Below, in pieces: positions 1 through 64,000 of a stretch of DNA of 64,000 nt. Numbering within the stretch: the stretch's first letter is position 1; each line of letters starts with the position of its first letter. The DNA is taken from positions 763,315 to 827,314 of the forward strand of contig NZ_MKQR01000026.1 in NCBI RefSeq assembly GCF_001940455.1, in the 5' to 3' direction. Below the pieces are notes generated by a model that was not told the DNA's origin, made no database searches, and saw only the letters and a list, made by a program, of their open reading frames with translations. This DNA is from Actinokineospora bangkokensis. GTDB lineage: Bacteria; Actinomycetota; Actinomycetes; Mycobacteriales; Pseudonocardiaceae. The translations under genes were made by a program, and so were the position numbers.

Positions 1-16
1 CCGCACCCCCACGCAC

Positions 17-590
17 CCAGCCCCACCAACCCCCCAGCACCCTCATGCCCCGTGGCGAAGCCCATCCCTAAAAGCCGTCGTCTGGCCAGCGCCTCTGCCA
101 GCCCGCAAACCACGGTGCCCAGCCCCACCACCAGGCTCGGCAAACCCAACGACGCTCAGCTGAGCAAAAGGTCATGGGCGTTGCCTACACCCCGGCCTGA
201 CCCAGTCCCGGCCGCTCGTAGCTCGGTGGAGGCGGTGTCAAGGGTGGGCGAAGCCCATCGCGAAGCGACGCCCGCAGGGCGCCCTTGACTCCGCCTCCAC
301 CGAGTTACACACTCGCGGCCCCCGAGGACAGGCCCCCACTAAGCCCAGCACCCCGTCCCCACCGCGCCCACTCCACCCGTCCACACCGCGCCTCAAGAAC
401 CCCACCCACACCGAGCCAAGATCAACTCCACGCGCCCCCACGCGTCACCATCCGCAGCCCCCACCCACCCAAGGGGCTCTGGTCCCTTGCGGCCATTCTA
501 CCCGCTGACCAGCTAAAACAAGCCCCAAACGATCTTGCCTGTGGATAACCCCGCCCGAAAAGCCCGATTCCAACAACCACCAACGGGTGA
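17..590. repeat. long direct repeat, copy 1 (non-coding)
   Basis: No gene is visible in the first 590 bases. The stretch is C-rich and closely matches 61046-61595 in the same orientation: the gtggcgaagcccatcc block near 52, the segment around the inverted repeat at 219-307, and almost all of 390-575 are shared, ending with a common cctgtggataacc (TGTGGATAA at 540-548, which matches the classical DnaA box). Reading frames across it are low quality and not conserved between copies. It holds a cloverleaf inverted repeat annotated separately. No transposase or integrase is present, so what moved it is unknown. Confidence 0.85.
219..307. repeat. cloverleaf inverted repeat, copy 1
   Basis: A 14-bp outer stem (222-235 with 291-304) and, after one T/T mismatch, an 8-bp stem GTCAAGGG (237-244) with CCCTTGAC (282-289) enclose three adjoining mini-hairpins with no unpaired bases between them: TGGGC-GAA-GCCCA (245-257), TCGC-GAA-GCGA (258-268) and CGCCC-GCA-GGGCG (269-281). 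All three loops are GNA triloops; GCGAAGC is known as an exceptionally stable DNA mini-hairpin. The same architecture recurs at 61259-61347 with a different but still complementary outer stem. Whether it acts as single-stranded DNA or as RNA is not known. Confidence 0.85.
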
Positions 591-593
591 ATC

Positions 594-1055
594 TCACCCA
601 GCCTCAGCAGCTGCCTTCAACCGCCCCAGCGTCGCCTCGATGTTCCGCTGGTTCTCCGCCGCGCGATCCCCCACCCCGGTCCCCAGCGCCGTGATCGGCC
701 GGTACCACGCGGGCCGCAGGTCCCACGTCGACTCGGTCAGCACGCAGCCGCCGTCGGCGGGCTCGATGTCGTACTGCCAGCGCGCCACCGGCAGGCCGAA
801 GGACTTCACCTCGAAGGCGAAGCGCTCGACCTGGGCGTCGGTGACGCGGGAGGTGGTGGACCAGCGGCGCCAGCCGCGGCGGTTCCTGCCCTTGAACCGG
901 GCGCCGACCGCGGGGCCGGTGGCGCCGTCGAGCCAGGTGCCGCCGCTGTACTCCTCGGCGGAGGACGCCATGCCCGCGAGGTCGCTGACCAGGGCGTAGA
1001 CGCGGGCGGGGGTGGCGTTGACGTGGACCTGGGCGTGGGCGGTGGGGTCCGGCAC
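594..1055 (-). CDS. SRPBCC (START-like) family protein
   Basis: The 153-aa product has the size and pattern of polyketide cyclase/dehydrase-type SRPBCC proteins: it opens with a strand and a 'TPARVYALVSDL' helix, followed by alternating strands and a long C-terminal helix ending in NQRNIEATLGRLKAAAE. This fold forms a hydrophobic pocket for a lipid or aromatic ligand; the ligand cannot be read from sequence. It starts at GTG 1055, three bases after the stop of the upstream methyltransferase gene, so the two are probably co-transcribed. No signal peptide or membrane segment is seen, so it is likely cytoplasmic. Confidence 0.85.
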   Translation of the reverse strand: MPDPTAHAQVHVNATPARVYALVSDLAGMASSAEEYSGGTWLDGATGPAVGARFKGRNRRGWRRWSTTSRVTDAQVERFAFEVKSFGLPVARWQYDIEPADGGCVLTESTWDLRPAWYRPITALGTGVGDRAAENQRNIEATLGRLKAAAEAG

Positions 1056-1058
1056 GGG

Positions 1059-1778
1059 TCAGTCCTCCTCGACGGGTGGTCGCCTGGCGACGAACACTAG
1101 CGGTGAGGTCTCCACGAGTCGATGGCCCTCGCGGGCCTCGGCGATCATGTCCGCGGCGGCCTCGTCGCCGACCTCGGCGCGCAGGTCGTCCTCGTGGCGC
1201 AGCCAGAGGTCGAACAGGCGCAGCCAGCGGGCGTTGGCGCCCTCGTGCACCAGGCGGTCCTCCAGCTCGAAGCCCGCGCCGAGGATGAGCGGGGTCCAGC
1301 TCTTGGCGCCCTCGCGGGCGGTGAACACGAAGCGGGAGCCCGGTTTCAGCACCCGGAACACCTCCGCGAGGGCGGCGGCGCGGTCGGGGGCGAAGGGCAG
1401 GGCGTCGACGCTGATGGCGCCGTCGGCGCTCGCGCCGCCCAGGCCGGTGTCGTCGAACCCGCCGCGGACGAAGGTGGCGCGGCCCGCCAGGCCGAAGGAC
1501 TGGGCGCGGGCGGTCGCGGCGCGCACCGCCCCGGCCGAGTGGTCCACCCCCACCACCGACGAGTTGGTGGCGCGGGCCAGCCACAGGCCGGGCCCGCCGC
1601 GGCCGCAGCCCAGGTCGAGCAGCACCTCGCCGGGGAACAGCCGCAGCCGGGCGACGGCGGTGCCCAGCAGCCACCACGAGCAGGAGCTGAACGTGCCCAG
1701 CTCCACCGGGCAGTCGTCGCCCCACGCCTCGGCGTACAGGCGGTGGGTGAGCGGGATCTGCGCGCCGGTGGTGGTCAC
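1059..1778 (-). CDS. class I SAM-dependent methyltransferase
   Basis: The 239-aa protein has the SAM-binding signature LLDLGCGRGGPG (motif I, near residue 58), a post-I acidic residue in VVGVDHS, and the DGAISVDALPF region corresponding to motif II; the family transfers a methyl group from SAM to a small molecule, lipid or protein. The open frame extends far upstream, but GTG 1778 gives a product starting VTTTGAQIPLTHRLYAEAWGD, which fits the family's N-terminus, and everything upstream is antisense shadow of the membrane protein gene. The SRPBCC gene follows three bases after the stop. Substrate unknown. Confidence 0.85.
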   Translation of the reverse strand: MTTTGAQIPLTHRLYAEAWGDDCPVELGTFSSCSWWLLGTAVARLRLFPGEVLLDLGCGRGGPGLWLARATNSSVVGVDHSAGAVRAATARAQSFGLAGRATFVRGGFDDTGLGGASADGAISVDALPFAPDRAAALAEVFRVLKPGSRFVFTAREGAKSWTPLILGAGFELEDRLVHEGANARWLRLFDLWLRHEDDLRAEVGDEAAADMIAEAREGHRLVETSPLVFVARRPPVEED

Positions 1779-1816
1779 GGGCGCGACGCTACCCTCCGCG
1801 TCCGGCCGCTCACCGG

Positions 1817-4030
1817 TCAGGTGCTGCGGCGCAGCGTGCGGGTGACGCCCGCGGCGACCGTGGTGGCCAGCACCCAGCCCAGGGCGATCAGCGACGCGGA
1901 GATCCACTGCGACGCCCCCGCCACCGCCCACTTGTTCTTGTGCCCGAAGTCGACGATGGGCACCAGCAGGTCGAGGGTGTAGAGCACCGGGTTCCAGTGG
2001 ATCTGGTCGTCGGTGTTGGCGATCTCCGGGGCGTCGTGCGCGCCGAACCAGACCGAGCCGAGCACCAGGAACACCAGCAGCCAGGCCAGGGCGCGCGCGG
2101 GGCGGTACCCGTAGCCGACCATCAGCCGCTGCAGCAGGCTCCACAACCGCACGCCGGGGCCGAGCCGGGCGCCGTCGGCCAGCGCCCGGTAGCGCAGGCG
2201 CTGCTTCTCCACCAGGACGCGGGCGGCCAGCTCCTCGGTGCCGGACGCGCGCAGCACGGCGGCGAACTGGTCGTAGGGGCCGGGCCGGTAGACGCCGAAC
2301 ATCGCCGCGCGCATCCACGACAGCCGCTCGGCGACGGCCGCGTCGTCGTCGAGGCCGATGGGCGTCGACAGCGCGTCGTAGCGGAAGTCCTCCAGGTCGA
2401 TGCCGCCCTCGGCGCGCCAGAACGTGCCGTTGTCGCCGAGCGTGGCGCACTCGGCGTAGCGCAGGTCGATGCGCCCGCGCGGCACCGACCGCACCCGCAC
2501 GTCCAGCTCCAGGGTGCGCACGCCGAAGGCGTTGAGCGCCACCGTGGTGCGGCCCGCGCCCAGCTCGGCGCCCGCGAAGTTGGCCATCCGGCCGACCTCG
2601 GCGCGGCGGGCGCGGATCTCCCCGGAGGCGGCGAACGGGGTGGGGCCGTCGGCGGCGCAGATGAGGTCGCGGCCGATGCGGGCCACGCGCAGGTCCAGCA
2701 GCGGCTTGGTGGTGCCGTCGGGGAAGTGGCCGGGGCGCAGCAGCCTGCTGCCGCGCAGGTCCAGGTTGGCCGCGACGGTGGCACCGGGCAGCAGCACCGA
2801 GCCGAACACCAGCACCCCGCGCAGGTTGAGGTTGCCGCCGCAGGTGAACCGCCTGCCCTCCACGGCGTCGCCGTCGCGGTTGTTCAGCACCGACCCGTCG
2901 AACAGCGCGGTGGCCTGGACGGTGACGTCGACCAGCCGCACCTGCCCGGCGAAGCGCGCCTCGCGGGCGTCGAGGCCGCCGCGGATCTGGGTGCCGTCGA
3001 GGTGCACGGCCCGGTCGGGGAACGGGGCGCCGGGGCGGGTGCCGCCGACCCGCTCGGTGAACAGCTCCTCCTGCGGGTGCCCGCCGGAGAGGTCGACGAG
3101 GGCGTGGTTGAACCGCAGCGACCCGCCGACGGTGGCGTTGACGATGCGGACCGTGCCGGTGCTGGCGAACCCCCGGTCCAGGTTGACGTTGCCCTCGACC
3201 CGGCAGCGGTCGGCGACCAGGGTGGCGTTGGCGTCGAAGAACGGGTCGTCGGCCACCACCTGCGGCACCGGCTCGGTGCGCGGGGACAGCGCGGCGCCGC
3301 GCATCGAGAAGTCGCTGTCCACCTTGGCGCTGGGCAGGAACACCTGGCCGACGGCGCGGAACGGGGTGCCCGCCGGGTCGGCGTTGAGGTAGAGGTTGCC
3401 GCTGGTCTGCAGGCCGTTGCCGTTGAGGGCGAACCCGGTGGGGTTGCGCAGCAGGGCGCCCGCGAGGTTGACGTTGCCGCCGCAGCGCAGACCGGGCACG
3501 CGCACCTCGCCGGTGGTCTCCAGCCGGGCCGCGAGCAGGGCGCCGACGAGCTGCAACCGGTCGGCGTGCAGGGCTGGCTCGCCGGGGTCGGCGGTGATGC
3601 GGCACCCGCTGAGCACCAGCGAGCCGCGCACCTGGGCGTCGGTGAGGTCGATGGTGCCGCGCACGGCGGTGCGCTGGGCGAAGCGGACGTCGTTGTCGCT
3701 GGTGAGGTTGCGCGCCCGCAGGCCGGGCAGCGCGCAGCCGCTGAACTCCACGCCCGCGATCCTGGCCTGGCGCAGGTCCGGTGCCTCGTCGAAGCGGCAG
3801 CGGGTGAACTCCAGCAGGTACGGCGACTCCACGCCGCGCAGGTCCAGCAGGCCGGTGACGTGCCGGTCGGCGATCCGCACGACCGGGATGGTGCTGCGCC
3901 GCCTGCGCAGCACGCCGCGCTCGTCGGGCTGCTCGGTGACCCGGCGGACGACCTCGGCGGCGGCCAGCCGGGCGGAGGCGGGCGGGTCGGGGTCGTGCGG
4001 GTCGAAGCCGATGCGCACGTCGTCGGCCAC
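1817..4030 (-). CDS. membrane-anchored repeat protein ('membrane-associated oxidoreductase'-like family)
   Basis: The 738-aa product has a long N-terminal part of repeated short hydrophobic/Asn-rich units (LSGCRI, LNLRGVLV, LDLRGSRLL) resembling a right-handed beta-helix or pentapeptide-type solenoid, then a helical region, then a C-terminal membrane part with about two to three segments (ALAWLLVFLVLGSVWFGA and WISASLIALGWVLATTVAAGV) separated by the loop WNPVLYTLDLLVPIVDFG. Streptomycetes carry close architectural relatives annotated as membrane-associated oxidoreductases, but I see no redox motif, so that name is doubtful. GTG 4030 is chosen because agggggtgg lies just upstream, in preference to an earlier in-frame start at 4078. 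Function unknown. Confidence 0.8.
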   Translation of the reverse strand: MADDVRIGFDPHDPDPPASARLAAAEVVRRVTEQPDERGVLRRRRSTIPVVRIADRHVTGLLDLRGVESPYLLEFTRCRFDEAPDLRQARIAGVEFSGCALPGLRARNLTSDNDVRFAQRTAVRGTIDLTDAQVRGSLVLSGCRITADPGEPALHADRLQLVGALLAARLETTGEVRVPGLRCGGNVNLAGALLRNPTGFALNGNGLQTSGNLYLNADPAGTPFRAVGQVFLPSAKVDSDFSMRGAALSPRTEPVPQVVADDPFFDANATLVADRCRVEGNVNLDRGFASTGTVRIVNATVGGSLRFNHALVDLSGGHPQEELFTERVGGTRPGAPFPDRAVHLDGTQIRGGLDAREARFAGQVRLVDVTVQATALFDGSVLNNRDGDAVEGRRFTCGGNLNLRGVLVFGSVLLPGATVAANLDLRGSRLLRPGHFPDGTTKPLLDLRVARIGRDLICAADGPTPFAASGEIRARRAEVGRMANFAGAELGAGRTTVALNAFGVRTLELDVRVRSVPRGRIDLRYAECATLGDNGTFWRAEGGIDLEDFRYDALSTPIGLDDDAAVAERLSWMRAAMFGVYRPGPYDQFAAVLRASGTEELAARVLVEKQRLRYRALADGARLGPGVRLWSLLQRLMVGYGYRPARALAWLLVFLVLGSVWFGAHDAPEIANTDDQIHWNPVLYTLDLLVPIVDFGHKNKWAVAGASQWISASLIALGWVLATTVAAGVTRTLRRST

Positions 4031-4073
4031 GCGGCCACCCCCTGTCGCCCCGAGCGGGGGCGACGCCGCGCCG

Positions 4074-4110
4074 CCCACCGGCCGCCCAGTGTGTCAGGCG
4101 ACCGGTGGGG
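4074..4110. terminator. intrinsic-type hairpin after the amino acid ABC operon
   Basis: CCCACCGGCCGCC and GGCGACCGGTGGG form a 13-bp stem with one mismatch around a 10-base loop, directly downstream of the minus-strand ATPase gene and upstream of the membrane protein gene. No U-tract is obvious, which is usual in high-GC actinomycetes. Confidence 0.6.
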
Positions 4111-4116
4111 TCGCGG

Positions 4117-4862
<746 letters not shown>

Positions 4863-4866
<4 letters not shown>

Positions 4867-5693
4867 CGCGCCCTCCCCTGCTTGGCCTCCAGCCGCCGCA
4901 CCAGGTAGCCCAGCGGCAGCGTGATGACCAGGTACATGGCGCCCGCGAGCACCAGCGGCGTGGAGTCGCCGGTGTCGTTGGCCAGGTCGCCGCCGAACTT
5001 GGACAGCTCGGTGGTCAGCGAGCTGACGCCGAGCACGAACACCAGCGAGGAGTCCTTGAACAGCAGGATCAGCTCGTTGGTCAGCGGCGGCACGACCACC
5101 CGCAGCGCCTGCGGGATGACGATCGACACCATCGCCCGCGAGTGCGGCATGCCCAGCGACCGCGCCGCCTCCATCTGCCCCTTGGGCACCGCCTGGATGC
5201 CCGCCCGGAACGTCTCGGCCATGTAGGCGGCCGCGACCAGGCCCAGCGCCACCGCGACGGTGCCGTACTGCTCGAACGGGAAGGTCAGCCCGGGGAAGGC
5301 CACCGGCAGCCCGAACCCGAAGATCAGGAAGACCACCAGGGCGGGCAGGCCGCGGAAGACCTCGACGTAGGTCAGCGCCACGGCCCGGTAGACCGCCACC
5401 GACGACAGCCGCATCATCGCCACGACCAGGCCGACCACGAAGCCGACGACGTAGGCCGACAGGGTGTAGATGACGGTGTTCTTCAGCGCGGTCGTGATGA
5501 TGTTCGGGAACGCCCGCTTGGCGACGTCCCAGTCCAGGAAGTACTCGCGCACCGCGGCCCAGTCCGCCGTCAGCGCCACCACCACGACGACGGCGACGAA
5601 CACCGCGTACTGGGCGTAGCGGCCGATCCTGGCGCGCTGCCTGGGGCTCATCCCGCTGCGCTTGGCGGGGGCCCCGGGGGTCGGTTCCGGCAT
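4863..5693 (-). CDS. amino acid ABC transporter permease (HisM/GlnP type)
   Basis: The 276-aa protein has an N-terminal hydrophobic segment ([17 protein letters not shown]) followed by a typical five-segment amino acid permease core; the EAA-loop appears as [25 protein letters not shown], which contacts the ATPase. The start ATG 5693 ([11 protein letters not shown]) is preferred: the earlier in-frame start at 5765 would overlap the binding-protein gene by more than 60 bases. Only eight bases separate it from that gene. One permease in the operon suggests a homodimeric channel. Confidence 0.93.
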
Positions 5694-5701
5694 CGGTCGG
5701 G

Positions 5702-6517
5702 TCAGCCCGCCGCGGGCGTGGACTCGGGCTTGGAGCCCATCCACCTCTCGTAGGTGCTCGCCCACGTGCCGTCCTTGATGGCGGTGTCGAGGGCGTCGTT
5801 CAGGGTCTTGAGCAGCTCGGGGTTGCCGCCCTTCTTCACCGCGAACCCGTACTGGGCACCGGTCTTGATCTGCGCGGAGATCTCGAACTTGTCCTTGAGC
5901 TCCGGCCGCTTGAGCCAGTCGTTGACCACCGGCAGGTCCTGCAGCAGCGCGTCGACCTGCCCCGACTGGAACGCCAGCAGCTGCTTGGCCGAGTCCTCGT
6001 ACTCGGTCGGCGTGAAGCCCTTCTCGGTGGCGTAGTCGAGGCTCGTGGTGCCCCGCTGCACGCCCAGCCGCTTGCCCTTGAGCTGGTCCAGGCTGCTCAC
6101 CCCGGACCCCTTGGGCACCATCAGGGCGATCACCTCGTCGAAGTAGGGCCGGGTGAAGTCCAGGCTCTGCTTGCGCTCATCGGTGATCGTCATGCCCGCC
6201 GCCGCCACGTCGCAGCGCCCGGAGTTCAGCGCCGCCCCGGACTTGATGCTGTCGAACTGGATCTCCACGAACGTCTGGGTCACCCCCAGCTTCTTCGCCG
6301 CCAGGTCCACGAGGTCCACGTCGAACCCGACCACCTTGTCCCCCTCCCGGAACTGGAAGGGCGGGTACGGCAGGTTCGTGCAGGTGTTCAGCTCACCGGC
6401 CTTGACCAGCTTGACCCCGCTCGCGGTGGTGTCCCCACCCCCGCCCCCGCAGGCGGTGACCGCCAGCGCCAGCGCGGGCAGCAGGGCGAACACCTTCAGC
6501 TTGGATCGAAGCGCCAC
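5702..6517 (-). CDS. amino acid ABC transporter substrate-binding lipoprotein
   Basis: The 271-aa product begins with a Sec signal and the lipobox VTAC, placing the lipidated Cys at residue 23, followed by a short glycine linker. The mature part is a family-3 periplasmic-binding-protein fold: [22 protein letters not shown] near the N-terminus is the standard ligand-pocket opening, and '[22 protein letters not shown]' type wording marks the hinge region. It would capture a polar amino acid outside the membrane and deliver it to the permease. First gene of the three-gene operon; the 278-base region 6518-6795 upstream should hold its promoter and that of the divergent T7SS locus. Confidence 0.94.
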
Positions 6518-6795
6518 GGCGTCACTCCTCGTGTCTCATCCTCGGTCGAGTGCGTGCATCCTGCCACCGCCCACCCCGATCGGGCCGTCACCGTGAATTT
6601 GTCACACGTACGCAGCGCGTTCGTTGCCCCCCGGTGATGCGGACACCCGGCCAACGCCGAACGGCCACCCCCGGGCACCGCGCCCACCCACCAAGCCGGT
6701 GGGCAACCGGTCAATTCCGCACAACCCGATCAGCCCAGTGCCGTATCCTCCGGTCACACAGAGGTGACGACACGCGCACAGGGGGAAGCACCAGC

Positions 6796-7236
6796 ATGAC
6801 GTCAGCCTTCCAGAGCATCAACAACTCACTCGGCGCCATCGGCAGCGCCGCGGGCGCCGTCGCCGCGGCAGCGGGCGCCCAAGCCGCGGGTGGCGGCAAG
6901 TTCTCCTTCAGCCCGGAGGAGATCGAAGGCATCGCCAAGGACTGGACCGACCTGGCGAGCCAGTACTTCGCGTCCTACAACGACACCGAGCGCGTGGTCA
7001 TCGTGGGGCCGGGGAACGAGGACGCCAGTGACGGGCAGGCCCAAGCGGCCATGCAGTCGTGGCAGCTGTACCGGGAGTCGCTGCTGCAGAAGTACGAGTA
7101 CAGCGCTGGTCAGGCGCAGAAGTTCCACGACTCGCTCGCCGCGTACCGGGGCACGGACTCGGTCAACGTGCGCGACCTGATCAACTCGGGCAACGGGGGC
7201 TCGACCGGTGGTCGCCGCGTCCCGGGGGGGATCTGA
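6796..7236 (+). CDS. PE/WXG100-like small secreted-type protein
   Basis: The 146-aa product is Ala-rich at the N-terminus, then helical (FSPEEIEGIAKDWTDLASQYF and a second long helix ending GQAQKFHDSLAAYRG), with a Gly/Arg tail. This two-helix pattern, size and position fit the small PE or Esx-like partner that heterodimerises with a PPE-like protein for export by a type VII system. ATG 6796 follows gggggaag. It leads a tight cluster: lipoprotein one base later, then the PPE-like gene, then EspG. I infer the T7SS role mainly from context; the sequence itself has no strict WXG motif. Confidence 0.7.
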   Translation: MTSAFQSINNSLGAIGSAAGAVAAAAGAQAAGGGKFSFSPEEIEGIAKDWTDLASQYFASYNDTERVVIVGPGNEDASDGQAQAAMQSWQLYRESLLQKYEYSAGQAQKFHDSLAAYRGTDSVNVRDLINSGNGGSTGGRRVPGGI

Positions 7237-7237
7237 C

Positions 7238-7855
7238 GTGGGGCGTTCGGCAGCTGTGGCCTGTGCGCTGGGGGTGTTGCTCCTGTCGGCCTGCACCAGC
7301 CAGGAGGCGGGCAGGCCGACGTCTCCCCCCAACCCCGGCACCTCCTCCACCGCGGACCCGACGACGGCTCCGTCGTCGGGGGGTGGTGGCGAGCAGGCGC
7401 CCGGGGTGGACAACCCCTTGGACGTGTCGAAGTTCGCTGGTGAACCCTGCACGGGCCTGACCGCGGCCCAAGCGGGCGAACTGGGTGTCGAGAACGGCAC
7501 GCCGGACACCGGGGCGGCGAGCAAGAGCTGCACCTGGAACAACCAGTATGGCGCCCAGGTCAACCTGGCGTTCTTCGACAACCGCGGTCTCGACGCGATC
7601 TTCGCGGCGGAGCGGTCGGGCGCCTTCACCCACTTCGAGCGGGTGGACGACGTGGACGGCTACCCGGCGGTGGTGGCGCTCACCAACGACCGGCGGGGCA
7701 AGGGCGAGTGCTCGCTGTGGGTGGGCGTGGCCGAGGACAGCACGATCTCGCTGGCCACCGCGCAGTCGAGGGAGAACGTGGGCACGACCGACCCCTGCTC
7801 GGTGAGCACGCGGGTCGCGGACCTGGTGGTGAAGACCGTGAAGGCTGGGGGCTGA
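7238..7855 (+). CDS. DUF3558 lipoprotein
   Basis: Starting at GTG 7238, one base after the previous stop and behind a G-rich ribosome site, the 205-aa product has a signal peptide with lipobox LSAC (Cys 19), a Ser/Thr/Pro/Gly linker, then a DUF3558 domain: NPLDVSKFAGEPCTGLTAAQAGELG, a central SCTWNN and a second Cys pair (GECSLW ... DPCSVS). DUF3558 lipoproteins are common in mycobacteria and Pseudonocardiaceae, exposed on the outer face of the membrane; their function is not known. Here it lies inside a PE-like/PPE-like/EspG cluster, suggesting a link with type VII export. Confidence 0.88.
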   Translation: MGRSAAVACALGVLLLSACTSQEAGRPTSPPNPGTSSTADPTTAPSSGGGGEQAPGVDNPLDVSKFAGEPCTGLTAAQAGELGVENGTPDTGAASKSCTWNNQYGAQVNLAFFDNRGLDAIFAAERSGAFTHFERVDDVDGYPAVVALTNDRRGKGECSLWVGVAEDSTISLATAQSRENVGTTDPCSVSTRVADLVVKTVKAGG

Positions 7856-7856
7856 C

Positions 7857-9134
7857 ATGGCGGGTATGACCGGGCACGACATCTACGTCGCGATGACCTC
7901 GGGGCCGGGGGTCTCTTCGCTGGCCGACGGGTATTCGGCGGCGGACGTGGAGGCGCGGAAGGAGGCGGAGCGGGCGGAGCGGATCCGGCTGCTCGCCAAC
8001 CGGACCGCGGCCGGGTGGCAGGGGGAGGCCGGGGACGCCGCGTACGGCGGGGCCGGGCCCATCGCGGACGCGACGCGGCTGGGGGCGGCGAACCTGGAGC
8101 AGACGCACACGCTGCTGCAGGACCAGGTGCAGGAGTTCAGCGCCAGCAAGGCGCGGTTGGAGCCGATCCCGGCGGCGCCGCCGGAGACGGGGTTCCTGGA
8201 TGACCTGACGCCGTGGGACACCGACACCGAGGACCAGGTCAACCAGTACAACCAGAGTTCGCAGCAGAACATCATGGTCTACGCCGCCTACGACAACTCC
8301 AGCCAGGCGAACAGCTATGAGCTGCCGACGGACTACTCGAACCTGGTGGACCCGGGTGGGGAGATCTCGGTGACGCCGCCGCCCGGGGGGACGGAGAACC
8401 CGGGGGTGAACCCGCCCGGGGGGCGCAGTGAGGTGAGCGTTCCCGGGGGGACGCAGTCGACGTACTCGCAGAGCTATGTGCAGCAGCAGACTGCGCCCTC
8501 GCACTACGTGCAGCCCCAGGGTGGCACCGGCGGGCCGGTGACGACCGGGCCCGGGGGGTCGAACCCGAACCAGACGACGCCTTCCTGGGCTGGGACGACG
8601 CCGGTGGGCGGTGGTGGCACTCGGCCGCCGTACTACAACCCGAACGGGCCGTACAACCCCGGCAGCCAATGGGGCCAGAACGGCGCCGCCGGCCCGTTCG
8701 GACCCGGGCGGCCGTTCGGGGGCGGCGGGACAGGGAGCGGGACCGGCGGCGGCGCTGGCGGGGCGGGAGCCCGCGGCGGCTTCGGGCCGGGCGGCTCAGG
8801 GGTCGGCGGCGGTGCCGGGACCGGCGGCGGAGCTGGTGCAGGCGCTGGTGAAGGGGCGCACGGTGGCCCCCGGCCCGGCGCGGGTGCAGGTGCGGGCGCT
8901 GGTGAGCACGGGGCTTCCGGGCGTGGCGGGCTGCTCGGTGGCGCTGCCGCCGAGGAAGGTCGGACCACCGGGGGGCGTGGTGGTCAGGCGGGGGCCGGGA
9001 TGGGGGCCGGGGGCGGCCGTGGTCAGGGCGGGGAGGACGAGGAGCACGAGCGGGCTTCGTTCCTCATCGAGGACGACCCGGAGGCCGTGTTCGGCACCGA
9101 TGAGATGACCGCGCCGCCGGTGATCGGGGGTTAG
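7857..9134 (+). CDS. PPE-like type VII secretion substrate with glycine-rich tail
   Basis: The 425-aa protein has a helical N-terminal domain of about 170 residues with the helix-turn motif GWQG (W54), matching the WxG-type turn of WXG100/PPE proteins, then a low-complexity Pro/Gly/Thr region and a long Gly-rich stretch (about residues 270-390), and ends with a short acidic segment containing FLIEDDPEAVFG. The conserved acidic tail after the low-complexity spacer may be a binding or secretion element. It follows the lipoprotein stop by one base and is followed two bases after its own stop by EspG, the chaperone type that binds PPE proteins. Start ATG 7857; ATG 7863 is an alternative. Confidence 0.75.
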   Translation: MAGMTGHDIYVAMTSGPGVSSLADGYSAADVEARKEAERAERIRLLANRTAAGWQGEAGDAAYGGAGPIADATRLGAANLEQTHTLLQDQVQEFSASKARLEPIPAAPPETGFLDDLTPWDTDTEDQVNQYNQSSQQNIMVYAAYDNSSQANSYELPTDYSNLVDPGGEISVTPPPGGTENPGVNPPGGRSEVSVPGGTQSTYSQSYVQQQTAPSHYVQPQGGTGGPVTTGPGGSNPNQTTPSWAGTTPVGGGGTRPPYYNPNGPYNPGSQWGQNGAAGPFGPGRPFGGGGTGSGTGGGAGGAGARGGFGPGGSGVGGGAGTGGGAGAGAGEGAHGGPRPGAGAGAGAGEHGASGRGGLLGGAAAEEGRTTGGRGGQAGAGMGAGGGRGQGGEDEEHERASFLIEDDPEAVFGTDEMTAPPVIGG

Positions 9135-9136
9135 GG

Positions 9137-9898
9137 GTGCGGACCTCGGATCGGGTGGAGCTGTCGACGGAGTCGGTCCACCGGTTGTGCGAGGCGCACG
9201 GGTTGGGGGAGCCGCACACCTTCTTCGCGGGGGGTGCGCGGTACTACCCGCTCGGGCGGCGGCAGGAGGCGGACGCGCAGCTGCGGCGGGAGTTGGAGGC
9301 CGCCGGGGTGAACGGGGTGCGGGGGGTGGACCCCGGGTTCCTGGAGCTGCTGGAGGCGGTGCAGCGGGCGGCGGCGGAGTTCTACGGGTGGATGCAGGAC
9401 GACGAGGGGCCGTACTCGGTGCTGACCGCGCAGGCGGGGCGGACCGGGGTGCTGGCGCAGAAGGTGGGGGACCGGGTCACCTTCGAGCGGGTGGACCCGG
9501 CCCGGGTGCTGGACTCCTTCGTCTACCGGCTGCCGAACGTGCAGGCCTCGCGGGGGGAGGCGATCTCGGTGCTGGAGGCCGACTTCGCTCAAGCCGCCCC
9601 GGGTGGGGGCGGGTTCGCGATGAGCGGGCCCCGGTCGGCGCGGGTGCCAGAGGCGCGGCGGTTGGACGCGCTGCTGAAGGCGCCGCGGCGCGGGGGCGCG
9701 AAGCTGTACACGGCCAAGCGCAACCACCTGGGGACCCGGGTGCGGGCGGCGGACTGGTTGACCGTGATCGACCTGCCGGACGGGCGGTGGGCGCTCTACC
9801 GGGCGCGCGGGCGGGGGGAGGCGGCGATCAGCGCCGTGCCGGGGGCGCCGCAGTTCCTGCGCAAGCGGCTGGCTGAGCTGCACGCCACGATCGGCTGA
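9137..9898 (+). CDS. espG: ESX secretion-associated protein EspG
   Basis: The 253-aa protein fits the EspG family: N-terminal VELSTESVHRLCEAHGL, a mixed beta-sheet middle and a C-terminal TVIDLPDGRWALYRARGRGEAAISAVPGA segment. EspG proteins are cytosolic chaperones that bind the tip of PPE proteins and hold PE-PPE pairs soluble before export by the cognate ESX machine. It starts at GTG 9137 just after the PPE-like stop, which implies these two are cognate. No ESX core gene (EccB-E, mycosin) is in the window, so the exporting machine must be encoded elsewhere. Confidence 0.85.
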   Translation: MRTSDRVELSTESVHRLCEAHGLGEPHTFFAGGARYYPLGRRQEADAQLRRELEAAGVNGVRGVDPGFLELLEAVQRAAAEFYGWMQDDEGPYSVLTAQAGRTGVLAQKVGDRVTFERVDPARVLDSFVYRLPNVQASRGEAISVLEADFAQAAPGGGGFAMSGPRSARVPEARRLDALLKAPRRGGAKLYTAKRNHLGTRVRAADWLTVIDLPDGRWALYRARGRGEAAISAVPGAPQFLRKRLAELHATIG

Positions 9899-9919
9899 GC
9901 CCGGCTACCCTGCGGGGTC

Positions 9920-11041
9920 GTGGACGGCGACCTCCCTTACGAACGCATCATCCCCGGGGACAAGTGGCTGGGCTCGCTGCTGGCGGGCGCGGTCGGCGAC
10001 GCGCTCGGGGCGCCCGTGGAGTTCCTGCGGATCGAGCAGATCCGGGAGCGGTACGGCCCGGACGGGATCACCGACTACGACCGGGCCTACGGCGGGGTCG
10101 GGCAGATCACCGACGACACCCAGATGACCCTGTTCACCCTTGAGGCGATGATCCGCGGGCACGTGGGCAGGCGGTTGGGGTACTTCGACCAGCAGCCGGT
10201 GTCGGTGGTGCAGCACGCCTACCAGCGCTGGTTCCACACCCAGGGCCCGGAGTGGCACCGGGCGGGCGGGTCCTACGCGATGGAGGCCGAGCCGGACGGG
10301 TGGCTGGTCAAGGAGCGGGCGCTGTTCTCCCGGCGGGCCCCGGGCGGGACGGTGATGACCGCGCTGAAGTCGTTCGCCGCGGGCGCCGAGCGCGGGTCGA
10401 TCAAGCACCGGCTCAACGACTCCAAGGGCTGCGGGGCGGTGATGCGGGCGGCGCCGTGCGCGCTGTGGTCGGAGGACCCGCTGGACGCGTTCGTGGTCGC
10501 GGCGCAGGCCGGGGCGCTGACCCACGGGCACCCGAGCGGGTACCTGTCGGCGGGCGCGCTGGCGTTCCTGGTGCACCGGCTGCTCGACGGCGCGGACCTG
10601 CCCTCGGCGCTGACCGAGGCGCGCGCCGAGCTGGTGACCTGGGACGACTCGGCGGAGACGGTGGAGGCGCTGGACAAGGCGGTGAAGCTGGCCGAGTCGG
10701 GCAGGCCGACCCCGGAGCAGCTGGCCGACGAGCTGGGTGGCGGCTGGGTGGGCGAGGAGGCGCTGGCCATCGGGGTGTGCGCGGCGCTGGTGGCCGGGGA
10801 CGACCTGCGCGGCGGGCTCGTCCTGGCGGTCAACCACTCCGGTGACAGCGACTCCACCGGGTCCATCTGCGGCAACCTGATGGGCGCGCTGCTGGGCGCG
10901 GACGCCATCCCGCGGACGTGGCTGGACCGGTTGGAGCTGCGCGAGGTGATGGAGCAGCTGGTGCGCGACTCGCTGGTGGAGTTCAGCACCGCCGACTCCC
11001 TGTCGGTGCCGGACTGGCAGCGCCGCTACCCGGCTTGGTGA
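9920..11041 (+). CDS. ADP-ribosylglycohydrolase family protein
   Basis: The 373-aa protein has the family core: GSLLAGAVGDALGAPVEF (about 18-34), the Mg-binding DDT in ITDDTQMT (65-67), a central SKGCGAVMRAAPCALW and the C-terminal GDSDSTG motif (about 307-313), which supplies further metal ligands. Family members remove ADP-ribose from modified Arg/Ser residues or hydrolyse ADP-ribose derivatives. Start GTG 9920, 21 bases after the EspG stop. It stands between two T7SS loci, the second encoding a NAD+-destroying toxin; a role in ADP-ribose metabolism tied to that system is possible but only inferred. Confidence 0.9.
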   Translation: MDGDLPYERIIPGDKWLGSLLAGAVGDALGAPVEFLRIEQIRERYGPDGITDYDRAYGGVGQITDDTQMTLFTLEAMIRGHVGRRLGYFDQQPVSVVQHAYQRWFHTQGPEWHRAGGSYAMEAEPDGWLVKERALFSRRAPGGTVMTALKSFAAGAERGSIKHRLNDSKGCGAVMRAAPCALWSEDPLDAFVVAAQAGALTHGHPSGYLSAGALAFLVHRLLDGADLPSALTEARAELVTWDDSAETVEALDKAVKLAESGRPTPEQLADELGGGWVGEEALAIGVCAALVAGDDLRGGLVLAVNHSGDSDSTGSICGNLMGALLGADAIPRTWLDRLELREVMEQLVRDSLVEFSTADSLSVPDWQRRYPAW

Positions 11042-11075
11042 GATCCTTCCGCGACGACTCCCGGAGGAGGCAGTG

Positions 11076-11627
11076 GTGAGCCAGCCGCAGTTCGGCGGGG
11101 ACGGGTACCAGACCGAGCAGGAGGTGCGCCGGTGGGCGGCCGACGTCGAGGCCAAGGCCCAGCGCTACCAGCAGATGCAGGCCGAGGTGGCGGCGGTGTC
11201 GGTCACCGAGTCCTCCCGCGACGGCGTGGTGCGGGTGACGGTGGACGCCACCGGCGCGGTGACCGACCTCGACATCGGTGACCGGCACGCCGAGCTGTCC
11301 GGGGCGGAGCTGTCCCGCGAGGTGCTGACCACCATGCGCCGGGCCCAGTCGCGGATCACCGGGTCGGTGGCCGAGGTGATGGAGCGGACCGTGGGCGACG
11401 ACCCGCAGACGGTCGCGGCGGTGGTGGGTTCCTACCGCGAGCGGTTCCCGGAACCGGAGCCCGAGGACGGGCGTCACACCGGGAGCCCGGTGGAGGAGAT
11501 CTCCTTCGACCGGCCGGACGACCCCGGCCCCGGCACCCAGCCCCCGCGGCGCCGCCCGCCCCGACGGCCCCGCCCCGACGACGATGACGACGACAACCCC
11601 TGGGGCAACGGCTCCATCCTCAGCTGA
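11076..11627 (+). CDS. YbaB/EbfC-like protein (T7SS-associated)
   Basis: The 183-aa protein has an N-terminal YbaB-like domain: a long helix (EVRRWAADVEAKAQRYQQMQAE), strands VRVTVDATGAVTDLDIG and a return helix, followed by a Pro/Arg/Asp-rich disordered tail. YbaB proteins dimerise and bind DNA, but in actinobacterial ESX loci YbaB-like proteins (compare EspL) are accessory factors of secretion. GTG 11076 is chosen because ggaggagg (11063-11070) is at good spacing; GTG 11073 is an alternative. It precedes the EspC-like and toxin genes in the same direction, so it is probably part of their operon. Confidence 0.78.
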   Translation: MSQPQFGGDGYQTEQEVRRWAADVEAKAQRYQQMQAEVAAVSVTESSRDGVVRVTVDATGAVTDLDIGDRHAELSGAELSREVLTTMRRAQSRITGSVAEVMERTVGDDPQTVAAVVGSYRERFPEPEPEDGRHTGSPVEEISFDRPDDPGPGTQPPRRRPPRRPRPDDDDDDNPWGNGSILS

Positions 11628-11666
11628 ACCCCGCTCAGCCGACCCCCAGCGCAAAGGAGTCCCCCG

Positions 11667-11975
11667 GTGCCCGACGGCTACGGAGTCCTCGTCGACGAGC
11701 TGGGCGCGCACGCGTCCCGGCTCGACGCCCTGCACGACCGCCTCGACCAGGCGTTGCAGGCCGCGAACCAGGTGAACCTGGGGACGCAGGCGTACGGCGT
11801 GATCTGCCAGTTCTTCGTCCCGATCGTCGCGTCGGTGAGCACGCCCGGCGCGGAGTCGATCGGGGAGTCGTCGCAGACCGTCGCCGAGACCGCCCGCGGG
11901 GTGCGCGACACGGCCGGGTCCTACGACAACACCGAGGCCGCCAACACCCAGCCCTTCTCCGGCGGTGCCCGGTGA
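11667..11975 (+). CDS. EspC-like type VII secretion target protein
   Basis: The 102-aa product, starting at GTG 11667 behind aaaggag, looks like an Excreted-virulence-factor EspC-type domain: VDELGAHASRLDALHDRLDQALQAANQVNLGTQAYGVICQFFVPIV followed by a second helix. These small helical proteins are exported with, or pair with, ESX substrates. Its stop overlaps the toxin gene start by four bases (ATGA-type coupling at 11972-11975), which argues that the two products act as a pair, as Esx-like partners do for larger T7SS effectors. Confidence 0.8.
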   Translation: MPDGYGVLVDELGAHASRLDALHDRLDQALQAANQVNLGTQAYGVICQFFVPIVASVSTPGAESIGESSQTVAETARGVRDTAGSYDNTEAANTQPFSGGAR

Positions 11976-13705
11976 CGAACCCGCTGGTCGCGGAGCGGCA
12001 GGACTCGACGCGGGCCTACACCGGCATCGGCATCGTCGAGTCGGCGGCGGACGTCTACCACGGCGTGCAGGACGGGTCGTGGGTCGAGGGCGGGCTGGGG
12101 GTGGCGGGCGGCGGCCTGGAGGTGCTGTCGCTGGCGCTGGACCCGATCGGCACCCTCGGGCAGTACGCGGTGTCGTGGCTGATCGAGCACGTCAAGCCGC
12201 TGCGGGACGCGCTGAACTGGCTGGCTGGCGACGCCGACCAGATCGCGGCGTACGCGGCGACGTGGAAGAACGTCGAGCAGGCGGTGTCCGGGGTCGCCGC
12301 GGACTTCAAGACCGAGGTCACCAACGGCACCGCGGGCTGGACGGGCCCGGCGGCGGAGGCCTACCGGCGCAACACCGCGCAGCAGAACCAGCACATGGCG
12401 GCGGCGGCGACCGGCGCGGGCACCATCGGCACCGTCGTGGAGGTGGTCGGCGCCCTGGTCGGCACGGTCCGCGGCATCGTGCGCGACCTGGTGGCCGAGT
12501 GCGTCTCGACGCTGCTGGCGCGCATCCCGCAGTGGCTGGCCGAGGCGGGCGTGACGCTGGGCCTGGCCACCCCGCACATCGTGGCCTCGGCGGCGGCGCT
12601 GATCTCCCGCTGGGTCAACCGGATCACCGACGTGATCACCAAGCTGACCCGCTCGGTGGAGAAGCTTCGGCCGATCATGGCCAAGCTGGGCGAGGTGTGG
12701 GAGGCCATCAAGTCCGGGATGCGCAAGCTGCGCACCGCCTCGCACGGCGCCGAGACCCCGGACGCGCCGAGCGCGGTGCGGTCGGCGCCGTCGGACGTGG
12801 ACGCCCCCACCTCGGGCACGTCCCCGCAGCTCCAGGCCCCGCCCGCGACCACGACGACGCCGAGCCACGTGGACGCGCCGCCCGGGTCGGGCAGCCCGCA
12901 GACGACCGCGCCGTCGTCGGCCACCACCACGCCGAGCAGCGTGGACGCGCCCACCGGGTCCACAGCGCCAACCACCACAGCGGCGTCGGCGCCCCCCACC
13001 GCGCCCGCGCACGTCGACCCGCCCACCGGGTCCACCGGCGGCACCCCGCCGCACGGCACCGACCCGGTCGACCCCACCCCCGCGCACCCGGTCAACACCC
13101 GCGACTACGACCCGACGACCGGCAAGACGGTCCCGACGCGGCAGTTGCAGCACCCCGACGCCCACCTGATCGACCAGGACCTGATCACCGAGGCGAAGGC
13201 GAACCCGAATCGAGACGCCATCATCAACCAGCCAGGCGCCCCCGCCGACCACCCGTCCGTCCGCGAGCTGGTCCCCGACACCTACGACCCGAACGCGGGC
13301 CTGGGCGAGGCGGGCTGGCGCGAGCAGTACTGGCACGACGGCGAGTACGGGCAGTACGGCAACCGGCTGCTGACCTGGCCGGACGGGCAGGCGCACCCGG
13401 AGGGCTTCCACAGCCCCGAGTCGCGCACCCCGACGACGTTGCCGACCGGCACCACCATCGACCGGTTCGGCAGCCCGCGCGGCGACTTCGTCTCGCCCGC
13501 CGACACGCCCTACCCGCAGCGCGGCCTGCCGCCGGACAACCTGCAGGCCGGGTACCACCAGTACGAGGTGGTGCGGCCGATCCCGGTGTGGGAGGGTCCG
13601 ATCGCCCCGGCCATGGGGCAGCCGGGCGGCGGCACCCAGTACGTCCTCCCGCACTCCGTGGTCGACCTCGTCAACGCCGGCTACCTCAGGGAGATCCCGC
13701 TGTGA
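11972..13705 (+). CDS. T7SS effector with C-terminal TNT (NAD+ glycohydrolase) toxin domain
   Basis: The 577-aa protein has three parts. Residues 1-260: helical WXG100-type region with the turn GWTG (W123) and hydrophobic helices. About 270-360: Thr/Pro-rich linker holding four to five degenerate repeats of the type VDAPTG-S. About 440-577: TNT domain with DRFGSPRGDFVSP, YPQRGLPP, YHQYEVVRP and a C-terminal GQPGGGTQY, which match conserved Arg, His and Gln positions of the M. tuberculosis CpnT toxin domain, an NAD+ glycohydrolase. It is translationally coupled to the EspC-like gene before it (start GTG 11972) and to the likely immunity gene after it. Role inferred: interbacterial or host-directed NAD+ depletion after export. 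Confidence 0.85.
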   Translation: MTNPLVAERQDSTRAYTGIGIVESAADVYHGVQDGSWVEGGLGVAGGGLEVLSLALDPIGTLGQYAVSWLIEHVKPLRDALNWLAGDADQIAAYAATWKNVEQAVSGVAADFKTEVTNGTAGWTGPAAEAYRRNTAQQNQHMAAAATGAGTIGTVVEVVGALVGTVRGIVRDLVAECVSTLLARIPQWLAEAGVTLGLATPHIVASAAALISRWVNRITDVITKLTRSVEKLRPIMAKLGEVWEAIKSGMRKLRTASHGAETPDAPSAVRSAPSDVDAPTSGTSPQLQAPPATTTTPSHVDAPPGSGSPQTTAPSSATTTPSSVDAPTGSTAPTTTAASAPPTAPAHVDPPTGSTGGTPPHGTDPVDPTPAHPVNTRDYDPTTGKTVPTRQLQHPDAHLIDQDLITEAKANPNRDAIINQPGAPADHPSVRELVPDTYDPNAGLGEAGWREQYWHDGEYGQYGNRLLTWPDGQAHPEGFHSPESRTPTTLPTGTTIDRFGSPRGDFVSPADTPYPQRGLPPDNLQAGYHQYEVVRPIPVWEGPIAPAMGQPGGGTQYVLPHSVVDLVNAGYLREIPL

Positions 13706-13953
13706 ACCTCCGCGCCCTCGGCACCGCCCTCGACGACATCGGCCTGGAACCGGGTGTGGTGGCGCTCGGCGGCCGCGACGAGCAGTGCTGGTGCATCCAC
13801 GGCACGCCCGCGGGCGTGTGGCAGGTGTACTGGATGGAGCGCGGGCAGAAGAACCACCTGGTCGAGCTGCCCGACGAGAGCTCGGCGTGCGAGCTGCTGC
13901 TGGGCAAGCTGACCTACAGCCAGCTCATCGCCGGGGTCGTCGGCAAGCGCTGA
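13702..13953 (+). CDS. putative TNT-toxin immunity protein
   Basis: An 83-aa protein starting at GTG 13702, whose start codon overlaps the toxin stop (GTGA). It is a compact alpha/beta sequence: N-terminal helix LRALGTALDDIGL, strands VVALGGRDEQCWCIHGTPAGVWQVYWMERGQ, then a C-terminal helical part. No signal peptide, so it would act in the cytoplasm. Position, size and coupling match an antitoxin neutralising the TNT domain. It is much shorter than the mycobacterial immunity factor for TNT and I see no resemblance to it. Immunity function is inference from context. Confidence 0.7.
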   Translation: MNLRALGTALDDIGLEPGVVALGGRDEQCWCIHGTPAGVWQVYWMERGQKNHLVELPDESSACELLLGKLTYSQLIAGVVGKR

Positions 13954-13954
13954 C

Positions 13955-13983
13955 CCGCGGGCCGGGCCGGGCCCGGCCCGCGG
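13955..13983. terminator. hairpin between convergent immunity and peptidase genes
   Basis: CCGCGGGCCGGGCC pairs perfectly with GGCCCGGCCCGCGG (14 bp, one-base nominal loop). It begins one base after the toxin-operon stop and could end transcripts from both sides. Confidence 0.65.
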
Positions 13984-13990
13984 TGGGGTC

Positions 13991-15409
13991 TCAGGACCGG
14001 GCGTGGGCGTCGAGGACGTGCGCCACGGCCGTGGTGACCCGCTCGGCTTGTTTCACGTGAAGCCACTCGTCCGGGACGTGGGCGTTGGAGTCCGAGCCCA
14101 GCGCGCCGGTGATCACGAACTGCGCCGTCGGGTACTTCTCCGCGAGCAGCCCCATGAACGGGATCGACCCGCCCAGGCCGGACGCCCGCCACGGGGCGCC
14201 GAACACCTCGGTCGACACCTCGTCCAGGGCAGCGCGCAGCCACGGCGCCAGCGGCGGGGCGTTCCAGCCGTCGGCGGCCTCGACGCGGGACAGCTCCACG
14301 CCCGCGCCGTAGGGGACGTCGGCGGTGAGCGCGTCGCGCAGCGCCGCCAGCGCCACCTCCGACGAGGCGGTGGGCGGCAGCCGGAAGCTCAGGGTCAGGG
14401 TGGTGAACGGGCGCAGCACGTTGCCCGCGTCCAGCGGCTCGGGGAAGCCGGACGCGCCGATCACCGACAGGGTGGGGCGCCAGGTGTTGTTGAGCACCAG
14501 CTCGACCTCGTCGCCGCTGACCGTGCGGGTGGTGCCCGCGAGCGGGAAGGCGCCCTTGACCGCGCCCGGGGCCGCCGCCACCGACGCGGCGGCCTCGGCG
14601 GCGCGCTCGTCGGGGACCTCGACGTGCATCTCCTTGACCCGGACCTCGCCGGTCTCGCTGTCCTCGACGCGGTCGAGCAGCTGGCGCACCACCCGGAAGG
14701 AGCTGGGGACGACGCCGCTGGCCAGGCCGGAGTGGCTGCCGGACTCCAGCACGCGGACGGTGAGGTCGACCGACACCAGCCCGCGCAGCGAGGTGGTCAG
14801 CCACAGCCGCTCGTAGTCGTGGCCGCCGGAGTCCAGGCAGACGACCAGCGACACCTCGCCCAGCCGATCGGCCAGGTGGTCGAGGTAGGCGGGCAGGTCC
14901 GGGGAGCCGGACTCCTCGCCGGTCTCCAGCAGGACCACGCAGCGCCCGTGCTGACCACCCGCGGCGCGGACGGCCTCGACGGCGGCGGTGGCGGCGTAGC
15001 CCGCGTACCCGTCGTCGGCGGAGCCGCGGCCGTAGAGCTTGCCGTCGCGCAGCACGGGGGTCCACGGGCCCAGGCCCTCGGACCAGCCGCCGACCGGCGG
15101 CTGCTTGTCCAGGTGCCCGTAGAGCAGCACGGTGCCGTTGTCGGGGGCGCCCTCGGTGGCGGGGATGTCGACGACCAGCAGCGGGGACAGCCCCGGCAGC
15201 CGGACCGGCTCGACCACGGCGCCGTCGATGCCGCGGCCGCAGATCCAGGCGCGCAGGTGCTCGACGGCGGCGTCGAGCGCCCCGGTGGTCTCCCAGTCCG
15301 CGTCGAAGTTGGGCGACAGGGCGGGGATGGCGATGAACTCCTGCAGGCTGGGCAGGATCTCCTGCGCCCACAGGGTCTCGACGGTCTGGCGTGCGGTTGT
15401 GCTGTCCAC
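13991..15409 (-). CDS. M20 family metallo-dipeptidase
   Basis: The 472-aa product has the M20 metal-binding set: YGHLDKQP (His-x-Asp), GRGSADDGYAG (bridging Asp), ETGEESGSPD (catalytic Glu-Glu) and a late DEWLHVKQAE supplying the final His. A dimerisation insert lies between. Members hydrolyse dipeptides or related N-acyl amino acids with two zinc or manganese ions in the cytoplasm. The open frame runs further upstream, but GTG 15409 (VDSTTARQTVETLWAQE) gives the family length and N-terminal helix. It is convergent with the toxin operon and appears as a single gene. Confidence 0.92.
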   Translation of the reverse strand: MDSTTARQTVETLWAQEILPSLQEFIAIPALSPNFDADWETTGALDAAVEHLRAWICGRGIDGAVVEPVRLPGLSPLLVVDIPATEGAPDNGTVLLYGHLDKQPPVGGWSEGLGPWTPVLRDGKLYGRGSADDGYAGYAATAAVEAVRAAGGQHGRCVVLLETGEESGSPDLPAYLDHLADRLGEVSLVVCLDSGGHDYERLWLTTSLRGLVSVDLTVRVLESGSHSGLASGVVPSSFRVVRQLLDRVEDSETGEVRVKEMHVEVPDERAAEAAASVAAAPGAVKGAFPLAGTTRTVSGDEVELVLNNTWRPTLSVIGASGFPEPLDAGNVLRPFTTLTLSFRLPPTASSEVALAALRDALTADVPYGAGVELSRVEAADGWNAPPLAPWLRAALDEVSTEVFGAPWRASGLGGSIPFMGLLAEKYPTAQFVITGALGSDSNAHVPDEWLHVKQAERVTTAVAHVLDAHARS

Positions 15410-15764
15410 GCCCCCGATCCTCCCACGCGCGACACGCCCGCCGCGCAGGACAACGTGAGGTAGGTCACCCGAGGTCGCGGGGGCGCTCCCGGCCGCCCGG
15501 CGCCGTTCGGGCTGAGCTGGACCGATCGGCGGCTGCTCCGACGCCCGAACGTCGGCCGTCCAAGCGTTTTCCCAGCTCAGCCGCTCGCTGTGGACAAGTC
15601 CCGACGTCCGTCGCCTCGTTCGCGCGCCGGTCGCCGTGTCAGGATGTGGGAGACACCACCGCACCGGCGGTGGCCAACGCCACTACCCGTGGCGCGCCGC
15701 CCCGGCGCGGCCGCCCGGCCCGCCACGAGCGGCCGGACGGCCCCGACCAACACGAGGAGCGCAC
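15410..15764. other. divergent intergenic region (355 bp)
   Basis: No gene seen. It must hold the promoters of the M20 peptidase and the 2-oxoacid dehydrogenase operon. One exact TGTGGACAA DnaA-box sequence is at 15589-15597. A ribosome site gaggag lies before the E1 alpha ATG. Confidence 0.5.
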
Positions 15765-16955
15765 ATGTCGTCTGCTGAGCAGTGGACGCACACCGAGAGG
15801 GGTGGTCCGGCCGGTGGCCGGGCGACCGAGGTGATCGCGGGCCTGCGGGGGACCAGCGAGGGCGGGCCGGAGCTGGTGCAGCTCCTCACGCCCGAGGGCG
15901 AGCGGGTCGGCAACGCCGAGTTCGACCCCTACGTCGCCGACGTCACCGCCGAGGACCTGCGCGGGCTGTACCGGGACATGGTGCTGGTGCGCCGCGTCGA
16001 CCGGGAGGCCAACGCGCTGCAGCGGCAGGGCCAGCTGGGCATCTGGGTGCCGCTGCTGGGCCAGGAGGCCGCGCAGGTCGGCGCCGGGCGCGCACTGCGC
16101 CCCGCCGACATGGCCTTCCCGTCCTACCGCGAGCACGGCGTGGCCTGGTGCCGCGGCGTGGACCCCAAGGACCTGCTGGGCATCTTCCGCGGCACCGACC
16201 ACGGCACCTGGGACTCGGTGGCCACCCGGTTCCACCCGTACACGATCGTCATCGGCAACCAGGTGCTCAACGCCGCCGGGTACGCCATGGGCCAGCGCTT
16301 CGACGGCCGCGTCGGCGACGACGACGGCGAGGCCACCATGGTCTTCTTCGGCGACGGCGCCACCTCCCAGGGCGACGTGCACGAGGGCTTCGTGTGGGCG
16401 TCGGTGTACGACGCGCCGCTGGTGTTCTTCTGCCAGAACAACCAGTGGGCCATCTCCGAGCCGACCGAGCGCCAGACCCGGCTGCCGCTGTACCAGCGCG
16501 CCCGCGGCTACGGCTTCCCCGGCATCCGGGTGGACGGCAACGACGTGCTGGCGACGCTGGCGGTGTCGCGCTGGGCGCTGGACACCTGCCGCCACGGCAA
16601 CGGGCCGGTGCTGATCGAGGCGTTCACCTACCGGATGGACGCGCACACCACCACCGACGACCCGACCCGCTACCGGCTCTCCGACGAGCTGGAGGCCTGG
16701 AAGCTCAAGGACCCGATCGAGCGGGTGCGCGCCTACCTGATCCGGCACGAGCACGCCGAGCACGAGTTCTTCGACTCGGTGCAGGCCGAGGCCGACGCGC
16801 TGGCCGCCGACCTGCGCGAGTTCTGCTTCGCCATGCCGGAACCCCCGGTCGCGCAGATGTTCGACCACGTCTACGCCGAGACCAGCCCGCAGGTGCGCGA
16901 GCAGCGCGACGAGTTCCTGGCCTACCACGCCGGGTTCGCCGGAGGTGAGCACTGA
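15765..16955 (+). CDS. 2-oxoacid dehydrogenase E1 component, alpha subunit
   Basis: The 396-aa protein carries the thiamine-diphosphate motif beginning GDGATSQGDVHEG (about 196-208) and closing with CQNNQWAIS, and the HTTTDDPTRYR phosphorylation-loop-like segment. With the next two genes it forms a pyruvate or branched-chain 2-oxoacid dehydrogenase complex: E1 decarboxylates the 2-oxoacid and acylates the E2 lipoyl group. Mycobacterial homologues are called pdhA but work with branched-chain substrates, so the substrate is left open. ATG 15765 is chosen for the gaggag site; an upstream in-frame start would add an unconserved extension. The beta gene starts on its stop codon. Confidence 0.93.
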   Translation: MSSAEQWTHTERGGPAGGRATEVIAGLRGTSEGGPELVQLLTPEGERVGNAEFDPYVADVTAEDLRGLYRDMVLVRRVDREANALQRQGQLGIWVPLLGQEAAQVGAGRALRPADMAFPSYREHGVAWCRGVDPKDLLGIFRGTDHGTWDSVATRFHPYTIVIGNQVLNAAGYAMGQRFDGRVGDDDGEATMVFFGDGATSQGDVHEGFVWASVYDAPLVFFCQNNQWAISEPTERQTRLPLYQRARGYGFPGIRVDGNDVLATLAVSRWALDTCRHGNGPVLIEAFTYRMDAHTTTDDPTRYRLSDELEAWKLKDPIERVRAYLIRHEHAEHEFFDSVQAEADALAADLREFCFAMPEPPVAQMFDHVYAETSPQVREQRDEFLAYHAGFAGGEH

Positions 16956-17980
16956 TGGCCGCTCCCGTTGTCGACCAGGCCGCCGCGGACCCCGCGGTGC
17001 GGTCGCTGACCCTGGGCAAGGCGCTCAACCTGGGCCTGCGGGCGGCCATGGAGGCCGACCCGAAGGTCATCGTCATGGGCGAGGACGTCGGCAAGCTCGG
17101 CGGCGTCTTCCGCATCACCGACGGGCTGCAGAAGGACTTCGGCGAGCACCGCGTGCTCGACACCCCGCTGGCCGAGTCCGGCATCATCGGCACCGCGGTC
17201 GGCCTGGCCGTGCGCGGGTTCCGCCCGGTGTGCGAGATCCAGTTCGACGGGTTCATCTTCCCCGGCTTCGACCAGATCGTCAGCCAGGTCGCCAAGCTGC
17301 ACAACCGCACCCTGGGCCGGGTGAAGGTGCCCATGGTGATCCGGGTGCCCTTCGGCGGCGGCATCGGCGCGGTCGAGCACCACTCGGAGTCCCCGGAGTC
17401 CTACTTCGCCCACACCGCGGGCCTCAAGGTCGTCTCCTGCTCCAACGCCGTGGACGCCTACTGGATGATCCAGCAGGCCATCCGGTCCGACGACCCGGTG
17501 CTGTTCTTCGAGCCCAAGCGCTTCTACCACTCGGGGTTCATGAAGGCCGACGTGGACACCAGCGCCACCCCTGCGCCGCTGTTCACCTCCCGGGTGCTGC
17601 GCCGGGGCACCACCGCCACGCTGGTCGCCTACGGCCCGTCGGTGAAGGTCGCCCTGGACGCGGCCACCGCGGCCGAGGAGGACGGGCACGACCTGGAGGT
17701 CATCGACCTGCGGACGCTGTCGCCGCTGGACCTGGCCCCGGTGTTCGAGTCGGTGCGCCGCACCGGTCGGCTGGTGGTGGTCACCGAGGCGCCGTCGGAG
17801 TCGTCGCTGAGCTCGGAGGTCGCCGCGCGGGTGCAGCAGGAGTGCTTCTACTCGCTGGAGGCGCCGGTGCTGCGGGTGGCGGGCTTCGACGTGCCCTACC
17901 CGCCCGCGAAGCTGGAGGAGCACTTCCTGCCGGACCTCGACCGGGTGCTCGACGCCGTCGACCGCTCGCTGGCGTGGTGA
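16955..17980 (+). CDS. 2-oxoacid dehydrogenase E1 component, beta subunit
   Basis: The 341-aa protein is a transketolase-type pyrimidine-binding and C-terminal domain protein: VIVMGEDVGKLGGVFRIT and TPLAESGIIGTAVGLAVRG hold the conserved Glu residues that activate thiamine diphosphate in the heterotetramer. ATG 16955 overlaps the alpha-subunit stop by one base (TGATG), so the subunits are translationally coupled. The E2 gene follows three bases after its stop. Confidence 0.93.
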   Translation: MAAPVVDQAAADPAVRSLTLGKALNLGLRAAMEADPKVIVMGEDVGKLGGVFRITDGLQKDFGEHRVLDTPLAESGIIGTAVGLAVRGFRPVCEIQFDGFIFPGFDQIVSQVAKLHNRTLGRVKVPMVIRVPFGGGIGAVEHHSESPESYFAHTAGLKVVSCSNAVDAYWMIQQAIRSDDPVLFFEPKRFYHSGFMKADVDTSATPAPLFTSRVLRRGTTATLVAYGPSVKVALDAATAAEEDGHDLEVIDLRTLSPLDLAPVFESVRRTGRLVVVTEAPSESSLSSEVAARVQQECFYSLEAPVLRVAGFDVPYPPAKLEEHFLPDLDRVLDAVDRSLAW

Positions 17981-17983
17981 GCC

Positions 17984-19393
17984 GTGCCCACCTACAAGAG
18001 CTTCCCGCTGCCCGACACCGCCGAGGGCCTGACCGAGGCGGAGATCCTGTCCTGGTCGGTCCAGCCGGGTGACACCGTCACCGTCAACCAGGTGATCTGC
18101 GAGATCGAGACCGCCAAGGCCGCCGTCGAGCTGCCCTGCCCGTGGGCCGGGGTGGTGACCGAGCTGCACGTGCAGCCCGGTCAGACGGTGGACGTCGGCA
18201 CCCCGATCCTCACCATCGACACCGACCCCGGCGGCGCGGCCGCCCCGGTCAACGGCTCCGCCCGGCCCGCCCCCGCGGCGGCGGCCCCGGCGGAGGAGGA
18301 GATGAAGCCGCTGGTCGGCTACGGCTCCAAGACCGTCACCGCCAAGCGCCGGGCGCGCCGGGGCCCGGCGGTGCCCGCCGAGACGGCCGCCGCGGCCGCG
18401 CAGAGCTCGGTGGCCGCCGCCTTCGAGCACGCCCCGGGCCCGGTGCCCGCGGCGGAGGAGGCACCCGCGGTGCCCGCGGTGGCGGCGGTCGCCGCCCCGC
18501 CCGCGCTGCCGGGCGGGTACGTGCCGCTGGCCAAGCCGCCGGTCCGCAAGCTGGCCAAGGACCTGGGCATCGACCTGCGCACCCTCACCGGCACCGGCGA
18601 CCAGGGCGTGATCACCCGGTCCGACGTGCAGCAGGCCGCCGCGGCGCCCACAGCCCCCTCGGCGCCCGCCGCACCGGCCCCGGCCGCGGCCTCGGGCGGC
18701 GAGCGCCGGGTGCCGATCAAGGGCGTCCGCAAGGCCACGGCAGCGGCGATGGTGAGCAGCGCGTTCACCGCGCCGCACGTCACCGAGTTCCTGACCGTCG
18801 ACGTCACCCCGATGATGGACTTCCGCGAGCGCCTCAAGGCCTCCCGGGAGTTCCGCGGCGTCAAGCTGACCCCGCTGGCGTTCTGCGCCAAGGCCGTCGC
18901 GATGGCCGTCGCCCGCACCCCGGAGGTCAACGCCTCCTGGGACGAGGCGGCGCAGGAGATCGTCTACAAGGACCACGTGCACCTGGGCATCGCGGCGGCC
19001 ACGCCGCGCGGCCTGATCGTGCCCAAGGTCCGCAACGCCGAGTCCCTGTCCCTGCGCGAGCTGGCCGAGGCGCTGGAGGCGCTGACCGCCACCGCGCGCG
19101 AGGGCAAGACGCCGCCCGCCGACATGGTGGGCGGGACGATCACGATCACCAACGTCGGCGTGTTCGGCGTGGACACCGGCACCCCGATCATCAACCCCGG
19201 CGAGTCGGCGATCCTGGCCTTCGGGGCCATCCGCGACACCCCGTGGGTCGTGGGCGGGGAGGTCGTGGTGCGCAAGGTGTGCCAGCTGGCGCTGAGCTTC
19301 GACCACCGGCTCGTCGACGGTCAGCAGGGCTCGGAGTTCCTGGCCGACGTCGGCGCGCTGCTGGCCGACCCCGCGATGGCCATCACCTACTGA
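17984..19393 (+). CDS. 2-oxoacid dehydrogenase E2 (dihydrolipoamide acyltransferase)
   Basis: The 469-aa protein has one N-terminal lipoyl domain with the lipoylated lysine in EIETAKAAV (K45), an Ala/Pro-rich linker, a peripheral subunit-binding domain (PPVRKLAKDLGIDLRTLTGTGDQGVITRSDV, about 184-213), another linker and the catalytic domain ending with the active-site SFDHRLVDG (His near 440). Only one lipoyl domain is typical of branched-chain-type E2s. No E3 gene is next to it, so dihydrolipoamide dehydrogenase must come from elsewhere. Start GTG 17984. Confidence 0.93.
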   Translation: MPTYKSFPLPDTAEGLTEAEILSWSVQPGDTVTVNQVICEIETAKAAVELPCPWAGVVTELHVQPGQTVDVGTPILTIDTDPGGAAAPVNGSARPAPAAAAPAEEEMKPLVGYGSKTVTAKRRARRGPAVPAETAAAAAQSSVAAAFEHAPGPVPAAEEAPAVPAVAAVAAPPALPGGYVPLAKPPVRKLAKDLGIDLRTLTGTGDQGVITRSDVQQAAAAPTAPSAPAAPAPAAASGGERRVPIKGVRKATAAAMVSSAFTAPHVTEFLTVDVTPMMDFRERLKASREFRGVKLTPLAFCAKAVAMAVARTPEVNASWDEAAQEIVYKDHVHLGIAAATPRGLIVPKVRNAESLSLRELAEALEALTATAREGKTPPADMVGGTITITNVGVFGVDTGTPIINPGESAILAFGAIRDTPWVVGGEVVVRKVCQLALSFDHRLVDGQQGSEFLADVGALLADPAMAITY

Positions 19394-19423
19394 GCCATCA
19401 CCTGCTGAACCACCGCGTGCTGG

Positions 19424-19461
19424 ACCGGGGTGGGCTGGGCTTCGGCTCGGCCCACCCCGGT
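19424..19461. terminator. bidirectional hairpin terminator
   Basis: ACCGGGGTGGGC (19424-19435) pairs perfectly with GCCCACCCCGGT (19450-19461) between the convergent E2 and SCP2-like genes. Confidence 0.75.
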
Positions 19462-19483
19462 GCTTTCCGGGGAGCCCGACGGT

Positions 19484-20086
19484 TCAGGCGGTCGGCAGGT
19501 CGAAGTAGTTGATCAAGGAGGCGGCGAAGGCGATGTCGCCGCGCACCTTCACCTTGCCCGCCAGGAAGAGCTTGGTGAGGGTCGCGGCACCGGTGACCGC
19601 CCGCAGGAAGTCGACGGGGTCGACGGTGATGGTGACGCGGGGGTCGGCGGAGGGGTGGTCGGCCGTGGTGCAGCGGCCCCGCGCGATGAGCGTCTCGAAG
19701 CGGTCGTAGCCGCCTTCGCCCGAACCGCCGGTGAAGCGCCAGTGGACCGCCGCGCGCAGGTCGGCCGCCTTGGCCTGGTCCAGGTGCAGCCCCATGCGGC
19801 GGAAGACCTCGGTGAACACGACGTGGCGCAGGCGGGGGTGGGCCATCAGGGCGTCGAGCTGGGCGCGGGTGGTGCGGGCGAAGAAGCGGGTGAAGGTGTC
19901 GGTGCGCATCCCCGCCAGCTCCACGCCGGTGCCCGCGGTGCCGAGCATGTCCAGGGTGGCGACGAGCTGGACGAACTGGTCGGGGTCGAGCTTGGCGGGG
20001 TCGATGGCGGCGGCGAAGCCGTCCAGGTCGACGACGGCCTGGGGGGCGAGCCGGTGCCACGTGCCGCCTCGGCGCCTGCGGGTCAT
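19484..20086 (-). CDS. SCP2 sterol-binding-like protein, paralogue 1
   Basis: The 200-aa protein is paralogous over its length to the gene just upstream: shared FRRMG-HL, AAVHWR-TGG, GYDR-ET-I, CT, DPRVTIT and GK-KVRGD-AFAA--I--FDLP. The C-terminal half is an SCP2-type lipid-binding fold (sheet plus amphipathic helices lining a hydrophobic tunnel). Such proteins carry acyl-CoA or sterol ligands. It follows its paralogue by 20 bases and would be on the same transcript. Start ATG 20086. The neighbouring acyl-CoA genes and shared operator support a lipid role. Confidence 0.75.
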   Translation of the reverse strand: MTRRRRGGTWHRLAPQAVVDLDGFAAAIDPAKLDPDQFVQLVATLDMLGTAGTGVELAGMRTDTFTRFFARTTRAQLDALMAHPRLRHVVFTEVFRRMGLHLDQAKAADLRAAVHWRFTGGSGEGGYDRFETLIARGRCTTADHPSADPRVTITVDPVDFLRAVTGAATLTKLFLAGKVKVRGDIAFAASLINYFDLPTA

Positions 20087-20106
20087 GGCTGGAGTGTGCC
20101 CCGGGC

Positions 20107-20760
20107 TCAGGGCCGCGGCAGGTCGAACAGGCTGATCAGGCCCGCGGCGAAGGCGAGGTCGCCGCGCACCTTGAGCTTGCCGGTCATGAACAGCACCGGG
20201 GCGGAGGCGTTGCTGCTGACCAGCTTGAGGAAGTCGGCGGGGGCGAGGGTGATGGTGACCCTGGGGTCCTCGGTGCGGTGGCGGCCCACGGTGCAGGTGC
20301 CGCCCTTGATGACGGTCTCGTACCGGTCGTAGCCGTCGTCGTCGGCGCCGCCGGTGAGCCGCCAGTGCACCACCGCGTGCAGGTCGCGGGTGCGGTCCTC
20401 GCGCAGGTGGTCGCCCATCCGGCGGAAGACCTCGTCGAGCACCGCGGCGCGCACCCCCGGCTCGGCCATGATCGCCTGCACCTGGTCGGTGCGGGCGTCG
20501 GCGATGAGCCGGGCGAAGGTCTTCGGGGCGATCCGGTGCAGCCCCACCTCCGCGCCCGCCCCGGCGAGGCGCACCAGCGAGCGCAGCAGCGAAATCAGGT
20601 CTTCCTTGCCAAGTTTTCCCGGATCCATTGCGCGCCCGATAGCATCCACGTCGATGTTCGACGCGGCGACGCCCGCGGCGTCGGTGCGTTCGAGCATCGC
20701 GACGAGCTCCCGCGGCTCGGGCGCACCGCTGACCCCACCGGTGTGACGTGACTCGGGCAT
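20107..20760 (-). CDS. SCP2 sterol-binding-like protein, paralogue 2
   Basis: The 217-aa protein has an N-terminal helical part (ELVAMLERTDAAGV...) and a C-terminal SCP2-type domain with VTITLAPADFLKLVSSNASAPVLFMTGKLKVRGDLAFAAGLISLFDLP. ATG 20760 is preceded by ttggagg; an earlier TTG 20772 is less likely. It is the first gene of a two-gene operon read away from the divergent TetR gene, with a TACTC-AC-GAGTA palindrome between the two starts. Likely a cytosolic lipid or acyl-CoA carrier, repressed by that TetR protein; ligand unknown. Confidence 0.78.
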   Translation of the reverse strand: MPESRHTGGVSGAPEPRELVAMLERTDAAGVAASNIDVDAIGRAMDPGKLGKEDLISLLRSLVRLAGAGAEVGLHRIAPKTFARLIADARTDQVQAIMAEPGVRAAVLDEVFRRMGDHLREDRTRDLHAVVHWRLTGGADDDGYDRYETVIKGGTCTVGRHRTEDPRVTITLAPADFLKLVSSNASAPVLFMTGKLKVRGDLAFAAGLISLFDLPRP

Positions 20761-20776
20761 CGGCACCTCCAAGACC

Positions 20777-20804
20777 TACTCACGAGTAGGCTACGGGTGG
20801 GTAG
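20777..20804. promoter_or_regulatory. TetR operator, SCP2/tetR divergent promoter
   Basis: Perfect palindrome TACTC-AC-GAGTA at 20777-20788, flanked by a degenerate second site CTACGGGTGGGTAG centred about 15 bp away. The same palindrome occurs in the fabG4/fadA2 divergent promoter and at 31257-31268. Lying beside the tetR gene, it is the natural candidate for autoregulation. Confidence 0.75.
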
Positions 20805-20838
20805 GTTGAACCGGCAAGTGGGGCATTGGGGAGGTCGC

Positions 20839-21489
20839 GTGAGCGTCGACGAGCACCGCAGGCCCACTCGGGTCAAGCGGCTGCCGCGTGAGGTCCGCGA
20901 GCGCCAGATCCTGGACGCGGCGGTGCGGGTCTTCTCCGCGCACGGCTACCACAGCGCGTCCATGGACGAGATCTCCGACGTGGCCGGGGTCTCCAAGCCG
21001 ATGATCTACGCCTACCTCGGGCACAAGGAGGACCTGTTCGCCGCGTGCATCCGGCGCGAGGCCAGCCTGCTCGTCGAGGCCATCGCCGACGGCGTGGCCG
21101 CCGACGCCAACCCGGACATGCAGCTGTGGACGGGCCTGCGCGCGTTCTTCCGCTTCGTCGGCGAGCAGCGGGAGAGCTGGCGGGTGCTGCACCGGCAGGC
21201 CACCTCGCAGGGCGGGCCGTTCAGCGAGGAGCTGATGGGCATGCGCAGCCGGGCGATCAGCCTGGTCGACGCGCTGCTGGTGCGCTCGGCCACCAGCCGG
21301 GGCGTGCCGACGAAGTCCACCGAGGCGATGGCGGTCGCCCTGGTCGGCGCGGGCGAGTCGCTGGCCGACTGGTGGCTCGACCACCCCGACGTGCCGGAGA
21401 AGACCGTCGCGTCCTGGCTGATGAACCTGGTGTGGATGGGCCTCGGGGACCTCGTCGACGGCGCCTCCTGGCTGCCCGCCGACCACTGA
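20839..21489 (+). CDS. TetR/AcrR family transcriptional regulator (lipid-gene regulator candidate)
   Basis: The 216-aa protein has a TetR DNA-binding domain near the N-terminus (RERQILDAAVRVFSAHGYHSASMDEISDVAGVSKPMIYAYLGHKEDLF) and a variable ligand domain ending with several hydrophobic helices. GTG 20839 gives the usual short basic N-terminus; the upstream in-frame start at 20797 would place the operator region in the coding sequence. Divergent from the SCP2-like pair. Given the operator pattern it probably represses the SCP2 genes, itself and the htdX-fabG4/fadA2 genes, and would be released by an acyl-CoA-type ligand (inference). Confidence 0.88.
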   Translation: MSVDEHRRPTRVKRLPREVRERQILDAAVRVFSAHGYHSASMDEISDVAGVSKPMIYAYLGHKEDLFAACIRREASLLVEAIADGVAADANPDMQLWTGLRAFFRFVGEQRESWRVLHRQATSQGGPFSEELMGMRSRAISLVDALLVRSATSRGVPTKSTEAMAVALVGAGESLADWWLDHPDVPEKTVASWLMNLVWMGLGDLVDGASWLPADH

Positions 21490-21504
21490 GGCTCTGCCTG
21501 TTCC

Positions 21505-21567
21505 TCCCGCCACCCGCCCCCTCGTCCCCGCCCGGCATCGTCCCCGACTTCGCCGGACGGCCGCCGG
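21505..21567 (-). repeat. dispersed G-rich repeat, copy A
   Basis: On the minus strand 21505-21546 matches 31977-32018 at 41 of 42 positions, with weaker similarity continuing through a shared CCGGCGGCCGT. Both copies lie between convergent genes just past a stop codon, which suggests a terminator-associated or small mobile repeat. Confidence 0.75.
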
Positions 21568-21585
21568 AAAGGGCCCACCCACCTC

Positions 21586-21619
21586 TGGTGCTGACTACCG
21601 GTTGGTGCTGACTACCGGT
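21586..21619. repeat. 17-bp perfect tandem duplication
   Basis: TGGTGCTGACTACCGGT occurs twice head to tail (21586-21602, 21603-21619). The second unit provides the stop codon (21612-21614) of the minus-strand DinB-like gene. Confidence 0.85.
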
Positions 21620-22160
21620 GTGCGTGCAGGTCGCGCAGCAGCGCGACCTCGGCCCCGTGGTGGATGACCTCGCGGTGGATGTGGAGCACGAGGGTGCCCA
21701 GCGGCGCCTCGGCGAACGGGCCCTCCGCGGGGCCGCACGGGCGCAGCAGGCCGTCCTCGCCCAGCGACCGCACGCCCTCGACCCACGCCGCGTGCGCGTC
21801 GTCGAGCTGGCGCAGCGCCGTCGCCGCGTCGCCCGCGTAGGGGTGGGTGCCGTAATCGGTGGCGGGGCCGCCGAAGTGGGCGGCGGTGCGCGCGCCGTAG
21901 ACGCCGACGACGACGTGCGCGATCCGCCAGGCGATCGTGGTGACCGGGGCGGGCTCGGGGGCGGGGAAGGCGAAGTCCACGGTGAACTCGCCCGTGCCCG
22001 GCTGGTCATCGGCCGTGCGGGGCCGCACGCCCCAGCACCCGGGCACCGGCTCCCAGTGGTACTCGGCGTCGGTGAGCCCGTCGAGCCGGGGGCGCAGCTG
22101 GTTGTCCCAGTGCCAGGTGAGCTGGTCGAGCAGTTCGCTGTTCCACGAGATCGTGCGCAT
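21612..22160 (-). CDS. DinB-like superfamily protein
   Basis: The 182-aa protein is a four-helix-bundle DinB/DUF664-type protein: an N-terminal LLDQLTWHWDNQLRPRLDGLTDAEYHWEP, a central WRIAHVVVGVYGARTAAHFGG and a C-terminal LVLHIHREVIHHGAEVALLRDLHAH, giving three His ligands for a metal ion. Related proteins in actinobacteria are mycothiol-dependent enzymes. ATG 22160; the long open frame upstream is an antisense shadow. Its stop codon lies inside a tandem duplication. Confidence 0.82.
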   Translation of the reverse strand: MRTISWNSELLDQLTWHWDNQLRPRLDGLTDAEYHWEPVPGCWGVRPRTADDQPGTGEFTVDFAFPAPEPAPVTTIAWRIAHVVVGVYGARTAAHFGGPATDYGTHPYAGDAATALRQLDDAHAAWVEGVRSLGEDGLLRPCGPAEGPFAEAPLGTLVLHIHREVIHHGAEVALLRDLHAHR

Positions 22161-22198
22161 GCCGGGCACCGTAGAGCCCCTCGCGGACAGCAGCAGTC

Positions 22199-22837
22199 CT
22201 AGAGCGCTTCCCCCGTCGGCGCGGGAGGCCCCTGGGCGGGTGCCTCGTCGCGCTGGATGAAGGTCACCGCGTCGTACGGGCGCACCTCGTCCGGGCCGGA
22301 GCGGCACGGCAGGCAGTAGCGGTCGTCCTCGCCCGCGACCAGGTGGAAGTCCGCGTCCCGGGTGCCCGCCCACACCGGCGGCCTGGTCTGCGCCCGCGCG
22401 GTCGGCCCGACCAGCTCCACCAGCGCGCCCCGGGCGTCCTGCTCGGGCACGCCGGTGCGCTCGACGAACCGCTCCACCGCGTGCGGCAGGAAGTTGACCA
22501 GCTCCAGCAGGTCCCAGCCGCGCAGCAGCAGCGGGTCGACCCGGGAGCGGGCGCGGGGGAAGGCGACGCAGTCGGTGGCCGCCCAGGTCTCGTCCGCGCC
22601 CCGGCGCGGGGCGAGCGGCAGGGCGAACGCGCCGTCGACGACGACGAAGTGCCCGGAGGGGCTGCGCCTGCCGCGCACCGGGCCGGGCAGCTCCGCCTCC
22701 GCCAGCACCACGCCGTCGGCGGCGATCCGGTCCTCCAGCCAGTCCTGGGCCCGCCACCGGTCGCCGAAGCCGAACAGGTCCGCCGCGGCCTCGGCGGCCC
22801 GCTTGGTCACGACGATGGGCCAGTCACCGGGATCCAC
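22199..22837 (-). CDS. hypothetical protein
   Basis: I do not recognise this 212-aa product. It has no signal peptide or membrane segment, a mixed alpha/beta composition, a basic early segment (VVTKRAAEAAADLFGFGDRW), a central VNFLPHAVERFVERTGV and a CLPC motif near the C-terminus (YCLPCRSGP). GC3 pattern and lack of a better frame support it as coding; start GTG 22837. It ends 38 bases before the DinB-like gene start. Confidence 0.65.
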   Translation of the reverse strand: MDPGDWPIVVTKRAAEAAADLFGFGDRWRAQDWLEDRIAADGVVLAEAELPGPVRGRRSPSGHFVVVDGAFALPLAPRRGADETWAATDCVAFPRARSRVDPLLLRGWDLLELVNFLPHAVERFVERTGVPEQDARGALVELVGPTARAQTRPPVWAGTRDADFHLVAGEDDRYCLPCRSGPDEVRPYDAVTFIQRDEAPAQGPPAPTGEAL

Positions 22838-22853
22838 GCCACCACCCTAGGAC

Positions 22854-22895
22854 GCGCCAGGGCCCCCTCGCCGCGCGGCGAGGGGGCCCTGGCGC
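22854..22895. terminator. strong hairpin terminator after htdX
   Basis: A perfect 20-bp stem (22854-22873 with 22876-22895), starting with GCGCCAGGG, directly follows the minus-strand MaoC-like gene. Confidence 0.8.
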
Positions 22896-22902
22896 GAGCC
22901 GG

Positions 22903-23766
22903 TCAGAGGGTGGTGATCAGGCCCTCGATGTGCGGCTTGGGCTTGCGCGCGTCGAACAGGTCGAACTTCCAGTCCTTGCCCACCTGCTCGGCGTGGAAGC
23001 CCACCTTGGCGGGCAGCAGCACCGGCAGCTTGAACCGGACGTCCACCGTGTACGCCTCGGGCAGCCTGCCCTCGAACGCGGCCAGGCAGCGGGCCTTGGT
23101 CCACATGCCGTGCGCGATGGCCCGCGGGAAGCCGAACAGCTTCGCGGTGAGCCCGTAGAGGTGGATGGGGTTGCGGTCGCCGGAGACCTCGGCGTAGCGG
23201 CGACCGGTGTCCCCGGGCACCCGCCAGACCGCCGAGGGCGCGGGCAGCGCGCCGCGCTCACCGGGCCCGGACTCGCTGGGCGCGTCCGGGGACCCGCCGC
23301 CGCGGCGCAGGTAGGTGCTGGTGTCGTGCCAGACCACCTCGTCGCCGACGATCGCCTCGCTGATCATGTCGAACTGCTTGCCCTTGGCGTGCGGGCGCAG
23401 GTTCTCCACGTGCACCCGCAGGTCGAAGGTCTCGCCGACCCGCAGCGGCCGGTGCTGGGTGATGACGTTGGCGAGGTGCACCGAACCCACGAGCGGGAAC
23501 GGGAAGTCGTCGTCGGTCATCAGCTTCACCTGCATGGGGAAGGTGAGCATGTGCGGGTAGGTGATCGGCAGCGCGTCGGTCAGCCGGAACTCGCAGACCC
23601 GGTTGTAGTCGGCGAGGTGCCCCGGGTCGACCCGCACGCCCTGGCGCACGTAGGTGCGCTCGGGCAGGGTCTTGCCGCCCTTCTTGGTGAAGCCGGTGAC
23701 GACCGCCTTCGGGAAGAGCGTGCCGAGGTTGGGCGCCTCGCGCAGCACCGTCGGTGCGCCGGACAT
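22903..23766 (-). CDS. htdX: MaoC-type (R)-3-hydroxyacyl-CoA dehydratase, HtdX-like
   Basis: The 287-aa protein is a double hot-dog MaoC dehydratase. The hydratase motif appears in the C-terminal half as YAEVSGDRNPIHLYGLTAKLFGFPRAIAHGMWTKA, with the Asp and His catalytic pair. In mycobacteria the same gene order (htdX-fabG4, divergent fadA2) is found at Rv0241c-Rv0243, from which the name is taken. The enzyme interconverts 3-hydroxyacyl- and enoyl-CoA/ACP. ATG 23766 overlaps the fabG4 stop by one base, and a perfect terminator follows. Confidence 0.9.
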   Translation of the reverse strand: MSGAPTVLREAPNLGTLFPKAVVTGFTKKGGKTLPERTYVRQGVRVDPGHLADYNRVCEFRLTDALPITYPHMLTFPMQVKLMTDDDFPFPLVGSVHLANVITQHRPLRVGETFDLRVHVENLRPHAKGKQFDMISEAIVGDEVVWHDTSTYLRRGGGSPDAPSESGPGERGALPAPSAVWRVPGDTGRRYAEVSGDRNPIHLYGLTAKLFGFPRAIAHGMWTKARCLAAFEGRLPEAYTVDVRFKLPVLLPAKVGFHAEQVGKDWKFDLFDARKPKPHIEGLITTL

Positions 23767-25115
23767 CAGGCCCCCAGCAGCGACTGGCCGCAGACCCGGA
23801 CCACGTTGCCGTTGACCGCGCCGGAGGCCGGGTTGGCGTACCAGGCGATGGTCTCGGCGACGTCGACCGGCAGCCCGCCCTGCAGCATGCTGTTGAGTCG
23901 GCGGCCGCCCTCGCGGGTGACCAGCGGGATCGCGGCGGTCATCTGGGTCTCGATGAACCCGGGGGCGACCGCGTTGATGGTGCCGCCGTACTCGGCCAGC
24001 GTGGGGGCGAAGGCGTTGACCATGCCGATCACGCCCGCCTTGCTGGTGCCGTAGTTCGTCTGGCCCTGGTTGCCCGCGATGCCCGCGATCGACGACACGC
24101 CGATGATCCGGCCGTTCGGCCGCAGCACCTTGCCCTTGAGCAGGGCGTCGTTCACGCGCAGCTGGCTGCTCAGGTTCACGGCGATCACCGAGTCCCAGAG
24201 CGCTTCCTTCATGTTCGCCAGCTTCTTGTCGCGGGTGATGCCCGCGTTGTGCACGACGATGTCGACCCCGCCGTGGCGCTGGGTCAGGTGCTCGACGAGC
24301 TTCTGCGGCGCGTCGGCCGCGGTGATGTCGAGCTGCAGGGAGGAGCCGCCGACCTGGTTGGCGACGCTCGCCAGGTCCGCGCCCTGGGCCGGGATGTCGA
24401 GGGCGACCACGTGCGCCCCGTCGCGGGCCAGCACCTCGGCGATGGCCGCGCCGATGCCGCGGGAGGCACCGGTGACCAGGGCGACCTTGCCCGCCAGCGG
24501 GGCGGTCCAGTCCTCCGGCTCGACCGCGTCGCCGCCGTGCACGCCGACCCGGATGACCTGGGCGTCGACGTAGGCGGACTTGGCCGAGAGCAGGAAGCGC
24601 AGGGTGGACTCCACCTTGTCCTCCGCACCGGGCTGGACGTAGACCAGCTGCGCGGTGCTGCCCCGGACGAGCTCCTTGCCCACCGACCGGGTGAAGCCCT
24701 CCAGCGCCCGCTGGGCGATGAGCTCCAGCGGGTCGGCCACCGACTCCGGCGGGGTGCCCAGCACCACCACGCGGCCGCAGCTGCCCAGCTGCCGCATCAC
24801 CGGGTGGTGGAAGTCGTACAGCTCGCGCAGCTGCTCGGGCGCCGTGATCCCCGTCGCGTCGAAGACCAGGGCGCCGAGCTTGGCGCCCCCCGCGGCGGGC
24901 GCGGTGGTCAGCACCTCGACGCCCGCGGACTTGGCGGCGGTGGCGATCGCGTCGCCGAGCCGCCCGCCCGGGGCGCCGCCGACGAGCGCGGCACCCTCCA
25001 GCGCGGGGGCCCCTGCCTTGTACCTGCGCAGCGGGGTGGGTTCGGGGAGCCCGAGACGCTTCACGAGAAGCTTCCCGACGCCCGAGGTCGTGAACTGCTG
25101 ATAGCGGTCAGTCAT
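23766..25115 (-). CDS. fabG4: 3-oxoacyl reductase FabG4-type (high-molecular-weight, 449 aa)
   Basis: A two-domain SDR: residues 1-205 form a flavodoxin-like N-terminal domain lacking a good cofactor motif, and 206-449 a ketoreductase with TGASRGIG (215-222), NAG (290-292) and the catalytic Ser near 341, Tyr 355 and Lys 359 (YGTSK). This extended form matches mycobacterial FabG4, an NADH-dependent beta-ketoacyl-CoA reductase. First gene of the fabG4-htdX operon, divergent from fadA2, with two TACTC-type palindromes in the shared promoter. Confidence 0.92.
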   Translation of the reverse strand: MTDRYQQFTTSGVGKLLVKRLGLPEPTPLRRYKAGAPALEGAALVGGAPGGRLGDAIATAAKSAGVEVLTTAPAAGGAKLGALVFDATGITAPEQLRELYDFHHPVMRQLGSCGRVVVLGTPPESVADPLELIAQRALEGFTRSVGKELVRGSTAQLVYVQPGAEDKVESTLRFLLSAKSAYVDAQVIRVGVHGGDAVEPEDWTAPLAGKVALVTGASRGIGAAIAEVLARDGAHVVALDIPAQGADLASVANQVGGSSLQLDITAADAPQKLVEHLTQRHGGVDIVVHNAGITRDKKLANMKEALWDSVIAVNLSSQLRVNDALLKGKVLRPNGRIIGVSSIAGIAGNQGQTNYGTSKAGVIGMVNAFAPTLAEYGGTINAVAPGFIETQMTAAIPLVTREGGRRLNSMLQGGLPVDVAETIAWYANPASGAVNGNVVRVCGQSLLGA

Positions 25116-25130
25116 CTGTGTGCGCCTCCC

Positions 25131-25158
25131 TACTCGCTAGTAAACTTACTCAAGAGTA
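25131..25158. promoter_or_regulatory. double TetR operator in fabG4/fadA2 divergent promoter
   Basis: TACTC-AA-GAGTA (25147-25158) is perfect and TACTC-GC-TAGTA (25131-25142) has one mismatch; centres are 16 bp apart, so two dimers could bind on one helix face. They match the palindrome in the SCP2/tetR promoter. Confidence 0.75.
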
Positions 25159-25204
25159 GGTTAGGATGCTACCCCAGTTGCAAACCTGTGCCTTGGAGGA
25201 CGGA

Positions 25205-26506
25205 ATGGCCCCCAGTCGCGTGCGCCGGGTTGCGGTCCTTGGCGGGAACCGCATCCCCTTCGCCCGGTCGAACAGCAAGTACGCGAAGGCGTCGAACCAG
25301 GACATGTTCACCGCCGCGCTCGACGGCCTGGTCGCCCGCTTCGGCCTGCAGGGCGAGCGTATCGGTGAAGTGGCGGCCGGCGCAGTGCTCAAGCACAGCC
25401 GGGACTTCAACCTGGCCAGGGAGAGCGTGCTCGGCAGCACACTGTCCCCGGAGACCCCCGCCTACGACATCCAGCAGGCCTGCGGCACCGGCCTGCAGGC
25501 CATCATGGAGGTGGCCAACAAGATCGCCCTCGGGCAGATCGACTCGGCCATCGCCGGTGGCGTGGACACCACCTCGGACGCGCCGCTGGCGGTCAACGAG
25601 GACCTGCGCCACATCCTGATCGCGCTCAACAACGCCAAGACGCTCCAGCAGCGCCTGGCGCTGGCGGCCAAGATCCGGCCCAGCCACTTCATGCCCGACA
25701 TCCCCAAGAACGCCGAGCCGCGCACCGGCCTGGCGATGGGCGACCACGCGGCGATCACCGCCAAGGAGTGGGGCATCACCCGGGAGGCGCAGGACGAGCT
25801 CGCCGCGTCCTCGCACCAGAAGCTGGCCGCCGCCTACGACCGCGGCTTCTTCGACGACCTGATCACCCCGTTCCAGGGGCTGACCAAGGACCAGAACCTG
25901 CGGGCGGACTCCACCGCGGAGAAGCTGGCCAAGCTCAAGCCGGTCTTCGGCGGCGCGGACGGCACCATGACCGCGGGCAACTCCACCCCGCTGACCGACG
26001 GCGCGTCGGCGGTCCTGCTCTCCTCGGAGGAGTGGGCCAAGGAGCACAACCTGCCGGTGCTGGCCTACCTGACCTTCACCGAGACCGCGGCCGTCGACTA
26101 CGTCCACGGCGGCGAGGGCCTGCTCATGGCCCCGGCGTACGCGGTGCCGCGGATGCTGCAGCGCGCGGGCCTGACCCTGCAGGACTTCGACTTCTACGAG
26201 ATCCACGAGGCGTTCGCCTCGCAGGTGCTGGCCACCCTGGCCGCCTGGGAGAGCGTGGACTTCGCCAAGGAGAAGCTGGGCCTCGACGCCCCGCTGGGCT
26301 CGATCGACCGGTCGAAGCTCAACGTCAACGGCTCGTCGCTGGCCGCGGGCCACCCGTTCGCCGCGACCGGCGGGCGCATCGTCGCCACCCTGGCGAAGCT
26401 GCTGGACCAGCGCGGCTCCGGCCGCGGCCTGATCTCCATCTGCGCCGCGGGCGGCCAGGGCGTCACCGCGATCATGGAGAAGCCGGAGGCGGCCGCCGCC
26501 AAGTAG
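25205..26506 (+). CDS. fadA2: acetyl-CoA C-acyltransferase (thiolase), FadA2-like
   Basis: The 433-aa thiolase has the acyl-accepting Cys in QQACGTGLQA (C93), the GHP motif in AAGHPFAATGGRI (near 383) and the second Cys in ICAAGGQGVTAI (near 412). It cleaves 3-oxoacyl-CoA or condenses acetyl-CoA. ATG 25205 has a good ttggagga site 4-5 bases upstream; an earlier in-frame start at 25166 would cover the promoter. Divergent from fabG4, as in mycobacteria, so thiolase, reductase and dehydratase together would form a reversible beta-oxidation-type module. A strong terminator follows. Confidence 0.93.
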   Translation: MAPSRVRRVAVLGGNRIPFARSNSKYAKASNQDMFTAALDGLVARFGLQGERIGEVAAGAVLKHSRDFNLARESVLGSTLSPETPAYDIQQACGTGLQAIMEVANKIALGQIDSAIAGGVDTTSDAPLAVNEDLRHILIALNNAKTLQQRLALAAKIRPSHFMPDIPKNAEPRTGLAMGDHAAITAKEWGITREAQDELAASSHQKLAAAYDRGFFDDLITPFQGLTKDQNLRADSTAEKLAKLKPVFGGADGTMTAGNSTPLTDGASAVLLSSEEWAKEHNLPVLAYLTFTETAAVDYVHGGEGLLMAPAYAVPRMLQRAGLTLQDFDFYEIHEAFASQVLATLAAWESVDFAKEKLGLDAPLGSIDRSKLNVNGSSLAAGHPFAATGGRIVATLAKLLDQRGSGRGLISICAAGGQGVTAIMEKPEAAAAK

Positions 26507-26523
26507 GCAGCGCACCGCACGCG

Positions 26524-26559
26524 CCGCGGCCCCCCGGTCCTGCGACCGGGGGGCCGCGG
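26524..26559. terminator. hairpin terminator after fadA2
   Basis: CCGCGGCCCCCCGGTC (26524-26539) pairs perfectly with GACCGGGGGGCCGCGG (26544-26559). Confidence 0.8.
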
Positions 26560-26645
26560 CGTTCGCACGGGTAGCGCTTTCTTGGTTTGTATAGGCGCTG
26601 AACTAGATATCGGTAGAGCGTTCTAGCGCGGGTCGTTTCGTCTGT

Positions 26646-27227
26646 ATGGTGCGGTTCGTGCAGCAGAGCACGCGGTGGATCGGCCTGACGGGCGGCTTGC
26701 AGGGTCGCGCGCCCCGGGGCTGGTGGTCGTGGCGCAGGGACGTGGTGCTGATAGTCCTCGCGCTGGCCGTGGCGCCGATCCCGTTGATCACCCTGCCGCT
26801 GGGTGAGTCGTGGGCAGGGCCCGCGCTCCTGCTGGCGTACCTCGGCTGCCTCGCGTGGGGGGCGGTGAGCACCGCGCTCAAGGCGCGGGAGAGGTGGCCG
26901 GTGCTGGAACTGGCCGAGGACGAGGTGCGGGTGCTCGCCCCGAGGTCGACGGCGTGGTTGGCGGTGCGCTGGGTAGACCTGGCCGACGCCGCCGCTGTCG
27001 ACGGCAAGCTGGTGCTGCGGGTCTCCGGGGAGCAGCGCGCCTGGTCCGCGGAGGGTGAGCAGGTCCCGCTCCCCGCGCACGTGCAGTGCGGGGACGCCGA
27101 CGGCGACGCGGCGGTCCTGCGGCACTTCCGGGCGGGCGACCGGTCCGGGATCGGGGAGCGGCTGGCGGAGGTCCAGGGGATCGTCGAGCGGGAGTGGGGA
27201 GGCGGGCGGTGGCGCGCGCACTCGTGA
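26646..27227 (+). CDS. membrane protein with possible bacterial PH-like domain
   Basis: A 193-aa product with two N-terminal membrane segments (VVLIVLALAVAPIPLITL and GPALLLAYLGCLAWGAVSTAL), then a soluble strand-rich part (LELAEDEVRVLAPRSTAWLAVRWVDLADAAAVDGKLVLRV) that resembles the bPH layout, and a C-terminal helix. Function unknown. No clear ribosome site precedes ATG 26646; GTG 26658 is possible. The preceding 60 bases are AT-richer than the surroundings and contain a TATCGGT motif that recurs upstream of the ATPase gene at 27496. It overlaps the following small gene by 19 bases. Confidence 0.7.
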   Translation: MVRFVQQSTRWIGLTGGLQGRAPRGWWSWRRDVVLIVLALAVAPIPLITLPLGESWAGPALLLAYLGCLAWGAVSTALKARERWPVLELAEDEVRVLAPRSTAWLAVRWVDLADAAAVDGKLVLRVSGEQRAWSAEGEQVPLPAHVQCGDADGDAAVLRHFRAGDRSGIGERLAEVQGIVEREWGGGRWRAHS

Positions 27228-27442
27228 TCGGGCTGTTCGGGGTGGTCGCCCTGCTCGCCGGGGCGTGGGCGGGGCAGCGCTCGCTGGGCGCCGCGGACGG
27301 CGGGTGGGGTGCGCGGGTGTGCGCGGCGGAGGTGAGCGCGCGGGGCTGCGCGCCTGCCTGGTTGGCGCTGCTCGCCGGGTTGCTGCTGGTGGCGACGGGG
27401 GTCGTCCTGCTGGTGGCGGCCGTCCGGGAGCGGCGCGCGTAG
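27209..27442 (+). CDS. small two-segment membrane protein
   Basis: A 77-aa product from GTG 27209 behind gggaggcgg: first hydrophobic segment LVIGLFGVVALLAGAWAG, a loop with two Cys (ARVCAAEVSARGCAPAW) that could form an extracytoplasmic disulfide, and a second segment LALLAGLLLVATGVVLLVAAV. It overlaps the upstream membrane gene and is probably co-translated with it. Function unknown. Confidence 0.65.
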   Translation: MARALVIGLFGVVALLAGAWAGQRSLGAADGGWGARVCAAEVSARGCAPAWLALLAGLLLVATGVVLLVAAVRERRA

Positions 27443-27495
27443 CGGCGTCTGGGCGACTATCGGTGGATCGCTAGAAAGCCGGATACCGTTCGACG

Positions 27496-28689
27496 ATGGA
27501 CCCGGTGCGCAACCCGTTCGCCCCCGGCGCAGGCCAGCGGCCCCCGGAGCTGGCAGGCCGCGAGAAGGAGCTGACCGCCTTCGAGGTGGTGCTGGAGCGG
27601 GTGGCCCGGGGGCGCCCGGAGCGCTCGCTGGTGCTCACCGGGCTGCGCGGGGTCGGCAAGACGGTGCTGCTCGGCGAGCTGCGGTCGATGGCCGTCCGGC
27701 GCGGCTGGGGCGCGGGCAAGGTCGAGGCCCGACCGGAGGCCGAGCTGCGCAGGCCGCTGTCGGCGGCGCTGCACCGCGCCGTGCGCGACCTGGCCGTGCG
27801 CCACCGCGCCCCGGAGCGGGTGGAGCAGGTGCTCGGGGTGCTCAAGGCGTTCGCGCTGAAGTCCAACCCGGACGGGGCCAAGCTGCGCGAGCGCTGGCAG
27901 CCGGGCATCGACGTGCCCGCCGCCACCGGGCGGGCCGACTCCGGCGACATCGAGATCGACCTGGTGGAGCTGTTCACCGAGGTGGCGGAGCTGGCCCAGG
28001 ACGTCGGCACCGGGGTGGCCGTGCTCATCGACGAGATGCAGGACATCGGCGCCGACGACGTCTCCGCGCTCTGCGCGGCCTGCCACGAGCTGTCGCAGTC
28101 GGGCGCGCCCCTGGTGGTGGTCGGCGCCGGGCTGCCGCACCTGCCCGCGCTGCTGTCGGCCAGCAAGTCCTACTCCGAGCGGTTGTTCCGGTACGCCCGC
28201 ATCGACCGGCTCGACCGCGAGGACGCCGACCGGGCGGTGCTGGCGCCGGTGGACCGGGAGGGCGCGGGCATCACCCCGCAGGCCCTCGACGCCCTCTACG
28301 AGCGCTCCGGCGGCTACCCCTACTTCATCCAGGCGTTCGGCAAGGCCGCCTGGGACGCCGCTCCCGCCGACCCCATCACCGCCGAGGACGTGCTGGTCGC
28401 CGCGCCCGAGGCGGAGGGCGAGCTGGCGGTGGGCTTCTTCGGCTCCCGCTACGAGCGCGCCACCCCGGCCGAGCGGGAGTACCTGCGGGCGATGGCCGAC
28501 CTGGCGCACGGCCGCGACGAGGGCGTCGGCACCTCGGACGTGGCCGTCTTCCTGGGCCGCAAGCCCTCCTCGCTCTCGCCCGCCCGGGACAGCCTGATCA
28601 AGAAGGGGCTCGTGTACTCGGCCGAGCGCGGCCGGATCGCCTTCACCGTGCCGCACTTCGGCCGGTACCTGCTGCAGATGGAGGAGTAG
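27496..28689 (+). CDS. AAA-type ATPase with C-terminal winged helix
   Basis: The 397-aa protein has Walker A GLRGVGKT (49-56), Walker B VAVLIDEMQD (about 173-182), an arginine-finger region and, after residue 310, a winged-helix-like end (GTSDVAVFLGRKPSSLSPARDSLIKKGLVYSAERGRIAFTVPHFGRYLLQM). The layout (ATPase followed by wHTH) is that of the archaeal-type/Orc-like ATPases found as single genes in actinomycetes; their role is unknown. ATG 27496; a hairpin follows. Confidence 0.85.
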   Translation: MDPVRNPFAPGAGQRPPELAGREKELTAFEVVLERVARGRPERSLVLTGLRGVGKTVLLGELRSMAVRRGWGAGKVEARPEAELRRPLSAALHRAVRDLAVRHRAPERVEQVLGVLKAFALKSNPDGAKLRERWQPGIDVPAATGRADSGDIEIDLVELFTEVAELAQDVGTGVAVLIDEMQDIGADDVSALCAACHELSQSGAPLVVVGAGLPHLPALLSASKSYSERLFRYARIDRLDREDADRAVLAPVDREGAGITPQALDALYERSGGYPYFIQAFGKAAWDAAPADPITAEDVLVAAPEAEGELAVGFFGSRYERATPAEREYLRAMADLAHGRDEGVGTSDVAVFLGRKPSSLSPARDSLIKKGLVYSAERGRIAFTVPHFGRYLLQMEE

Positions 28690-28698
28690 CGGTGTCTG

Positions 28699-28729
28699 CG
28701 GCTCTCTAGCTCTCACCCGAGAGAGCCGT
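28699..28729. terminator. hairpin after the AAA ATPase gene
   Basis: CGGCTCTCT and AGAGAGCCG pair around a short loop just after the stop codon at 28689. Confidence 0.6.
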
Positions 28730-28909
28730 ACACACACGCATCGTGTTCGTCTTCACCGGACAGACTCCGGTTGATCTTGAATCTCACCGGCGAATCGCCG
28801 GCCTGTGCCGCAGCTCACCGGCCAATCGTTTGTGTTCCGATCGTGTTACGTGCATACTTGAGGCATCGCAGCACGAGACCGATGAACCGCCGAAGGGGAT
28901 GCGACACCG

Positions 28910-29056
28910 ATGAACATCACTGCCAAGCTCCGTGCCCGCCGAGTCCAGGCGCGCAACCGGAGGGCGGTGTCCCGCGCGATCGAGCAGGCCGCCACGCCGT
29001 CGATGCGCCACGAGCTGATCACCCTGGCCCAGAACCAGCAGTACACCTGGCGCTGA
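28910..29056 (+). CDS. small basic protein, 48 aa
   Basis: From ATG 28910, with aagggga nine bases upstream, a 48-residue protein starts MNITAKLRARRVQARNRR, continues with AVSRAIEQAA and ends TLAQNQQYTWR. It is strongly basic at the N-terminus and helical, with no membrane segment. Short proteins with a similar 'RRAIxxAxTPxMRxEL' plan are familiar in actinomycetes but have no known role. It stands alone between two terminators, with AT-rich promoter-like sequence at 28830-28860, which supports an independent transcript. Confidence 0.7.
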   Translation: MNITAKLRARRVQARNRRAVSRAIEQAATPSMRHELITLAQNQQYTWR

Positions 29057-29133
29057 GCCCCGCCCGGGAGTGATCCGGAACACATCTCGCGTTCCGTGTA
29101 ACACCCCTGGCGCACCGCACGATGAACCGGTTG

Positions 29134-29180
29134 ACCCCGTAGTGCTGGCGGACCCCCGACCTGGCAGCACTACGGGGTTT
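29134..29180 (+). terminator. rho-independent terminator of the 48-aa gene
   Basis: ACCCCGTAGTGCTG (29134-29147) pairs with CAGCACTACGGGGT (29165-29178) and is followed by TT. Confidence 0.8.
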
Positions 29181-29229
29181 CCGCATGTCCGGGGTAGGTG
29201 CGACTGGCCGCGCAGGGCATACTGCCGCC

Positions 29230-30129
29230 GTGTTCATCGGCGTTGACGTGGGCGGGACCAAGGTCGCCGCCGGAGTGGTGGACCCGAGCGGCGTGGTCGT
29301 GTGGCGCGAGCAGCGCCCGACCCCGCGCTCGACCTCGGCGGAGGAGGTCTTCGCCCCCGTCGCCGAGCTCGTCCGCGCCGCCCTGGCCGCCCACCCGGGC
29401 GCCGAGGCGGTCGGCATCGGCTCCGCGGGCCCGATGAACACCCCCGCGGGCACCGTCTCCCCGCTCAACATCCACGCCTGGCGCGGCTTCCCGCTGCGCG
29501 ACCGCGTGGCCGAGGTGGCCCGCCTGCCCGCGCGCCTGGCCAACGACGGCACCTGCATGGCCCTCGGCGAGCAGTGGGTCGGCGCGGGCCGCGGCTCGTC
29601 GGCCCTGCTCGGCATGGTGGTGTCCACCGGCGTCGGCGGCGGCCTGGTCCTCGACGGCGCACCGTTCGCGGGCCGCACCGGCAACGCGGGCCACGTCGGC
29701 CACTTGGTGGTCGACCCCGACGGCGACCCGTGCCCCTGCGGCGGCCGCGGCTGCGTCGAGGCCGTGGCCAGCGGCCCCAGCCTCGTCCGCTGGGCCCGCA
29801 CCCAGGGCTGGCAGGCCCCCGAGCACGCCGACGCCGCCCACCTCGCCGCCGCCGCCCACCACGGCGACCCCCTCGCCCGGGCCGCCTTCACCCGCGCGGG
29901 CCGCGCCGTCGGCCTCGCCGTCGTCGCCGCCGCCGCCCTCTGCGACCTCACCCTCGCCGTCATCGGCGGCGGCGTCGCCAAGACCGGCGACCTCCTCCTG
30001 GGCCCCGCCCGCGCCACCGTCGCCACCCACGCCACCATGGACTTCATCCGCGACATCGCCATCGTCCCCGCCACCCTCGGCCAGGACGCGGGCATCGTCG
30101 GCGCCGCGGGCCTGGTCGTCCCCCGCTGA
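29230..30129 (+). CDS. ROK family sugar kinase (glucokinase-like)
   Basis: The 299-aa protein has the ROK ATP-binding start GVDVGGTKVAAGVV (4-17), the sugar-binding NDG segment (LANDGTCMALGE), the zinc-binding CPCGGRGCVEAVASG (about 168-182) and GGGVAKTGDLLL near the C-terminus. The presence of both zinc motif and catalytic Asp indicates an active kinase, most likely for glucose or a related hexose. GTG 29230 is chosen over the upstream in-frame ATG because it places the phosphate motif at the usual distance from the N-terminus. No regulator domain, so it is not a ROK repressor. Confidence 0.9.
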   Translation: MFIGVDVGGTKVAAGVVDPSGVVVWREQRPTPRSTSAEEVFAPVAELVRAALAAHPGAEAVGIGSAGPMNTPAGTVSPLNIHAWRGFPLRDRVAEVARLPARLANDGTCMALGEQWVGAGRGSSALLGMVVSTGVGGGLVLDGAPFAGRTGNAGHVGHLVVDPDGDPCPCGGRGCVEAVASGPSLVRWARTQGWQAPEHADAAHLAAAAHHGDPLARAAFTRAGRAVGLAVVAAAALCDLTLAVIGGGVAKTGDLLLGPARATVATHATMDFIRDIAIVPATLGQDAGIVGAAGLVVPR

Positions 30130-30169
30130 CCCACCCCGCAGACGCCCCGATCACCCGCGCGCTCCCGCT

Positions 30170-30200
30170 GGGGTCCCCCGGGCAAGGGGACCCCTGTTTT
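30170..30200 (+). terminator. rho-independent terminator after the ROK kinase
   Basis: GGGGTCCCC (30170-30178) pairs with GGGGACCCC (30186-30194), followed by TGTTTT: the clearest U-tract terminator in the window. Confidence 0.88.
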
Positions 30201-30297
30201 CAACGTTACCGCTGGTCAGGGCGGCAAGGAAGAACGGGCGGCGGGCTGTGGATGGTTCGGGCGGCCTGTGGATAGAGGGCGGGGCGCGGTGGGGGAG

Positions 30298-30870
30298 TCA
30301 GGACCTGGGGGTGCGGCCCATGAGGTAGAACTCGGGGTTCGGGTCCAGGGCCATGAGGTGCGCCAAGCGGTTGGACATGGCGAACAGGGCGGTGATGGCG
30401 CCGGTGTCCCAGACCTCGTCGTCGGTGAGGCCCGCGGCGCGGGCGGCGGCGAGGTCGTCGTCGGTGAGGGTGGCGGGTTCGAGGGCGAGGGTGAGGGCCA
30501 GGTCGACGATGGCGCGGTGGCGGGGGGACAGGTCGACGGCCCAGGGGTTGGTGGCGACCTTGTCCGCGAGGTGGGGGTCCTTGGCGCGGATCCGCAGGAT
30601 GGCGCCGTGGGCGACGACGCAGTAGGTGCAGCCGTTGGCGCCGGAGGTGGCGACCACGACGAGTTCGCGCTCGGCCTTGGTCAGCCCGTCGGGGCGCTCC
30701 ATCAGCGCGTCGTGGTAGTCGAGGAACGCGCGCAGCTCGGCCGGGCGGTGGGCGAGGCCGAGGAAGACGTTGGGGACGAAGCCGGACTTGTCGGCGATGG
30801 CGGTGATCCGGTCGCGCAGGTCCTGCGGGAGGGCGGACAGGTCGACGACCTCGAAGCGGCTCAGCGGCAT
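30298..30870 (-). CDS. peroxidase-related AhpD-like protein (carboxymuconolactone decarboxylase family)
   Basis: The 190-aa protein has the AhpD core with the redox pair in NGCTYCVVAHG (C81, C84, H88) preceded by a helix with the general-acid Glu, and a second helical half (TDDDLAAARAAGLTDDEVWDTGAITALFAMSNRLAHLMALDPN). Members of this subgroup are annotated as peroxidase-related enzymes and may reduce peroxides using a thiol partner. ATG 30870; single gene. Confidence 0.88.
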   Translation of the reverse strand: MPLSRFEVVDLSALPQDLRDRITAIADKSGFVPNVFLGLAHRPAELRAFLDYHDALMERPDGLTKAERELVVVATSGANGCTYCVVAHGAILRIRAKDPHLADKVATNPWAVDLSPRHRAIVDLALTLALEPATLTDDDLAAARAAGLTDDEVWDTGAITALFAMSNRLAHLMALDPNPEFYLMGRTPRS

Positions 30871-31151
30871 GACCGGACGCTAGGCCATGTCCCGCGAACC
30901 GCCACCCGGCGTGCCCGGCCTGACCGGCATCGTGCACGGCTCGGGCGCGTGGACGGTGCGTCCCTCCGGGGAGCGCATCCCCGGCCTCGCCGCAGGGGCG
31001 ACGAGGGTGTCACCCGTTCCGGGTGCTATGCGCGGAGGGTGACGTGAAACCGCGTAATCGGACAGCGGTGGACACCGGCGCCCAGGGTGGTCATTGCGTT
31101 GACAACTGACTAATCGTGACGTACTCCGTCCCGACAGCGGACGATCGAACC

Positions 31152-31167
31152 TGGCGCACCTGCGCCA
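31152..31167. promoter_or_regulatory. palindrome, possible operator
   Basis: TGGCGCA and TGCGCCA are perfectly symmetrical around CC, upstream of the membrane protein gene at 31338. No known regulator assigned. Confidence 0.4.
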
Positions 31168-31252
31168 AGTGCCGTAGCAACGGGTGTACAGCTCACCCGA
31201 TCGGTGACCCGCATCACTGCCTACCGTTCGGCGCTGAACACGCTCCGTTTAT

Positions 31253-31272
31253 CGTCTACTCCGGAGTAGACG
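31253..31272. promoter_or_regulatory. 20-bp perfect palindrome containing TACTC-CG-GAGTA
   Basis: CGTCTACTCCGGAGTAGACG reads the same on both strands; its core (31257-31268) is the same TACTC-NN-GAGTA as in the SCP2/tetR and fabG4/fadA2 promoters. It overlaps a TATCGT hexamer and lies about 65 bases before the start of the gene at 31338, as expected for a repressor site at a promoter. Confidence 0.7.
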
Positions 31273-31337
31273 GCCCTCCGGGCCGTGCGCGGGTGCAGAC
31301 TATGCGTAACCGCAGTACCACGAAGGAGTTCGTCGCC

Positions 31338-31679
31338 TTGGCCGTGACAGGAACGGAGTCCACCCGGGTGGACGTCCGACGCACCCTGCACCTGACCTTC
31401 ACCCCGGAGAACCCGGAGGTGGACGTCGTCGCCACCGCCCCCACCGTCGACCTGGCCCGCCCCGGGCAGCACCCACCCGCGCCGACCGCCCGCGAGCGGG
31501 TGCTGGTGATCGCCGAGCACCTGGTCGGCGGGTGGGCGCCGACCCTGCGCGCCGCGCTGCTGATGCTCGCCGCCATGGTGGGCTTCCTGGTGTTCGTCGC
31601 GCTGGTCGTCGGCCCGCTGGCCGCGCTCATCGGCGTCGGCGGCCTCGCGGCCGTCATCAGCACCACCCGCAGGCGGTAG
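31338..31679 (+). CDS. small membrane protein, candidate member of the TACTC regulon
   Basis: From TTG 31338, nine bases after aaggag, a 113-aa product. The N-terminal half is soluble (MAVTGTESTRVDVRRTLHLTFTPENPEVDVVATAPTVDLARPG...), followed by two adjoining membrane segments (LRAALLMLAAMVGFLVFVALVVGPLAALIGVGGLAAVIST). GTG 31344 is an alternative. The longer frame from 31116 would translate through the palindromic operators and is not believed. Function unknown; its operator places it with lipid genes. Confidence 0.65.
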   Translation: MAVTGTESTRVDVRRTLHLTFTPENPEVDVVATAPTVDLARPGQHPPAPTARERVLVIAEHLVGGWAPTLRAALLMLAAMVGFLVFVALVVGPLAALIGVGGLAAVISTTRRR

Positions 31680-31695
31680 GCGGTCCCTCCCGCGA

Positions 31696-31730
31696 CGAGG
31701 CCCCGCACTCCCCAGGAGCGCGGGGCCTCG
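31696..31730. terminator. hairpin terminator after the small membrane protein gene
   Basis: CGAGGCCCCGC (31696-31706) pairs with GCGGGGCCTCG (31720-31730). A second hairpin, GAGGCCGCT-GAGC-AGCGGCCTC, follows at 31742-31763. Confidence 0.7.
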
Positions 31731-31955
31731 TGCACACCGGGGAGGCCGCTGAGCAGCGGCCTCCCCGGCCAAGCCCGGCGCCCCTATCTGAGCCGGGGCG
31801 TGCCATCTCCAGCCAGCCGAATCCTCACCCGGCGCCGCCGCCGGTGGTCACAGGACCAAGCCTGGACGATGCCGAACAGCCGTCGCGCCAAGCCGGGAAC
31901 GATGCCGCACAGCACCCCCAGGCACTACGCCAACGTCCCCACCCCGCACCGTCCC

Positions 31956-32018
31956 CCGGCGGCCGTGAGACCAAGCCGGGGACGATGCCGGGCGGGGACG
32001 AGGGGGCGGGCGGCGGGA
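31956..32018 (+). repeat. dispersed G-rich repeat, copy B
   Basis: 31977-32018 matches the reverse complement of 21505-21546 with one difference; a shared CCGGCGGCCGT about 20 bases upstream extends the resemblance. A shorter relative sits about 85 bases upstream. Confidence 0.75.
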
Positions 32019-32028
32019 AAAATCAGAG

Positions 32029-33666
32029 CTAGTGCGCCCCGACCTCCCGGAGGTTCTTGTCGCCGTCGTCGGCGTGGTAGTCGTCCGGGTTGGTCTTGTC
32101 GATGCCGTTGTCGGCCTTGAGCTTGCGGGCCACGGCGGTGACGACGACCGCGACCAGCAGGTTGGCCACCAGCGCGACGATGCCGACGTAGATCTGCACC
32201 TGCGAGCCGATGAACGGCTTCCAGCCGAACAGCGACAGCTTGTCCAGCGCGAGCGCCGAGCCGCCGAAGTGCGCCTTGCCGGTGTTGGGGTTGCCGATGT
32301 TGTAGAGCAGCCACAGGCCCCACGCCATGCCCACGACCCAGCCCGCGATCAGGCCCCGCACGTGCAGCCAGCGGGTGTAGAGCGCGATGGCCACCGCGGG
32401 CAGCGTCTGCAGGATGATCACGCCGCCGATGAGCTGCAGGTCGATGGAGAACTGCGGGTCGATGAACACGATGACCAGCACCGCGCCCAGCTTGACCAGC
32501 AGCGACGCCAGCTTGGCCTGCTTGGCCTCCTGGGCGGGGGAGGCGTCCTTCTTGATGTACTCCTTGTAGATGTTGCGGGTCCACAGGTTCGCCGCGGCGA
32601 TCGACATGATCGCGGCGGGCACCAGGGCGCCGATGCCGATGGCGGCGAAGGCCACGCCCGCGAACCACGGGGAGAACTCGTTCTGGAACAGCACCGGGAT
32701 GACGGTGTTGGAGTCCGGCTTGCCGGTGGCCTGGTTGAGGATCGGCTTGAGGCCGGGGGAGGCGATCGCGACCAGGCCGAGCAGCGCGAGCAGGCCGAGC
32801 AGGAACGAGTACGCGGGCAGCGCCGACATGTTCCGCTTGATCACCGTGCGGCTCTTGGAGGCGAGCGTGCCGGTGATCGAGTGCGGGTAGAGGAACAGCG
32901 CCAGCGCCGAGCCCAGCGCCAGGGTCGCGTACTGGAGCTGGTTGTTCGGCGTCAGCAGCAGCCCGTCGGCCGGGTTGGGCGTGGCGTCGAACTTGGCCTG
33001 GGCGGAGGAGAAGATGTGCCCCCAGCCGCCGAGCTTGATGGGCAGGTAGACCACCGCGACGATGATCACCAGGTACACCAGGATGTCCTTGACGAACGCG
33101 ATCAGCGCGGGCGCGCGCAGGCCGGACTGGTAGGTGTAGAGCGCGAGCACCAGGAACGCGATGAACAGCGGCAGGTGCCCGACGATGCCCGAGCCGTTGA
33201 TGCCCATGGTGCGCAGCACGGCCTCCAGGCCCACCAGCTGCAGCGCGATGTAGGGCATGGTGGCGACGATGCCGGTGATGGCGACCAGCAGCGCCAGCAC
33301 GCTCGACCCGTAGCGACCGCGGACGAAGTCGGCCGGGGTGACGTAGCCGTGCACCCGCGACACCGACCACATGCGCAGCACGGGCAGGAAGATGATCGGG
33401 TAGAGCACCACCGTGTAGGGCAGCGCGTAGAAGCCGAGCGCGCCGGAGCTGAACATCAGCGCGGGCACGGCGACGAAGGTGTAGGCGGTGTAGATGTCAC
33501 CGCCGATGAGGAACCAGGTGACCCAGCTGCCGAACTTGCGGCCGCCGAGGCCCCACTCGTCCAGGTGGTCGAGGGTGCTGCCCGCCTTCCACTTCGCCGC
33601 GACGAAGCCGAGGACGGTCACGCCCAGGAACAGGACGGCGAAGATGACCAGCTCGGTCCACTTCAC
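32029..33666 (-). CDS. sodium:solute symporter family protein (MctP-like monocarboxylate type)
   Basis: The 545-aa protein has about 13 membrane segments and SSS-family signatures: WGLGGRKFGSWVTWFLIGGDIYTAYTFVAVPALMF near the start, RGRYGSSVLALLVAITGIVATMPYIALQLVG, and a central WFAGVAFAAIGIGALVPAAIMSIAAANLWTRNIYKEYI that carries the sodium-site helix. It resembles permeases for acetate, pyruvate or lactate in actinobacteria. GTG 33666 overlaps the DUF3311 gene stop by four bases. Substrate inferred only from family resemblance; nearby PEP carboxykinase would fit growth on such acids. Confidence 0.88.
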   Translation of the reverse strand: MKWTELVIFAVLFLGVTVLGFVAAKWKAGSTLDHLDEWGLGGRKFGSWVTWFLIGGDIYTAYTFVAVPALMFSSGALGFYALPYTVVLYPIIFLPVLRMWSVSRVHGYVTPADFVRGRYGSSVLALLVAITGIVATMPYIALQLVGLEAVLRTMGINGSGIVGHLPLFIAFLVLALYTYQSGLRAPALIAFVKDILVYLVIIVAVVYLPIKLGGWGHIFSSAQAKFDATPNPADGLLLTPNNQLQYATLALGSALALFLYPHSITGTLASKSRTVIKRNMSALPAYSFLLGLLALLGLVAIASPGLKPILNQATGKPDSNTVIPVLFQNEFSPWFAGVAFAAIGIGALVPAAIMSIAAANLWTRNIYKEYIKKDASPAQEAKQAKLASLLVKLGAVLVIVFIDPQFSIDLQLIGGVIILQTLPAVAIALYTRWLHVRGLIAGWVVGMAWGLWLLYNIGNPNTGKAHFGGSALALDKLSLFGWKPFIGSQVQIYVGIVALVANLLVAVVVTAVARKLKADNGIDKTNPDDYHADDGDKNLREVGAH

Positions 33667-33935
33667 GGCCGCACCCCCTCGTCGAGGTCGTCGACGTCGC
33701 CGGGCGCGCCGGGCGCGGTGGTCGGCTTGTCCTTGGTCATCGCGAACACCAGCGACGTGCAGATGACCCCGACGAACACGCCGAGGAACTGGAACCAGTA
33801 GAAGAACGGCATCCCGATGAGCTCGGGACCGCGGCGGTTGAACACGGGCGTGATGAGCAGGGCGAGCGGGACCAGCAGCAGCAGGTTCCACGGGCTCCAG
33901 CGCAGGCCGGAGACCGACTTCTTCGGCGGTGCCAT
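33663..33935 (-). CDS. DUF3311 small membrane protein, symporter partner
   Basis: The 90-aa protein has two membrane segments (WNLLLLVPLALLITPVFNRRGPELIGMPFFYWFQFLGVFVGVICTSLVFAMT) with the conserved 'P-F-Y' loop, then a charged tail. DUF3311 proteins are almost always encoded just before a sodium:solute symporter, as here with a four-base overlap, and are thought to be a small subunit or assembly factor. ATG 33935. Confidence 0.9.
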   Translation of the reverse strand: MAPPKKSVSGLRWSPWNLLLLVPLALLITPVFNRRGPELIGMPFFYWFQFLGVFVGVICTSLVFAMTKDKPTTAPGAPGDVDDLDEGVRP

Positions 33936-34057
33936 GGCGTGACCTCGATCATGCGGCGTAGTGGTGCCGGGAGACCCTATGACCTCCGCGCGCCGCCGTC
34001 ACCGGTCAACACCGGATCGCAACGTTCGGGGTGGTCCTGCCGCCCGCCGCGCGGCCG

Positions 34058-34208
34058 GGTCCACAGGCTGTGCACAACTCTGTCCACAGGCTGTGGACAA
34101 CCGTGGTACGCGTGTGATTTTTGGGGTTCTTGAGGGTGGAGTGACACGCCCTGAGCAGGGGATCGCTGGTCGGGGGGTTGTGCACAGCTGTGGATGGAGT
34201 TGTCCACA
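34058..34208. other. cluster of DnaA-box sequences
   Basis: Two exact actinobacterial boxes, TGTGGACAA (34092-34100) and TTGTCCACA (34200-34208), lie with four near-boxes: TGTGCACAA (34069-34077), CTGTCCACA (34080-34088), TTGTGCACA (34178-34186) and TGTGGATGG (34189-34197), plus a partial one at 34058-34066. Six in 140 bases is far above chance at this GC content. No dnaA, dnaN or AT-rich unwinding region is near, so a DnaA-titrating or regulatory site is more likely than an origin. The rest of the 333-bp gap should include the promoter of the symporter operon. Confidence 0.7.
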
Positions 34209-34217
34209 GCCCGGACG

Positions 34218-34257
34218 CGCGAAGAGGCCACCCCCGGGCGGGGGTGGCCTCTTCGCG
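34218..34257. terminator. perfect 18-bp hairpin terminator of pckG
   Basis: 34218-34235 pairs perfectly with 34240-34257 (GGGGGTGGCCTCTTCGCG) around a four-base loop, 12 bases after the pckG stop. Confidence 0.88.
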
Positions 34258-34268
34258 GTCGTGCTCGA

Positions 34269-36095
34269 TCAGCCCAGGCGCTGCTTGAGGGCCTCCAGCT
34301 CGTCGCGCAGCGGCGTCGGGAGCTTGTCGCCGATCTTGTCGAACCACTCCTCGATGAGCGGGATCTCCGCGCGCCACTCGTCGGCGTCGAACGACAGCGC
34401 CGCCTCGATGTCGGCGCGGTCGTCGTCGAGGCCGGACAGGTCGAGCTCGTCGGCGGTGGGCACCCAGCCGATCGGGGTCTCCTGCGCGGCGGCCTTGCCC
34501 TCGATGCGCTCGATGGCCCACTTCAGCACGCGGCTGTTCTCGCCGAACCCGGGCCACAGGAAGCGCTTGTCGTCGCCGCGGCGGAACCAGTTCACGTAGA
34601 AGATCTTGGGCAGCTTGGCCGCGTCGGCCCGCTTGCCGGTCTCGATCCAGTGGTTGAAGTAGTCACCGGCGTTGTAGCCGATGAACGGCAGCATCGCCAT
34701 CGGGTCGCGGCGCACCACGCCGACCGCGCCGACCGCGGCCGCGGTGGTCTCCGACGACAGCGTGGCGCCCATGAAGGTGCCGTGCTGCCAGTCGCGGGAC
34801 TCGGTGACCAGCGGGATCGTGGTGGCCCGGCGGCCGCCGAAGAAGATCGCCGAGATCGGCACGCCGTTGGGGTCGTCCCACTCGGCGGCCTTGGTGTCGC
34901 ACTGGTCGATCGGGGTGCAGTAGCGCGAGTTCGGGTGCGCGGCCTTCTCGGTGGACTCGGGGGTCCAGTCGGCCTTCTTCCACGAGGTCAGGTGCGCGGG
35001 CGGCTGCTCGGTCATGCCCTCCCACCACACGTCGCCGTCGTCGGTGAGCGCCACGTTGGTGAAGAGCGAGTTGCCCTTCTCGATGGTGCGCATCGCGTTG
35101 GGGTTGGTGTGGTAGTCGGTGCCGGGGGCGACGCCGAAGAAGCCGTTCTCCGGGTTCACCGCGTAGAGGCGGCCGTCCTCGCCGAAGCGCATCCAGGCGA
35201 TGTCGTCGCCGATGGTCTCGACCTTCCAGCCCGGGATGGTCGGCTCCAGCATGGCCAGGTTGGTCTTGCCGCAGGCGCTGGGGAACGCGGCGGCGACGTA
35301 GTAGACCTTGTCCTCGGGCGAGGTGAGCTTGAGGATCAGCATGTGCTCGGCCAGCCAGCCCTCGTCGCGGCCGATCACCGAGGCGATGCGCAGCGAGTAG
35401 CACTTCTTGCCCAGCAGCGCGTTGCCGCCGTAGCCGGAGCCGTAGCTCCAGATCAGCCGCTCCTCCGGGAAGTGCACGATGTACTTGGTGTCGCTGCACG
35501 GCCAGGCCACGTCCTGCTGGCCCTTCTCCAGCGGCGCGCCGATCGAGTGCAGGGCGGGCACGAAGTCGGCCTCGGTGCCGTCCTCGGCCACGAAGCGCTC
35601 CAGGGCCTGGGTGCCCATCCTGGTCATGATCCGCATCGAGGCCACGACGTACTCGGAGTCGGTGATCTCCACGCCGAGCATGGGCTTGTCGGCGTTGAGC
35701 GGGCCCATGCAGAACGGGATGACGTACATGGTCCGACCGCGCATGCAGCCGCGGTACAGCTCGGTCATGATGGCCTTCATCTCGGCCGGGTCCATCCAGT
35801 TGTTGGTGGGACCGGCGTCGGCCTCGTCGACCGAGCAGATGAAGGTGCGCTCCTCGACGCGCGCGACGTCGTTGGGGTCGGAGGCGGCGTAGAACGAGTT
35901 CGGCTTCTTGGCCAGGCGGGTGAACGTCCCCGCCTCGACCAGCTTGTCGGTGACGCGGGTCCACTCCTGCTCGGACCCGTCCACCCACACCACCGCGTCC
36001 GGAGCCGTCAGCTCGGCGACCTCGCGCACCCAGGACAGGAGCCGCTTGTGCGTGGTGGGTGCCTGGTCGACACCGGGGATGGTCACTGCCGTCAT
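34269..36095 (-). CDS. pckG: phosphoenolpyruvate carboxykinase (GTP)
   Basis: The 608-aa protein has the length of GTP-dependent PEPCK and its motifs: [11 protein letters not shown] (about 271-281; P-loop with the active-site Cys), the Mn-binding region, [17 protein letters not shown], and '[18 protein letters not shown]' that binds the guanine base. It makes PEP from oxaloacetate, the first committed step of gluconeogenesis, in the cytoplasm. ATG 36095. Single-gene unit with a very strong terminator. Confidence 0.96.
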
Positions 36096-36888
36096 CTCGC
36101 CTCGTCTCCTGACTGAACGCCGAAATGCCGATCAGGACGCCGCTGCTCCTGACCGGGACGCCGGCGTCCTCATCGATTGGGCTCGGCGCCCGCCCCATCG
36201 GGGAGCGGGTGCTGGCCGTGAAGGGAATGCACCGAGGTTAGCGAAGTGACGCGCAGGTAACCGATGTCTGACCTGTCGGCTCTCTCACAAGACCGATCAG
36301 GGAATCGATTCAGAACTCGAATGCTGCGCCTATTCCAGGCTTCCGACGTCCGTTTACCGGACAGTCACATGGATCACGTGAGGTCCACCACTGAGTCTTT
36401 GTCGATCTTGTACCGCACCCTCACCGGCCCCTCTTGCAGGGCGCTTGCCGCAGTTGCCGGGCCCGCGCGCGGTCGCGCGCCGAACTGGTCCGCGCCCGTC
36501 CGCCGATCACCGACGACGGCGGTGCGTCTTCCGTCACCCCCGACCGCGAATTCCGCATTGGTATGACCAATTACCGACGCCCAGGAATCCCGCCCGTAAT
36601 GTCCCCGTCGAGGTTGTGGACAACTCGTCGCACTCGCCGCGTCGCTGTCAGTCCGCTCTGGAAGGGTGGAAATCGGGGGTCCCCGGGGGGCTGTGGATGG
36701 CCGCTTGCGGGGGCGGAGCCGCGGGGTGAGCCTGGGGGGTTCGGCTGCGCAGCGGGGCGGGTGGGGGTGGACGCAGACCGGGCCCCCGGCTGGTGCCGGG
36801 GGCCCGGTGGCTGCGTGACCGCGTGGTGCCGGTCGTGCTCTTCTGCTGGTCCTGCTGTGGTGCCGGTCGTGCTGGTGGAGCGGGGCCG
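36096..36888. other. 793-bp intergenic region
   Basis: It contains the pckG promoter region, an AT-richer stretch at about 36260-36420 without a credible gene, an exact DnaA box TGTGGACAA at 36615-36623 and a terminator at 36777-36808. Reading frames here are short and compositionally poor. Confidence 0.5.
36777..36808. terminator. hairpin terminator of the acidic repeat protein gene
   Basis: ACCGGGCCCCCGGC pairs perfectly with GCCGGGGGCCCGGT around TGGT, 80 bases after the stop of the minus-strand gene at 36889. Confidence 0.78.
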
Positions 36889-37689
36889 TCAGGCCTCGGA
36901 CCAGGCGGCGTCGGAGCCGGTGGTGGCGCCCGCGGAGGAACCGGCGGCGCCCGCGGCGCTCGACGAGTCGGTGGCGGGGGTGCTGGAGGAGTCCGAGCCC
37001 GCCGAGCCGCCGTCGGCCTCGTAGCTGCCGTCGGCGTTGATGTGGCCGGTCTCGACGGTGGTCCACTCGTCGTCGCCGGTGTGGGCGGCGACGGTGACGT
37101 CGCCGTCGGCCTCGATGACGACGGCCTGGTCGGCCTGGCCGTCGCCGTCGGTGTCGGTGAAGGCGTAGGTGCTGCCCTGCTCGTCGGTGACGACGGCGGT
37201 GTCGTTGCGGCCGTCGCCGTCGGCGTCGTACTGGGCCTCGCCCGCGGTCACGTCGCCGTCGGGGGTGTCGACGACGATCTGGTCGCCGGAGCCGGTGGAG
37301 CCGGTGTCGGAGGCGTCCGTGGTGTCGGACCCGGTGTCGGCGCCGGTGCCCGAGCCGTCGGCGCCGTCGCCGCCGGGGGCGGTCACCGAGCCGGGGTCGG
37401 CCTCGGTCCACTCACCGGTGGCCTCGTCGTACTCGGCGGCGGCGGTGACGTTGCCCTGCTCGTCGAGCTGCACGACGGTGTCGGCCTGGCCGTCGCCGTC
37501 GGAGTCGGAGAACGCCATGTAGCCGTCCTCGGTCTGCACCACCGCGGCGTCGTTGTCGCCGTCCTGGTCGTAGTCGTAGTTCTCGGTGACCTCGTACTCC
37601 TGGCCGTCGACCTCGACGGTGAGGGTGTCGTGGCCGTGGTCGTCTGCGGTGGTGTCGGTGGCGTCCGCGCCGGTCTCGTCCACGTACAT
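36889..37689 (-). CDS. acidic DxDxDG-repeat protein (DUF6802-like)
   Basis: The 266-aa product is very acidic. It has two duplicated halves, each with a DGQ/DGD strand, a DxDxDG calcium-loop (DYDQDGDND; DSDGDGQAD; DADGDGRND; DTDGDGQAD) followed by AVV or TVV and an FxDxDGDGxAD block, then a Ser/Ala/Gly-rich tail. This looks like thrombospondin-3/EF-hand-type calcium loops and resembles actinobacterial DUF6802 proteins. No signal peptide is seen, so it may be intracellular or exported by another route. ATG 37689, with gggagag upstream, is preferred over the long upstream extension. Function unknown. Confidence 0.8.
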   Translation of the reverse strand: MYVDETGADATDTTADDHGHDTLTVEVDGQEYEVTENYDYDQDGDNDAAVVQTEDGYMAFSDSDGDGQADTVVQLDEQGNVTAAAEYDEATGEWTEADPGSVTAPGGDGADGSGTGADTGSDTTDASDTGSTGSGDQIVVDTPDGDVTAGEAQYDADGDGRNDTAVVTDEQGSTYAFTDTDGDGQADQAVVIEADGDVTVAAHTGDDEWTTVETGHINADGSYEADGGSAGSDSSSTPATDSSSAAGAAGSSAGATTGSDAAWSEA

Positions 37690-37807
37690 GGGGCTCTCCC
37701 TGCTCCGTCCCCTGCGGGGGTGCTGTTCACTGTCCGGTTGTGGGTATGACTCTCGATTCGCCCACCCGGTTCCCGGCGTTACGGCGGATCCGGTACCGCC
37801 TACCAGG

Positions 37808-39643
37808 TTATTTCTTGTCCCGAACAGTGCGGATCCCGGCGAGCAGCTTCTCCGCGCGCTCACGCCCGGTCACGACCTCGCCCAGCCTCTTGTTCACCGC
37901 GACCGTCCGCTTCTGCCGCTCGGTCACGTCCAGCCGCAGCGCCTTGTCCACCTCGCGCAGCTGCTCCTCGATGCCCTGGATGCGCTTGCCCAGCGCCTCG
38001 TCCAGGGCCAGCGACAGCTGCGACTCCGCGTCGATGAGCTGCTCGGTGACCAGCTGGTCCAACGTGGACCGGGTGTCGGCGATCGACTCGTTGAGCCAGG
38101 TCTTCATGTGCTGCTTGTCCGCGGTGTGCTTGCGGGTGCGGGCGATCCACCACCCCGCGCCCAGGCCGATGATCACCGTGGGCACCAGCAGGATCGGCGC
38201 GGCGACCGCGCCCGCCAGCGGCAGCACGGCCATCTTGCCCGCACCGATGCCGCTGACCCCGCCCATGAACACCAGCAGCTTGTCCTCGGCCGTCGGCGCC
38301 CGCTTCTCCGCGCCGCGCACGATGACCTGCGGGCCGCCGGTGCGGGCGAACTGCGACCGGATGACGGCCAGCTCCTCGGCGGAGAACAGCTCCGCGAGCA
38401 CGGTGTCGGCCACCTGGTTGAGCCGGGTGCCCACCCGCTCGCTGAGCCTGCCGGTGACGACCTGCATGGCGGTGTCGACGTGCGCGGGCAGCAGCTTGAG
38501 CTGGTCGCGGTCGGCGTTGTCGATGGCCTGGCGGAACCAGGACTGGAGGTCGCGCATCTCCCTGGCGACCTCGTGGGCGTTGTCCAGCCGGGCCCGCTGC
38601 ACCTCGCTGCGCAGCCGCACCTGCCAGCCGCGGGTGGAGGAGCGGCGCTCGGCGGTGAGCTCGTCCTTGCGCCTGCGCAGCGCCTCGGCCTCGTCCTCGC
38701 CGGTGGTCAGCGCGCGCTTCTCGTTCTCCAGGTTGACCTGGAGCTCGCCCAGCGCCGTCGACAGCGCGCGCAGGGTGTTGGCCTCCGAGAGCATCACCGA
38801 CCGGCCCACCAGCAGCGACTCCAGCGAGGCCAGCAGCTCCGGCACCCCGGAGCGCTCGCGCAGCATCTCGGCGGCCTCAGCGCTGGGCGCCTTGGCCGCC
38901 AGGTCGTGCATGCGGGAGGACACCGGGTGGAACACCGCGTCCTTGAACCGGGGCGCGTGCTCGGCCAGCAGCGCCTGGTTGGCCTCCAGCACCTGCCGCC
39001 AGCCGCGGTAGGCGTCCACCTTGGACAGCGCGAACACCACCGTCTCCACCCGGTCGCCCACCCCCGCCAGGAAGTTCAGCTCGCCCTGGGTGAACGGGGC
39101 GGAGGCGTCCACGACGAACAGCAGCGCGGTGGCGGTGGCGGCGGCCTCGACCGCCAGCTCGCCGTGCACCGAGTCCAGGCCGCCGACGCCCGGGGTGTCG
39201 ACGACGACGAGCTTCTGCAGCAGCGGGGCGGGCCCGTCGACCTCGACGTAGCGCGGCGGCAGCTCGCCGTCGGGCAGCTCGTGGGCGGCCGACACCCAGT
39301 TGACGAGCTGGTCGAGCGGCACGGGAACCGGGGCGAGCTGGCCGGGGTAGCAGGCGCGGGCCTGCCACTGCTCGGCAGGCCCGAACACCAGGTAGGTGGC
39401 CGTGGCGACGTCGGCGTCCACAGGGGACAGCCCCGGGGTGTCGACCATGGCGTTGACCAGCGAGCTCTTGCCCCGGTTGGTCTCCCCGACGACCACCACC
39501 GAGGGCAGCTTGCGGCGCTTGGCGCGCTGCTCCTCGACCCACCGGGCGGCCTCGGGGGCGGACTCGCGCAGCAGGGCGAGCAGCTGCTCGCGGGCCTGGG
39601 CGACCTGCTTGGGCAGCGGCAGCGGCGTGGCCTGGGCGGTCAC
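37808..39643 (-). CDS. dynamin-like GTPase, IniA/DynA type, with membrane segments
   Basis: The 611-aa protein has the P-loop GETNRGKSS (53-61), switch I Thr region (ATATYLVFG), DTPGVGGLDS (about 140) and the specificity motif LSKVDAY (about 210). A long coiled helical stalk follows, with a hydrophobic pair at about 464-498 (MAVLPLAGAVAAPILLVPTVIIGLGAGWWI) that would anchor or wrap the membrane. Bacterial dynamins remodel membranes; mycobacterial IniA and streptomycete DynA/DynB are family members. It overlaps the GrpE-like gene by four bases and lies last in the three-gene operon. Confidence 0.88.
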   Translation of the reverse strand: MTAQATPLPLPKQVAQAREQLLALLRESAPEAARWVEEQRAKRRKLPSVVVVGETNRGKSSLVNAMVDTPGLSPVDADVATATYLVFGPAEQWQARACYPGQLAPVPVPLDQLVNWVSAAHELPDGELPPRYVEVDGPAPLLQKLVVVDTPGVGGLDSVHGELAVEAAATATALLFVVDASAPFTQGELNFLAGVGDRVETVVFALSKVDAYRGWRQVLEANQALLAEHAPRFKDAVFHPVSSRMHDLAAKAPSAEAAEMLRERSGVPELLASLESLLVGRSVMLSEANTLRALSTALGELQVNLENEKRALTTGEDEAEALRRRKDELTAERRSSTRGWQVRLRSEVQRARLDNAHEVAREMRDLQSWFRQAIDNADRDQLKLLPAHVDTAMQVVTGRLSERVGTRLNQVADTVLAELFSAEELAVIRSQFARTGGPQVIVRGAEKRAPTAEDKLLVFMGGVSGIGAGKMAVLPLAGAVAAPILLVPTVIIGLGAGWWIARTRKHTADKQHMKTWLNESIADTRSTLDQLVTEQLIDAESQLSLALDEALGKRIQGIEEQLREVDKALRLDVTERQKRTVAVNKRLGEVVTGRERAEKLLAGIRTVRDKK

Positions 39644-40188
39644 GCGGTGGCCGCCGTGCTCCGGTAGACGGTGACGATCGGGGCGCGCAGCACCTGGCCG
39701 CGGTCGGCGAACCCGACGACCTCGGTCTCGGCGACGGTGCCGTCCAGGGCCTCGTCGCCGGTCTCCACGGTGCCGCCCGCCTCGTGCACCGCGGGGTCGA
39801 AGTCCTGCCCGTCCGGGCGCAGCGCGGTGACCCCCACCTCGGCCAGGCCGGACTCGATCCGCTCGGCGACCCCGGAGCTGCGGGCCCGGTCGTGGGCGTA
39901 GAGGGCGAGCTGGACCAGCGCCCGCCGCTCCTCCAGCGCCTGGTCGTAGACCTCGGGGGCGATGCTCACCAGGGCGGGCTCCAGTCGGAAGTCGTCCTCC
40001 AGCTCCGGTTCGGGCTGGGCGGGCGGCGGCTCGGCGCCGGGCAGCGAGAGCTTGGGCAGCGTCGGCAGCGGGCCCGGCGGCGGCGGCTGCGGTCGCTCGC
40101 CCGCGCGGTCGGCGTCCGCGATGACCTGGGCGCGCACCTCGACGGTGTCGCCGTCGGCGTCCTTGCGCCGGTGGAACCAGGAAGCCAT
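39640..40188 (-). CDS. GrpE-like protein between two dynamin genes
   Basis: The 182-aa protein starts with a basic, Pro-rich region and carries a C-terminal GrpE-like part: helical ALEERRALVQLALYAHDRARSS, then VHEAGGTVETGDEALDGTVAETEVVGFADRGQVLRAPIVTVYR, matching the beta-domain of GrpE nucleotide-exchange factors (typical ending 'G---G-vLR-A-V-V'). GrpE normally works with DnaK, but no Hsp70 gene is in this cluster. It may exchange nucleotides on another Hsp70 or on the GTPases; this is inference. ATG 40188, one base before the upstream GTPase stop. Confidence 0.75.
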   Translation of the reverse strand: MASWFHRRKDADGDTVEVRAQVIADADRAGERPQPPPPGPLPTLPKLSLPGAEPPPAQPEPELEDDFRLEPALVSIAPEVYDQALEERRALVQLALYAHDRARSSGVAERIESGLAEVGVTALRPDGQDFDPAVHEAGGTVETGDEALDGTVAETEVVGFADRGQVLRAPIVTVYRSTAATA

Positions 40189-40189
40189 C

Positions 40190-41782
40190 TCACCCTGCCT
40201 GCTGTTCGCGGAGTTGCTGCCAGATGAGGAAGTAGGCGCGGTGCACCACGTGCGCGACGCGGCTCTGCGCCGGGGTGGCGCCGAAGGAGGCGAACGAGCG
40301 CCACCAGCCCGCCCGCTCCAGCGCGTAGGCCGACAGCTCCTTCGCCGGGCGCCCGGCCATGCCCAGCTGCTCGGCCACGGTGGCGCTGCTGCCCACCCGC
40401 AGCACCTCCTCGGCCAGGTCGTCGGGCATGGCCACGGCGCCGGAGGTGACCAGGGTCAGCGCTTCCAGCAGGCGCAGCTGGTGGGCCTCGGGCTTGGCCA
40501 GCAGCACCTCGATGGCGTCGTGCACCCGCTGCCGCTCGCCGGGGTCGCCGGAGGCGTGCGCCAGGGCGGTCACGCTGGCCAGGGCGGCGGCGGCCTTGAT
40601 GCCGTCGGCGCGGGCGCGGAACACCGCGTCGAGCCGGGAGCGCACCCCCGCCAGGCCGGAGGCGTCGAGCAGCTTGCGGCGCAGCGCGCCCGCGGTGAGG
40701 TCGGGGTCGGCGCGCAGCGCGTCGACGGCGGTGCGGATGCCGTAGAGGTCCAGCCGCTCCAGCAGCTTGACCCGGGTGCCGGTGGGCACCGGGCAGTCCC
40801 AGGAGGTGAAGATGTCCGCGGAGATCATCATCGTCTCCCAGGTGGCCTCGTCCAGCGCCGCGAGCTGGCGCAGCGCGTCGGCGTCGGCGGAGGTGAACCC
40901 GCCGGACTCGGCCGACTCCGCGAGCAGGCCGATCACCGGGATGACGTCGGCGACCCGGGGCTTGAGGGTGGCGGCCTGCTTCTGGGCGAGCAGCGTGGCC
41001 GCCTTCCACACGTCGCCGTCGCTGCCGGTCACCGACTCGGGGGTGATGGTGTCGGCCTTGTTGAGCACGGCGATGGCGTTGACCGGCCCGGCCTCGCGGC
41101 TGGCGGTGGCGGCGGTGAACGCGGCGAGCGCCTGCTGGTCGTCGGCGCGCACGCCCTGGGTGACGACGTAGAGCACGGCCTCGGCGCCCGCGACGGCGTT
41201 GCGGGAGGTGTCGTCGAGCTCGTCCCCGTCCTCCTCGGCGTCGGTGTCGTCGGCGTCGTCGGCGTCGGGCTTGGCGTGCTTGGCGGCGCCGAGCAGCTGC
41301 TCGGTGCGCTTGACGCTGGCGGCGTCGAGCGAGCCGAGCCCGGGGGTGTCGATGACCGTGAGGTCGCGCAGCACGGCGTTGGTCAGGTAGGCCTCCAGGT
41401 GCGAGACCTCGTCGAAGTCCACCTCCAGGTCGTTGGGGATCATCCCGGTCGCCTCGAAGGGGAGCACCTGCTTGCGCCCGTCGAAGAACACCAGCTCCAC
41501 CCGGTCGACGGTGCCGTACTGGAACCGGGTCACCAGCCGGGTGCACTCACCGACGTCGGTCGGCGCGACCCGCCGCCCGATCAGGGCGTTGACCAGCGTG
41601 GACTTGCCCGACTTGATCCGGCCCGCGACGGCGACCTGCAAGGGGGCGGACAGCCTGCGCAGCACCTCGCGGAACCCGGCGGCGGTGCGCGCCGACACCT
41701 GCGGCTGCAACCGCTGGCACACGTTGGCCACCGCCGCCGACAGCGGGCCCGCCAGGTGCTGCTGCTCCGTCGCGCTCGTCAC
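40190..41782 (-). CDS. dynamin-like GTPase, IniC/DynB type
   Basis: The 530-aa protein has the P-loop GRIKSGKST (54-62), the G2 Thr in GECTRLVT, DTPGLGS (about 143-149) and NKAD (about 240), with an acidic insert (DADDADDTDAEEDGDELDD) after the G3 region. The rest is helical with no clear membrane segment. Pairing of one soluble and one membrane-inserted dynamin is the usual arrangement (IniA/IniC, DynA/DynB), so the two probably co-assemble. GTG/ATG 41782; first gene of the operon with the GrpE-like and second GTPase genes. Confidence 0.88.
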   Translation of the reverse strand: MTSATEQQHLAGPLSAAVANVCQRLQPQVSARTAAGFREVLRRLSAPLQVAVAGRIKSGKSTLVNALIGRRVAPTDVGECTRLVTRFQYGTVDRVELVFFDGRKQVLPFEATGMIPNDLEVDFDEVSHLEAYLTNAVLRDLTVIDTPGLGSLDAASVKRTEQLLGAAKHAKPDADDADDTDAEEDGDELDDTSRNAVAGAEAVLYVVTQGVRADDQQALAAFTAATASREAGPVNAIAVLNKADTITPESVTGSDGDVWKAATLLAQKQAATLKPRVADVIPVIGLLAESAESGGFTSADADALRQLAALDEATWETMMISADIFTSWDCPVPTGTRVKLLERLDLYGIRTAVDALRADPDLTAGALRRKLLDASGLAGVRSRLDAVFRARADGIKAAAALASVTALAHASGDPGERQRVHDAIEVLLAKPEAHQLRLLEALTLVTSGAVAMPDDLAEEVLRVGSSATVAEQLGMAGRPAKELSAYALERAGWWRSFASFGATPAQSRVAHVVHRAYFLIWQQLREQQAG

Positions 41783-41945
41783 GCCGAACCTCCCCTCGAC
41801 ATGGGGGGAATCGTGCCATGCCCGCGAGTGTTGCGTCCGCGACTCCGGACAGGCGCGGGGGTGCCCGCCGTCAGCCCGCGGGGTGACCCGTTCGTGCGAC
41901 GGCGGGAGGACGCGGGCGGGGGCCCTGTGTTCCTAGTCTGGGACC

Positions 41946-43112
41946 GTGCGGCGGCTCAGCTTGTGGTTCAAGGCGCACCCGACGGCGGGTGACGTCGTGC
42001 TGGTGCTCGTCCTGGCCGCGTTCGAGTTCATCGCGGGGGCGGCCCGCATCCCGACGGGGGTCGCGGAGCCCTGGTACTGGGTGGTGGGCGCCGGGTTGCT
42101 GCTGCCGCTGGTGGTGCGCAGGCGCAAGCCGGTGCTGTCGGCGTACTGCGTGCTCGGCGCCGGGTTCGTGCAGCTGGTCACGCACGCCTACCCGGGGGCG
42201 CGGTTCGCCGACCTGGCGCTGGGCATCTCGCTCTACACGCTGGTCGCCTACGCCACCCGCAGGCACGGCGGGCTGTACGCGGTGTGGCTGGCCATCGGCA
42301 CGGTGGTGTGGGCGCTGCTGCGGTTGCAGGGGTTCAACGGGGTGTTCGTCGTCGCCGTGTACGCGGTGATCTTCGCCCTGTGCTGGACGCTGGGGGAGTT
42401 CTCCGGGGCCCGCCGCGCCTACCAGCTGGAGGTGGAGCGGCGGCTGGAGCTGCTGGAGACCGAGCGCGGGCAGCAGGCCAGGATCGCCGTCGCCGACGAG
42501 CGCACCCGCATCGCCCGCGAGCTGCACGACGTGGTGGCGCACGCGGTGAGCGTGATCGTGGTGCAGGCCGACGGCGCCGCCTACGCCGTGCGCGGCGCGC
42601 CGGAGACCGCCGAGCAGGCGCTGGCCACCATCTCGGCCACCGGCCGGGAGGCGCTGACCGAGCTGCGCAGGCTGCTCGGGGTGCTGCGCAGCGAGCACGG
42701 CGAGTCCGACCGGGCGCCGCAGCCGGGGGCGCAGTCGCTGGCCGACCTGGCCGAGCGGGTGCGCGGCACCGGGGTGCCGGTGGAGCTGGAGCTCTCCGGC
42801 GGGCTGGACGCGCTGCCCGCCGGGGTGGGCCTGGGGGTGTACCGGATCGTGCAGGAGGCGCTGACGAACACGATCAAGCACGCGGGCCCCGGCGCGCGGG
42901 CGCGGGTGCGGGTGCGCCGCGGCGGCGACCAGGTCGAGCTGGAGGTGCTCGACGAGGGCGCGGGCCGCTCCCGGGTCGTGGCCCCCGGCAGCGGCAACGG
43001 GCTGATCGGCATGCGCGAGCGCGCCAACGTCTTCGGCGGCACGCTCAGCGCGGGCCCGCGCCCCGAGGGCGGCTGGCGGGTGCACGCGGTGCTGCCGGTG
43101 GCGGAGGGATAG
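41946..43112 (+). CDS. sensor histidine kinase (NarL-partner type)
   Basis: The 388-aa protein has about four to five N-terminal membrane segments, a short coiled linker, a HisKA_3 dimerisation box (DERTRIARELHDVVAHAVSVIVVQ; His near 193) and a C-terminal ATP-binding region with N-box EALTNTIKHAG and G-box GNGLIGMRERANVFGG. It autophosphorylates and passes phosphate to the response regulator encoded directly downstream. Signal unknown: there is no large extracellular domain, so it may sense membrane state. Start GTG 41946. Confidence 0.92.
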   Translation: MRRLSLWFKAHPTAGDVVLVLVLAAFEFIAGAARIPTGVAEPWYWVVGAGLLLPLVVRRRKPVLSAYCVLGAGFVQLVTHAYPGARFADLALGISLYTLVAYATRRHGGLYAVWLAIGTVVWALLRLQGFNGVFVVAVYAVIFALCWTLGEFSGARRAYQLEVERRLELLETERGQQARIAVADERTRIARELHDVVAHAVSVIVVQADGAAYAVRGAPETAEQALATISATGREALTELRRLLGVLRSEHGESDRAPQPGAQSLADLAERVRGTGVPVELELSGGLDALPAGVGLGVYRIVQEALTNTIKHAGPGARARVRVRRGGDQVELEVLDEGAGRSRVVAPGSGNGLIGMRERANVFGGTLSAGPRPEGGWRVHAVLPVAEG

Positions 43113-43122
43113 GTTGACCGGG

Positions 43123-43782
43123 GTGATCAGGGTTGTGCTGGTGGACGACCAGGAGCTGATGCGCGTCGGCTTCCGCATGGTGCTCGGCGCGCAGGAGGAC
43201 ATGGAGGTCGTCGGCGAGGCGGGTGACGGCCGGGCCGCGGTCGACCTGGCCGCGCGGCTGCGCCCGGACGTGGTGCTCATGGACGTGCGGATGCCGGTGC
43301 TCGACGGGGTGGAGGCCACCCGGGCGATCACCGCGGCGGGCACGGCGAAGGTGCTGGTGATGACCACCTTCGACCTCGACGAGTACGCGCTGTCGGCGCT
43401 GCGCTGCGGGGCCAGCGGCTTCCTGCTCAAGGACACCCCGCCCGCGCACCTGGTGGACGCGCTGCGCTCGGTGGCCAGCGGCGACGCCGTGGTCTCGCCC
43501 AGCGTCACCCGCAGGCTGCTGGACCGCTTCCTCGGCGGGCCGGGGGCGGGGGAGCTGCGCGACGCCGCGGTGCTCGACGCGCTGACCGAGCGGGAGCGGG
43601 AGGTGCTGGTGCTCATCGCCCAGGGCCTGTCGAACTCCGAGATCGCCGGGAAGCTGTTCCTGTCCGAGGCCACGGTGAAGACCCACGTCGGCCGGGTGCT
43701 GTCCAAGCTGGACCTGCGCGACCGGGTGCAGGCGGTGGTGCTGGCCTACGAGACGGGGCTGGTGCGCCCCGGCGACCTCTGA
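43123..43782 (+). CDS. NarL/FixJ-family response regulator
   Basis: From GTG 43123 (VIRVVLVDDQ) the 219-aa protein has an N-terminal receiver with the phosphorylated Asp 54 (VVLMDVRMP), the conserved Thr and Lys in VMTTF and LLKDTPP, and a C-terminal LuxR helix-turn-helix (LTEREREVLVLIAQGLSNSEIAGKLFLSEATVKTHVGRVLSKL). An earlier TTG 43114 behind ggaggga is also possible. Cognate to the kinase immediately upstream; likely targets nearby include the ABC exporter at 45496, a frequent partner of such pairs (inference). Confidence 0.92.
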   Translation: MIRVVLVDDQELMRVGFRMVLGAQEDMEVVGEAGDGRAAVDLAARLRPDVVLMDVRMPVLDGVEATRAITAAGTAKVLVMTTFDLDEYALSALRCGASGFLLKDTPPAHLVDALRSVASGDAVVSPSVTRRLLDRFLGGPGAGELRDAAVLDALTEREREVLVLIAQGLSNSEIAGKLFLSEATVKTHVGRVLSKLDLRDRVQAVVLAYETGLVRPGDL

Positions 43783-43792
43783 GCCCGCGCGG

Positions 43793-44701
43793 TCAGCGGT
43801 AGGCCGACGCGTCGACCGTCGTCGGGTCCACCCCGGGGACGACGACGTCGTCGTACCAGCGGCCCCAGTCCGGCCGGGAGCCGTCGAGGTCGGTGAAGCC
43901 GTACTCGCGCATCAGGGTCCAGCTGGCCATGGTCTTGCCCGCGAACCTCGACACCGCCGGGTCCGCGGCGAGCGCCACGACCCCGCGGCCGAGGTAGCCC
44001 GGGGACTCGGCCATCACGTAGTGGGGGTCCTTGAGCGCGCCGTCGCGCCAGTTCTCCTCGGTGACGCCGAAGTGCTCCAGCATCATCTCCGAGCGCAGGA
44101 AGCCCGGGGTGACCGCGAGCCCGGTGGCGCCGTGCTCGGCCAGGTCGCGGCCCAGCACCCGGCCGATGGCCCGGACCCCGGACTTGGCCAGGTGGTAGGG
44201 CAGGCCGACGCCGTACTCGTAGGTGTCGGTGTCGCCGTCGGTGACCTCCACGACCAGGCCCCGCGCCGCGACCACCAGCGGGAGCAGCCGGTGCAGGGCG
44301 ATCAGGTGGGTGTCGAGCGCGTTGTGCACCAGCAGCAGCGCCCGGTCCAGGTCGGACTCCCAGAACGGCTTGTCGAACTCGGCCAGCTGGTCGCCGCCCC
44401 ACACGTCGTCGACGAGCACGTCGACCCGGCCGTGGTCGGCGGCGACGCGGTCGCGCAGGGCGTCCACGTCGGACACCTCGGTGAAGTCGCAGCGCACGGC
44501 GATGCCGGTGCCGCCCGCGGCGTCGACCAGCTCCGCGGTCTCCTCGATGGTCTCCGCGCGGTCCATCGGCGACCGGCCCGCGCGCGTGCTGCGCCCGGTG
44601 ACGTACACCGCCGCCCCCGCCGCGCCAAGCTCCACGGCGATCGCGCGGCCGCACCCCCTGGTCGCGCCGGTCACGACGGCGACCTTGCCCCGCAGGTCCA
44701 C
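43793..44701 (-). CDS. SDR family oxidoreductase
   Basis: The 302-aa protein has the cofactor motif TGATRGCG (11-18), an Arg-rich NADP-type strand end (VTGRSTR) and YHLAKSG with the catalytic Tyr/Lys. The usual NNAG is replaced by VDDVWGG. GTG 44701 is chosen because the G-rich ribosome site is six bases upstream; GTG 44707 would be too close. It reads in the same direction as the adjoining TetR gene and follows it by 13 bases, so it is probably the repressor's target. Substrate unknown. Confidence 0.88.
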   Translation of the reverse strand: MDLRGKVAVVTGATRGCGRAIAVELGAAGAAVYVTGRSTRAGRSPMDRAETIEETAELVDAAGGTGIAVRCDFTEVSDVDALRDRVAADHGRVDVLVDDVWGGDQLAEFDKPFWESDLDRALLLVHNALDTHLIALHRLLPLVVAARGLVVEVTDGDTDTYEYGVGLPYHLAKSGVRAIGRVLGRDLAEHGATGLAVTPGFLRSEMMLEHFGVTEENWRDGALKDPHYVMAESPGYLGRGVVALAADPAVSRFAGKTMASWTLMREYGFTDLDGSRPDWGRWYDDVVVPGVDPTTVDASAYR

Positions 44702-44714
44702 GTGCACTCCCCCT

Positions 44715-45281
44715 TCAGCGGTGCCAGCCCGCCAGCACCGCGTCGACGTCCTCGGACAGCCGGTCGACCAGGGTGCCGACCGGCCGCAGCGACCAGTCCA
44801 GCGACACCCCGTTGACCAGCGACAGCAGCACCCTGGCCGCCACCCGCGGGGGTGGGGCGCCGGGCAGCGCGGCGGCCTCGACCGCCGCGCGCAGCTCCTC
44901 CTCGACCGCGGCGAAGTGCGCGGCCAGCAGCTCCGACAGCTCGGGCGTGCTCAGGTCGACGCCGAGCTGGCGCAGGTGGTTGGCGGCCGACGCGGCGTCG
45001 CCGAGGTCGGCGTGGCTGCCCACCAGGGCGGCGCGCACGCCCGCGACCGGGTCCACACCGGACCGCGCGGCGCGCATCGCCGCGACGACCTCGGCGGTGG
45101 TGTGCTCGGTGAGCGCGCGCAGCAGGCCCAGCTTGGAGCCGAAGCGGCCCGCCACCGTCCCCACCGCGACCCCGGCCTCGTCCGCGACCTGGGCGAGGGT
45201 GAAGCCCGGCCCGCCGCGCGCGATCACCGCGGTCGCCGCGGTGAGCAGGCGCTCGTCGGTGATCGTGCGGGGGCGGGCCAC
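44715..45281 (-). CDS. TetR family transcriptional regulator
   Basis: The 188-aa protein has the TetR HTH (ERLLTAATAVIARGGPGFTLAQVADEAGVAVGTVAGRFGSKLGLL) followed by a helical ligand domain with a hydrophobic C-terminal interface. GTG 45281. A nearly perfect palindrome sits five bases upstream, and the SDR gene is downstream in the same unit, so it probably controls both. Confidence 0.9.
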   Translation of the reverse strand: MARPRTITDERLLTAATAVIARGGPGFTLAQVADEAGVAVGTVAGRFGSKLGLLRALTEHTTAEVVAAMRAARSGVDPVAGVRAALVGSHADLGDAASAANHLRQLGVDLSTPELSELLAAHFAAVEEELRAAVEAAALPGAPPPRVAARVLLSLVNGVSLDWSLRPVGTLVDRLSEDVDAVLAGWHR

Positions 45282-45285
45282 GAGA

Positions 45286-45309
45286 GTTATTGAACCACGG
45301 TTCAGTAAC
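45286..45309. promoter_or_regulatory. operator of the tetR-SDR unit
   Basis: GTTATTGAACC and GGTTCAGTAAC are inverted around AC with one mismatched pair, immediately upstream of the tetR start. Typical of an autoregulatory TetR site. Confidence 0.75.
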
Positions 45310-45495
45310 CCTGTCGCGCCCGGATCAGGGTCGTCTCGGGGTCATCACCGATCGACCGGGGTACGCCGGGGGCGAGAGGCTACGCCCGGGAGCTGATCCG
45401 GGGGCGCGACCACAGGACGACGCGATCGCGGTGCGGGGTCGGACAGGCTCGACCCAGTCAACCGGGGGACGCAGGACCGACACAGGGGAGACGGC

Positions 45496-46449
45496 ATGAT
45501 CGAGGCACAGGGCCTCACCAAGCGGTACGGGAAGACGTTGGCGGTGGACGACCTGTCGTTCTCGGTCAAGGCGGGCCGGGTGACCGGGTTCCTCGGGCCC
45601 AACGGCGCGGGCAAGTCCACCACCATGCGGATGGTGCTGGGCCTGGACACCCCCACCTCGGGGACGGTCCGCATCGACGGCAAGCGCTACCGGGACCTCA
45701 AGGACCCGCTGCGCACCGTCGGCGCCCTGCTCGACGCCAAGTGGGTGCACCCCAACCGCTCCGCCCGCGCGCACCTGGCGTGGATGGCCAGGTCGAACCG
45801 CATCCCGGCCGCGCGGGTGGACGAGGTGCTCGACGTCGTCGGCCTCACCGCGGTCGCGGGCAAGAACGCGGGCGGGTTCTCGCTGGGCATGTCGCAGCGG
45901 CTGGGGATCGCCGCCGCGCTGCTGGGCGACCCGCAGGTGCTGCTGTTCGACGAGCCGGTCAACGGCCTGGACCCGGAGGGCATCCTGTGGATCCGCCGGT
46001 TCATGCACCGGCTGGCCGAGGAGGGGCGGACGGTCTTCGTCTCCAGCCACCTGCTCTCGGAGATGGCGCTCACCGCGCAGGAGCTGGTGGTGATCGGCCG
46101 GGGCAAGCTGATCGCGCAGACCAGCACCGAGGACTTCGTCGCGCAGGCCACCGAGAACACCGTGCGGGTGCGCAGCCCCCAGCTCGACGAGCTGCGCTCG
46201 GCCCTGGGGCGGACCGGGGTCCACCTCAAGGATGACGGCGGCGCGCTGGTGGTGTCCGGGATGGACGCCGCCGAGATCGGTGAGCTGGCGGCGCGCACCG
46301 GCGCCGTGCTGCACGAGCTCAGCCCCCAGCGCGGGTCGCTGGAGGAGGCGTTCATGCAGCTGACCGGCGACTCGGTGGAGTACCACACCGACGTCGCCGC
46401 CGAGGCCGCCCAGCTGCTGGCCACCGGACCGCAGGGCGTGACCAGGTGA
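45496..46449 (+). CDS. ABC exporter ATP-binding protein
   Basis: The 317-aa ATPase has Walker A GPNGAGKST (34-42), signature FSLGMSQRLG (about 133), Walker B LLFDEPVNGLDPEG (about 151) and a His switch (VSSHLLSEM). The type is that of antibiotic/bacitracin-like exporters (DrrA/YxlF class). It is followed by two overlapping permease genes. Its C-terminal third is an extra regulatory strand-rich part typical of the class. Confidence 0.92.
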   Translation: MIEAQGLTKRYGKTLAVDDLSFSVKAGRVTGFLGPNGAGKSTTMRMVLGLDTPTSGTVRIDGKRYRDLKDPLRTVGALLDAKWVHPNRSARAHLAWMARSNRIPAARVDEVLDVVGLTAVAGKNAGGFSLGMSQRLGIAAALLGDPQVLLFDEPVNGLDPEGILWIRRFMHRLAEEGRTVFVSSHLLSEMALTAQELVVIGRGKLIAQTSTEDFVAQATENTVRVRSPQLDELRSALGRTGVHLKDDGGALVVSGMDAAEIGELAARTGAVLHELSPQRGSLEEAFMQLTGDSVEYHTDVAAEAAQLLATGPQGVTR

Positions 46450-47210
46450 CGCTGCTGGCCGTCGAGCGGATGAAGCTGGTCAGCACCCGCTCGCCGTGGT
46501 GGTGCGCCGCGCTGGCGCTGCTGCTGACCACCGGGTTCGCCGCGCTGATGGCGGCGACCGCGGTCCCCGAGGTGCCGCTGACGGTGGCCTCGACCCAGTT
46601 CGGCTACCGGTTCGGCATGACGGTGGTCATGGTCATGGCCGCGCTCGCGGTCACCACCGAGTACCGCTTCGGCACCATCCGGGCCAGCTTCCTGGGCTCG
46701 CCGGGGCGCACCGGCACCCTGGTCGCCAAGGCCGCGGTCGTCGCGGTGGTCGCCCTCGTGCTGGGCGAGCTGGCCGGGTTCGGCTCGTGGGGGATCGCGA
46801 AGCTGGTCGACCCTGGCGCCGACCTGGCGCTCCAGACGGCCTACGAGTGGCGCGCGGTCGCGGGCGTCGGCCTGGTCTACGCCGCGGCGGCGGTGCTGGC
46901 GGTGGGCGTGGGGGCCATCGTGCGGCACACCGCGGGCGCGGTGTCGGTGCTGCTCATCTGGAGCTTCCTCGTCGAGGGGCTGGTCCAGCTGGTGCCGCGC
47001 GTCGGCGACGACGTCTTCCGCTGGCTGCCGTTCAACGTCGCGGACAAGTTCATCACCGGCGACCCGGACCCGTCGGCGCGCGACGTGGTGTACGGGCCGC
47101 CGCCCGCCGACGCCGTCCTGGGCCCGTGGCCCGCACTCGCCTACTTCGCGGGCATCGCCGCGGTCGTGCTGGCCGCCGCGGTGGTCGCGGTCAACCGGAG
47201 GGACGCCTGA
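46446..47210 (+). CDS. ABC exporter permease, paralogue 1
   Basis: A 254-aa membrane protein with about six segments, beginning VTLLAVERMKLVSTRSPWW and containing MAALAVTTEYRFGTIRASFLGSPGR. GTG 46446 overlaps the ATPase stop by four bases. It shares about half its residues with the next gene, including the same opening and the TTEYRFGTIR motif, showing recent duplication. Confidence 0.88.
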   Translation: MTLLAVERMKLVSTRSPWWCAALALLLTTGFAALMAATAVPEVPLTVASTQFGYRFGMTVVMVMAALAVTTEYRFGTIRASFLGSPGRTGTLVAKAAVVAVVALVLGELAGFGSWGIAKLVDPGADLALQTAYEWRAVAGVGLVYAAAAVLAVGVGAIVRHTAGAVSVLLIWSFLVEGLVQLVPRVGDDVFRWLPFNVADKFITGDPDPSARDVVYGPPPADAVLGPWPALAYFAGIAAVVLAAAVVAVNRRDA

Positions 47211-47938
47211 TGACGCTGCTCGCCACCGAGCGGATGAAGCTGATGAGCACCCGCTCGCCCTGGTTCAGCACGGTGCTGGCGGTCGGCCTGGTCGCGGGCT
47301 TCGCCGGGCTGCTCGCGCTGACCACCACCGACAAGTCCACCCTCGACCTGGGGCTGCTGCTCGCGGGCGGCCAGTTCGGGCAGATGGTGATCCTGGTGAT
47401 GGCCGCGCTCGCGGTCACCACCGAGTACCGGTTCGGCACCATCCGCACCACGTTCCAGGCGGTGCCGCGGCGCACCTCGGCGCTGCTGGCCAAGACCGGG
47501 GTCGTCGCGCTGCTGGCCCTGGTCATCGGTGAGGTCGCCGGGTTCGGCGCCTGGGCCGTCGGCAAGCTGTTCGCCGGGTCCGCCGCGCCGATCGCGCTGG
47601 CGGGCGAGGCGGCCTGGCGCCAGGTCGCCGGGGTCGGGCCGCTGTTCGCCGTCGCCGCGGTGGTCGCGGTCGCGGTGGGCATCCTGGTGCGCCAGTCCGC
47701 GGGCGCCATCTCGGTCGTGCTGATCTGGTCGCTGCTGGTGGAGACCCTGGTCGCGCTCATCCCGCGGGTGGGCCGCGACATCCAGCAGTGGATGCCGTTC
47801 CAGGTCGGTTCGCGGTTCCTGGGCGAGGGCGCGCCGGGCGCGCCGCTGGGCCCGTGGGCCTCGCTGGGCTACTTCGCGGCCGTCGCCGCGGTGCTGCTGG
47901 CGGTCGCGCTGGTGGTGGCGGACAAGCGCGACGCGTGA
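47210..47938 (+). CDS. ABC exporter permease, paralogue 2
   Basis: A 242-aa membrane protein starting at ATG 47210 on the upstream stop (ATGA). It begins MTLLATERMKLMSTRSPWF and has MAALAVTTEYRFGTIRTTFQAVPRRT, matching its neighbour. Two different permeases suggest a heterodimer with one ATPase dimer. Exported substrate unknown. Confidence 0.88.
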   Translation: MTLLATERMKLMSTRSPWFSTVLAVGLVAGFAGLLALTTTDKSTLDLGLLLAGGQFGQMVILVMAALAVTTEYRFGTIRTTFQAVPRRTSALLAKTGVVALLALVIGEVAGFGAWAVGKLFAGSAAPIALAGEAAWRQVAGVGPLFAVAAVVAVAVGILVRQSAGAISVVLIWSLLVETLVALIPRVGRDIQQWMPFQVGSRFLGEGAPGAPLGPWASLGYFAAVAAVLLAVALVVADKRDA

Positions 47939-47965
47939 AATCGCGGGACCGGTCGCCGCGATTTC
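47937..47965 (+). terminator. hairpin terminator of the ABC operon
   Basis: GAAATCGCGG pairs with CCGCGATTTC; the left arm overlaps the stop codon of the last permease gene. Confidence 0.72.
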
Positions 47966-47987
47966 GGGGACGGCACCGGTCCTGTTC

Positions 47988-48098
47988 GGGGAAAAGGGCG
48001 GGCGTCGGGCACCTTCGGGGGGTGCCCGACGCCCGCCGCCCATTTCCGGAGTGGACGGACGACTTGACCGATCTCGTTCGGGCGAGGCCCTTTTCCCC
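47988..48098. ncRNA. structured intergenic element, possible RNA
   Basis: An outer stem GGGGAAAAGGGC (47988-47999) with GCCCTTTTCCCC (48087-48098) encloses a perfect 17-bp hairpin (47997-48013 with 48021-48037) and a smaller CTCG-TTCGGG-CGAG hairpin (48073-48086). The outer stem and first hairpin compete for three bases. The whole could be a small RNA, a leader of the gene at 48248, or compound terminators. No known family recognised. Confidence 0.4.
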
Positions 48099-48247
48099 TG
48101 GCGCCCGCCGCCGGGGCGCGGGGGTCGGCTGATCGGATTAAGACCACGTTAAGACGCTGTGAGGCGGCCCACAGCTTGCGGATTTCGCCTACTTTCCACG
48201 GTCAGATGGTTCCTGGAACCCCGTCTCGGAGCCCGTGGAGGTGAACC

Positions 48248-48826
48248 TTGACGGTCGTCGATCCCGCCACCGCTGAGAACCTGCCCGAGCAGCGCGGAGC
48301 GCAGCGCCGCCTGCACGTCGAACCGCTGGTCGACCTGGAGTGGACCGCCGCGCTCGAGCAGCCGGGCAGCGCCTCGGCCGCCGTGCCCGCCGACGCCCGC
48401 CGGGCCTGGGTGCACCGGGCGCCGGAGGCGCAGGTCATCGCCCTCTACCGGGCCGCGGTCGCGGCCTCCCCGAACATCGCCCCGCCCGCGCCGTGGTGGG
48501 TGCGCGCGGTGGCCGAGGGCGGGCTGTCCTCGCGGCGGGAGGGCTTCGCCGTGGAGGACCGGGTGGCCAAGCTGCTCGACGCGCGCCCCGGCTGGGTGTT
48601 CGTGCCCTGGGGGGTCGACGGCGACACCGGGTACTGGGAGTACATGCCCTCCGAGCGCAGGCTCGCCGAACCGGGCATGCCCACCACCCTCAACCACACC
48701 CACCGCCACCCGGGCTGGCTGGACGTGGTGGCCGTGCACGCGGGCACCGCCCCCGCGCCGATCGCCGTCGGCGGGCTGGTGGACCTGCGCAAGAACCTCG
48801 CCCGGCTGGAGTCGCTGGCACCCTGA
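48248..48826 (+). CDS. hypothetical protein
   Basis: I do not recognise this 192-aa protein. It is soluble and mixed alpha/beta, with notable HRAPEAQVIALYRAAVAA, WVFVPWGVDGDTGYWEYMPSERR and NHTHRHPGWLDVVAVHAGT; the HTHRH cluster could bind metal. TTG 48248 is selected for the strong ggaggtga site (48236-48243). It lies 27 bases before trmB and may be co-transcribed with it. Confidence 0.7.
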   Translation: MTVVDPATAENLPEQRGAQRRLHVEPLVDLEWTAALEQPGSASAAVPADARRAWVHRAPEAQVIALYRAAVAASPNIAPPAPWWVRAVAEGGLSSRREGFAVEDRVAKLLDARPGWVFVPWGVDGDTGYWEYMPSERRLAEPGMPTTLNHTHRHPGWLDVVAVHAGTAPAPIAVGGLVDLRKNLARLESLAP

Positions 48827-48853
48827 GCCGGGCAGCGTGACACCCTGTCCGGC

Positions 48854-49543
48854 GTGATCGAGCAGCAGCACAGGCGCGGTGTGGTCAGCTTCGTCAACCG
48901 GGGCGGCCGGTTGACCGTGGGCCAGGAGCGGGTGTGGGCGCGCCGCTGGGCCGAGCTGGGCCGGGAGGTCGCCGACCTGCCCGAGGGGCCGCTGGACGCG
49001 ACCGCCTGGTTCGGCCGCGAGGCGCCGGTGCTGCTGGAGATCGGGTCGGGGATGGGCGAGACGACCGCGCAGCTGGCCGCGGCCGCCCCCGAGCTGAACT
49101 ACCTGGCCGTCGAGGTCTACCAGCCGGGCCTGGCGCAGCTGATGCTGCGCGCCGAGGCGATGGAGCTGGCGAACCTGCGGCTGCTGCGCGGCGACGCCGT
49201 GGTGCTGCTGCGCGAGCACATCGCCCCGGGCTCGCTGCACGGCGCGCGGGTGTACTTCCCGGACCCGTGGCCGAAGAAGAAGCACCACAAGCGGCGGCTC
49301 ATCCAGCCCGCGTTCGTGGCGCTGGTGGCGTCCCGGCTCGCGCCCGGGGGCGTGCTGCACTGCGCGACCGACATCGAGGACTACGCCGAGCAGATGCTGG
49401 CGGCGCTGTCCGGTGAGCCGCTGCTGCGCAACCTGCACGACGGGTGGGCGCCGCGGCCGCCGTGGCGGCCCCGGACGAAGTTCGAGGCCCGCGCCGACGC
49501 CGAGGGCCGGATCAGCCGCGACCTGCTGTTCGAGCGGGTCTGA
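48854..49543 (+). CDS. trmB: tRNA (guanine-N7-)-methyltransferase
   Basis: The 229-aa protein has the TrmB fold: SAM motif LLEIGSGMGE (60-69), the acidic VEVYQPG, and the family hallmark YFPDPWPKKKHHKRR (about 134-148) that binds tRNA, and a late TDIEDYAEQM. It methylates G46 in the tRNA variable loop. GTG 48854. Confidence 0.94.
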   Translation: MIEQQHRRGVVSFVNRGGRLTVGQERVWARRWAELGREVADLPEGPLDATAWFGREAPVLLEIGSGMGETTAQLAAAAPELNYLAVEVYQPGLAQLMLRAEAMELANLRLLRGDAVVLLREHIAPGSLHGARVYFPDPWPKKKHHKRRLIQPAFVALVASRLAPGGVLHCATDIEDYAEQMLAALSGEPLLRNLHDGWAPRPPWRPRTKFEARADAEGRISRDLLFERV

Positions 49544-49559
49544 GGTGACCTCGGGGTGA

Positions 49560-49587
49560 CGTTCGGTGAACACCTGATCACCGAACG
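49560..49587. terminator. hairpin terminator of trmB
   Basis: CGTTCGGTGA (49560-49569) pairs perfectly with TCACCGAACG (49578-49587), 17 bases after the trmB stop. Confidence 0.72.
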
Positions 49588-49676
49588 CGGATTAATCACT
49601 CGGCGTAGTTGATCTGCGGTTAAGTCCACCCGTTAGAGCACTCCAGTCCCCACACGTTCGGGCCGATAGTGGCTAC

Positions 49677-50699
49677 GTGACCGCTCTGCGCGACGACACC
49701 GCATCGCTCCCGGGGGAAGGCCGTGCCTCGCTGTTCCCGGTGGCGGAGCGGTTCCTGCGCCGGTTCCACGAGGCCAGGCCCAAGGCCGGGGACCTGGGCA
49801 CCCGGCTGGCCAAGGTCCGCGCGGAGATCGCGGCCACCGGCACCTACCGGCACACCCCCGCCGAGCTGGCCTACGGCGCCCGGGTCGCGCTGCGCGCCAG
49901 CGGCTGGTGCCCGGACGGCGTGCCCTGGCGCGGGCTGCTCGTGCGCGACCTGCGCGGGGTGCGCGACGCCGCGGACGTGGCCGCCGAGTGCGCCAGGCAC
50001 CTGCGGATGGCCACCGGCGGCGGCACCGTGCGCCCGCTGGTCAGCGTGTTCGCCCCGGACACCCCGTGGCGGCCCGGGCCGCGCATCCGCAACGACCAGC
50101 TGGTCCGCTACGCCGGGTACGCCGACGGCGGCACCGTCACCGGCGACCGGCGGCTGGTCGAGTTCACCACCCGCGTCGCCCGCCTGGGCTGGTACGGGCC
50201 CGCCGAGCGCGGCCGGTTCGACCTGCTGCCGCTGGTGGTCGAGACCGGGCACGAGGGCGTCACCGCGCACCCGGTGCCGCGCGCGGCGGTGCTGGAGGTG
50301 CCCATCGCCCACCCCGAGCACGCCTGGTTCGCCGGGATGGCGCTGCGCTGGCACGCCGTCCCGGTGATCAGCAACCTGCGCCTGCACATCGGCGGCATCG
50401 ACTACCCCGCCGCCCCCTTCAACGGCGTCTACCTGGCCCGCTCCATCGGCGAGGAGGCCTTCGCCGCCGACCGCGCCTACGGCCTGGCCCCGGTGGTGGC
50501 CCAGCGGCTGGGCCTGGACACCTCCAGCGACCGCACGCTGTGGCGGGAGCGGGTCGCGCACGAGTTCACCCGGGCCGTGGTGCACTCGTTCGACCGGGCC
50601 GGGGTCACCGTCCAGCACAGCCCCGAGGCCTACCTGCCCGCCGTGGAGCCCACCGGCGGGCCCGCGTTCCTGCGCCAGGCGCAGGCGCGGGTGCGCTGA
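49677..50699 (+). CDS. degenerate nitric oxide synthase oxygenase-like protein
   Basis: The 340-aa protein follows bacterial NOS oxygenase from end to end: GTYRHTPAELAYGARVALR (55-73), RIRNDQLVRYAGY (136-148), VEFTTRVARLGW, FDLLPLVVE, VLEVPIAHPEHAWF, ISNLRLHIGGIDYPAAPFNG (231-250), LGLDTSSDRTLWRERVAHE and AVVHSFDRAGV. The axial heme Cys is kept (C78), but its surroundings are not: RCIGR has become WCPDG and the stacking Trp is Leu 72. The Arg-binding Glu in the WYMGTEIG motif is Ser 256 (VYLARSIG), and the last ~35 residues with the pterin/dimer region are absent. It is probably a heme protein with altered or no NO-forming activity. GTG 49677. The amidohydrolase gene follows by 18 bases. Confidence 0.85.
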   Translation: MTALRDDTASLPGEGRASLFPVAERFLRRFHEARPKAGDLGTRLAKVRAEIAATGTYRHTPAELAYGARVALRASGWCPDGVPWRGLLVRDLRGVRDAADVAAECARHLRMATGGGTVRPLVSVFAPDTPWRPGPRIRNDQLVRYAGYADGGTVTGDRRLVEFTTRVARLGWYGPAERGRFDLLPLVVETGHEGVTAHPVPRAAVLEVPIAHPEHAWFAGMALRWHAVPVISNLRLHIGGIDYPAAPFNGVYLARSIGEEAFAADRAYGLAPVVAQRLGLDTSSDRTLWRERVAHEFTRAVVHSFDRAGVTVQHSPEAYLPAVEPTGGPAFLRQAQARVR

Positions 50700-50717
50700 G
50701 TGGCATCATCTGCGCGC

Positions 50718-52028
50718 ATGAGTCTGCGTCTGACCGCCCCCGTCGTCCTGCCCTGCGACCCCACCTGCTCCGTCCTGCGGGACGCCGTCGTCGACGTGGA
50801 CGACTCCGGCCGGATCACCCACGTCGGACCGCGCGCGGGTGCCCCCGAGCACACCGGCCCGGTCCGCGAGCTCACCGGCATCCTGCTGCCCGGCCTGGTC
50901 AACGCGCACGCGCACAGCCCGATGACGGTGCTGCGCGGGATGGGCGGCGACCTGCCGCTGGTGCGCTGGCTCCAGGAGATCATCTGGCCCGCCGAGGCCA
51001 CCATGGTGCCCCGCGACGTCTACGACGGCATGGTGCTCGGCTCGGTGGAGATGCTCCGCGCGGGCGTCACCACCAGCGCGGAGATGTACTTCCACGCCGA
51101 GGAGGTCGCCCGCGCGGTGCTCGACACCGGCGCCCGCGTGGTCATCGCCCCCGCGGTGATGGACGTCCCCGGCTTCGACTGGCGCGCGCAGCTGGCCGGG
51201 ATCAACGCCTGGATCGACGCCGACGGCGTGCTCTCCGGCCCCGGCGACCGCGTCGAGCTCGGCTACGGCCCGCACTCCGGCTACACCCTCACCCCGGAGG
51301 CGCTGGGCGAGGTCGCCGCCGAGTCCCGGGCGCGCGGGGCGCTGCTGCAGGTGCACGTGGCCGAGTCGCTGCCCGAGGACGTGGCCCAGCGCGAGTCGCA
51401 CGGGTCGGTGCCGCTGCTGCTGCGCAAGGCGGGCGTGTTCGGCGGCCGGGTGCTCACCGCGCACTCGGTGCACCTGTCGGACGAGGACATCGCCGTGTAC
51501 CAGGAGGCCGACGCCAGCATCGCCCACTGCCCCGGCTCCAACATGAAGCTGGCGTCCGGGGTGTTCCGGATGCGCGAGGTGCGCGAGGCGGGCCTGCGGC
51601 TGGGCCTGGGCACCGACGGCCCGGCCTCCAACGACGACCTGGACCTGTGGGAGGACCTGCGCCTGGCGGGCATGCTCGCCAGGGTCTCCACCCTCGACTC
51701 CACCGTGGTCAAGGCCGACGACCTGCTGCTGATGGCCACCCGCGGCGGCGCCGACGCCCTGCACCGCACCGACATCGGCGCCCTCGAACCCGGCCGCTGG
51801 GGCGACGTGGTCCACATCGCCGCCGACGACCCCGCCTTCGCCGCGGGCCTCGACGTCCCCGACGCCCAGGTCCTGTCCACCCTGGTCTGGGCAGCGGGCT
51901 CCCGCCGCGTCACCGACGTCTGGGTCGCCGGCGCCCAGGTCGTCGAGGCCGGCGAACCCACCCGCGTCGACCGCCACCGCGCCCAGGCCGCCGCGGGCGC
52001 GGTCACCGCCCGCCTCCTCGCCCGCTGA
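50718..52028 (+). CDS. amidohydrolase/deaminase (TRZ/ATZ family)
   Basis: The 436-aa protein has the metal-dependent amidohydrolase set: NAHAHSP (His-x-His), VHVAES and TAHSVHL (further His ligands) and GTDGPASNDD (catalytic Asp), with a beta-sandwich formed by both termini. The family deaminates or dechlorinates purines, triazines, S-adenosylhomocysteine or guanidino-type compounds. ATG 50718, 18 bases after the NOS-like gene, so the two likely form an operon, which hints that the NOS-like product and this hydrolase share a nitrogen-rich substrate. Confidence 0.9.
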   Translation: MSLRLTAPVVLPCDPTCSVLRDAVVDVDDSGRITHVGPRAGAPEHTGPVRELTGILLPGLVNAHAHSPMTVLRGMGGDLPLVRWLQEIIWPAEATMVPRDVYDGMVLGSVEMLRAGVTTSAEMYFHAEEVARAVLDTGARVVIAPAVMDVPGFDWRAQLAGINAWIDADGVLSGPGDRVELGYGPHSGYTLTPEALGEVAAESRARGALLQVHVAESLPEDVAQRESHGSVPLLLRKAGVFGGRVLTAHSVHLSDEDIAVYQEADASIAHCPGSNMKLASGVFRMREVREAGLRLGLGTDGPASNDDLDLWEDLRLAGMLARVSTLDSTVVKADDLLLMATRGGADALHRTDIGALEPGRWGDVVHIAADDPAFAAGLDVPDAQVLSTLVWAAGSRRVTDVWVAGAQVVEAGEPTRVDRHRAQAAAGAVTARLLAR

Positions 52029-52033
52029 GCACC

Positions 52034-52078
52034 GGCTCGCGCTCGACGGCCGGGGACCCCCGCCGTCGAGCGCGAGCC
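52034..52078. terminator. hairpin terminator after the amidohydrolase
   Basis: A perfect 17-bp stem (52034-52050 with 52062-52078) beginning GGCTCGCGCTCGACGGC. Confidence 0.85.
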
Positions 52079-52145
52079 GCCGCCCTCGCCCGGTGGACGG
52101 GCACGGGACCGCGCGGCCGAGTGGGTCCTGGGTAGGTTGGCGGGC

Positions 52146-52826
52146 ATGGCACGGCGAACTGGACTGGTCACCGGCGGCAGCCGCGGCATCGGCGCGGCGG
52201 TCGCCAGGGCCCTGGGGCAGGACTACTCGCTGCTGGTCGGCGGCCGGGACCCCGACGCGCTCGGGGCCGTGGTCGCCGACCTGCCCGACGCCCGCCCCTG
52301 GCCGGTCGACCTCACCAGCACCGCCGCCCTGGCCGAGGCCACCGCGGGCATCCACGAGCTCGACCTGCTGGTCCACTCCGCGGGCGCCGTCCGCATCGGC
52401 CCCCTCACCGAGGCCACCGGCGACGCCTGGCGCACCATCCTGGAGGTCAACGTCGTGGCGGTCGCGGAGCTGACCCGCCTGCTGCTGCCCGCCCTGCGCC
52501 GCGCCCGAGGCCACGTCGTGCTCGTCAACTCCGGCCAGGGCCGCACGGCCAGCCCCGGCTGGGGCCCCTACGCCGCCAGCAAGTTCGCCCTCCGCGCCTA
52601 CGCCGACGTCCTGCGCGCCGAGGAACCCACCCTGCGCGTCACCACCGTCTACCCCGGCCGCACCGCCACCGCCATGCAGCAAGCCGTCCGCCACGACGAG
52701 GGCGGCGACTACGAACCCGACAAGTACCTCACTCCCGACTCCGTCGCGCACGCCATCCGCGCCGCCGTCCTCGCGGGCCCCGACGCCCACCTCACCGAGG
52801 TCGTCGTCCGCCCCCACCAGCCCTGA
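52146..52826 (+). CDS. short-chain dehydrogenase/reductase
   Basis: The 226-aa SDR has TGGSRGIG (9-16), HSAGAV in place of NAG, and YAASKF with the catalytic Tyr and Lys. It is short for the family and ends soon after the last strand. ATG 52146 follows a terminator, so it is a separate unit. Substrate unknown. Confidence 0.88.
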   Translation: MARRTGLVTGGSRGIGAAVARALGQDYSLLVGGRDPDALGAVVADLPDARPWPVDLTSTAALAEATAGIHELDLLVHSAGAVRIGPLTEATGDAWRTILEVNVVAVAELTRLLLPALRRARGHVVLVNSGQGRTASPGWGPYAASKFALRAYADVLRAEEPTLRVTTVYPGRTATAMQQAVRHDEGGDYEPDKYLTPDSVAHAIRAAVLAGPDAHLTEVVVRPHQP

Positions 52827-52831
52827 GCGCA

Positions 52832-52869
52832 CCGGCGCCCGCCTGCTCGGGGGAGCGGGCGGGCGCCGG
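52832..52869. terminator. bidirectional terminator between SDR and phoX
   Basis: CCGGCGCCCGCC (52832-52843) pairs with GGCGGGCGCCGG (52858-52869), extended by GCTC/GAGC, between the convergent genes. Confidence 0.78.
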
Positions 52870-52882
52870 GGTGCGGGGTGGG

Positions 52883-54955
52883 TCAGCAGCCGATGTCGCG
52901 GCCGGGCTTCCAGACCTGCGCGACGGCGGGGCGGGGCTGGGCGGTGCCGCCGTCGGGCCAGTGGGCGAGGGGGTTGTCGGCGGAGGCGCCGTCGAGCTCG
53001 CCGGGGTGCTGGACGGAGACGAGGACGAAGTCGTCCTGGATGACCGGGCCGCAGGTCTCGGCGCCGACGGGGACGGTGAGGAACTGCTTGACCTGGCCGC
53101 GGCGGGGGCCCTCGGTGGGGACGGCGAAGAGGCCGTCGTTGGAGCCGAGGGCGTTGCCGTCGGTGGCGATCCACAGGTTGCCGTGCTTGTCGAAGGCGAC
53201 GTTGTCGGGGCAGCTGATGGGGCTGACCTGGGACTTGTCGTAGCCGCCGAAGTAGGTGTCGGCGGTGGCCGGGTCGCCGCAGACCAGGAGCAGGCGCCAG
53301 GTGAAGGTGGTGGCGGTGTGGTCGCCGCGGGCCTCCTCCCACTCCAGGACGTGCCCGTTGCGGTTGCCGACGCGCGGGTTGACCTCGGTCGCGCCCTCCT
53401 TGCCCGCCTTGCCGCGGTCGGAGTTGTTGGTCAGGGCGGCGTAGACGCGACCGGTGACCGGGTTGGGCTCGATGTCCTCGGGGCGGTCCATCTTGGTGGC
53501 GCCCGCCTTGTCGGCGGCGAGGCGGGTGAAGACGTAGACCTCCTCGGCGGTGAAGCCCTCGACGAAGGAGGTGGAGCCGGAGGCGAGCGGGATCCACTCG
53601 CCGGTGCCGTCGAACTGGCCGTCGGCGGGGAGCTTGCCGGTGCCGTCGACCTCCGCGGCCGGGCTGTCGCCGGTGAACCTGGCCACGTAGAGGGTGCCCT
53701 CGTGCAGCAGCTTCTTGTTCTCCTCGCGCGCCCGGCGCGACGAGCCCGGCTGGAAGCGGCCGCGGGAGACGAACTTGTAGATGTAGTCGAAGCGCTCGTC
53801 GTCGCCCATGTAGCAGACCACGCGGCCGTCGCGGGCGACCTGGATGGTGGCGCCCTCGTGCTTGAACCGGCCCAGGGCGGTGTGCTTGACCGGCTTGGCG
53901 TCGGGGTCCTGCGGGTCGATCTCGACGACCCAGCCGAACCGGTTGAACTCGTTGGGGTCCTTGGCCAGGTCGAAGCGCGGGTCCAGGCGCTCCCACTTGC
54001 GGGTGGAGGCGCCCGAGGGCAGGCCGTAGCGGCTGGTGCGCGCCTTGACCACCGGGTCGGTGATCTTGTCGCCGTTGGCGAAGTAGCCGTTGAAGTTCTC
54101 CTCGCCGGAGAGGATGGTGCCCCACGGGGTGACCCCGCCCGCGCAGTTGCCGAAGGTGCCGAAGACCGTGCGGCCGGTGCTGTCGGCGGCCGACTTCAGC
54201 AGCGCCGAGCCCGCCGCCGGGCCGGTGACCTCGAACTCGGTCCGCACGGTGATGCGGCGGTTGTAGCGGCGGTCGACCCTGGGCAGCAGCTTGCCGGTGC
54301 GCCGGTCGCGCTCGACCACGACGACGGAGAAGCCGTGCGCGGCCCAGCCGACGCGGATCTGCTCGTCGGTCGGGTTGGCGGCGCTGTAGCCCTTGAACAT
54401 GAACGACTCGGTCGTGTACTCGTGGTTGGAGCCCATGAGCCAGCGGTCGTGGCCGAAGGGCACCAGGCCGCAGAAGTCGTTGTTGTAGCCGAACTGCTTG
54501 GCCTGGCCCGCCGCGGTCTGGTTGTCGAAGTCGAACGCGGGGGCGCCGGGCAGCACCGGGTCGCCCCAGCGGATCACGACGCTCTGCTGGTAGCCCTCCG
54601 GGGTGACGATCCGGTCCTCGCGGTTGGGGGCGACGGCGGTGAAGTCCAGGCCCTTGGGCGCCGGGCCGCCGTGACCGGGACCGCCGTGACCGGGCTTGCC
54701 CCGGTCGGCGGCCGCGGTGCCCGCCAAGCCCGCCACGCCCGCGCCCGCCACGGCCAGCACCGCGCCCGCGCGCAGCATGCCCCGGCGGTTGACCACCGAC
54801 CGCACCACGTCGCCGAAGTACCCGTTGTCGGAGGTGTTGGGCGCCTCGTGCGCGCACGCGTTGGCGCAGCGGTAGGCGCAGGTGACCGCCGAGCGGCCCA
54901 ACGGGTGGTCGGGCGGCAGCAGCGGCAGGTCGATCCGGCCGTCGGTGGTGCTCAC
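52883..54955 (-). CDS. phoX: Tat-exported PhoX-family alkaline phosphatase
   Basis: The 690-aa protein carries a twin-arginine signal well inside the N-terminus ([24 protein letters not shown], about 56-79), so it is folded with metal before export. The DUF839/PhoX beta-propeller follows with NHEYTTES, TPWGTILSGEENFNGYF, GWVVEIDPQD and CYMGDDERFDYIYKFV, which hold acidic metal ligands. PhoX enzymes cleave phosphate monoesters outside the cell using calcium and iron. GTG 54955. A PHO box at 55022-55043 indicates induction by phosphate starvation. Confidence 0.9.
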   Translation of the reverse strand: MSTTDGRIDLPLLPPDHPLGRSAVTCAYRCANACAHEAPNTSDNGYFGDVVRSVVNRRGMLRAGAVLAVAGAGVAGLAGTAAADRGKPGHGGPGHGGPAPKGLDFTAVAPNREDRIVTPEGYQQSVVIRWGDPVLPGAPAFDFDNQTAAGQAKQFGYNNDFCGLVPFGHDRWLMGSNHEYTTESFMFKGYSAANPTDEQIRVGWAAHGFSVVVVERDRRTGKLLPRVDRRYNRRITVRTEFEVTGPAAGSALLKSAADSTGRTVFGTFGNCAGGVTPWGTILSGEENFNGYFANGDKITDPVVKARTSRYGLPSGASTRKWERLDPRFDLAKDPNEFNRFGWVVEIDPQDPDAKPVKHTALGRFKHEGATIQVARDGRVVCYMGDDERFDYIYKFVSRGRFQPGSSRRAREENKKLLHEGTLYVARFTGDSPAAEVDGTGKLPADGQFDGTGEWIPLASGSTSFVEGFTAEEVYVFTRLAADKAGATKMDRPEDIEPNPVTGRVYAALTNNSDRGKAGKEGATEVNPRVGNRNGHVLEWEEARGDHTATTFTWRLLLVCGDPATADTYFGGYDKSQVSPISCPDNVAFDKHGNLWIATDGNALGSNDGLFAVPTEGPRRGQVKQFLTVPVGAETCGPVIQDDFVLVSVQHPGELDGASADNPLAHWPDGGTAQPRPAVAQVWKPGRDIGC

Positions 54956-55021
54956 GGGGTTCTCCTCGCTCGTGGTGGGAACGCGCAGAACCTAGGAGGG
55001 CAAGGCGGGGCGCACCGGACA

Positions 55022-55043
55022 TCGGGGTGAACTGCGGGCGAAC
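55022..55043 (-). promoter_or_regulatory. PHO box upstream of phoX
   Basis: On the minus strand two 11-bp direct repeats follow each other: GTTCGCCCGCA then GTTCACCCCGA, matching the GTTCACC-type repeat bound by actinomycete PhoP. It is 67 bases upstream of the phoX start. Confidence 0.72.
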
Positions 55044-55110
55044 TTCCCCGCCCCCGGACGCCGGGAGGGCGGCCCGCCACCGGCGTGCCGCCCTCCCCGG
55101 GAACCGCGCG

Positions 55111-56202
55111 TCAGCGCTCCACGTCGCCGCGGATGAACGCCTCGACGGCCTCGAACGCCGCGTCGTCGGAGTACTGCTCCGGCGGCGACTTCATGAAGTA
55201 GCTGGACGCGGACAGGATCGGGCCGCCGATCCCGCGGTCCTTGGCGATCTTGGCAGCGCGCACCGCGTCGATGATGACGCCCGCGGAGTTGGGCGAGTCC
55301 CAGACCTCCAGCTTGTACTCCAGGTTCAGCGGGGTGTCGCCGAAGGACTTGCCCTCCAGGCGCACGTAGGCCCACTTGCGGTCGTCGAGCCACGGCACGT
55401 GGTCCGACGGGCCGATGTGCACGTCGGCCTTGGCCATCTCGTGCGGGATCTGGGAGGTCACCGACTGCGTCTTGGAGATCTTCTTCGACTGCAGGCGCTT
55501 GCGCTCCAGCATGTTCATGAAGTCCATGTTGCCGCCGAAGTTGAGCTGGTAGGTGCGCTGGAGCTCCACCCCGCGGTCCTCGAACAGCTTGGCCATGACC
55601 CGGTGGGTGATGGTCGCGCCGACCTGGGACTTGATGTCGTCGCCGACGATCGGCACGCCCGCCTCGGTGAACTTCGCCGCCCACTCGGGGTCGGAGGCGA
55701 TGAACACCGGCAGCGCGTTGACGAAGGCGACCCTGGCGTCGATGGCGGCCTGGGCGTAGAACCGGTCGGCGTCCTCCGAGCCCACCGGCAGGTACGACAC
55801 CAGGACGTCGACCTCGGCCTCGCGCAGCGCCGCCACCACGTCGACCGGCTCGTCGTCGGACTCCTCGATCATCTCCCGGTAGTACTCGCCGAGGCCGTCG
55901 AAGGTGTGCCCGCGCTGCACGGTGACGCCGGTCGGCGGCACGTCGCAGATCTTGATCGTGTTGTTCTCGCTGGCCACGATGGCCTCGGACAGGTCCCTGC
56001 CGACCTTCTTGGCGTCGACGTCGAACGCGGCGACGAACTCCACGTCACCGACGTGGTACTCGCCGAACTGGACGTGCATCAGGCCCGGGACCCGGGAGGA
56101 CGGGTCCGCGTCGCGGTAGTAGTGCACACCCTGCACCAGCGACGCGGCGCAGTTGCCGACGCCGACGATGGCCACCCGCACCTTCCGGCGGTTCTCGCCC
56201 AT
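55111..56202 (-). CDS. ino1: inositol-3-phosphate synthase
   Basis: The 363-aa protein has the NAD-binding start [18 protein letters not shown] (8-25), [17 protein letters not shown], the [11 protein letters not shown] loop and the KSKK-type lysines in SKKISKTQ. It turns glucose-6-phosphate into inositol-3-phosphate, needed for mycothiol and phosphatidylinositol. ATG 56202 behind aaggag. The padR gene lies upstream on the same strand, an order also found in mycobacteria (Rv0046c-Rv0047c). Confidence 0.95.
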
Positions 56203-56282
56203 GCCGGTTCTCCTTCTCGTTTCCAAGCCGCGGCTTCGCACGCGGGACGCGTCACAGGCCCCATCGCCTGCCGGGGGGTTGC

Positions 56283-56819
56283 TCACTGCGAGCGCTGCTC
56301 GCGCTGCTCGTGCGCGATCAGCTCGTTCAACCAGCGGACCTCGCGCTCGCTGGTCTCCAGTCCCAACCGGTGCAGTTCGCGGGTGTAGCGGTCGATCTGC
56401 TCGCCCGCCCTGGCCATCGAGCTGCGCAGGCCCTCCCTGCGCTCCTCGACCCGCCGCCGCCTGCCCTCGAGGATGCGCATGCGCACCTCCGCCGGGGTCT
56501 TCGAGAAGAAGGCCATGTGGACGTTGAAGCCCTCGTCGTCCCAGCTCTGCGGCCCGGCGTCGCCGAGCAGCTCCGCGAAGCGCTCCTTGCCCTCCGCGGT
56601 GAGCTTGTAGACGCGCTTGGCCCGCCTGCCCCACGCCTTCTCGTTACCCGGGCTCTCCTCGACTATGCACCCGGCCTTGAGCAGCCTGCGCAGCGTCGGG
56701 TACAGCGAGCCGTAGGAGAACGCGCGCAGCGTGCCGAGCAGGTCGTGCAACCGCTTGCGCAGTTCGTAGCCGTGCATCGGCGCCTCGTGGAGCAGCCCGA
56801 GGATCGCGAACTCGAGCAC
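56283..56819 (-). CDS. PadR family transcriptional regulator
   Basis: The 178-aa protein has the PadR winged helix ([47 protein letters not shown]) and a C-terminal dimerising helix (PadR C-terminal type). It precedes ino1 by 80 bases and probably controls it or itself. ATG/GTG 56819. Confidence 0.92.
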
Positions 56820-56865
56820 GGGCCCACCCCCCGATCACGGCACCGGTCGATGTACTGGACGACTA

Positions 56866-56878
56866 TATCGTGCCGATA
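56866..56878. promoter_or_regulatory. palindrome, probable PadR operator
   Basis: TATCG-TGC-CGATA, in an AT-rich spot 47 bases before the padR start. PadR proteins often bind such ATGTAT/ATACAT-like dyads. An exact DnaA box TGTGGACAA follows at 56888-56896. Confidence 0.55.
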
Positions 56879-57091
56879 CATCACCGCTGTGGACAACTCG
56901 TGGCCGTGTGTCCATCGACACGTGAACACCGCAGGTGGGAGCGGGTATACCGCCGGGTTCTGGGTTCCGGGCGCTTCCCCCGGTCAGCGGCCCCTCCGCG
57001 GGGGTGCGCATCACGAATGTGACCCACCGTGCATGTCGCCTGGCCCGATCGGCCCATCGCCGTGGTATCGGCCCCCAGTACCCTGTCTTGC

Positions 57092-57490
57092 GTGCGAACG
57101 CAGCGGCAGGTGGTCGACTACGCGTTGCAGCGCCGGTCGCTGCTCGCGGAGGTCCACTCCGGGCGCGTCGGGACCAACGAGGTCTGCGACGCGAACCCGT
57201 ACCTGCTGCGCGCCGCGAAGTTCCACGGGCAGCCCACCGGGGTGACCTGCCCGGTCTGCCGCCGCGAGCAGCTCACCCACGTGAGCTGGGTCTTCGGCGA
57301 CGAGCTCAAGCACGCCTCCGGCTCCGCCCGCGCGGCGGAGGAGCTGGAGCGGATGGCGGGGGCGTTCGCGGAGTTCAGCGTCCACGTGGTCGAGGTCTGC
57401 CGGACGTGCTCGTGGAACCACCTGGTGCAGTCGTACGTGCTCGGCACGGGCGGCGCGCGCCCCACCCGCAGGCGATCGGCGGCCGAGTGA
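57092..57490 (+). CDS. DUF5318 protein (Rv0049-like)
   Basis: A 132-aa protein with two CxxC pairs (CPVC and CRTC) that form a zinc ribbon-like unit, preceded by VVDYALQRRSLLAEVHSGRVG. The same gene lies before ponA1 in mycobacteria. GTG 57092 gives the conserved N-terminus; the upstream frame is not conserved. Function unknown; a link to cell wall synthesis is inferred from the neighbour. Confidence 0.85.
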   Translation: MRTQRQVVDYALQRRSLLAEVHSGRVGTNEVCDANPYLLRAAKFHGQPTGVTCPVCRREQLTHVSWVFGDELKHASGSARAAEELERMAGAFAEFSVHVVEVCRTCSWNHLVQSYVLGTGGARPTRRRSAAE

Positions 57491-57569
57491 GACCGGCAGG
57501 CACGAGATCGACCAGCACGACCACCGAACGGCGTCCTCGCAGCTCGACGCCGGTCTGGGAGGCCCCGCA

Positions 57570-60500
57570 GTGAACGACCGCAACACCCCCGGCCGATCCG
57601 GTGAGCCGCAGTGGCCAACCGGCGACCCCTCCGGCGCGTCCCCTGGGGAGCGGCCCGGCGCGCCCGGGGCGCGCGGCAGGGACGGTGGACGCAGTGCAGG
57701 AGGCCCGTCGGGGCCCGGCTCGAATGGCGACGTGGCGATGAGCAGTGGTGCAGGACGTGGACCGGCCGACCAGGGGCGGGGCCCTGGTGGACCGGGCAGC
57801 CCGGGTGGTCAGGGCGCTCGTGGTGACGGCCGGGCCCCCGGTGGCGGCCAGCAGCCCGGGCGCGGCCCGGCGGGCGGCCCCGGCCCGGCGGGCGGCAGGC
57901 CCGACCAGGGCCCCCGCGGCGGATCCGGCGAGCGCGACTACGGCCAAGGCCCCCGAGGAGGCTCGGGCGAGCGCGACTACGGCCAGGGCCCGCGCGGCGG
58001 GTCCGGCGAGCGCAACTACGGCGGTGCCCCCGCGGGCGGTCCCGGGCGCGGCGCGCCCGGTCGACCCGGCGGCGGCCCGAACGGCTTCCCGCCCGCCGGT
58101 GCGCCCGGCGGGCGCGGTGACTCCGGCGAGCGCAACTACGGCCCGCCCAGTGGCGGCCGCGGCCCCGCGGGTCCTGGCGGACCTGGTGGGCCCGGCGGAC
58201 CTGGTGGGCCCGGCGGACCTGGTGGGCCCGGTCGCCCCGCTGCGGGTGGCGCGGCAGGCGCCGCGGGCGTGGGCGGTCCCGGCTTCAACGGCCCCGGCGG
58301 GCCTGGTGGACCTGGTGGTGCGGGTGGCCCCGGTCGGCCCGGCCCTGGTGGGCCTGGTCCGCAGGGTGGCCCCGGCCGTCCCGGTCCCGGCGGGCGCGGT
58401 CCGGGTGGTCCCGGCGGGCCGGGTGGTCCCGGTCGCCCGGGTGGCCCCGCGGGTCCCGGTCGCCCCGGTCCCGGTGGCGGGCTGAGCGAGGAGGCGACCC
58501 GCGCGCTGAGCGCCGCGGGCGTCACCGGCACCGCGCTGGGCGGGCGCCAGGACAAGGCGGAGGACCCCACGGTCTTCATGTCGAAGTCCAGCCCCACCGA
58601 GCGCGCCGAGCCGCAGCTGCTCACCCACCGCGAGTTCGACGACCCCACCCCGGCCGACGACTACGACGACTACGCCGCCGACGACGACTACGACGACGCC
58701 GACGACTCGCTGACCCCCGAGGAGGAGAAGCGGATGCGGCGCAAGAAGATCTGGCGCCGCGTGCGGCGCACCCTGTACGTGTGCACGGCGCTGGCCATCG
58801 TGGTGCCGGTGCTGGCCTTCTTCATCACCTACCAGATGGTCGAGGTCGACAACCCGCGCGACGTCGCCCTGGCCCAGGACAAGGTGGTGACGCTCCAGTA
58901 CGCCGACGGCTCGCCGATGGCGCGGCTGGCCGAGTCCGGCGGCAACCGGATCATGCTGGAGTACGCCGACATCCCCAAGGACGTGCTGCACGCGGTGTAC
59001 GCGGCCGAGGACCAGACCTTCGAGACCAACTCCGGCTTCGACCTGACCGGCATCCTGCGCGCGGTGTTCCTCCAGGTCACCGGCGGTTCCGGCGGTGGGT
59101 CGACGATCAGCCAGCAGTACATCAAGAAGGCATCGGGCAACGAGGACCCGACCCTGTCCCGCAAGTGGGTCGAGGTCGTGAAGTCCTACAAGATGAACAA
59201 GACGTACAGCAAGGAAGACATTATCACCGCCTACCTGAACACGATCTACTTCGGGCGCGGCGCCTACGGCGTCGCGGCGGCGGCGAAGGCGTACTACGGC
59301 GTGGACATCAAGCAGATCACCAAGTCCCAGGCCGCGGTGCTGGCGGGCATGATCCAGACCCCGGCGCGCGGCAAGGACGTGGAGTACCAGCGCGGCCGCT
59401 GGGACTACGTGACCAACCGGATGATCTCCAACAACTGGATGACCGCCTCGGACAAGGCCCAGCAGCCCTTCCCGGAGCCGGTGCCCCCCGCCGACTCGCA
59501 GCTGGCGGCGCTGCCCGCGCCCCGCCGCGGGTTCGCCGATCTGGTGATGAAGGAGCTGGAGTCCTACGGGATCTCCGAGGACTCGGTCAAGCGCAACGGC
59601 TACGTGATCACGCTGACGATCGACCCGAACGCGCAGAACCTGGCCGAGCAGGCGGTGGCGTCGGTGATGGACGGCCAGCCCGCGAACCTGCACCCGGGCC
59701 TGGTGGCGGTGGACCCGGCCACGGGCGCGGTGCGCGCCTACTACGGCGGCCCGGACGGAGCGGGCTTCGACTGGGCGGCCGCCCGCCAGGAGCCGGGGTC
59801 GTCGTTCAAGCCGTTCGACCTGGTGGGCCTGCTGGAGAAGGGCAAGGGCCTCGGCGAGGTCTACGACACCAAGCCCAAGGCCTTCGGCGCGAACAACAAG
59901 ATCGTCCGCAACGCCTCCACCCCCAAGTGCGGCTCGTCGTGCACGGTGGCCGAGGCGATGAAGGAGTCCCTGAACGTCGTGTTCTCGGACATGGTCTACA
60001 ACGACGTCAAGCCCGGCGGCGTGGTGACCGCGGCCCAGCAGGCGGGCATCCAGTCCGACCTGTCGAAGGCCAGCGGCGACATCAACATCGCCATCGGCGG
60101 TGGCGCCACCCAGGTGACGACGGTGGACATGGCCTCGGCGTACGCGACGTTCGCGGCGAACGGCACCTACCGCAAGCCGCACCTGGTGCAGAAGGTCACC
60201 TACCCCGACGGCGGGGTGGCGTTCGACGCGACCAGCCGCACCGAGCTGGCCGAGAAGGCCGCCTTCGACGCCAACGACGCCGACCGCAACCAGCAGATCG
60301 CCCGCAACGTCACCGAGGCCCTGATCCCGATCCCGGCCTACTCCAAGGTCGCCTGCGACGACAAGCGGGTGTGCGCGGGCAAGACCGGCACCCACCAGTA
60401 CGTCAACCCGCAGGGCGAGGACACCGCCGACAACACCAAGGCCTGGATGGTCGGCTACACCCCCCAGATCTCCACCGCGGTCTCGATGGGCGGCGATTCC

Positions 60501-60878
60501 CAGAACCCCATCCTCCGCGACGCCTCCGGCGCCAAGATCTACGGCTCCGGCCTCCCGGGCAAGATCTGGAAGACCTTCATGGACTCCTACCTCAAGAACC
60601 AGCCCAAGCTCGACTTCGGCCCCTTCAAGCCGATCGGCAAGAACACCCCCAAGCAAGACGACAACGACGAGACCACCCAGAAGCCCACCAACTCCCAACC
60701 CAACGACGCCCCCACGACCACCACCACCGCCGAGGCCCCCCCGACCACCACCACCGAGGCAGACGCGGGCGAAACCACCACCACCCGCCCCACCCGCCCC
60801 CGCCCCGGCGACGACACCGACCTCCCCCTCCCCGGCGGAGGCGGCGGTGGCCCCGGCAACAACGGCGCCAACGGTTAA
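57570..60878 (+). CDS. ponA: bifunctional class A penicillin-binding protein (PonA)
   Basis: The 1102-aa protein has a ~400-residue cytoplasmic N-terminal part, largely Gly/Pro/Arg low complexity with a collagen-like run, one membrane segment (TLYVCTALAIVVPVLAFFITYQM, about 400-425), a GT51 glycosyltransferase with catalytic Glu in AAEDQTFE (about 475-485) and GGSTISQQYIKK, then a transpeptidase with SSFK (about 744-747), SLN (about 799) and KTG (about 936), and a Pro/Thr tail. It polymerises and crosslinks peptidoglycan. The long N-terminal tail probably binds divisome/elongasome partners. GTG 57570. It follows DUF5318, as in mycobacteria. Confidence 0.93.
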   Translation: MNDRNTPGRSGEPQWPTGDPSGASPGERPGAPGARGRDGGRSAGGPSGPGSNGDVAMSSGAGRGPADQGRGPGGPGSPGGQGARGDGRAPGGGQQPGRGPAGGPGPAGGRPDQGPRGGSGERDYGQGPRGGSGERDYGQGPRGGSGERNYGGAPAGGPGRGAPGRPGGGPNGFPPAGAPGGRGDSGERNYGPPSGGRGPAGPGGPGGPGGPGGPGGPGGPGRPAAGGAAGAAGVGGPGFNGPGGPGGPGGAGGPGRPGPGGPGPQGGPGRPGPGGRGPGGPGGPGGPGRPGGPAGPGRPGPGGGLSEEATRALSAAGVTGTALGGRQDKAEDPTVFMSKSSPTERAEPQLLTHREFDDPTPADDYDDYAADDDYDDADDSLTPEEEKRMRRKKIWRRVRRTLYVCTALAIVVPVLAFFITYQMVEVDNPRDVALAQDKVVTLQYADGSPMARLAESGGNRIMLEYADIPKDVLHAVYAAEDQTFETNSGFDLTGILRAVFLQVTGGSGGGSTISQQYIKKASGNEDPTLSRKWVEVVKSYKMNKTYSKEDIITAYLNTIYFGRGAYGVAAAAKAYYGVDIKQITKSQAAVLAGMIQTPARGKDVEYQRGRWDYVTNRMISNNWMTASDKAQQPFPEPVPPADSQLAALPAPRRGFADLVMKELESYGISEDSVKRNGYVITLTIDPNAQNLAEQAVASVMDGQPANLHPGLVAVDPATGAVRAYYGGPDGAGFDWAAARQEPGSSFKPFDLVGLLEKGKGLGEVYDTKPKAFGANNKIVRNASTPKCGSSCTVAEAMKESLNVVFSDMVYNDVKPGGVVTAAQQAGIQSDLSKASGDINIAIGGGATQVTTVDMASAYATFAANGTYRKPHLVQKVTYPDGGVAFDATSRTELAEKAAFDANDADRNQQIARNVTEALIPIPAYSKVACDDKRVCAGKTGTHQYVNPQGEDTADNTKAWMVGYTPQISTAVSMGGDSQNPILRDASGAKIYGSGLPGKIWKTFMDSYLKNQPKLDFGPFKPIGKNTPKQDDNDETTQKPTNSQPNDAPTTTTTAEAPPTTTTEADAGETTTTRPTRPRPGDDTDLPLPGGGGGGPGNNGANG
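57918..58235 (+). repeat. in-frame tandem repeats in ponA
   Basis: A 13-residue unit GSGERDYGQGPRG occurs about three times (57918-58030), followed further on by an 18-bp unit GGACCTGGTGGGCCCGGC in three copies (about 58176-58232) that encodes Gly-Pro-Gly repeats. Such repeats expand and contract easily by slippage. Confidence 0.8.
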
Positions 60879-60894
60879 CCCCCAGCACCCCCAG

Positions 60895-60925
60895 GAAGCC
60901 CCCGAGCCCCAGGCCCGGGGGCTTC
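60895..60925 (+). terminator. hairpin terminator of ponA
   Basis: GAAGCCCCCG (60895-60904) pairs with CGGGGGCTTC (60916-60925) just after the ponA stop. Confidence 0.8.
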
Positions 60926-60954
60926 TCCCATCACCCCCCTCCACGCCACCCCCG

Positions 60955-61045
60955 CCCCCTCCCCACTCCCACCCTCCGACGCCGAAGGCGAGCCCACCCA
61001 TCCCTCAAAGCCGTCGTTAGGCCAATGCACCCCCACCCTCCAACC
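60955..61045. repeat. decayed partial copy of the long repeat
   Basis: The block cccatccctcaaagccgtcgt... near 60996 and the following C-rich stretch resemble the first part of the long repeat but lack the cloverleaf. It lies directly before copy 2. Confidence 0.55.
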
Positions 61046-61595
61046 CATGCGGCCCAGCCCCACCACCCCCCGGCACCCCCATGCCCCATGCCCCGTGGCG
61101 AAGCCCATCCCTAAAGCCGTCGTCTGGCCAACCCCACGCCCACCCCGCAAACCATGACGCCCAGCCCCCACAACCCCCCGGCACCCCCGACAACGCTCAA
61201 CTGAGCAAACAGTCACGGCGCTGCCTACACCCCGGCCTGACCCAGTCCCGGCCGCTCGTAGCTCGGGAGGTGGCGTGTCAAGGGTGGGCAAAGCCCATCG
61301 CGAAGCGACGCCCGCAGGGCGCCCTTGACTCGCCACCTCCCGAGTTACACACTCGCGGCCCCCGAGGACAGGCCCCCACTGCGCCAAGAACCCGTCCACA
61401 CCGCGCCCCAAGAACCCCACATACACCGAGCCAAGATCAACTCCACGCGCCCCCACGCGTCACCATCCGCAGCCCCCACCCACCCAAGGGGCTGTGGTCC
61501 CTTGCGGCCATTCTACCCGCTGACCAGCGCAAACAAGCCCCAAACGATCTTGCCTGTGGATAACCCCGCCCGAAAAGCCCGACTCCGAACCACCG
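61046..61595. repeat. long direct repeat, copy 2 (non-coding)
   Basis: Same orientation and layout as 17-590. It fills the gap between ponA and the GT87 gene, which are adjacent in related genomes. Identity is high over 61200-61420 and near-complete over about 61425-61580, ending with the same cctgtggataacc (TGTGGATAA at 61555-61563). No gene inside is credible. Confidence 0.85.
61259..61347. repeat. cloverleaf inverted repeat, copy 2
   Basis: Outer stem CTCGGGAGGTGGCG (61262-61275) with CGCCACCTCCCGAG (61331-61344), T/T mismatch, GTCAAGGG/CCCTTGAC, then mini-hairpins TGGGC-AAA-GCCCA, TCGC-GAA-GCGA and CGCCC-GCA-GGGCG at 61285-61321. Compared with copy 1 the outer stem has about six changed positions, all with compensating changes on the other arm. 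Confidence 0.85.
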
Positions 61596-61670
61596 GATCG
61601 AGTGAAATACGGAGCGGCGCAGCGGCCGTGCCAAACCCGCGTCGCACACCGGCACCCGTAGCATCGCGCC

Positions 61671-63218
61671 GTGTCCGAGTCACCGGTGAGCGGGGAGCGG
61701 GCCGGGGACACGGCGTCCCTGGGGCCGCGGGAGCGGGTCCTGCCGACGATCAGCGAGCCGTTGGCCGCGGCGGCGTCGGCGCCGGTGGGCGGGCCGGTGG
61801 GCGAGCACGCGGCGGTGGGCAGGCACTGGTTCTGGACGCCGTTGCGGGTGGCGCTGCTGTTCGGGGTGTTCGCGCTGGCGCTGGCGTGGTTCGGCAAGGC
61901 GGCGTGCGTGCAGCAGTTCGACGCGGGGAACGGCAAGCTGGAGCTGGACTGGCGCTCCGGCAGGCCGTACGTGGCGATGTGCTACTCGGACGTGGTGCCG
62001 CTGTACTCGGCGGAGCGGTTGGACCGGGGTGGGTTCCCCTACAAGACCTCGTGGGTGGAGAACAAGGGCAAGCCGAACGAGACGGTCCGGTACATGGAGT
62101 ACCCGGTGCTCACCGGGTTGTTCCAGTGGGCGAACGCCAAGATGGCCCAGGGCTGGGTGCAGCTGGCGGACCAGGGGTGGTTGCCCACGGGGCTGCCGGT
62201 GGTCGTCTACTTCGACATCACCGCGTTCTGGTTGGCGCTGGCCTGGTTGATCACGCTCTGGGCCACGTTGCTGACCGCGCGCCGCAGACCGTGGGACGCG
62301 GCGTTCATCGCGCTGTCGCCGCTGGTCATGGTGCACGCGTTCACGAACTTCGACACCCTCGCCACGGCCTTCGCCGCGCTGGGGCTGCTGGCCTGGGCGC
62401 GCAAGAAGCCGGTGCTGGCGGGGATCATGCTCGGCCTGGGCGGCGCGGCGAAGCTCTACCCGCTGTTCCTGCTGGGGCCGCTGCTCGTGCTGTGCCTGCG
62501 CGGCGGGAAGCTGCGCGAGTGGGCGTGGACGACCGGGGCCGCGGCGGTGTCCTGGTTGGCGGTGAACGCCGCCATCTACCTGCCGGAGGACACGCGGGCG
62601 GGGTGGTCGCAGTTCTTCACGCTGAACTCGCTGCGCGGTGCGGACCCGGACTCGCTCTACAACGTGCTGGAGAAGTTCACCGGGTGGGAGGGCTTCGACC
62701 CCGGCCTGCCGTTCGGGGAGTCGCCGTTCTGGCTCAACACGGTGAGCGCGGTGCTGTTCGTGGTGTGCTGCGCGGGGGTCGCGGTCATCGGGCTGCGCGC
62801 GCCGGTGAAGCCCCGGGTGGCGCAGCTGTCGTTCCTGGTGGTGGCGTTCTTCCTGCTCACGAACAAGGTGTGGAGCCCGCAGTACTCGCTGTGGCTGGTG
62901 CCGCTGGCGGTGCTCGCGGTGCCGCGCTGGCGGGTGCTGCTGGCCTGGATGGTCGTGGACGCGCTGGTGTGGGCGCCGCGGATGTTCTACTTCATGGGCG
63001 ACTCGAAGAAGGGCCTGCCGGAGGAGTGGTTCCTCGGCGTCGTGGTGGTGCGCGACCTGGCCGTCCTGGCGCTGTGCGCGCTGGTGATCTATGAGGTCTA
63101 CCACCCCGCTCGCGACCTGGTCCGGGCCCTCGGGGACGACGACCCCGCAGGTGGGGTGCTGGACGGCGCCCCGGACAGGTTCGTGCTGAAGCCCCGGCGG
63201 GAGCCCGTGCCCGCGTAA
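61671..63218 (+). CDS. GT87-type polyprenol-phosphate-dependent mannosyltransferase-like membrane protein
   Basis: The 515-aa protein has about 10-12 membrane segments; the segment [13 protein letters not shown] after the first long loop and [21 protein letters not shown] and [17 protein letters not shown] fit GT-C glycosyltransferases of the GT87/DUF2029 family (mycobacterial Rv0051-like). They move mannose from polyprenyl-phosphate to glycolipids outside the membrane. GTG 61671. In mycobacteria this gene directly follows ponA1; here the repeat intervenes. Confidence 0.87.
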
Positions 63219-63289
63219 AGCCGGTGTGACCCGGACGTGTCCTGGTGCGACACTGCCAGCGGTCGGTGGTGGGATGATCGGGAGGCGTG

Positions 63290-64000
63290 GTGGACACAGG
63301 GCGCAAGGGCTTCCTGCTCGGGGTCGCGGCCTACGTGGCCTGGGGCTTCTTCCCGCTCTACTGGCCGCTGCTCGCCCCGGCGGGCCCGGTGGAGATCCTG
63401 GCGCACCGCATCGTCTGGTCGCTGGTGGCGGTGGCGGTGCTCGTCGCGGTCACCCGCCGCTGGGCGCAGGTGCGCGCGGTGCTGCGCGACCGCACGCGGC
63501 TCGGGTTCATCGCCGTCGGCGCCTTCACCATCGCCCTGAACTGGGGCATGTACATCTACGGGGTCAACTCCGGGCAGGTCGTGGAGACCTCGCTGGGCTA
63601 CTTCATCAACCCGCTGGTGACGATCCTGCTCGGCGTGCTGGTGATGGGGGAGCGGCTGCGGCCGGGGCAGTGGGTGGGCCTGGGCGTGGCGCTGGCCGCC
63701 GTGGTGGAGCTGACCTGGGACTACGGGCGGCTGCCGTGGATCGCGCTGACCCTGGCGTTCTCCTTCGGCACCTACGGGCTGATGAAGAAGAAGGCGGGCG
63801 TGGGCTCCGCGGAGGGGCTGGCGCTGGAGACCGCGGTGCTGGCGCCGGTCGCGCTGGTCTTCCTGGTGGTGGTGCACGCCTCCGGCGGCGGGACGTTCGG
63901 GCACGCGGGCTGGGTGAACGCGCTGCTGCTCGCGGGCACCGGGGTGGTGACGGCGGTGCCGCTGCTGCTGTTCGGCGCGGCCGCGGTGCGGGTGCCGATG
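63290..64000 (+). CDS. rarD: RarD-type EamA family transporter (partial, cut at window end)
   Basis: 237 codons are visible with no stop. The opening GFLLGVAAYVAWGFFPLYWPLLAPAGPVEILAHRIVWSL and the GYFINPLVTILLGVLVMGERLRPGQW repeat are the RarD signature, a ten-segment drug/metabolite-type permease; in some bacteria it gives chloramphenicol resistance but the natural substrate is unknown. GTG 63290 is preferred to 63287 because of spacing from gggagg. Confidence 0.9.
   Translation, partial: MDTGRKGFLLGVAAYVAWGFFPLYWPLLAPAGPVEILAHRIVWSLVAVAVLVAVTRRWAQVRAVLRDRTRLGFIAVGAFTIALNWGMYIYGVNSGQVVETSLGYFINPLVTILLGVLVMGERLRPGQWVGLGVALAAVVELTWDYGRLPWIALTLAFSFGTYGLMKKKAGVGSAEGLALETAVLAPVALVFLVVVHASGGGTFGHAGWVNALLLAGTGVVTAVPLLLFGAAAVRVPM

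Follow-up and report, generated by a model that had tools for sequence, protein, structure and literature searches.

The cloverleaf-like inverted repeat that occurs twice in the window, by which we mean the whole 64,000-nt stretch of Actinokineospora bangkokensis DNA analyzed here, probably forms the ends of small mobile DNA units that make up a family in actinobacteria. The element has a compensated fold that is biased towards one strand, it is dispersed between genes, in some genomes it forms inverted pairs that enclose cargo, and blocks holding it are present in some genomes and absent from others at two orthologous sites.

Both window copies fold into the cloverleaf described in the first-pass annotation, with paired cores at 218-308 (copy 1) and 61258-61348 (copy 2). 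Folded as single-stranded DNA, positions 209-317 adopt this shape at -44.4 kcal/mol (z -7.9); folded as RNA, the same positions give a z of -7.5 and copy 2 (61249-61357) takes the same shape with a z of -8.1, and in each case none of 200 shuffled sequences was as good. Three hairpins, TGGGC-GAA-GCCCA, TCGC-GAA-GCGA and CGCCC-GCA-GGGCG, are stacked without a single unpaired base under a stem formed by GTCAAGGG and CCCTTGAC (237-244 paired with 282-289 in copy 1), the loop of the first hairpin being AAA, not GAA, in copy 2. A T-T mismatch separates this 8-bp stem from a 14-bp stem (222-235 paired with 291-304 in copy 1), which is prolonged by four base pairs between GTAG (218-221) and TTAC, one of them G-T. 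The reported replacement of CTCGGTGGAGGCGG by CTCGGGAGGTGGCG in the 14-bp stem of copy 2, with a partner arm altered to match, is exact and changes six pairs. The element is bigger than first described, as it also comprises an outer stem and a 5′ tail, and roughly every second copy has a 3′ module as well. In copy 1 the outer stem, which is imperfect and pairs GGCCTG..GGCCGC with GCGGCC..CAGGCC, enlarges the fold to approximately 194-334, and, where the 3′ module is lacking, comparison of flanks by eye suggests that the unit stops at about its 3′ end. The features of the window are as follows, R1 being a model built from 24 copies of the host genome:

16 to 193, plus strand: 5′ tail of copy 1, a repeated unit of about 100 nt with GTGGCGAAGCCCATCCCTAAAGCCGTCGT, plus a GCTCAGCTGAGC palindrome (repeats, consensus)
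194 to 334, plus strand: outer imperfect stem of copy 1, GGCCTG..CAGGCC, which closes the element (folds)
210 to 320, plus strand: whole inner hairpin of copy 1, GGCCGC...GCGGCC (R1 match, folds)
218 to 235, plus strand: 5′ arm of the long stem of copy 1, GTAG followed by CTCGGTGGAGGCGG, haplotype A (fold, haplotypes)
237 to 289, plus strand: conserved head of copy 1, in the order GTCAAGGG, hp1 (245-257), hp2 (258-268), hp3 (269-281), CCCTTGAC (fold; 81 distinct heads across genomes)
291 to 308, plus strand: 3′ arm of the long stem of copy 1, CCGCCTCCACCGAG followed by TTAC (fold)
375 to 571, plus strand: optional 3′ module of copy 1 with TGTGGATAACC (repeat; in about half of the copies)
60941 to 61640, no strand assigned: approximate block, of which congeners have little or nothing between the corresponding two genes (congener intervals)
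60981 to 61233, plus strand: 5′ tail of copy 2, two units (repeats)
61250 to 61360, plus strand: whole inner hairpin of copy 2 with the haplotype B stem (R1 match, fold)
61277 to 61329, plus strand: conserved cloverleaf head of copy 2 (fold)
61390 to 61586, plus strand: optional 3′ module of copy 2 (repeat)

The optional 3′ module carries TGTGGATAA at 540-548 and 61555-61563, which is the DnaA-box consensus TTATCCACA read on the opposite strand, and locus L026 holds more TTATCCACA and TTGTCCACA sites next to its cloverleaf copy. Elsewhere in the window, the Rfam F6 sRNA model matches at 29128-29183 (62.5 bits), and two blocks lying 764 bp apart (46442-46809 and 47206-47573) are 75-77% identical and are probably duplicated genes.

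At least 26 intergenic copies of the cloverleaf, including the two of the window, are present in the 7.45-Mb host genome (32 contigs). They have in common a 5′ tail of repeated units, about half of them contain the 3′ module with TGTGGATAACC, and the foot of the stem reads GTAG or GTAA, with other tetranucleotides in other genera. Host stems occur as two haplotypes, A/A in 12 and B/B in 13 of 25 distinct copies, none of which has mixed arms. The hp3 allele located between the arms assorts freely with respect to haplotype (all four combinations, 7/5/7/6), and thus the stem arms remain matched while the enclosed hairpin is exchanged. In an alignment of 24 host copies, from which L012 (interrupted by N) and L018 (a duplicate of L019) were excluded, 98.9% of stem cells are paired, versus 31-45% in slid controls. 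The number of pairs changed on both sides, six, was as high in 350 of 500 shuffles, and the number of cells with changes on both sides and the covariation score were reached by none of the 500. As the host has only two stem haplotypes, its six compensated pairs represent approximately one event, and such compensation within the host genome would not by itself prove selection. Several copies adjoin assembly gaps: N runs occur in L001, L012 and L020, the window itself starts at a gap, contig C16 begins 114 nt before copy L007, and several Actinomadura contigs likewise end next to a cloverleaf; the hairpin may be a cause of these breaks. L019 and L018 (G000:C26 749707 and 921340) have identical flanks where compared, in inverted orientation, and are a segmental duplication or an assembly artefact.

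Searches with R1 gave a match in at least 52 of 150 genomes and at least 34 of 79 genera of a set of relatives (E≤0.001), and in at least 21 of 246 genomes and at least 12 of 104 genera across the class (E≤1e-6), the host being included in both. Named Actinomadura and Amycolatopsis records were among the matches listed for a 17-base head pattern, which also matches unrelated species by chance. An exact-head pattern that is stricter than R1 was found phylum-wide in three of 396 genomes: the host, G499 and, probably by chance, G430. The loci collected yielded 223 elements with 81 distinct heads laid out as TCAAGGG-hp1-TCGCGNAGCGA-hp3-CCCTTGA, in which neither the length nor the sequence of hp1 and hp3 is fixed. 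As the element list requires TCGCGNAGCGA, relatives with a different middle hairpin escape it (7 of 27 loci of genome G006 gave none) and the GNA counts for the hp2 loop are built in. Seventy-nine of the 81 heads could be parsed; a C[GNA]G loop is present at hp1 in 32 and at hp3 in 56, with CTTG or CTCG otherwise common.

With every one of 20 genome groups represented by a single stem, standard pairs filled 368 of 400 cells, compared with a mean of 251 and a maximum of 287 when whole 3′ arms were swapped among the groups 2000 times. Random choice of group representatives gave 353-373 standard pairs against a null that never exceeded 293. Eighteen of the 20 stem positions have changed on both sides. 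The count of 368 retains the two of 101 distinct stems that fall short of 14 standard pairs out of 20. It excludes 52 of the 223 elements, which come from the other named records and belong mostly to Actinomadura, where the stem has 8 bp. Shared ancestry inflates some of the counts given here. That pairing and not sequence is preserved, with the stem below the head varying freely yet remaining paired, is well supported. The first-pass annotation had drawn this conclusion from the six compensated pairs of the window; the preservation of pairing is upheld by the 20 groups, but the window pair reflects approximately one haplotype switch, and the decisive covariation is that of the other genomes.

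None of the 223 elements overlaps a gene in our own codon-usage gene calls. For the 173 with both neighbours called (50 elements are without a called neighbour, and members of doublets were counted singly), the neighbours are convergent in 88 cases, tandem in 75 and divergent in 10. No Pfam family recurred in more than two of the 80 neighbours scanned from 331 collected, and a link to one particular neighbouring host gene was rejected on this basis. On the Streptomyces plasmid NZ_CP108633.1 (L286, 2897-3475), a cloverleaf lies between partial matches to IS110 and DDE_Tnp_1_4 transposases, both of whose genes are apparently truncated.

Presence and absence of the blocks that hold the element are well supported at two orthologous sites, where empty sites of the kind proposed by the first-pass annotation were found in relatives. 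The gene-to-gene interval around copy 2 measures 792 bp in the window (60850-61642) and 98 bp in the congener G003. It is shorter by 562-706 bp in nine of ten congeners compared and by 170 bp in G015, this comparison covering ten of fifteen congeners with sequences read for G003, G007 and G010. The second site belongs to G499, a genome from another family of the same class, in which 25 copies match the exact pattern and 22 of these form 11 minus-then-plus pairs. The pairs enclose 0.9-3.6 kb of cargo, with a GC content below that of both flanks in nine of 11, and some units have private variants common to both ends. For one such unit, the flanks are 55-129 bp apart, and hence the site is empty, in 27 of 29 other genomes read, these being the best 29 of 60, a choice that favours contiguous flanks. 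The same flanks are 1.15-1.19 kb apart in G579, which has two cloverleafs there, and in G595, which has one; in ten more genomes (G544, G555, G562, G565, G571, G572, G581, G583, G587 and G598) they are 122-356 bp apart. At the ends inspected by eye no target-site duplication was apparent, and the empty sites are highly diverged. Twenty G499 cargo open reading frames were picked, and 14 gave a Pfam match (E≤0.01): HAD, NUDIX, GNAT, NmrA, APH, GntR/UTRA, GDSL, CYTH, helix-turn-helix, a weak TPR and one DDE_5 transposase. None of the ten G499 cargo proteins given matched PADLOC defence models (E≤0.001), and the idea that the cargo consists of defence genes was rejected. Inverted repeats that bound a unit in the manner of terminal inverted repeats are thus seen in 11 pairs of G499 and seven of Actinomadura, and not for the solo host copies. 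Together with the many GNA triloops, the inverted pairs around cargo and the empty sites favour the DNA role as a mobile-element end that had been suggested from the window. A phage origin was also considered and rejected, as neither window 100-620 nor the DUF222 protein of Actinomadura has a match among phage records. The reading of the cloverleaf as a unit end does not explain the doublets of genomes G014 and G006, which run plus then minus and are the reverse of the minus/plus cargo units. These inside-out doublets, whose members are 112-163 nt apart and form a huge palindrome, were seen at 19 loci among L167-L207 and at six among L178-L184.

The seven Actinomadura pairs are among eight minus/plus pairs of the named loci, span 1.8-3.1 kb and all enclose a 415-435 aa DUF222 (PF02720) protein whose C-terminus is HNH-like by eye. 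The eighth, Amycolatopsis L096 (4.2 kb), encloses glycogen-phosphorylase-like and metallopeptidase-like genes and may be two solo copies. A DUF222 hit is present in the same locus for 34 of 68 named-locus cloverleafs, on the 5′ side in 34 of 34; the other 34 comprise 19 from Amycolatopsis and 15 from Actinomadura, of which 11 have less than 120 bp of 5′ sequence and L063 has 1.5 kb without DUF222. In genome G045, a DUF222 match is found no more than 350 bp away from 11 of the 12 cloverleafs listed. An R1 cloverleaf stands at a nearly constant distance in ten of 24 DUF222 loci of this genome, on both sides only in L401, and inverted repeats exceed the control maximum in 12 of the 24, two of the 12 being cloverleaf loci (L391 and L401). 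Others of the 12 carry a different repeat, and a second family of inverted repeats, GGGTGTTCGCCGC...GCGGCGAACACCC, occurs on both sides of G045 DUF222 genes (for example L387, L388, L392, L395, L396, L397 and L403). In Actinomadura and G045, DUF222-HNH is the best candidate for the enzyme, a role that we put forward as a hypothesis. These associations would also suit a reading that we regard as rather doubtful, namely that the cloverleaf is the end of a 13E12-like DUF222-HNH mobile element with the nuclease as its transposition or homing enzyme, the window copies being orphan miniatures. Against it, DUF222 is present in three of ten copy-rich genomes and was not detected in the host and six others (E≤1e-5), only two of the ten cloverleaf-bearing G045 loci have inverted repeats above control, and the protein could be cargo. 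Of 148 genomes of the class, 109 have DUF222, but in a sequence test of one locus per genome (29 of 30 loci) none of the 29 had an inverted repeat above the control maximum, so the idea that inverted repeats generally accompany DUF222 genes is not supported; nor, among the class-survey matches listed, does a cloverleaf adjoin a DUF222 match. The three DUF222 proteins submitted to NCBIfam had no match there, and the AlphaFold model of DUF222-HNH was poor (mean pLDDT 45) and was not used. As the protein is linked to the cloverleaf in Actinomadura and G045, absent from the host and without inverted repeats at the 29 class-wide loci, it would either serve a single branch as its enzyme or be a passenger that is often carried along. 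No enzyme was found in common to all copy-rich genomes examined (DUF222 in three of ten, Y1 transposase in two of eight).

The plus strand of 156 non-identical elements contains 226 G-T, 32 A-C and 198 other mismatches, or 76, 7 and 67, respectively, when each type is counted once per genome group and position (p = 9e-16 for G-T versus A-C). As duplex DNA alone would give equal numbers of G-T and A-C, the plus strand appears to form the structure by itself. The frequency of other mismatches (67 types) counts against the mobile-end reading. GNA and CTTG loops are unusually stable in DNA, and their presence in the heads leans towards single-stranded DNA. The very stable RNA fold and the tolerance of G-U on one strand would also be expected of a structured RNA, for instance an sRNA or an element at transcript ends, that had multiplied by duplication. 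We consider this unlikely: elements in tandem contexts have no clear orientation preference (42 along and 33 against transcription), the loops are often of the DNA-stable C[GNA]G or CTTG type, and inverted copies stand at both ends of units. Rfam contains no family that matches either copy at gathering score, the best model at 1-620 being MIR1437 with 32.7 bits versus 168; an Rfam identity was rejected, as the matches were only to microRNA models and fell far below threshold, in agreement with the earlier remark that no named family has this shape.

Folding of one strand would likewise fit a transfer or single-strand origin derived from plasmids, also spread in chromosomes and used by an HUH relaxase, an idea that we judge to be just as unlikely as the RNA. 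On the circular Streptomyces subrutilus plasmid NZ_CP109053.1 a cloverleaf lies approximately 0.4 kb upstream of mobF, and on Kocuria pCE7 (circular, NZ_CP035505.1) one lies between a TraM-recognition coupling-protein-like gene and ardC. On NBC_00853, however, mobF is approximately 18 kb from the cloverleaf, and no such arrangement was seen on the other plasmid stretches examined, two of which have no annotation on one or both sides. Mobilization as a REP/REPIN element by a RAYT (Y1 HUH) transposase is highly improbable and was rejected as a general mechanism, since the features that suggest it, namely a stem foot of GTAG (218-221), dispersal between genes and inverted doublets, are set against a different size and four-way head, a GTAG that is not kept in other genera, and the absence of PF01797 from the host and six of eight copy-rich genomes, the other two having one match each.

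If the cloverleaf is the end of a mobile unit, mobilization would render the plus strand single-stranded, whereupon it could fold into a long stem with a four-way-junction head, and a nuclease or recombinase might then recognize the shape together with the conserved head. As this strand runs outward in the bounded units, it is the 3′-ending strand at both unit ends. The window copies would either be solo ends that are non-autonomous and were mobilized in trans, or be relics. The single-strand DNA mechanism, which we infer, is directly testable given the strong stem covariation and one-strand bias. More tentatively, the family may constitute a new class of mobile DNA, with cloverleaf ends read as single strands, accessory cassettes of 0.9-3.6 kb together with solo ends, and an undescribed enzyme, possibly a DUF222-HNH transposase. 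If this is right, it would add a widespread and apparently uncatalogued carrier of small gene cassettes in actinobacteria, may account for some actinobacterial assembly breaks at cloverleaf sites, and would suggest what the common DUF222-HNH proteins might do.

No description of cloverleaf-ended actinobacterial units was found in the literature searched, which included PMC3733652, PMC4447401 and PMC10589994 and lies mostly outside subscription papers, so that absence from it is not proof. REP/REPIN elements with RAYT transposases are described as GTAG and CGTC palindromes in PMC3733652, in whose main text the strings 'Actino', 'Streptomyces', 'Saccharo' and 'Amycolatopsis' have no occurrences. 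The cloverleaf resembles these elements as a short intergenic palindrome with inverted doublets and, in the host, a GTAG foot, and differs in its length of about 140-170 nt, its four-way-junction head, its cargo pairs and the lack of a Y1 transposase in most carriers tested. REP13E12/HNH/DUF222 is named as a repetitive category in PMC10589994. The REP13E12 repeats of mycobacteria likewise have a DUF222 protein inside repeated elements. Among the loci examined, however, a cloverleaf stands beside DUF222 only in Actinomadura and G045, and the host is without the gene. MITEs and the ERIC/RU-type repeats of enterobacteria are, like the cloverleaf, non-autonomous, palindromic and dispersed between genes, but the units described here have a cloverleaf end and contain cargo, and neither a parental transposase nor a target duplication was found for them. 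Streptomyces telomere palindromes and parvovirus-type ends likewise have terminal hairpins with GNA loops in which the 3′-ending strand folds, whereas the cloverleaf units are chromosomal and interspersed, and neither a terminal protein nor a Rep was seen to recur consistently beside them. The attC site of integrons also folds from a single strand, is recognized by its shape and is associated with cassettes of accessory genes; the cloverleaf also has cargo of accessory genes and, on the proposed mechanism, would share the other two traits, and it differs from attC in that an inverted copy stands at each end of the unit and in that it is also dispersed singly.
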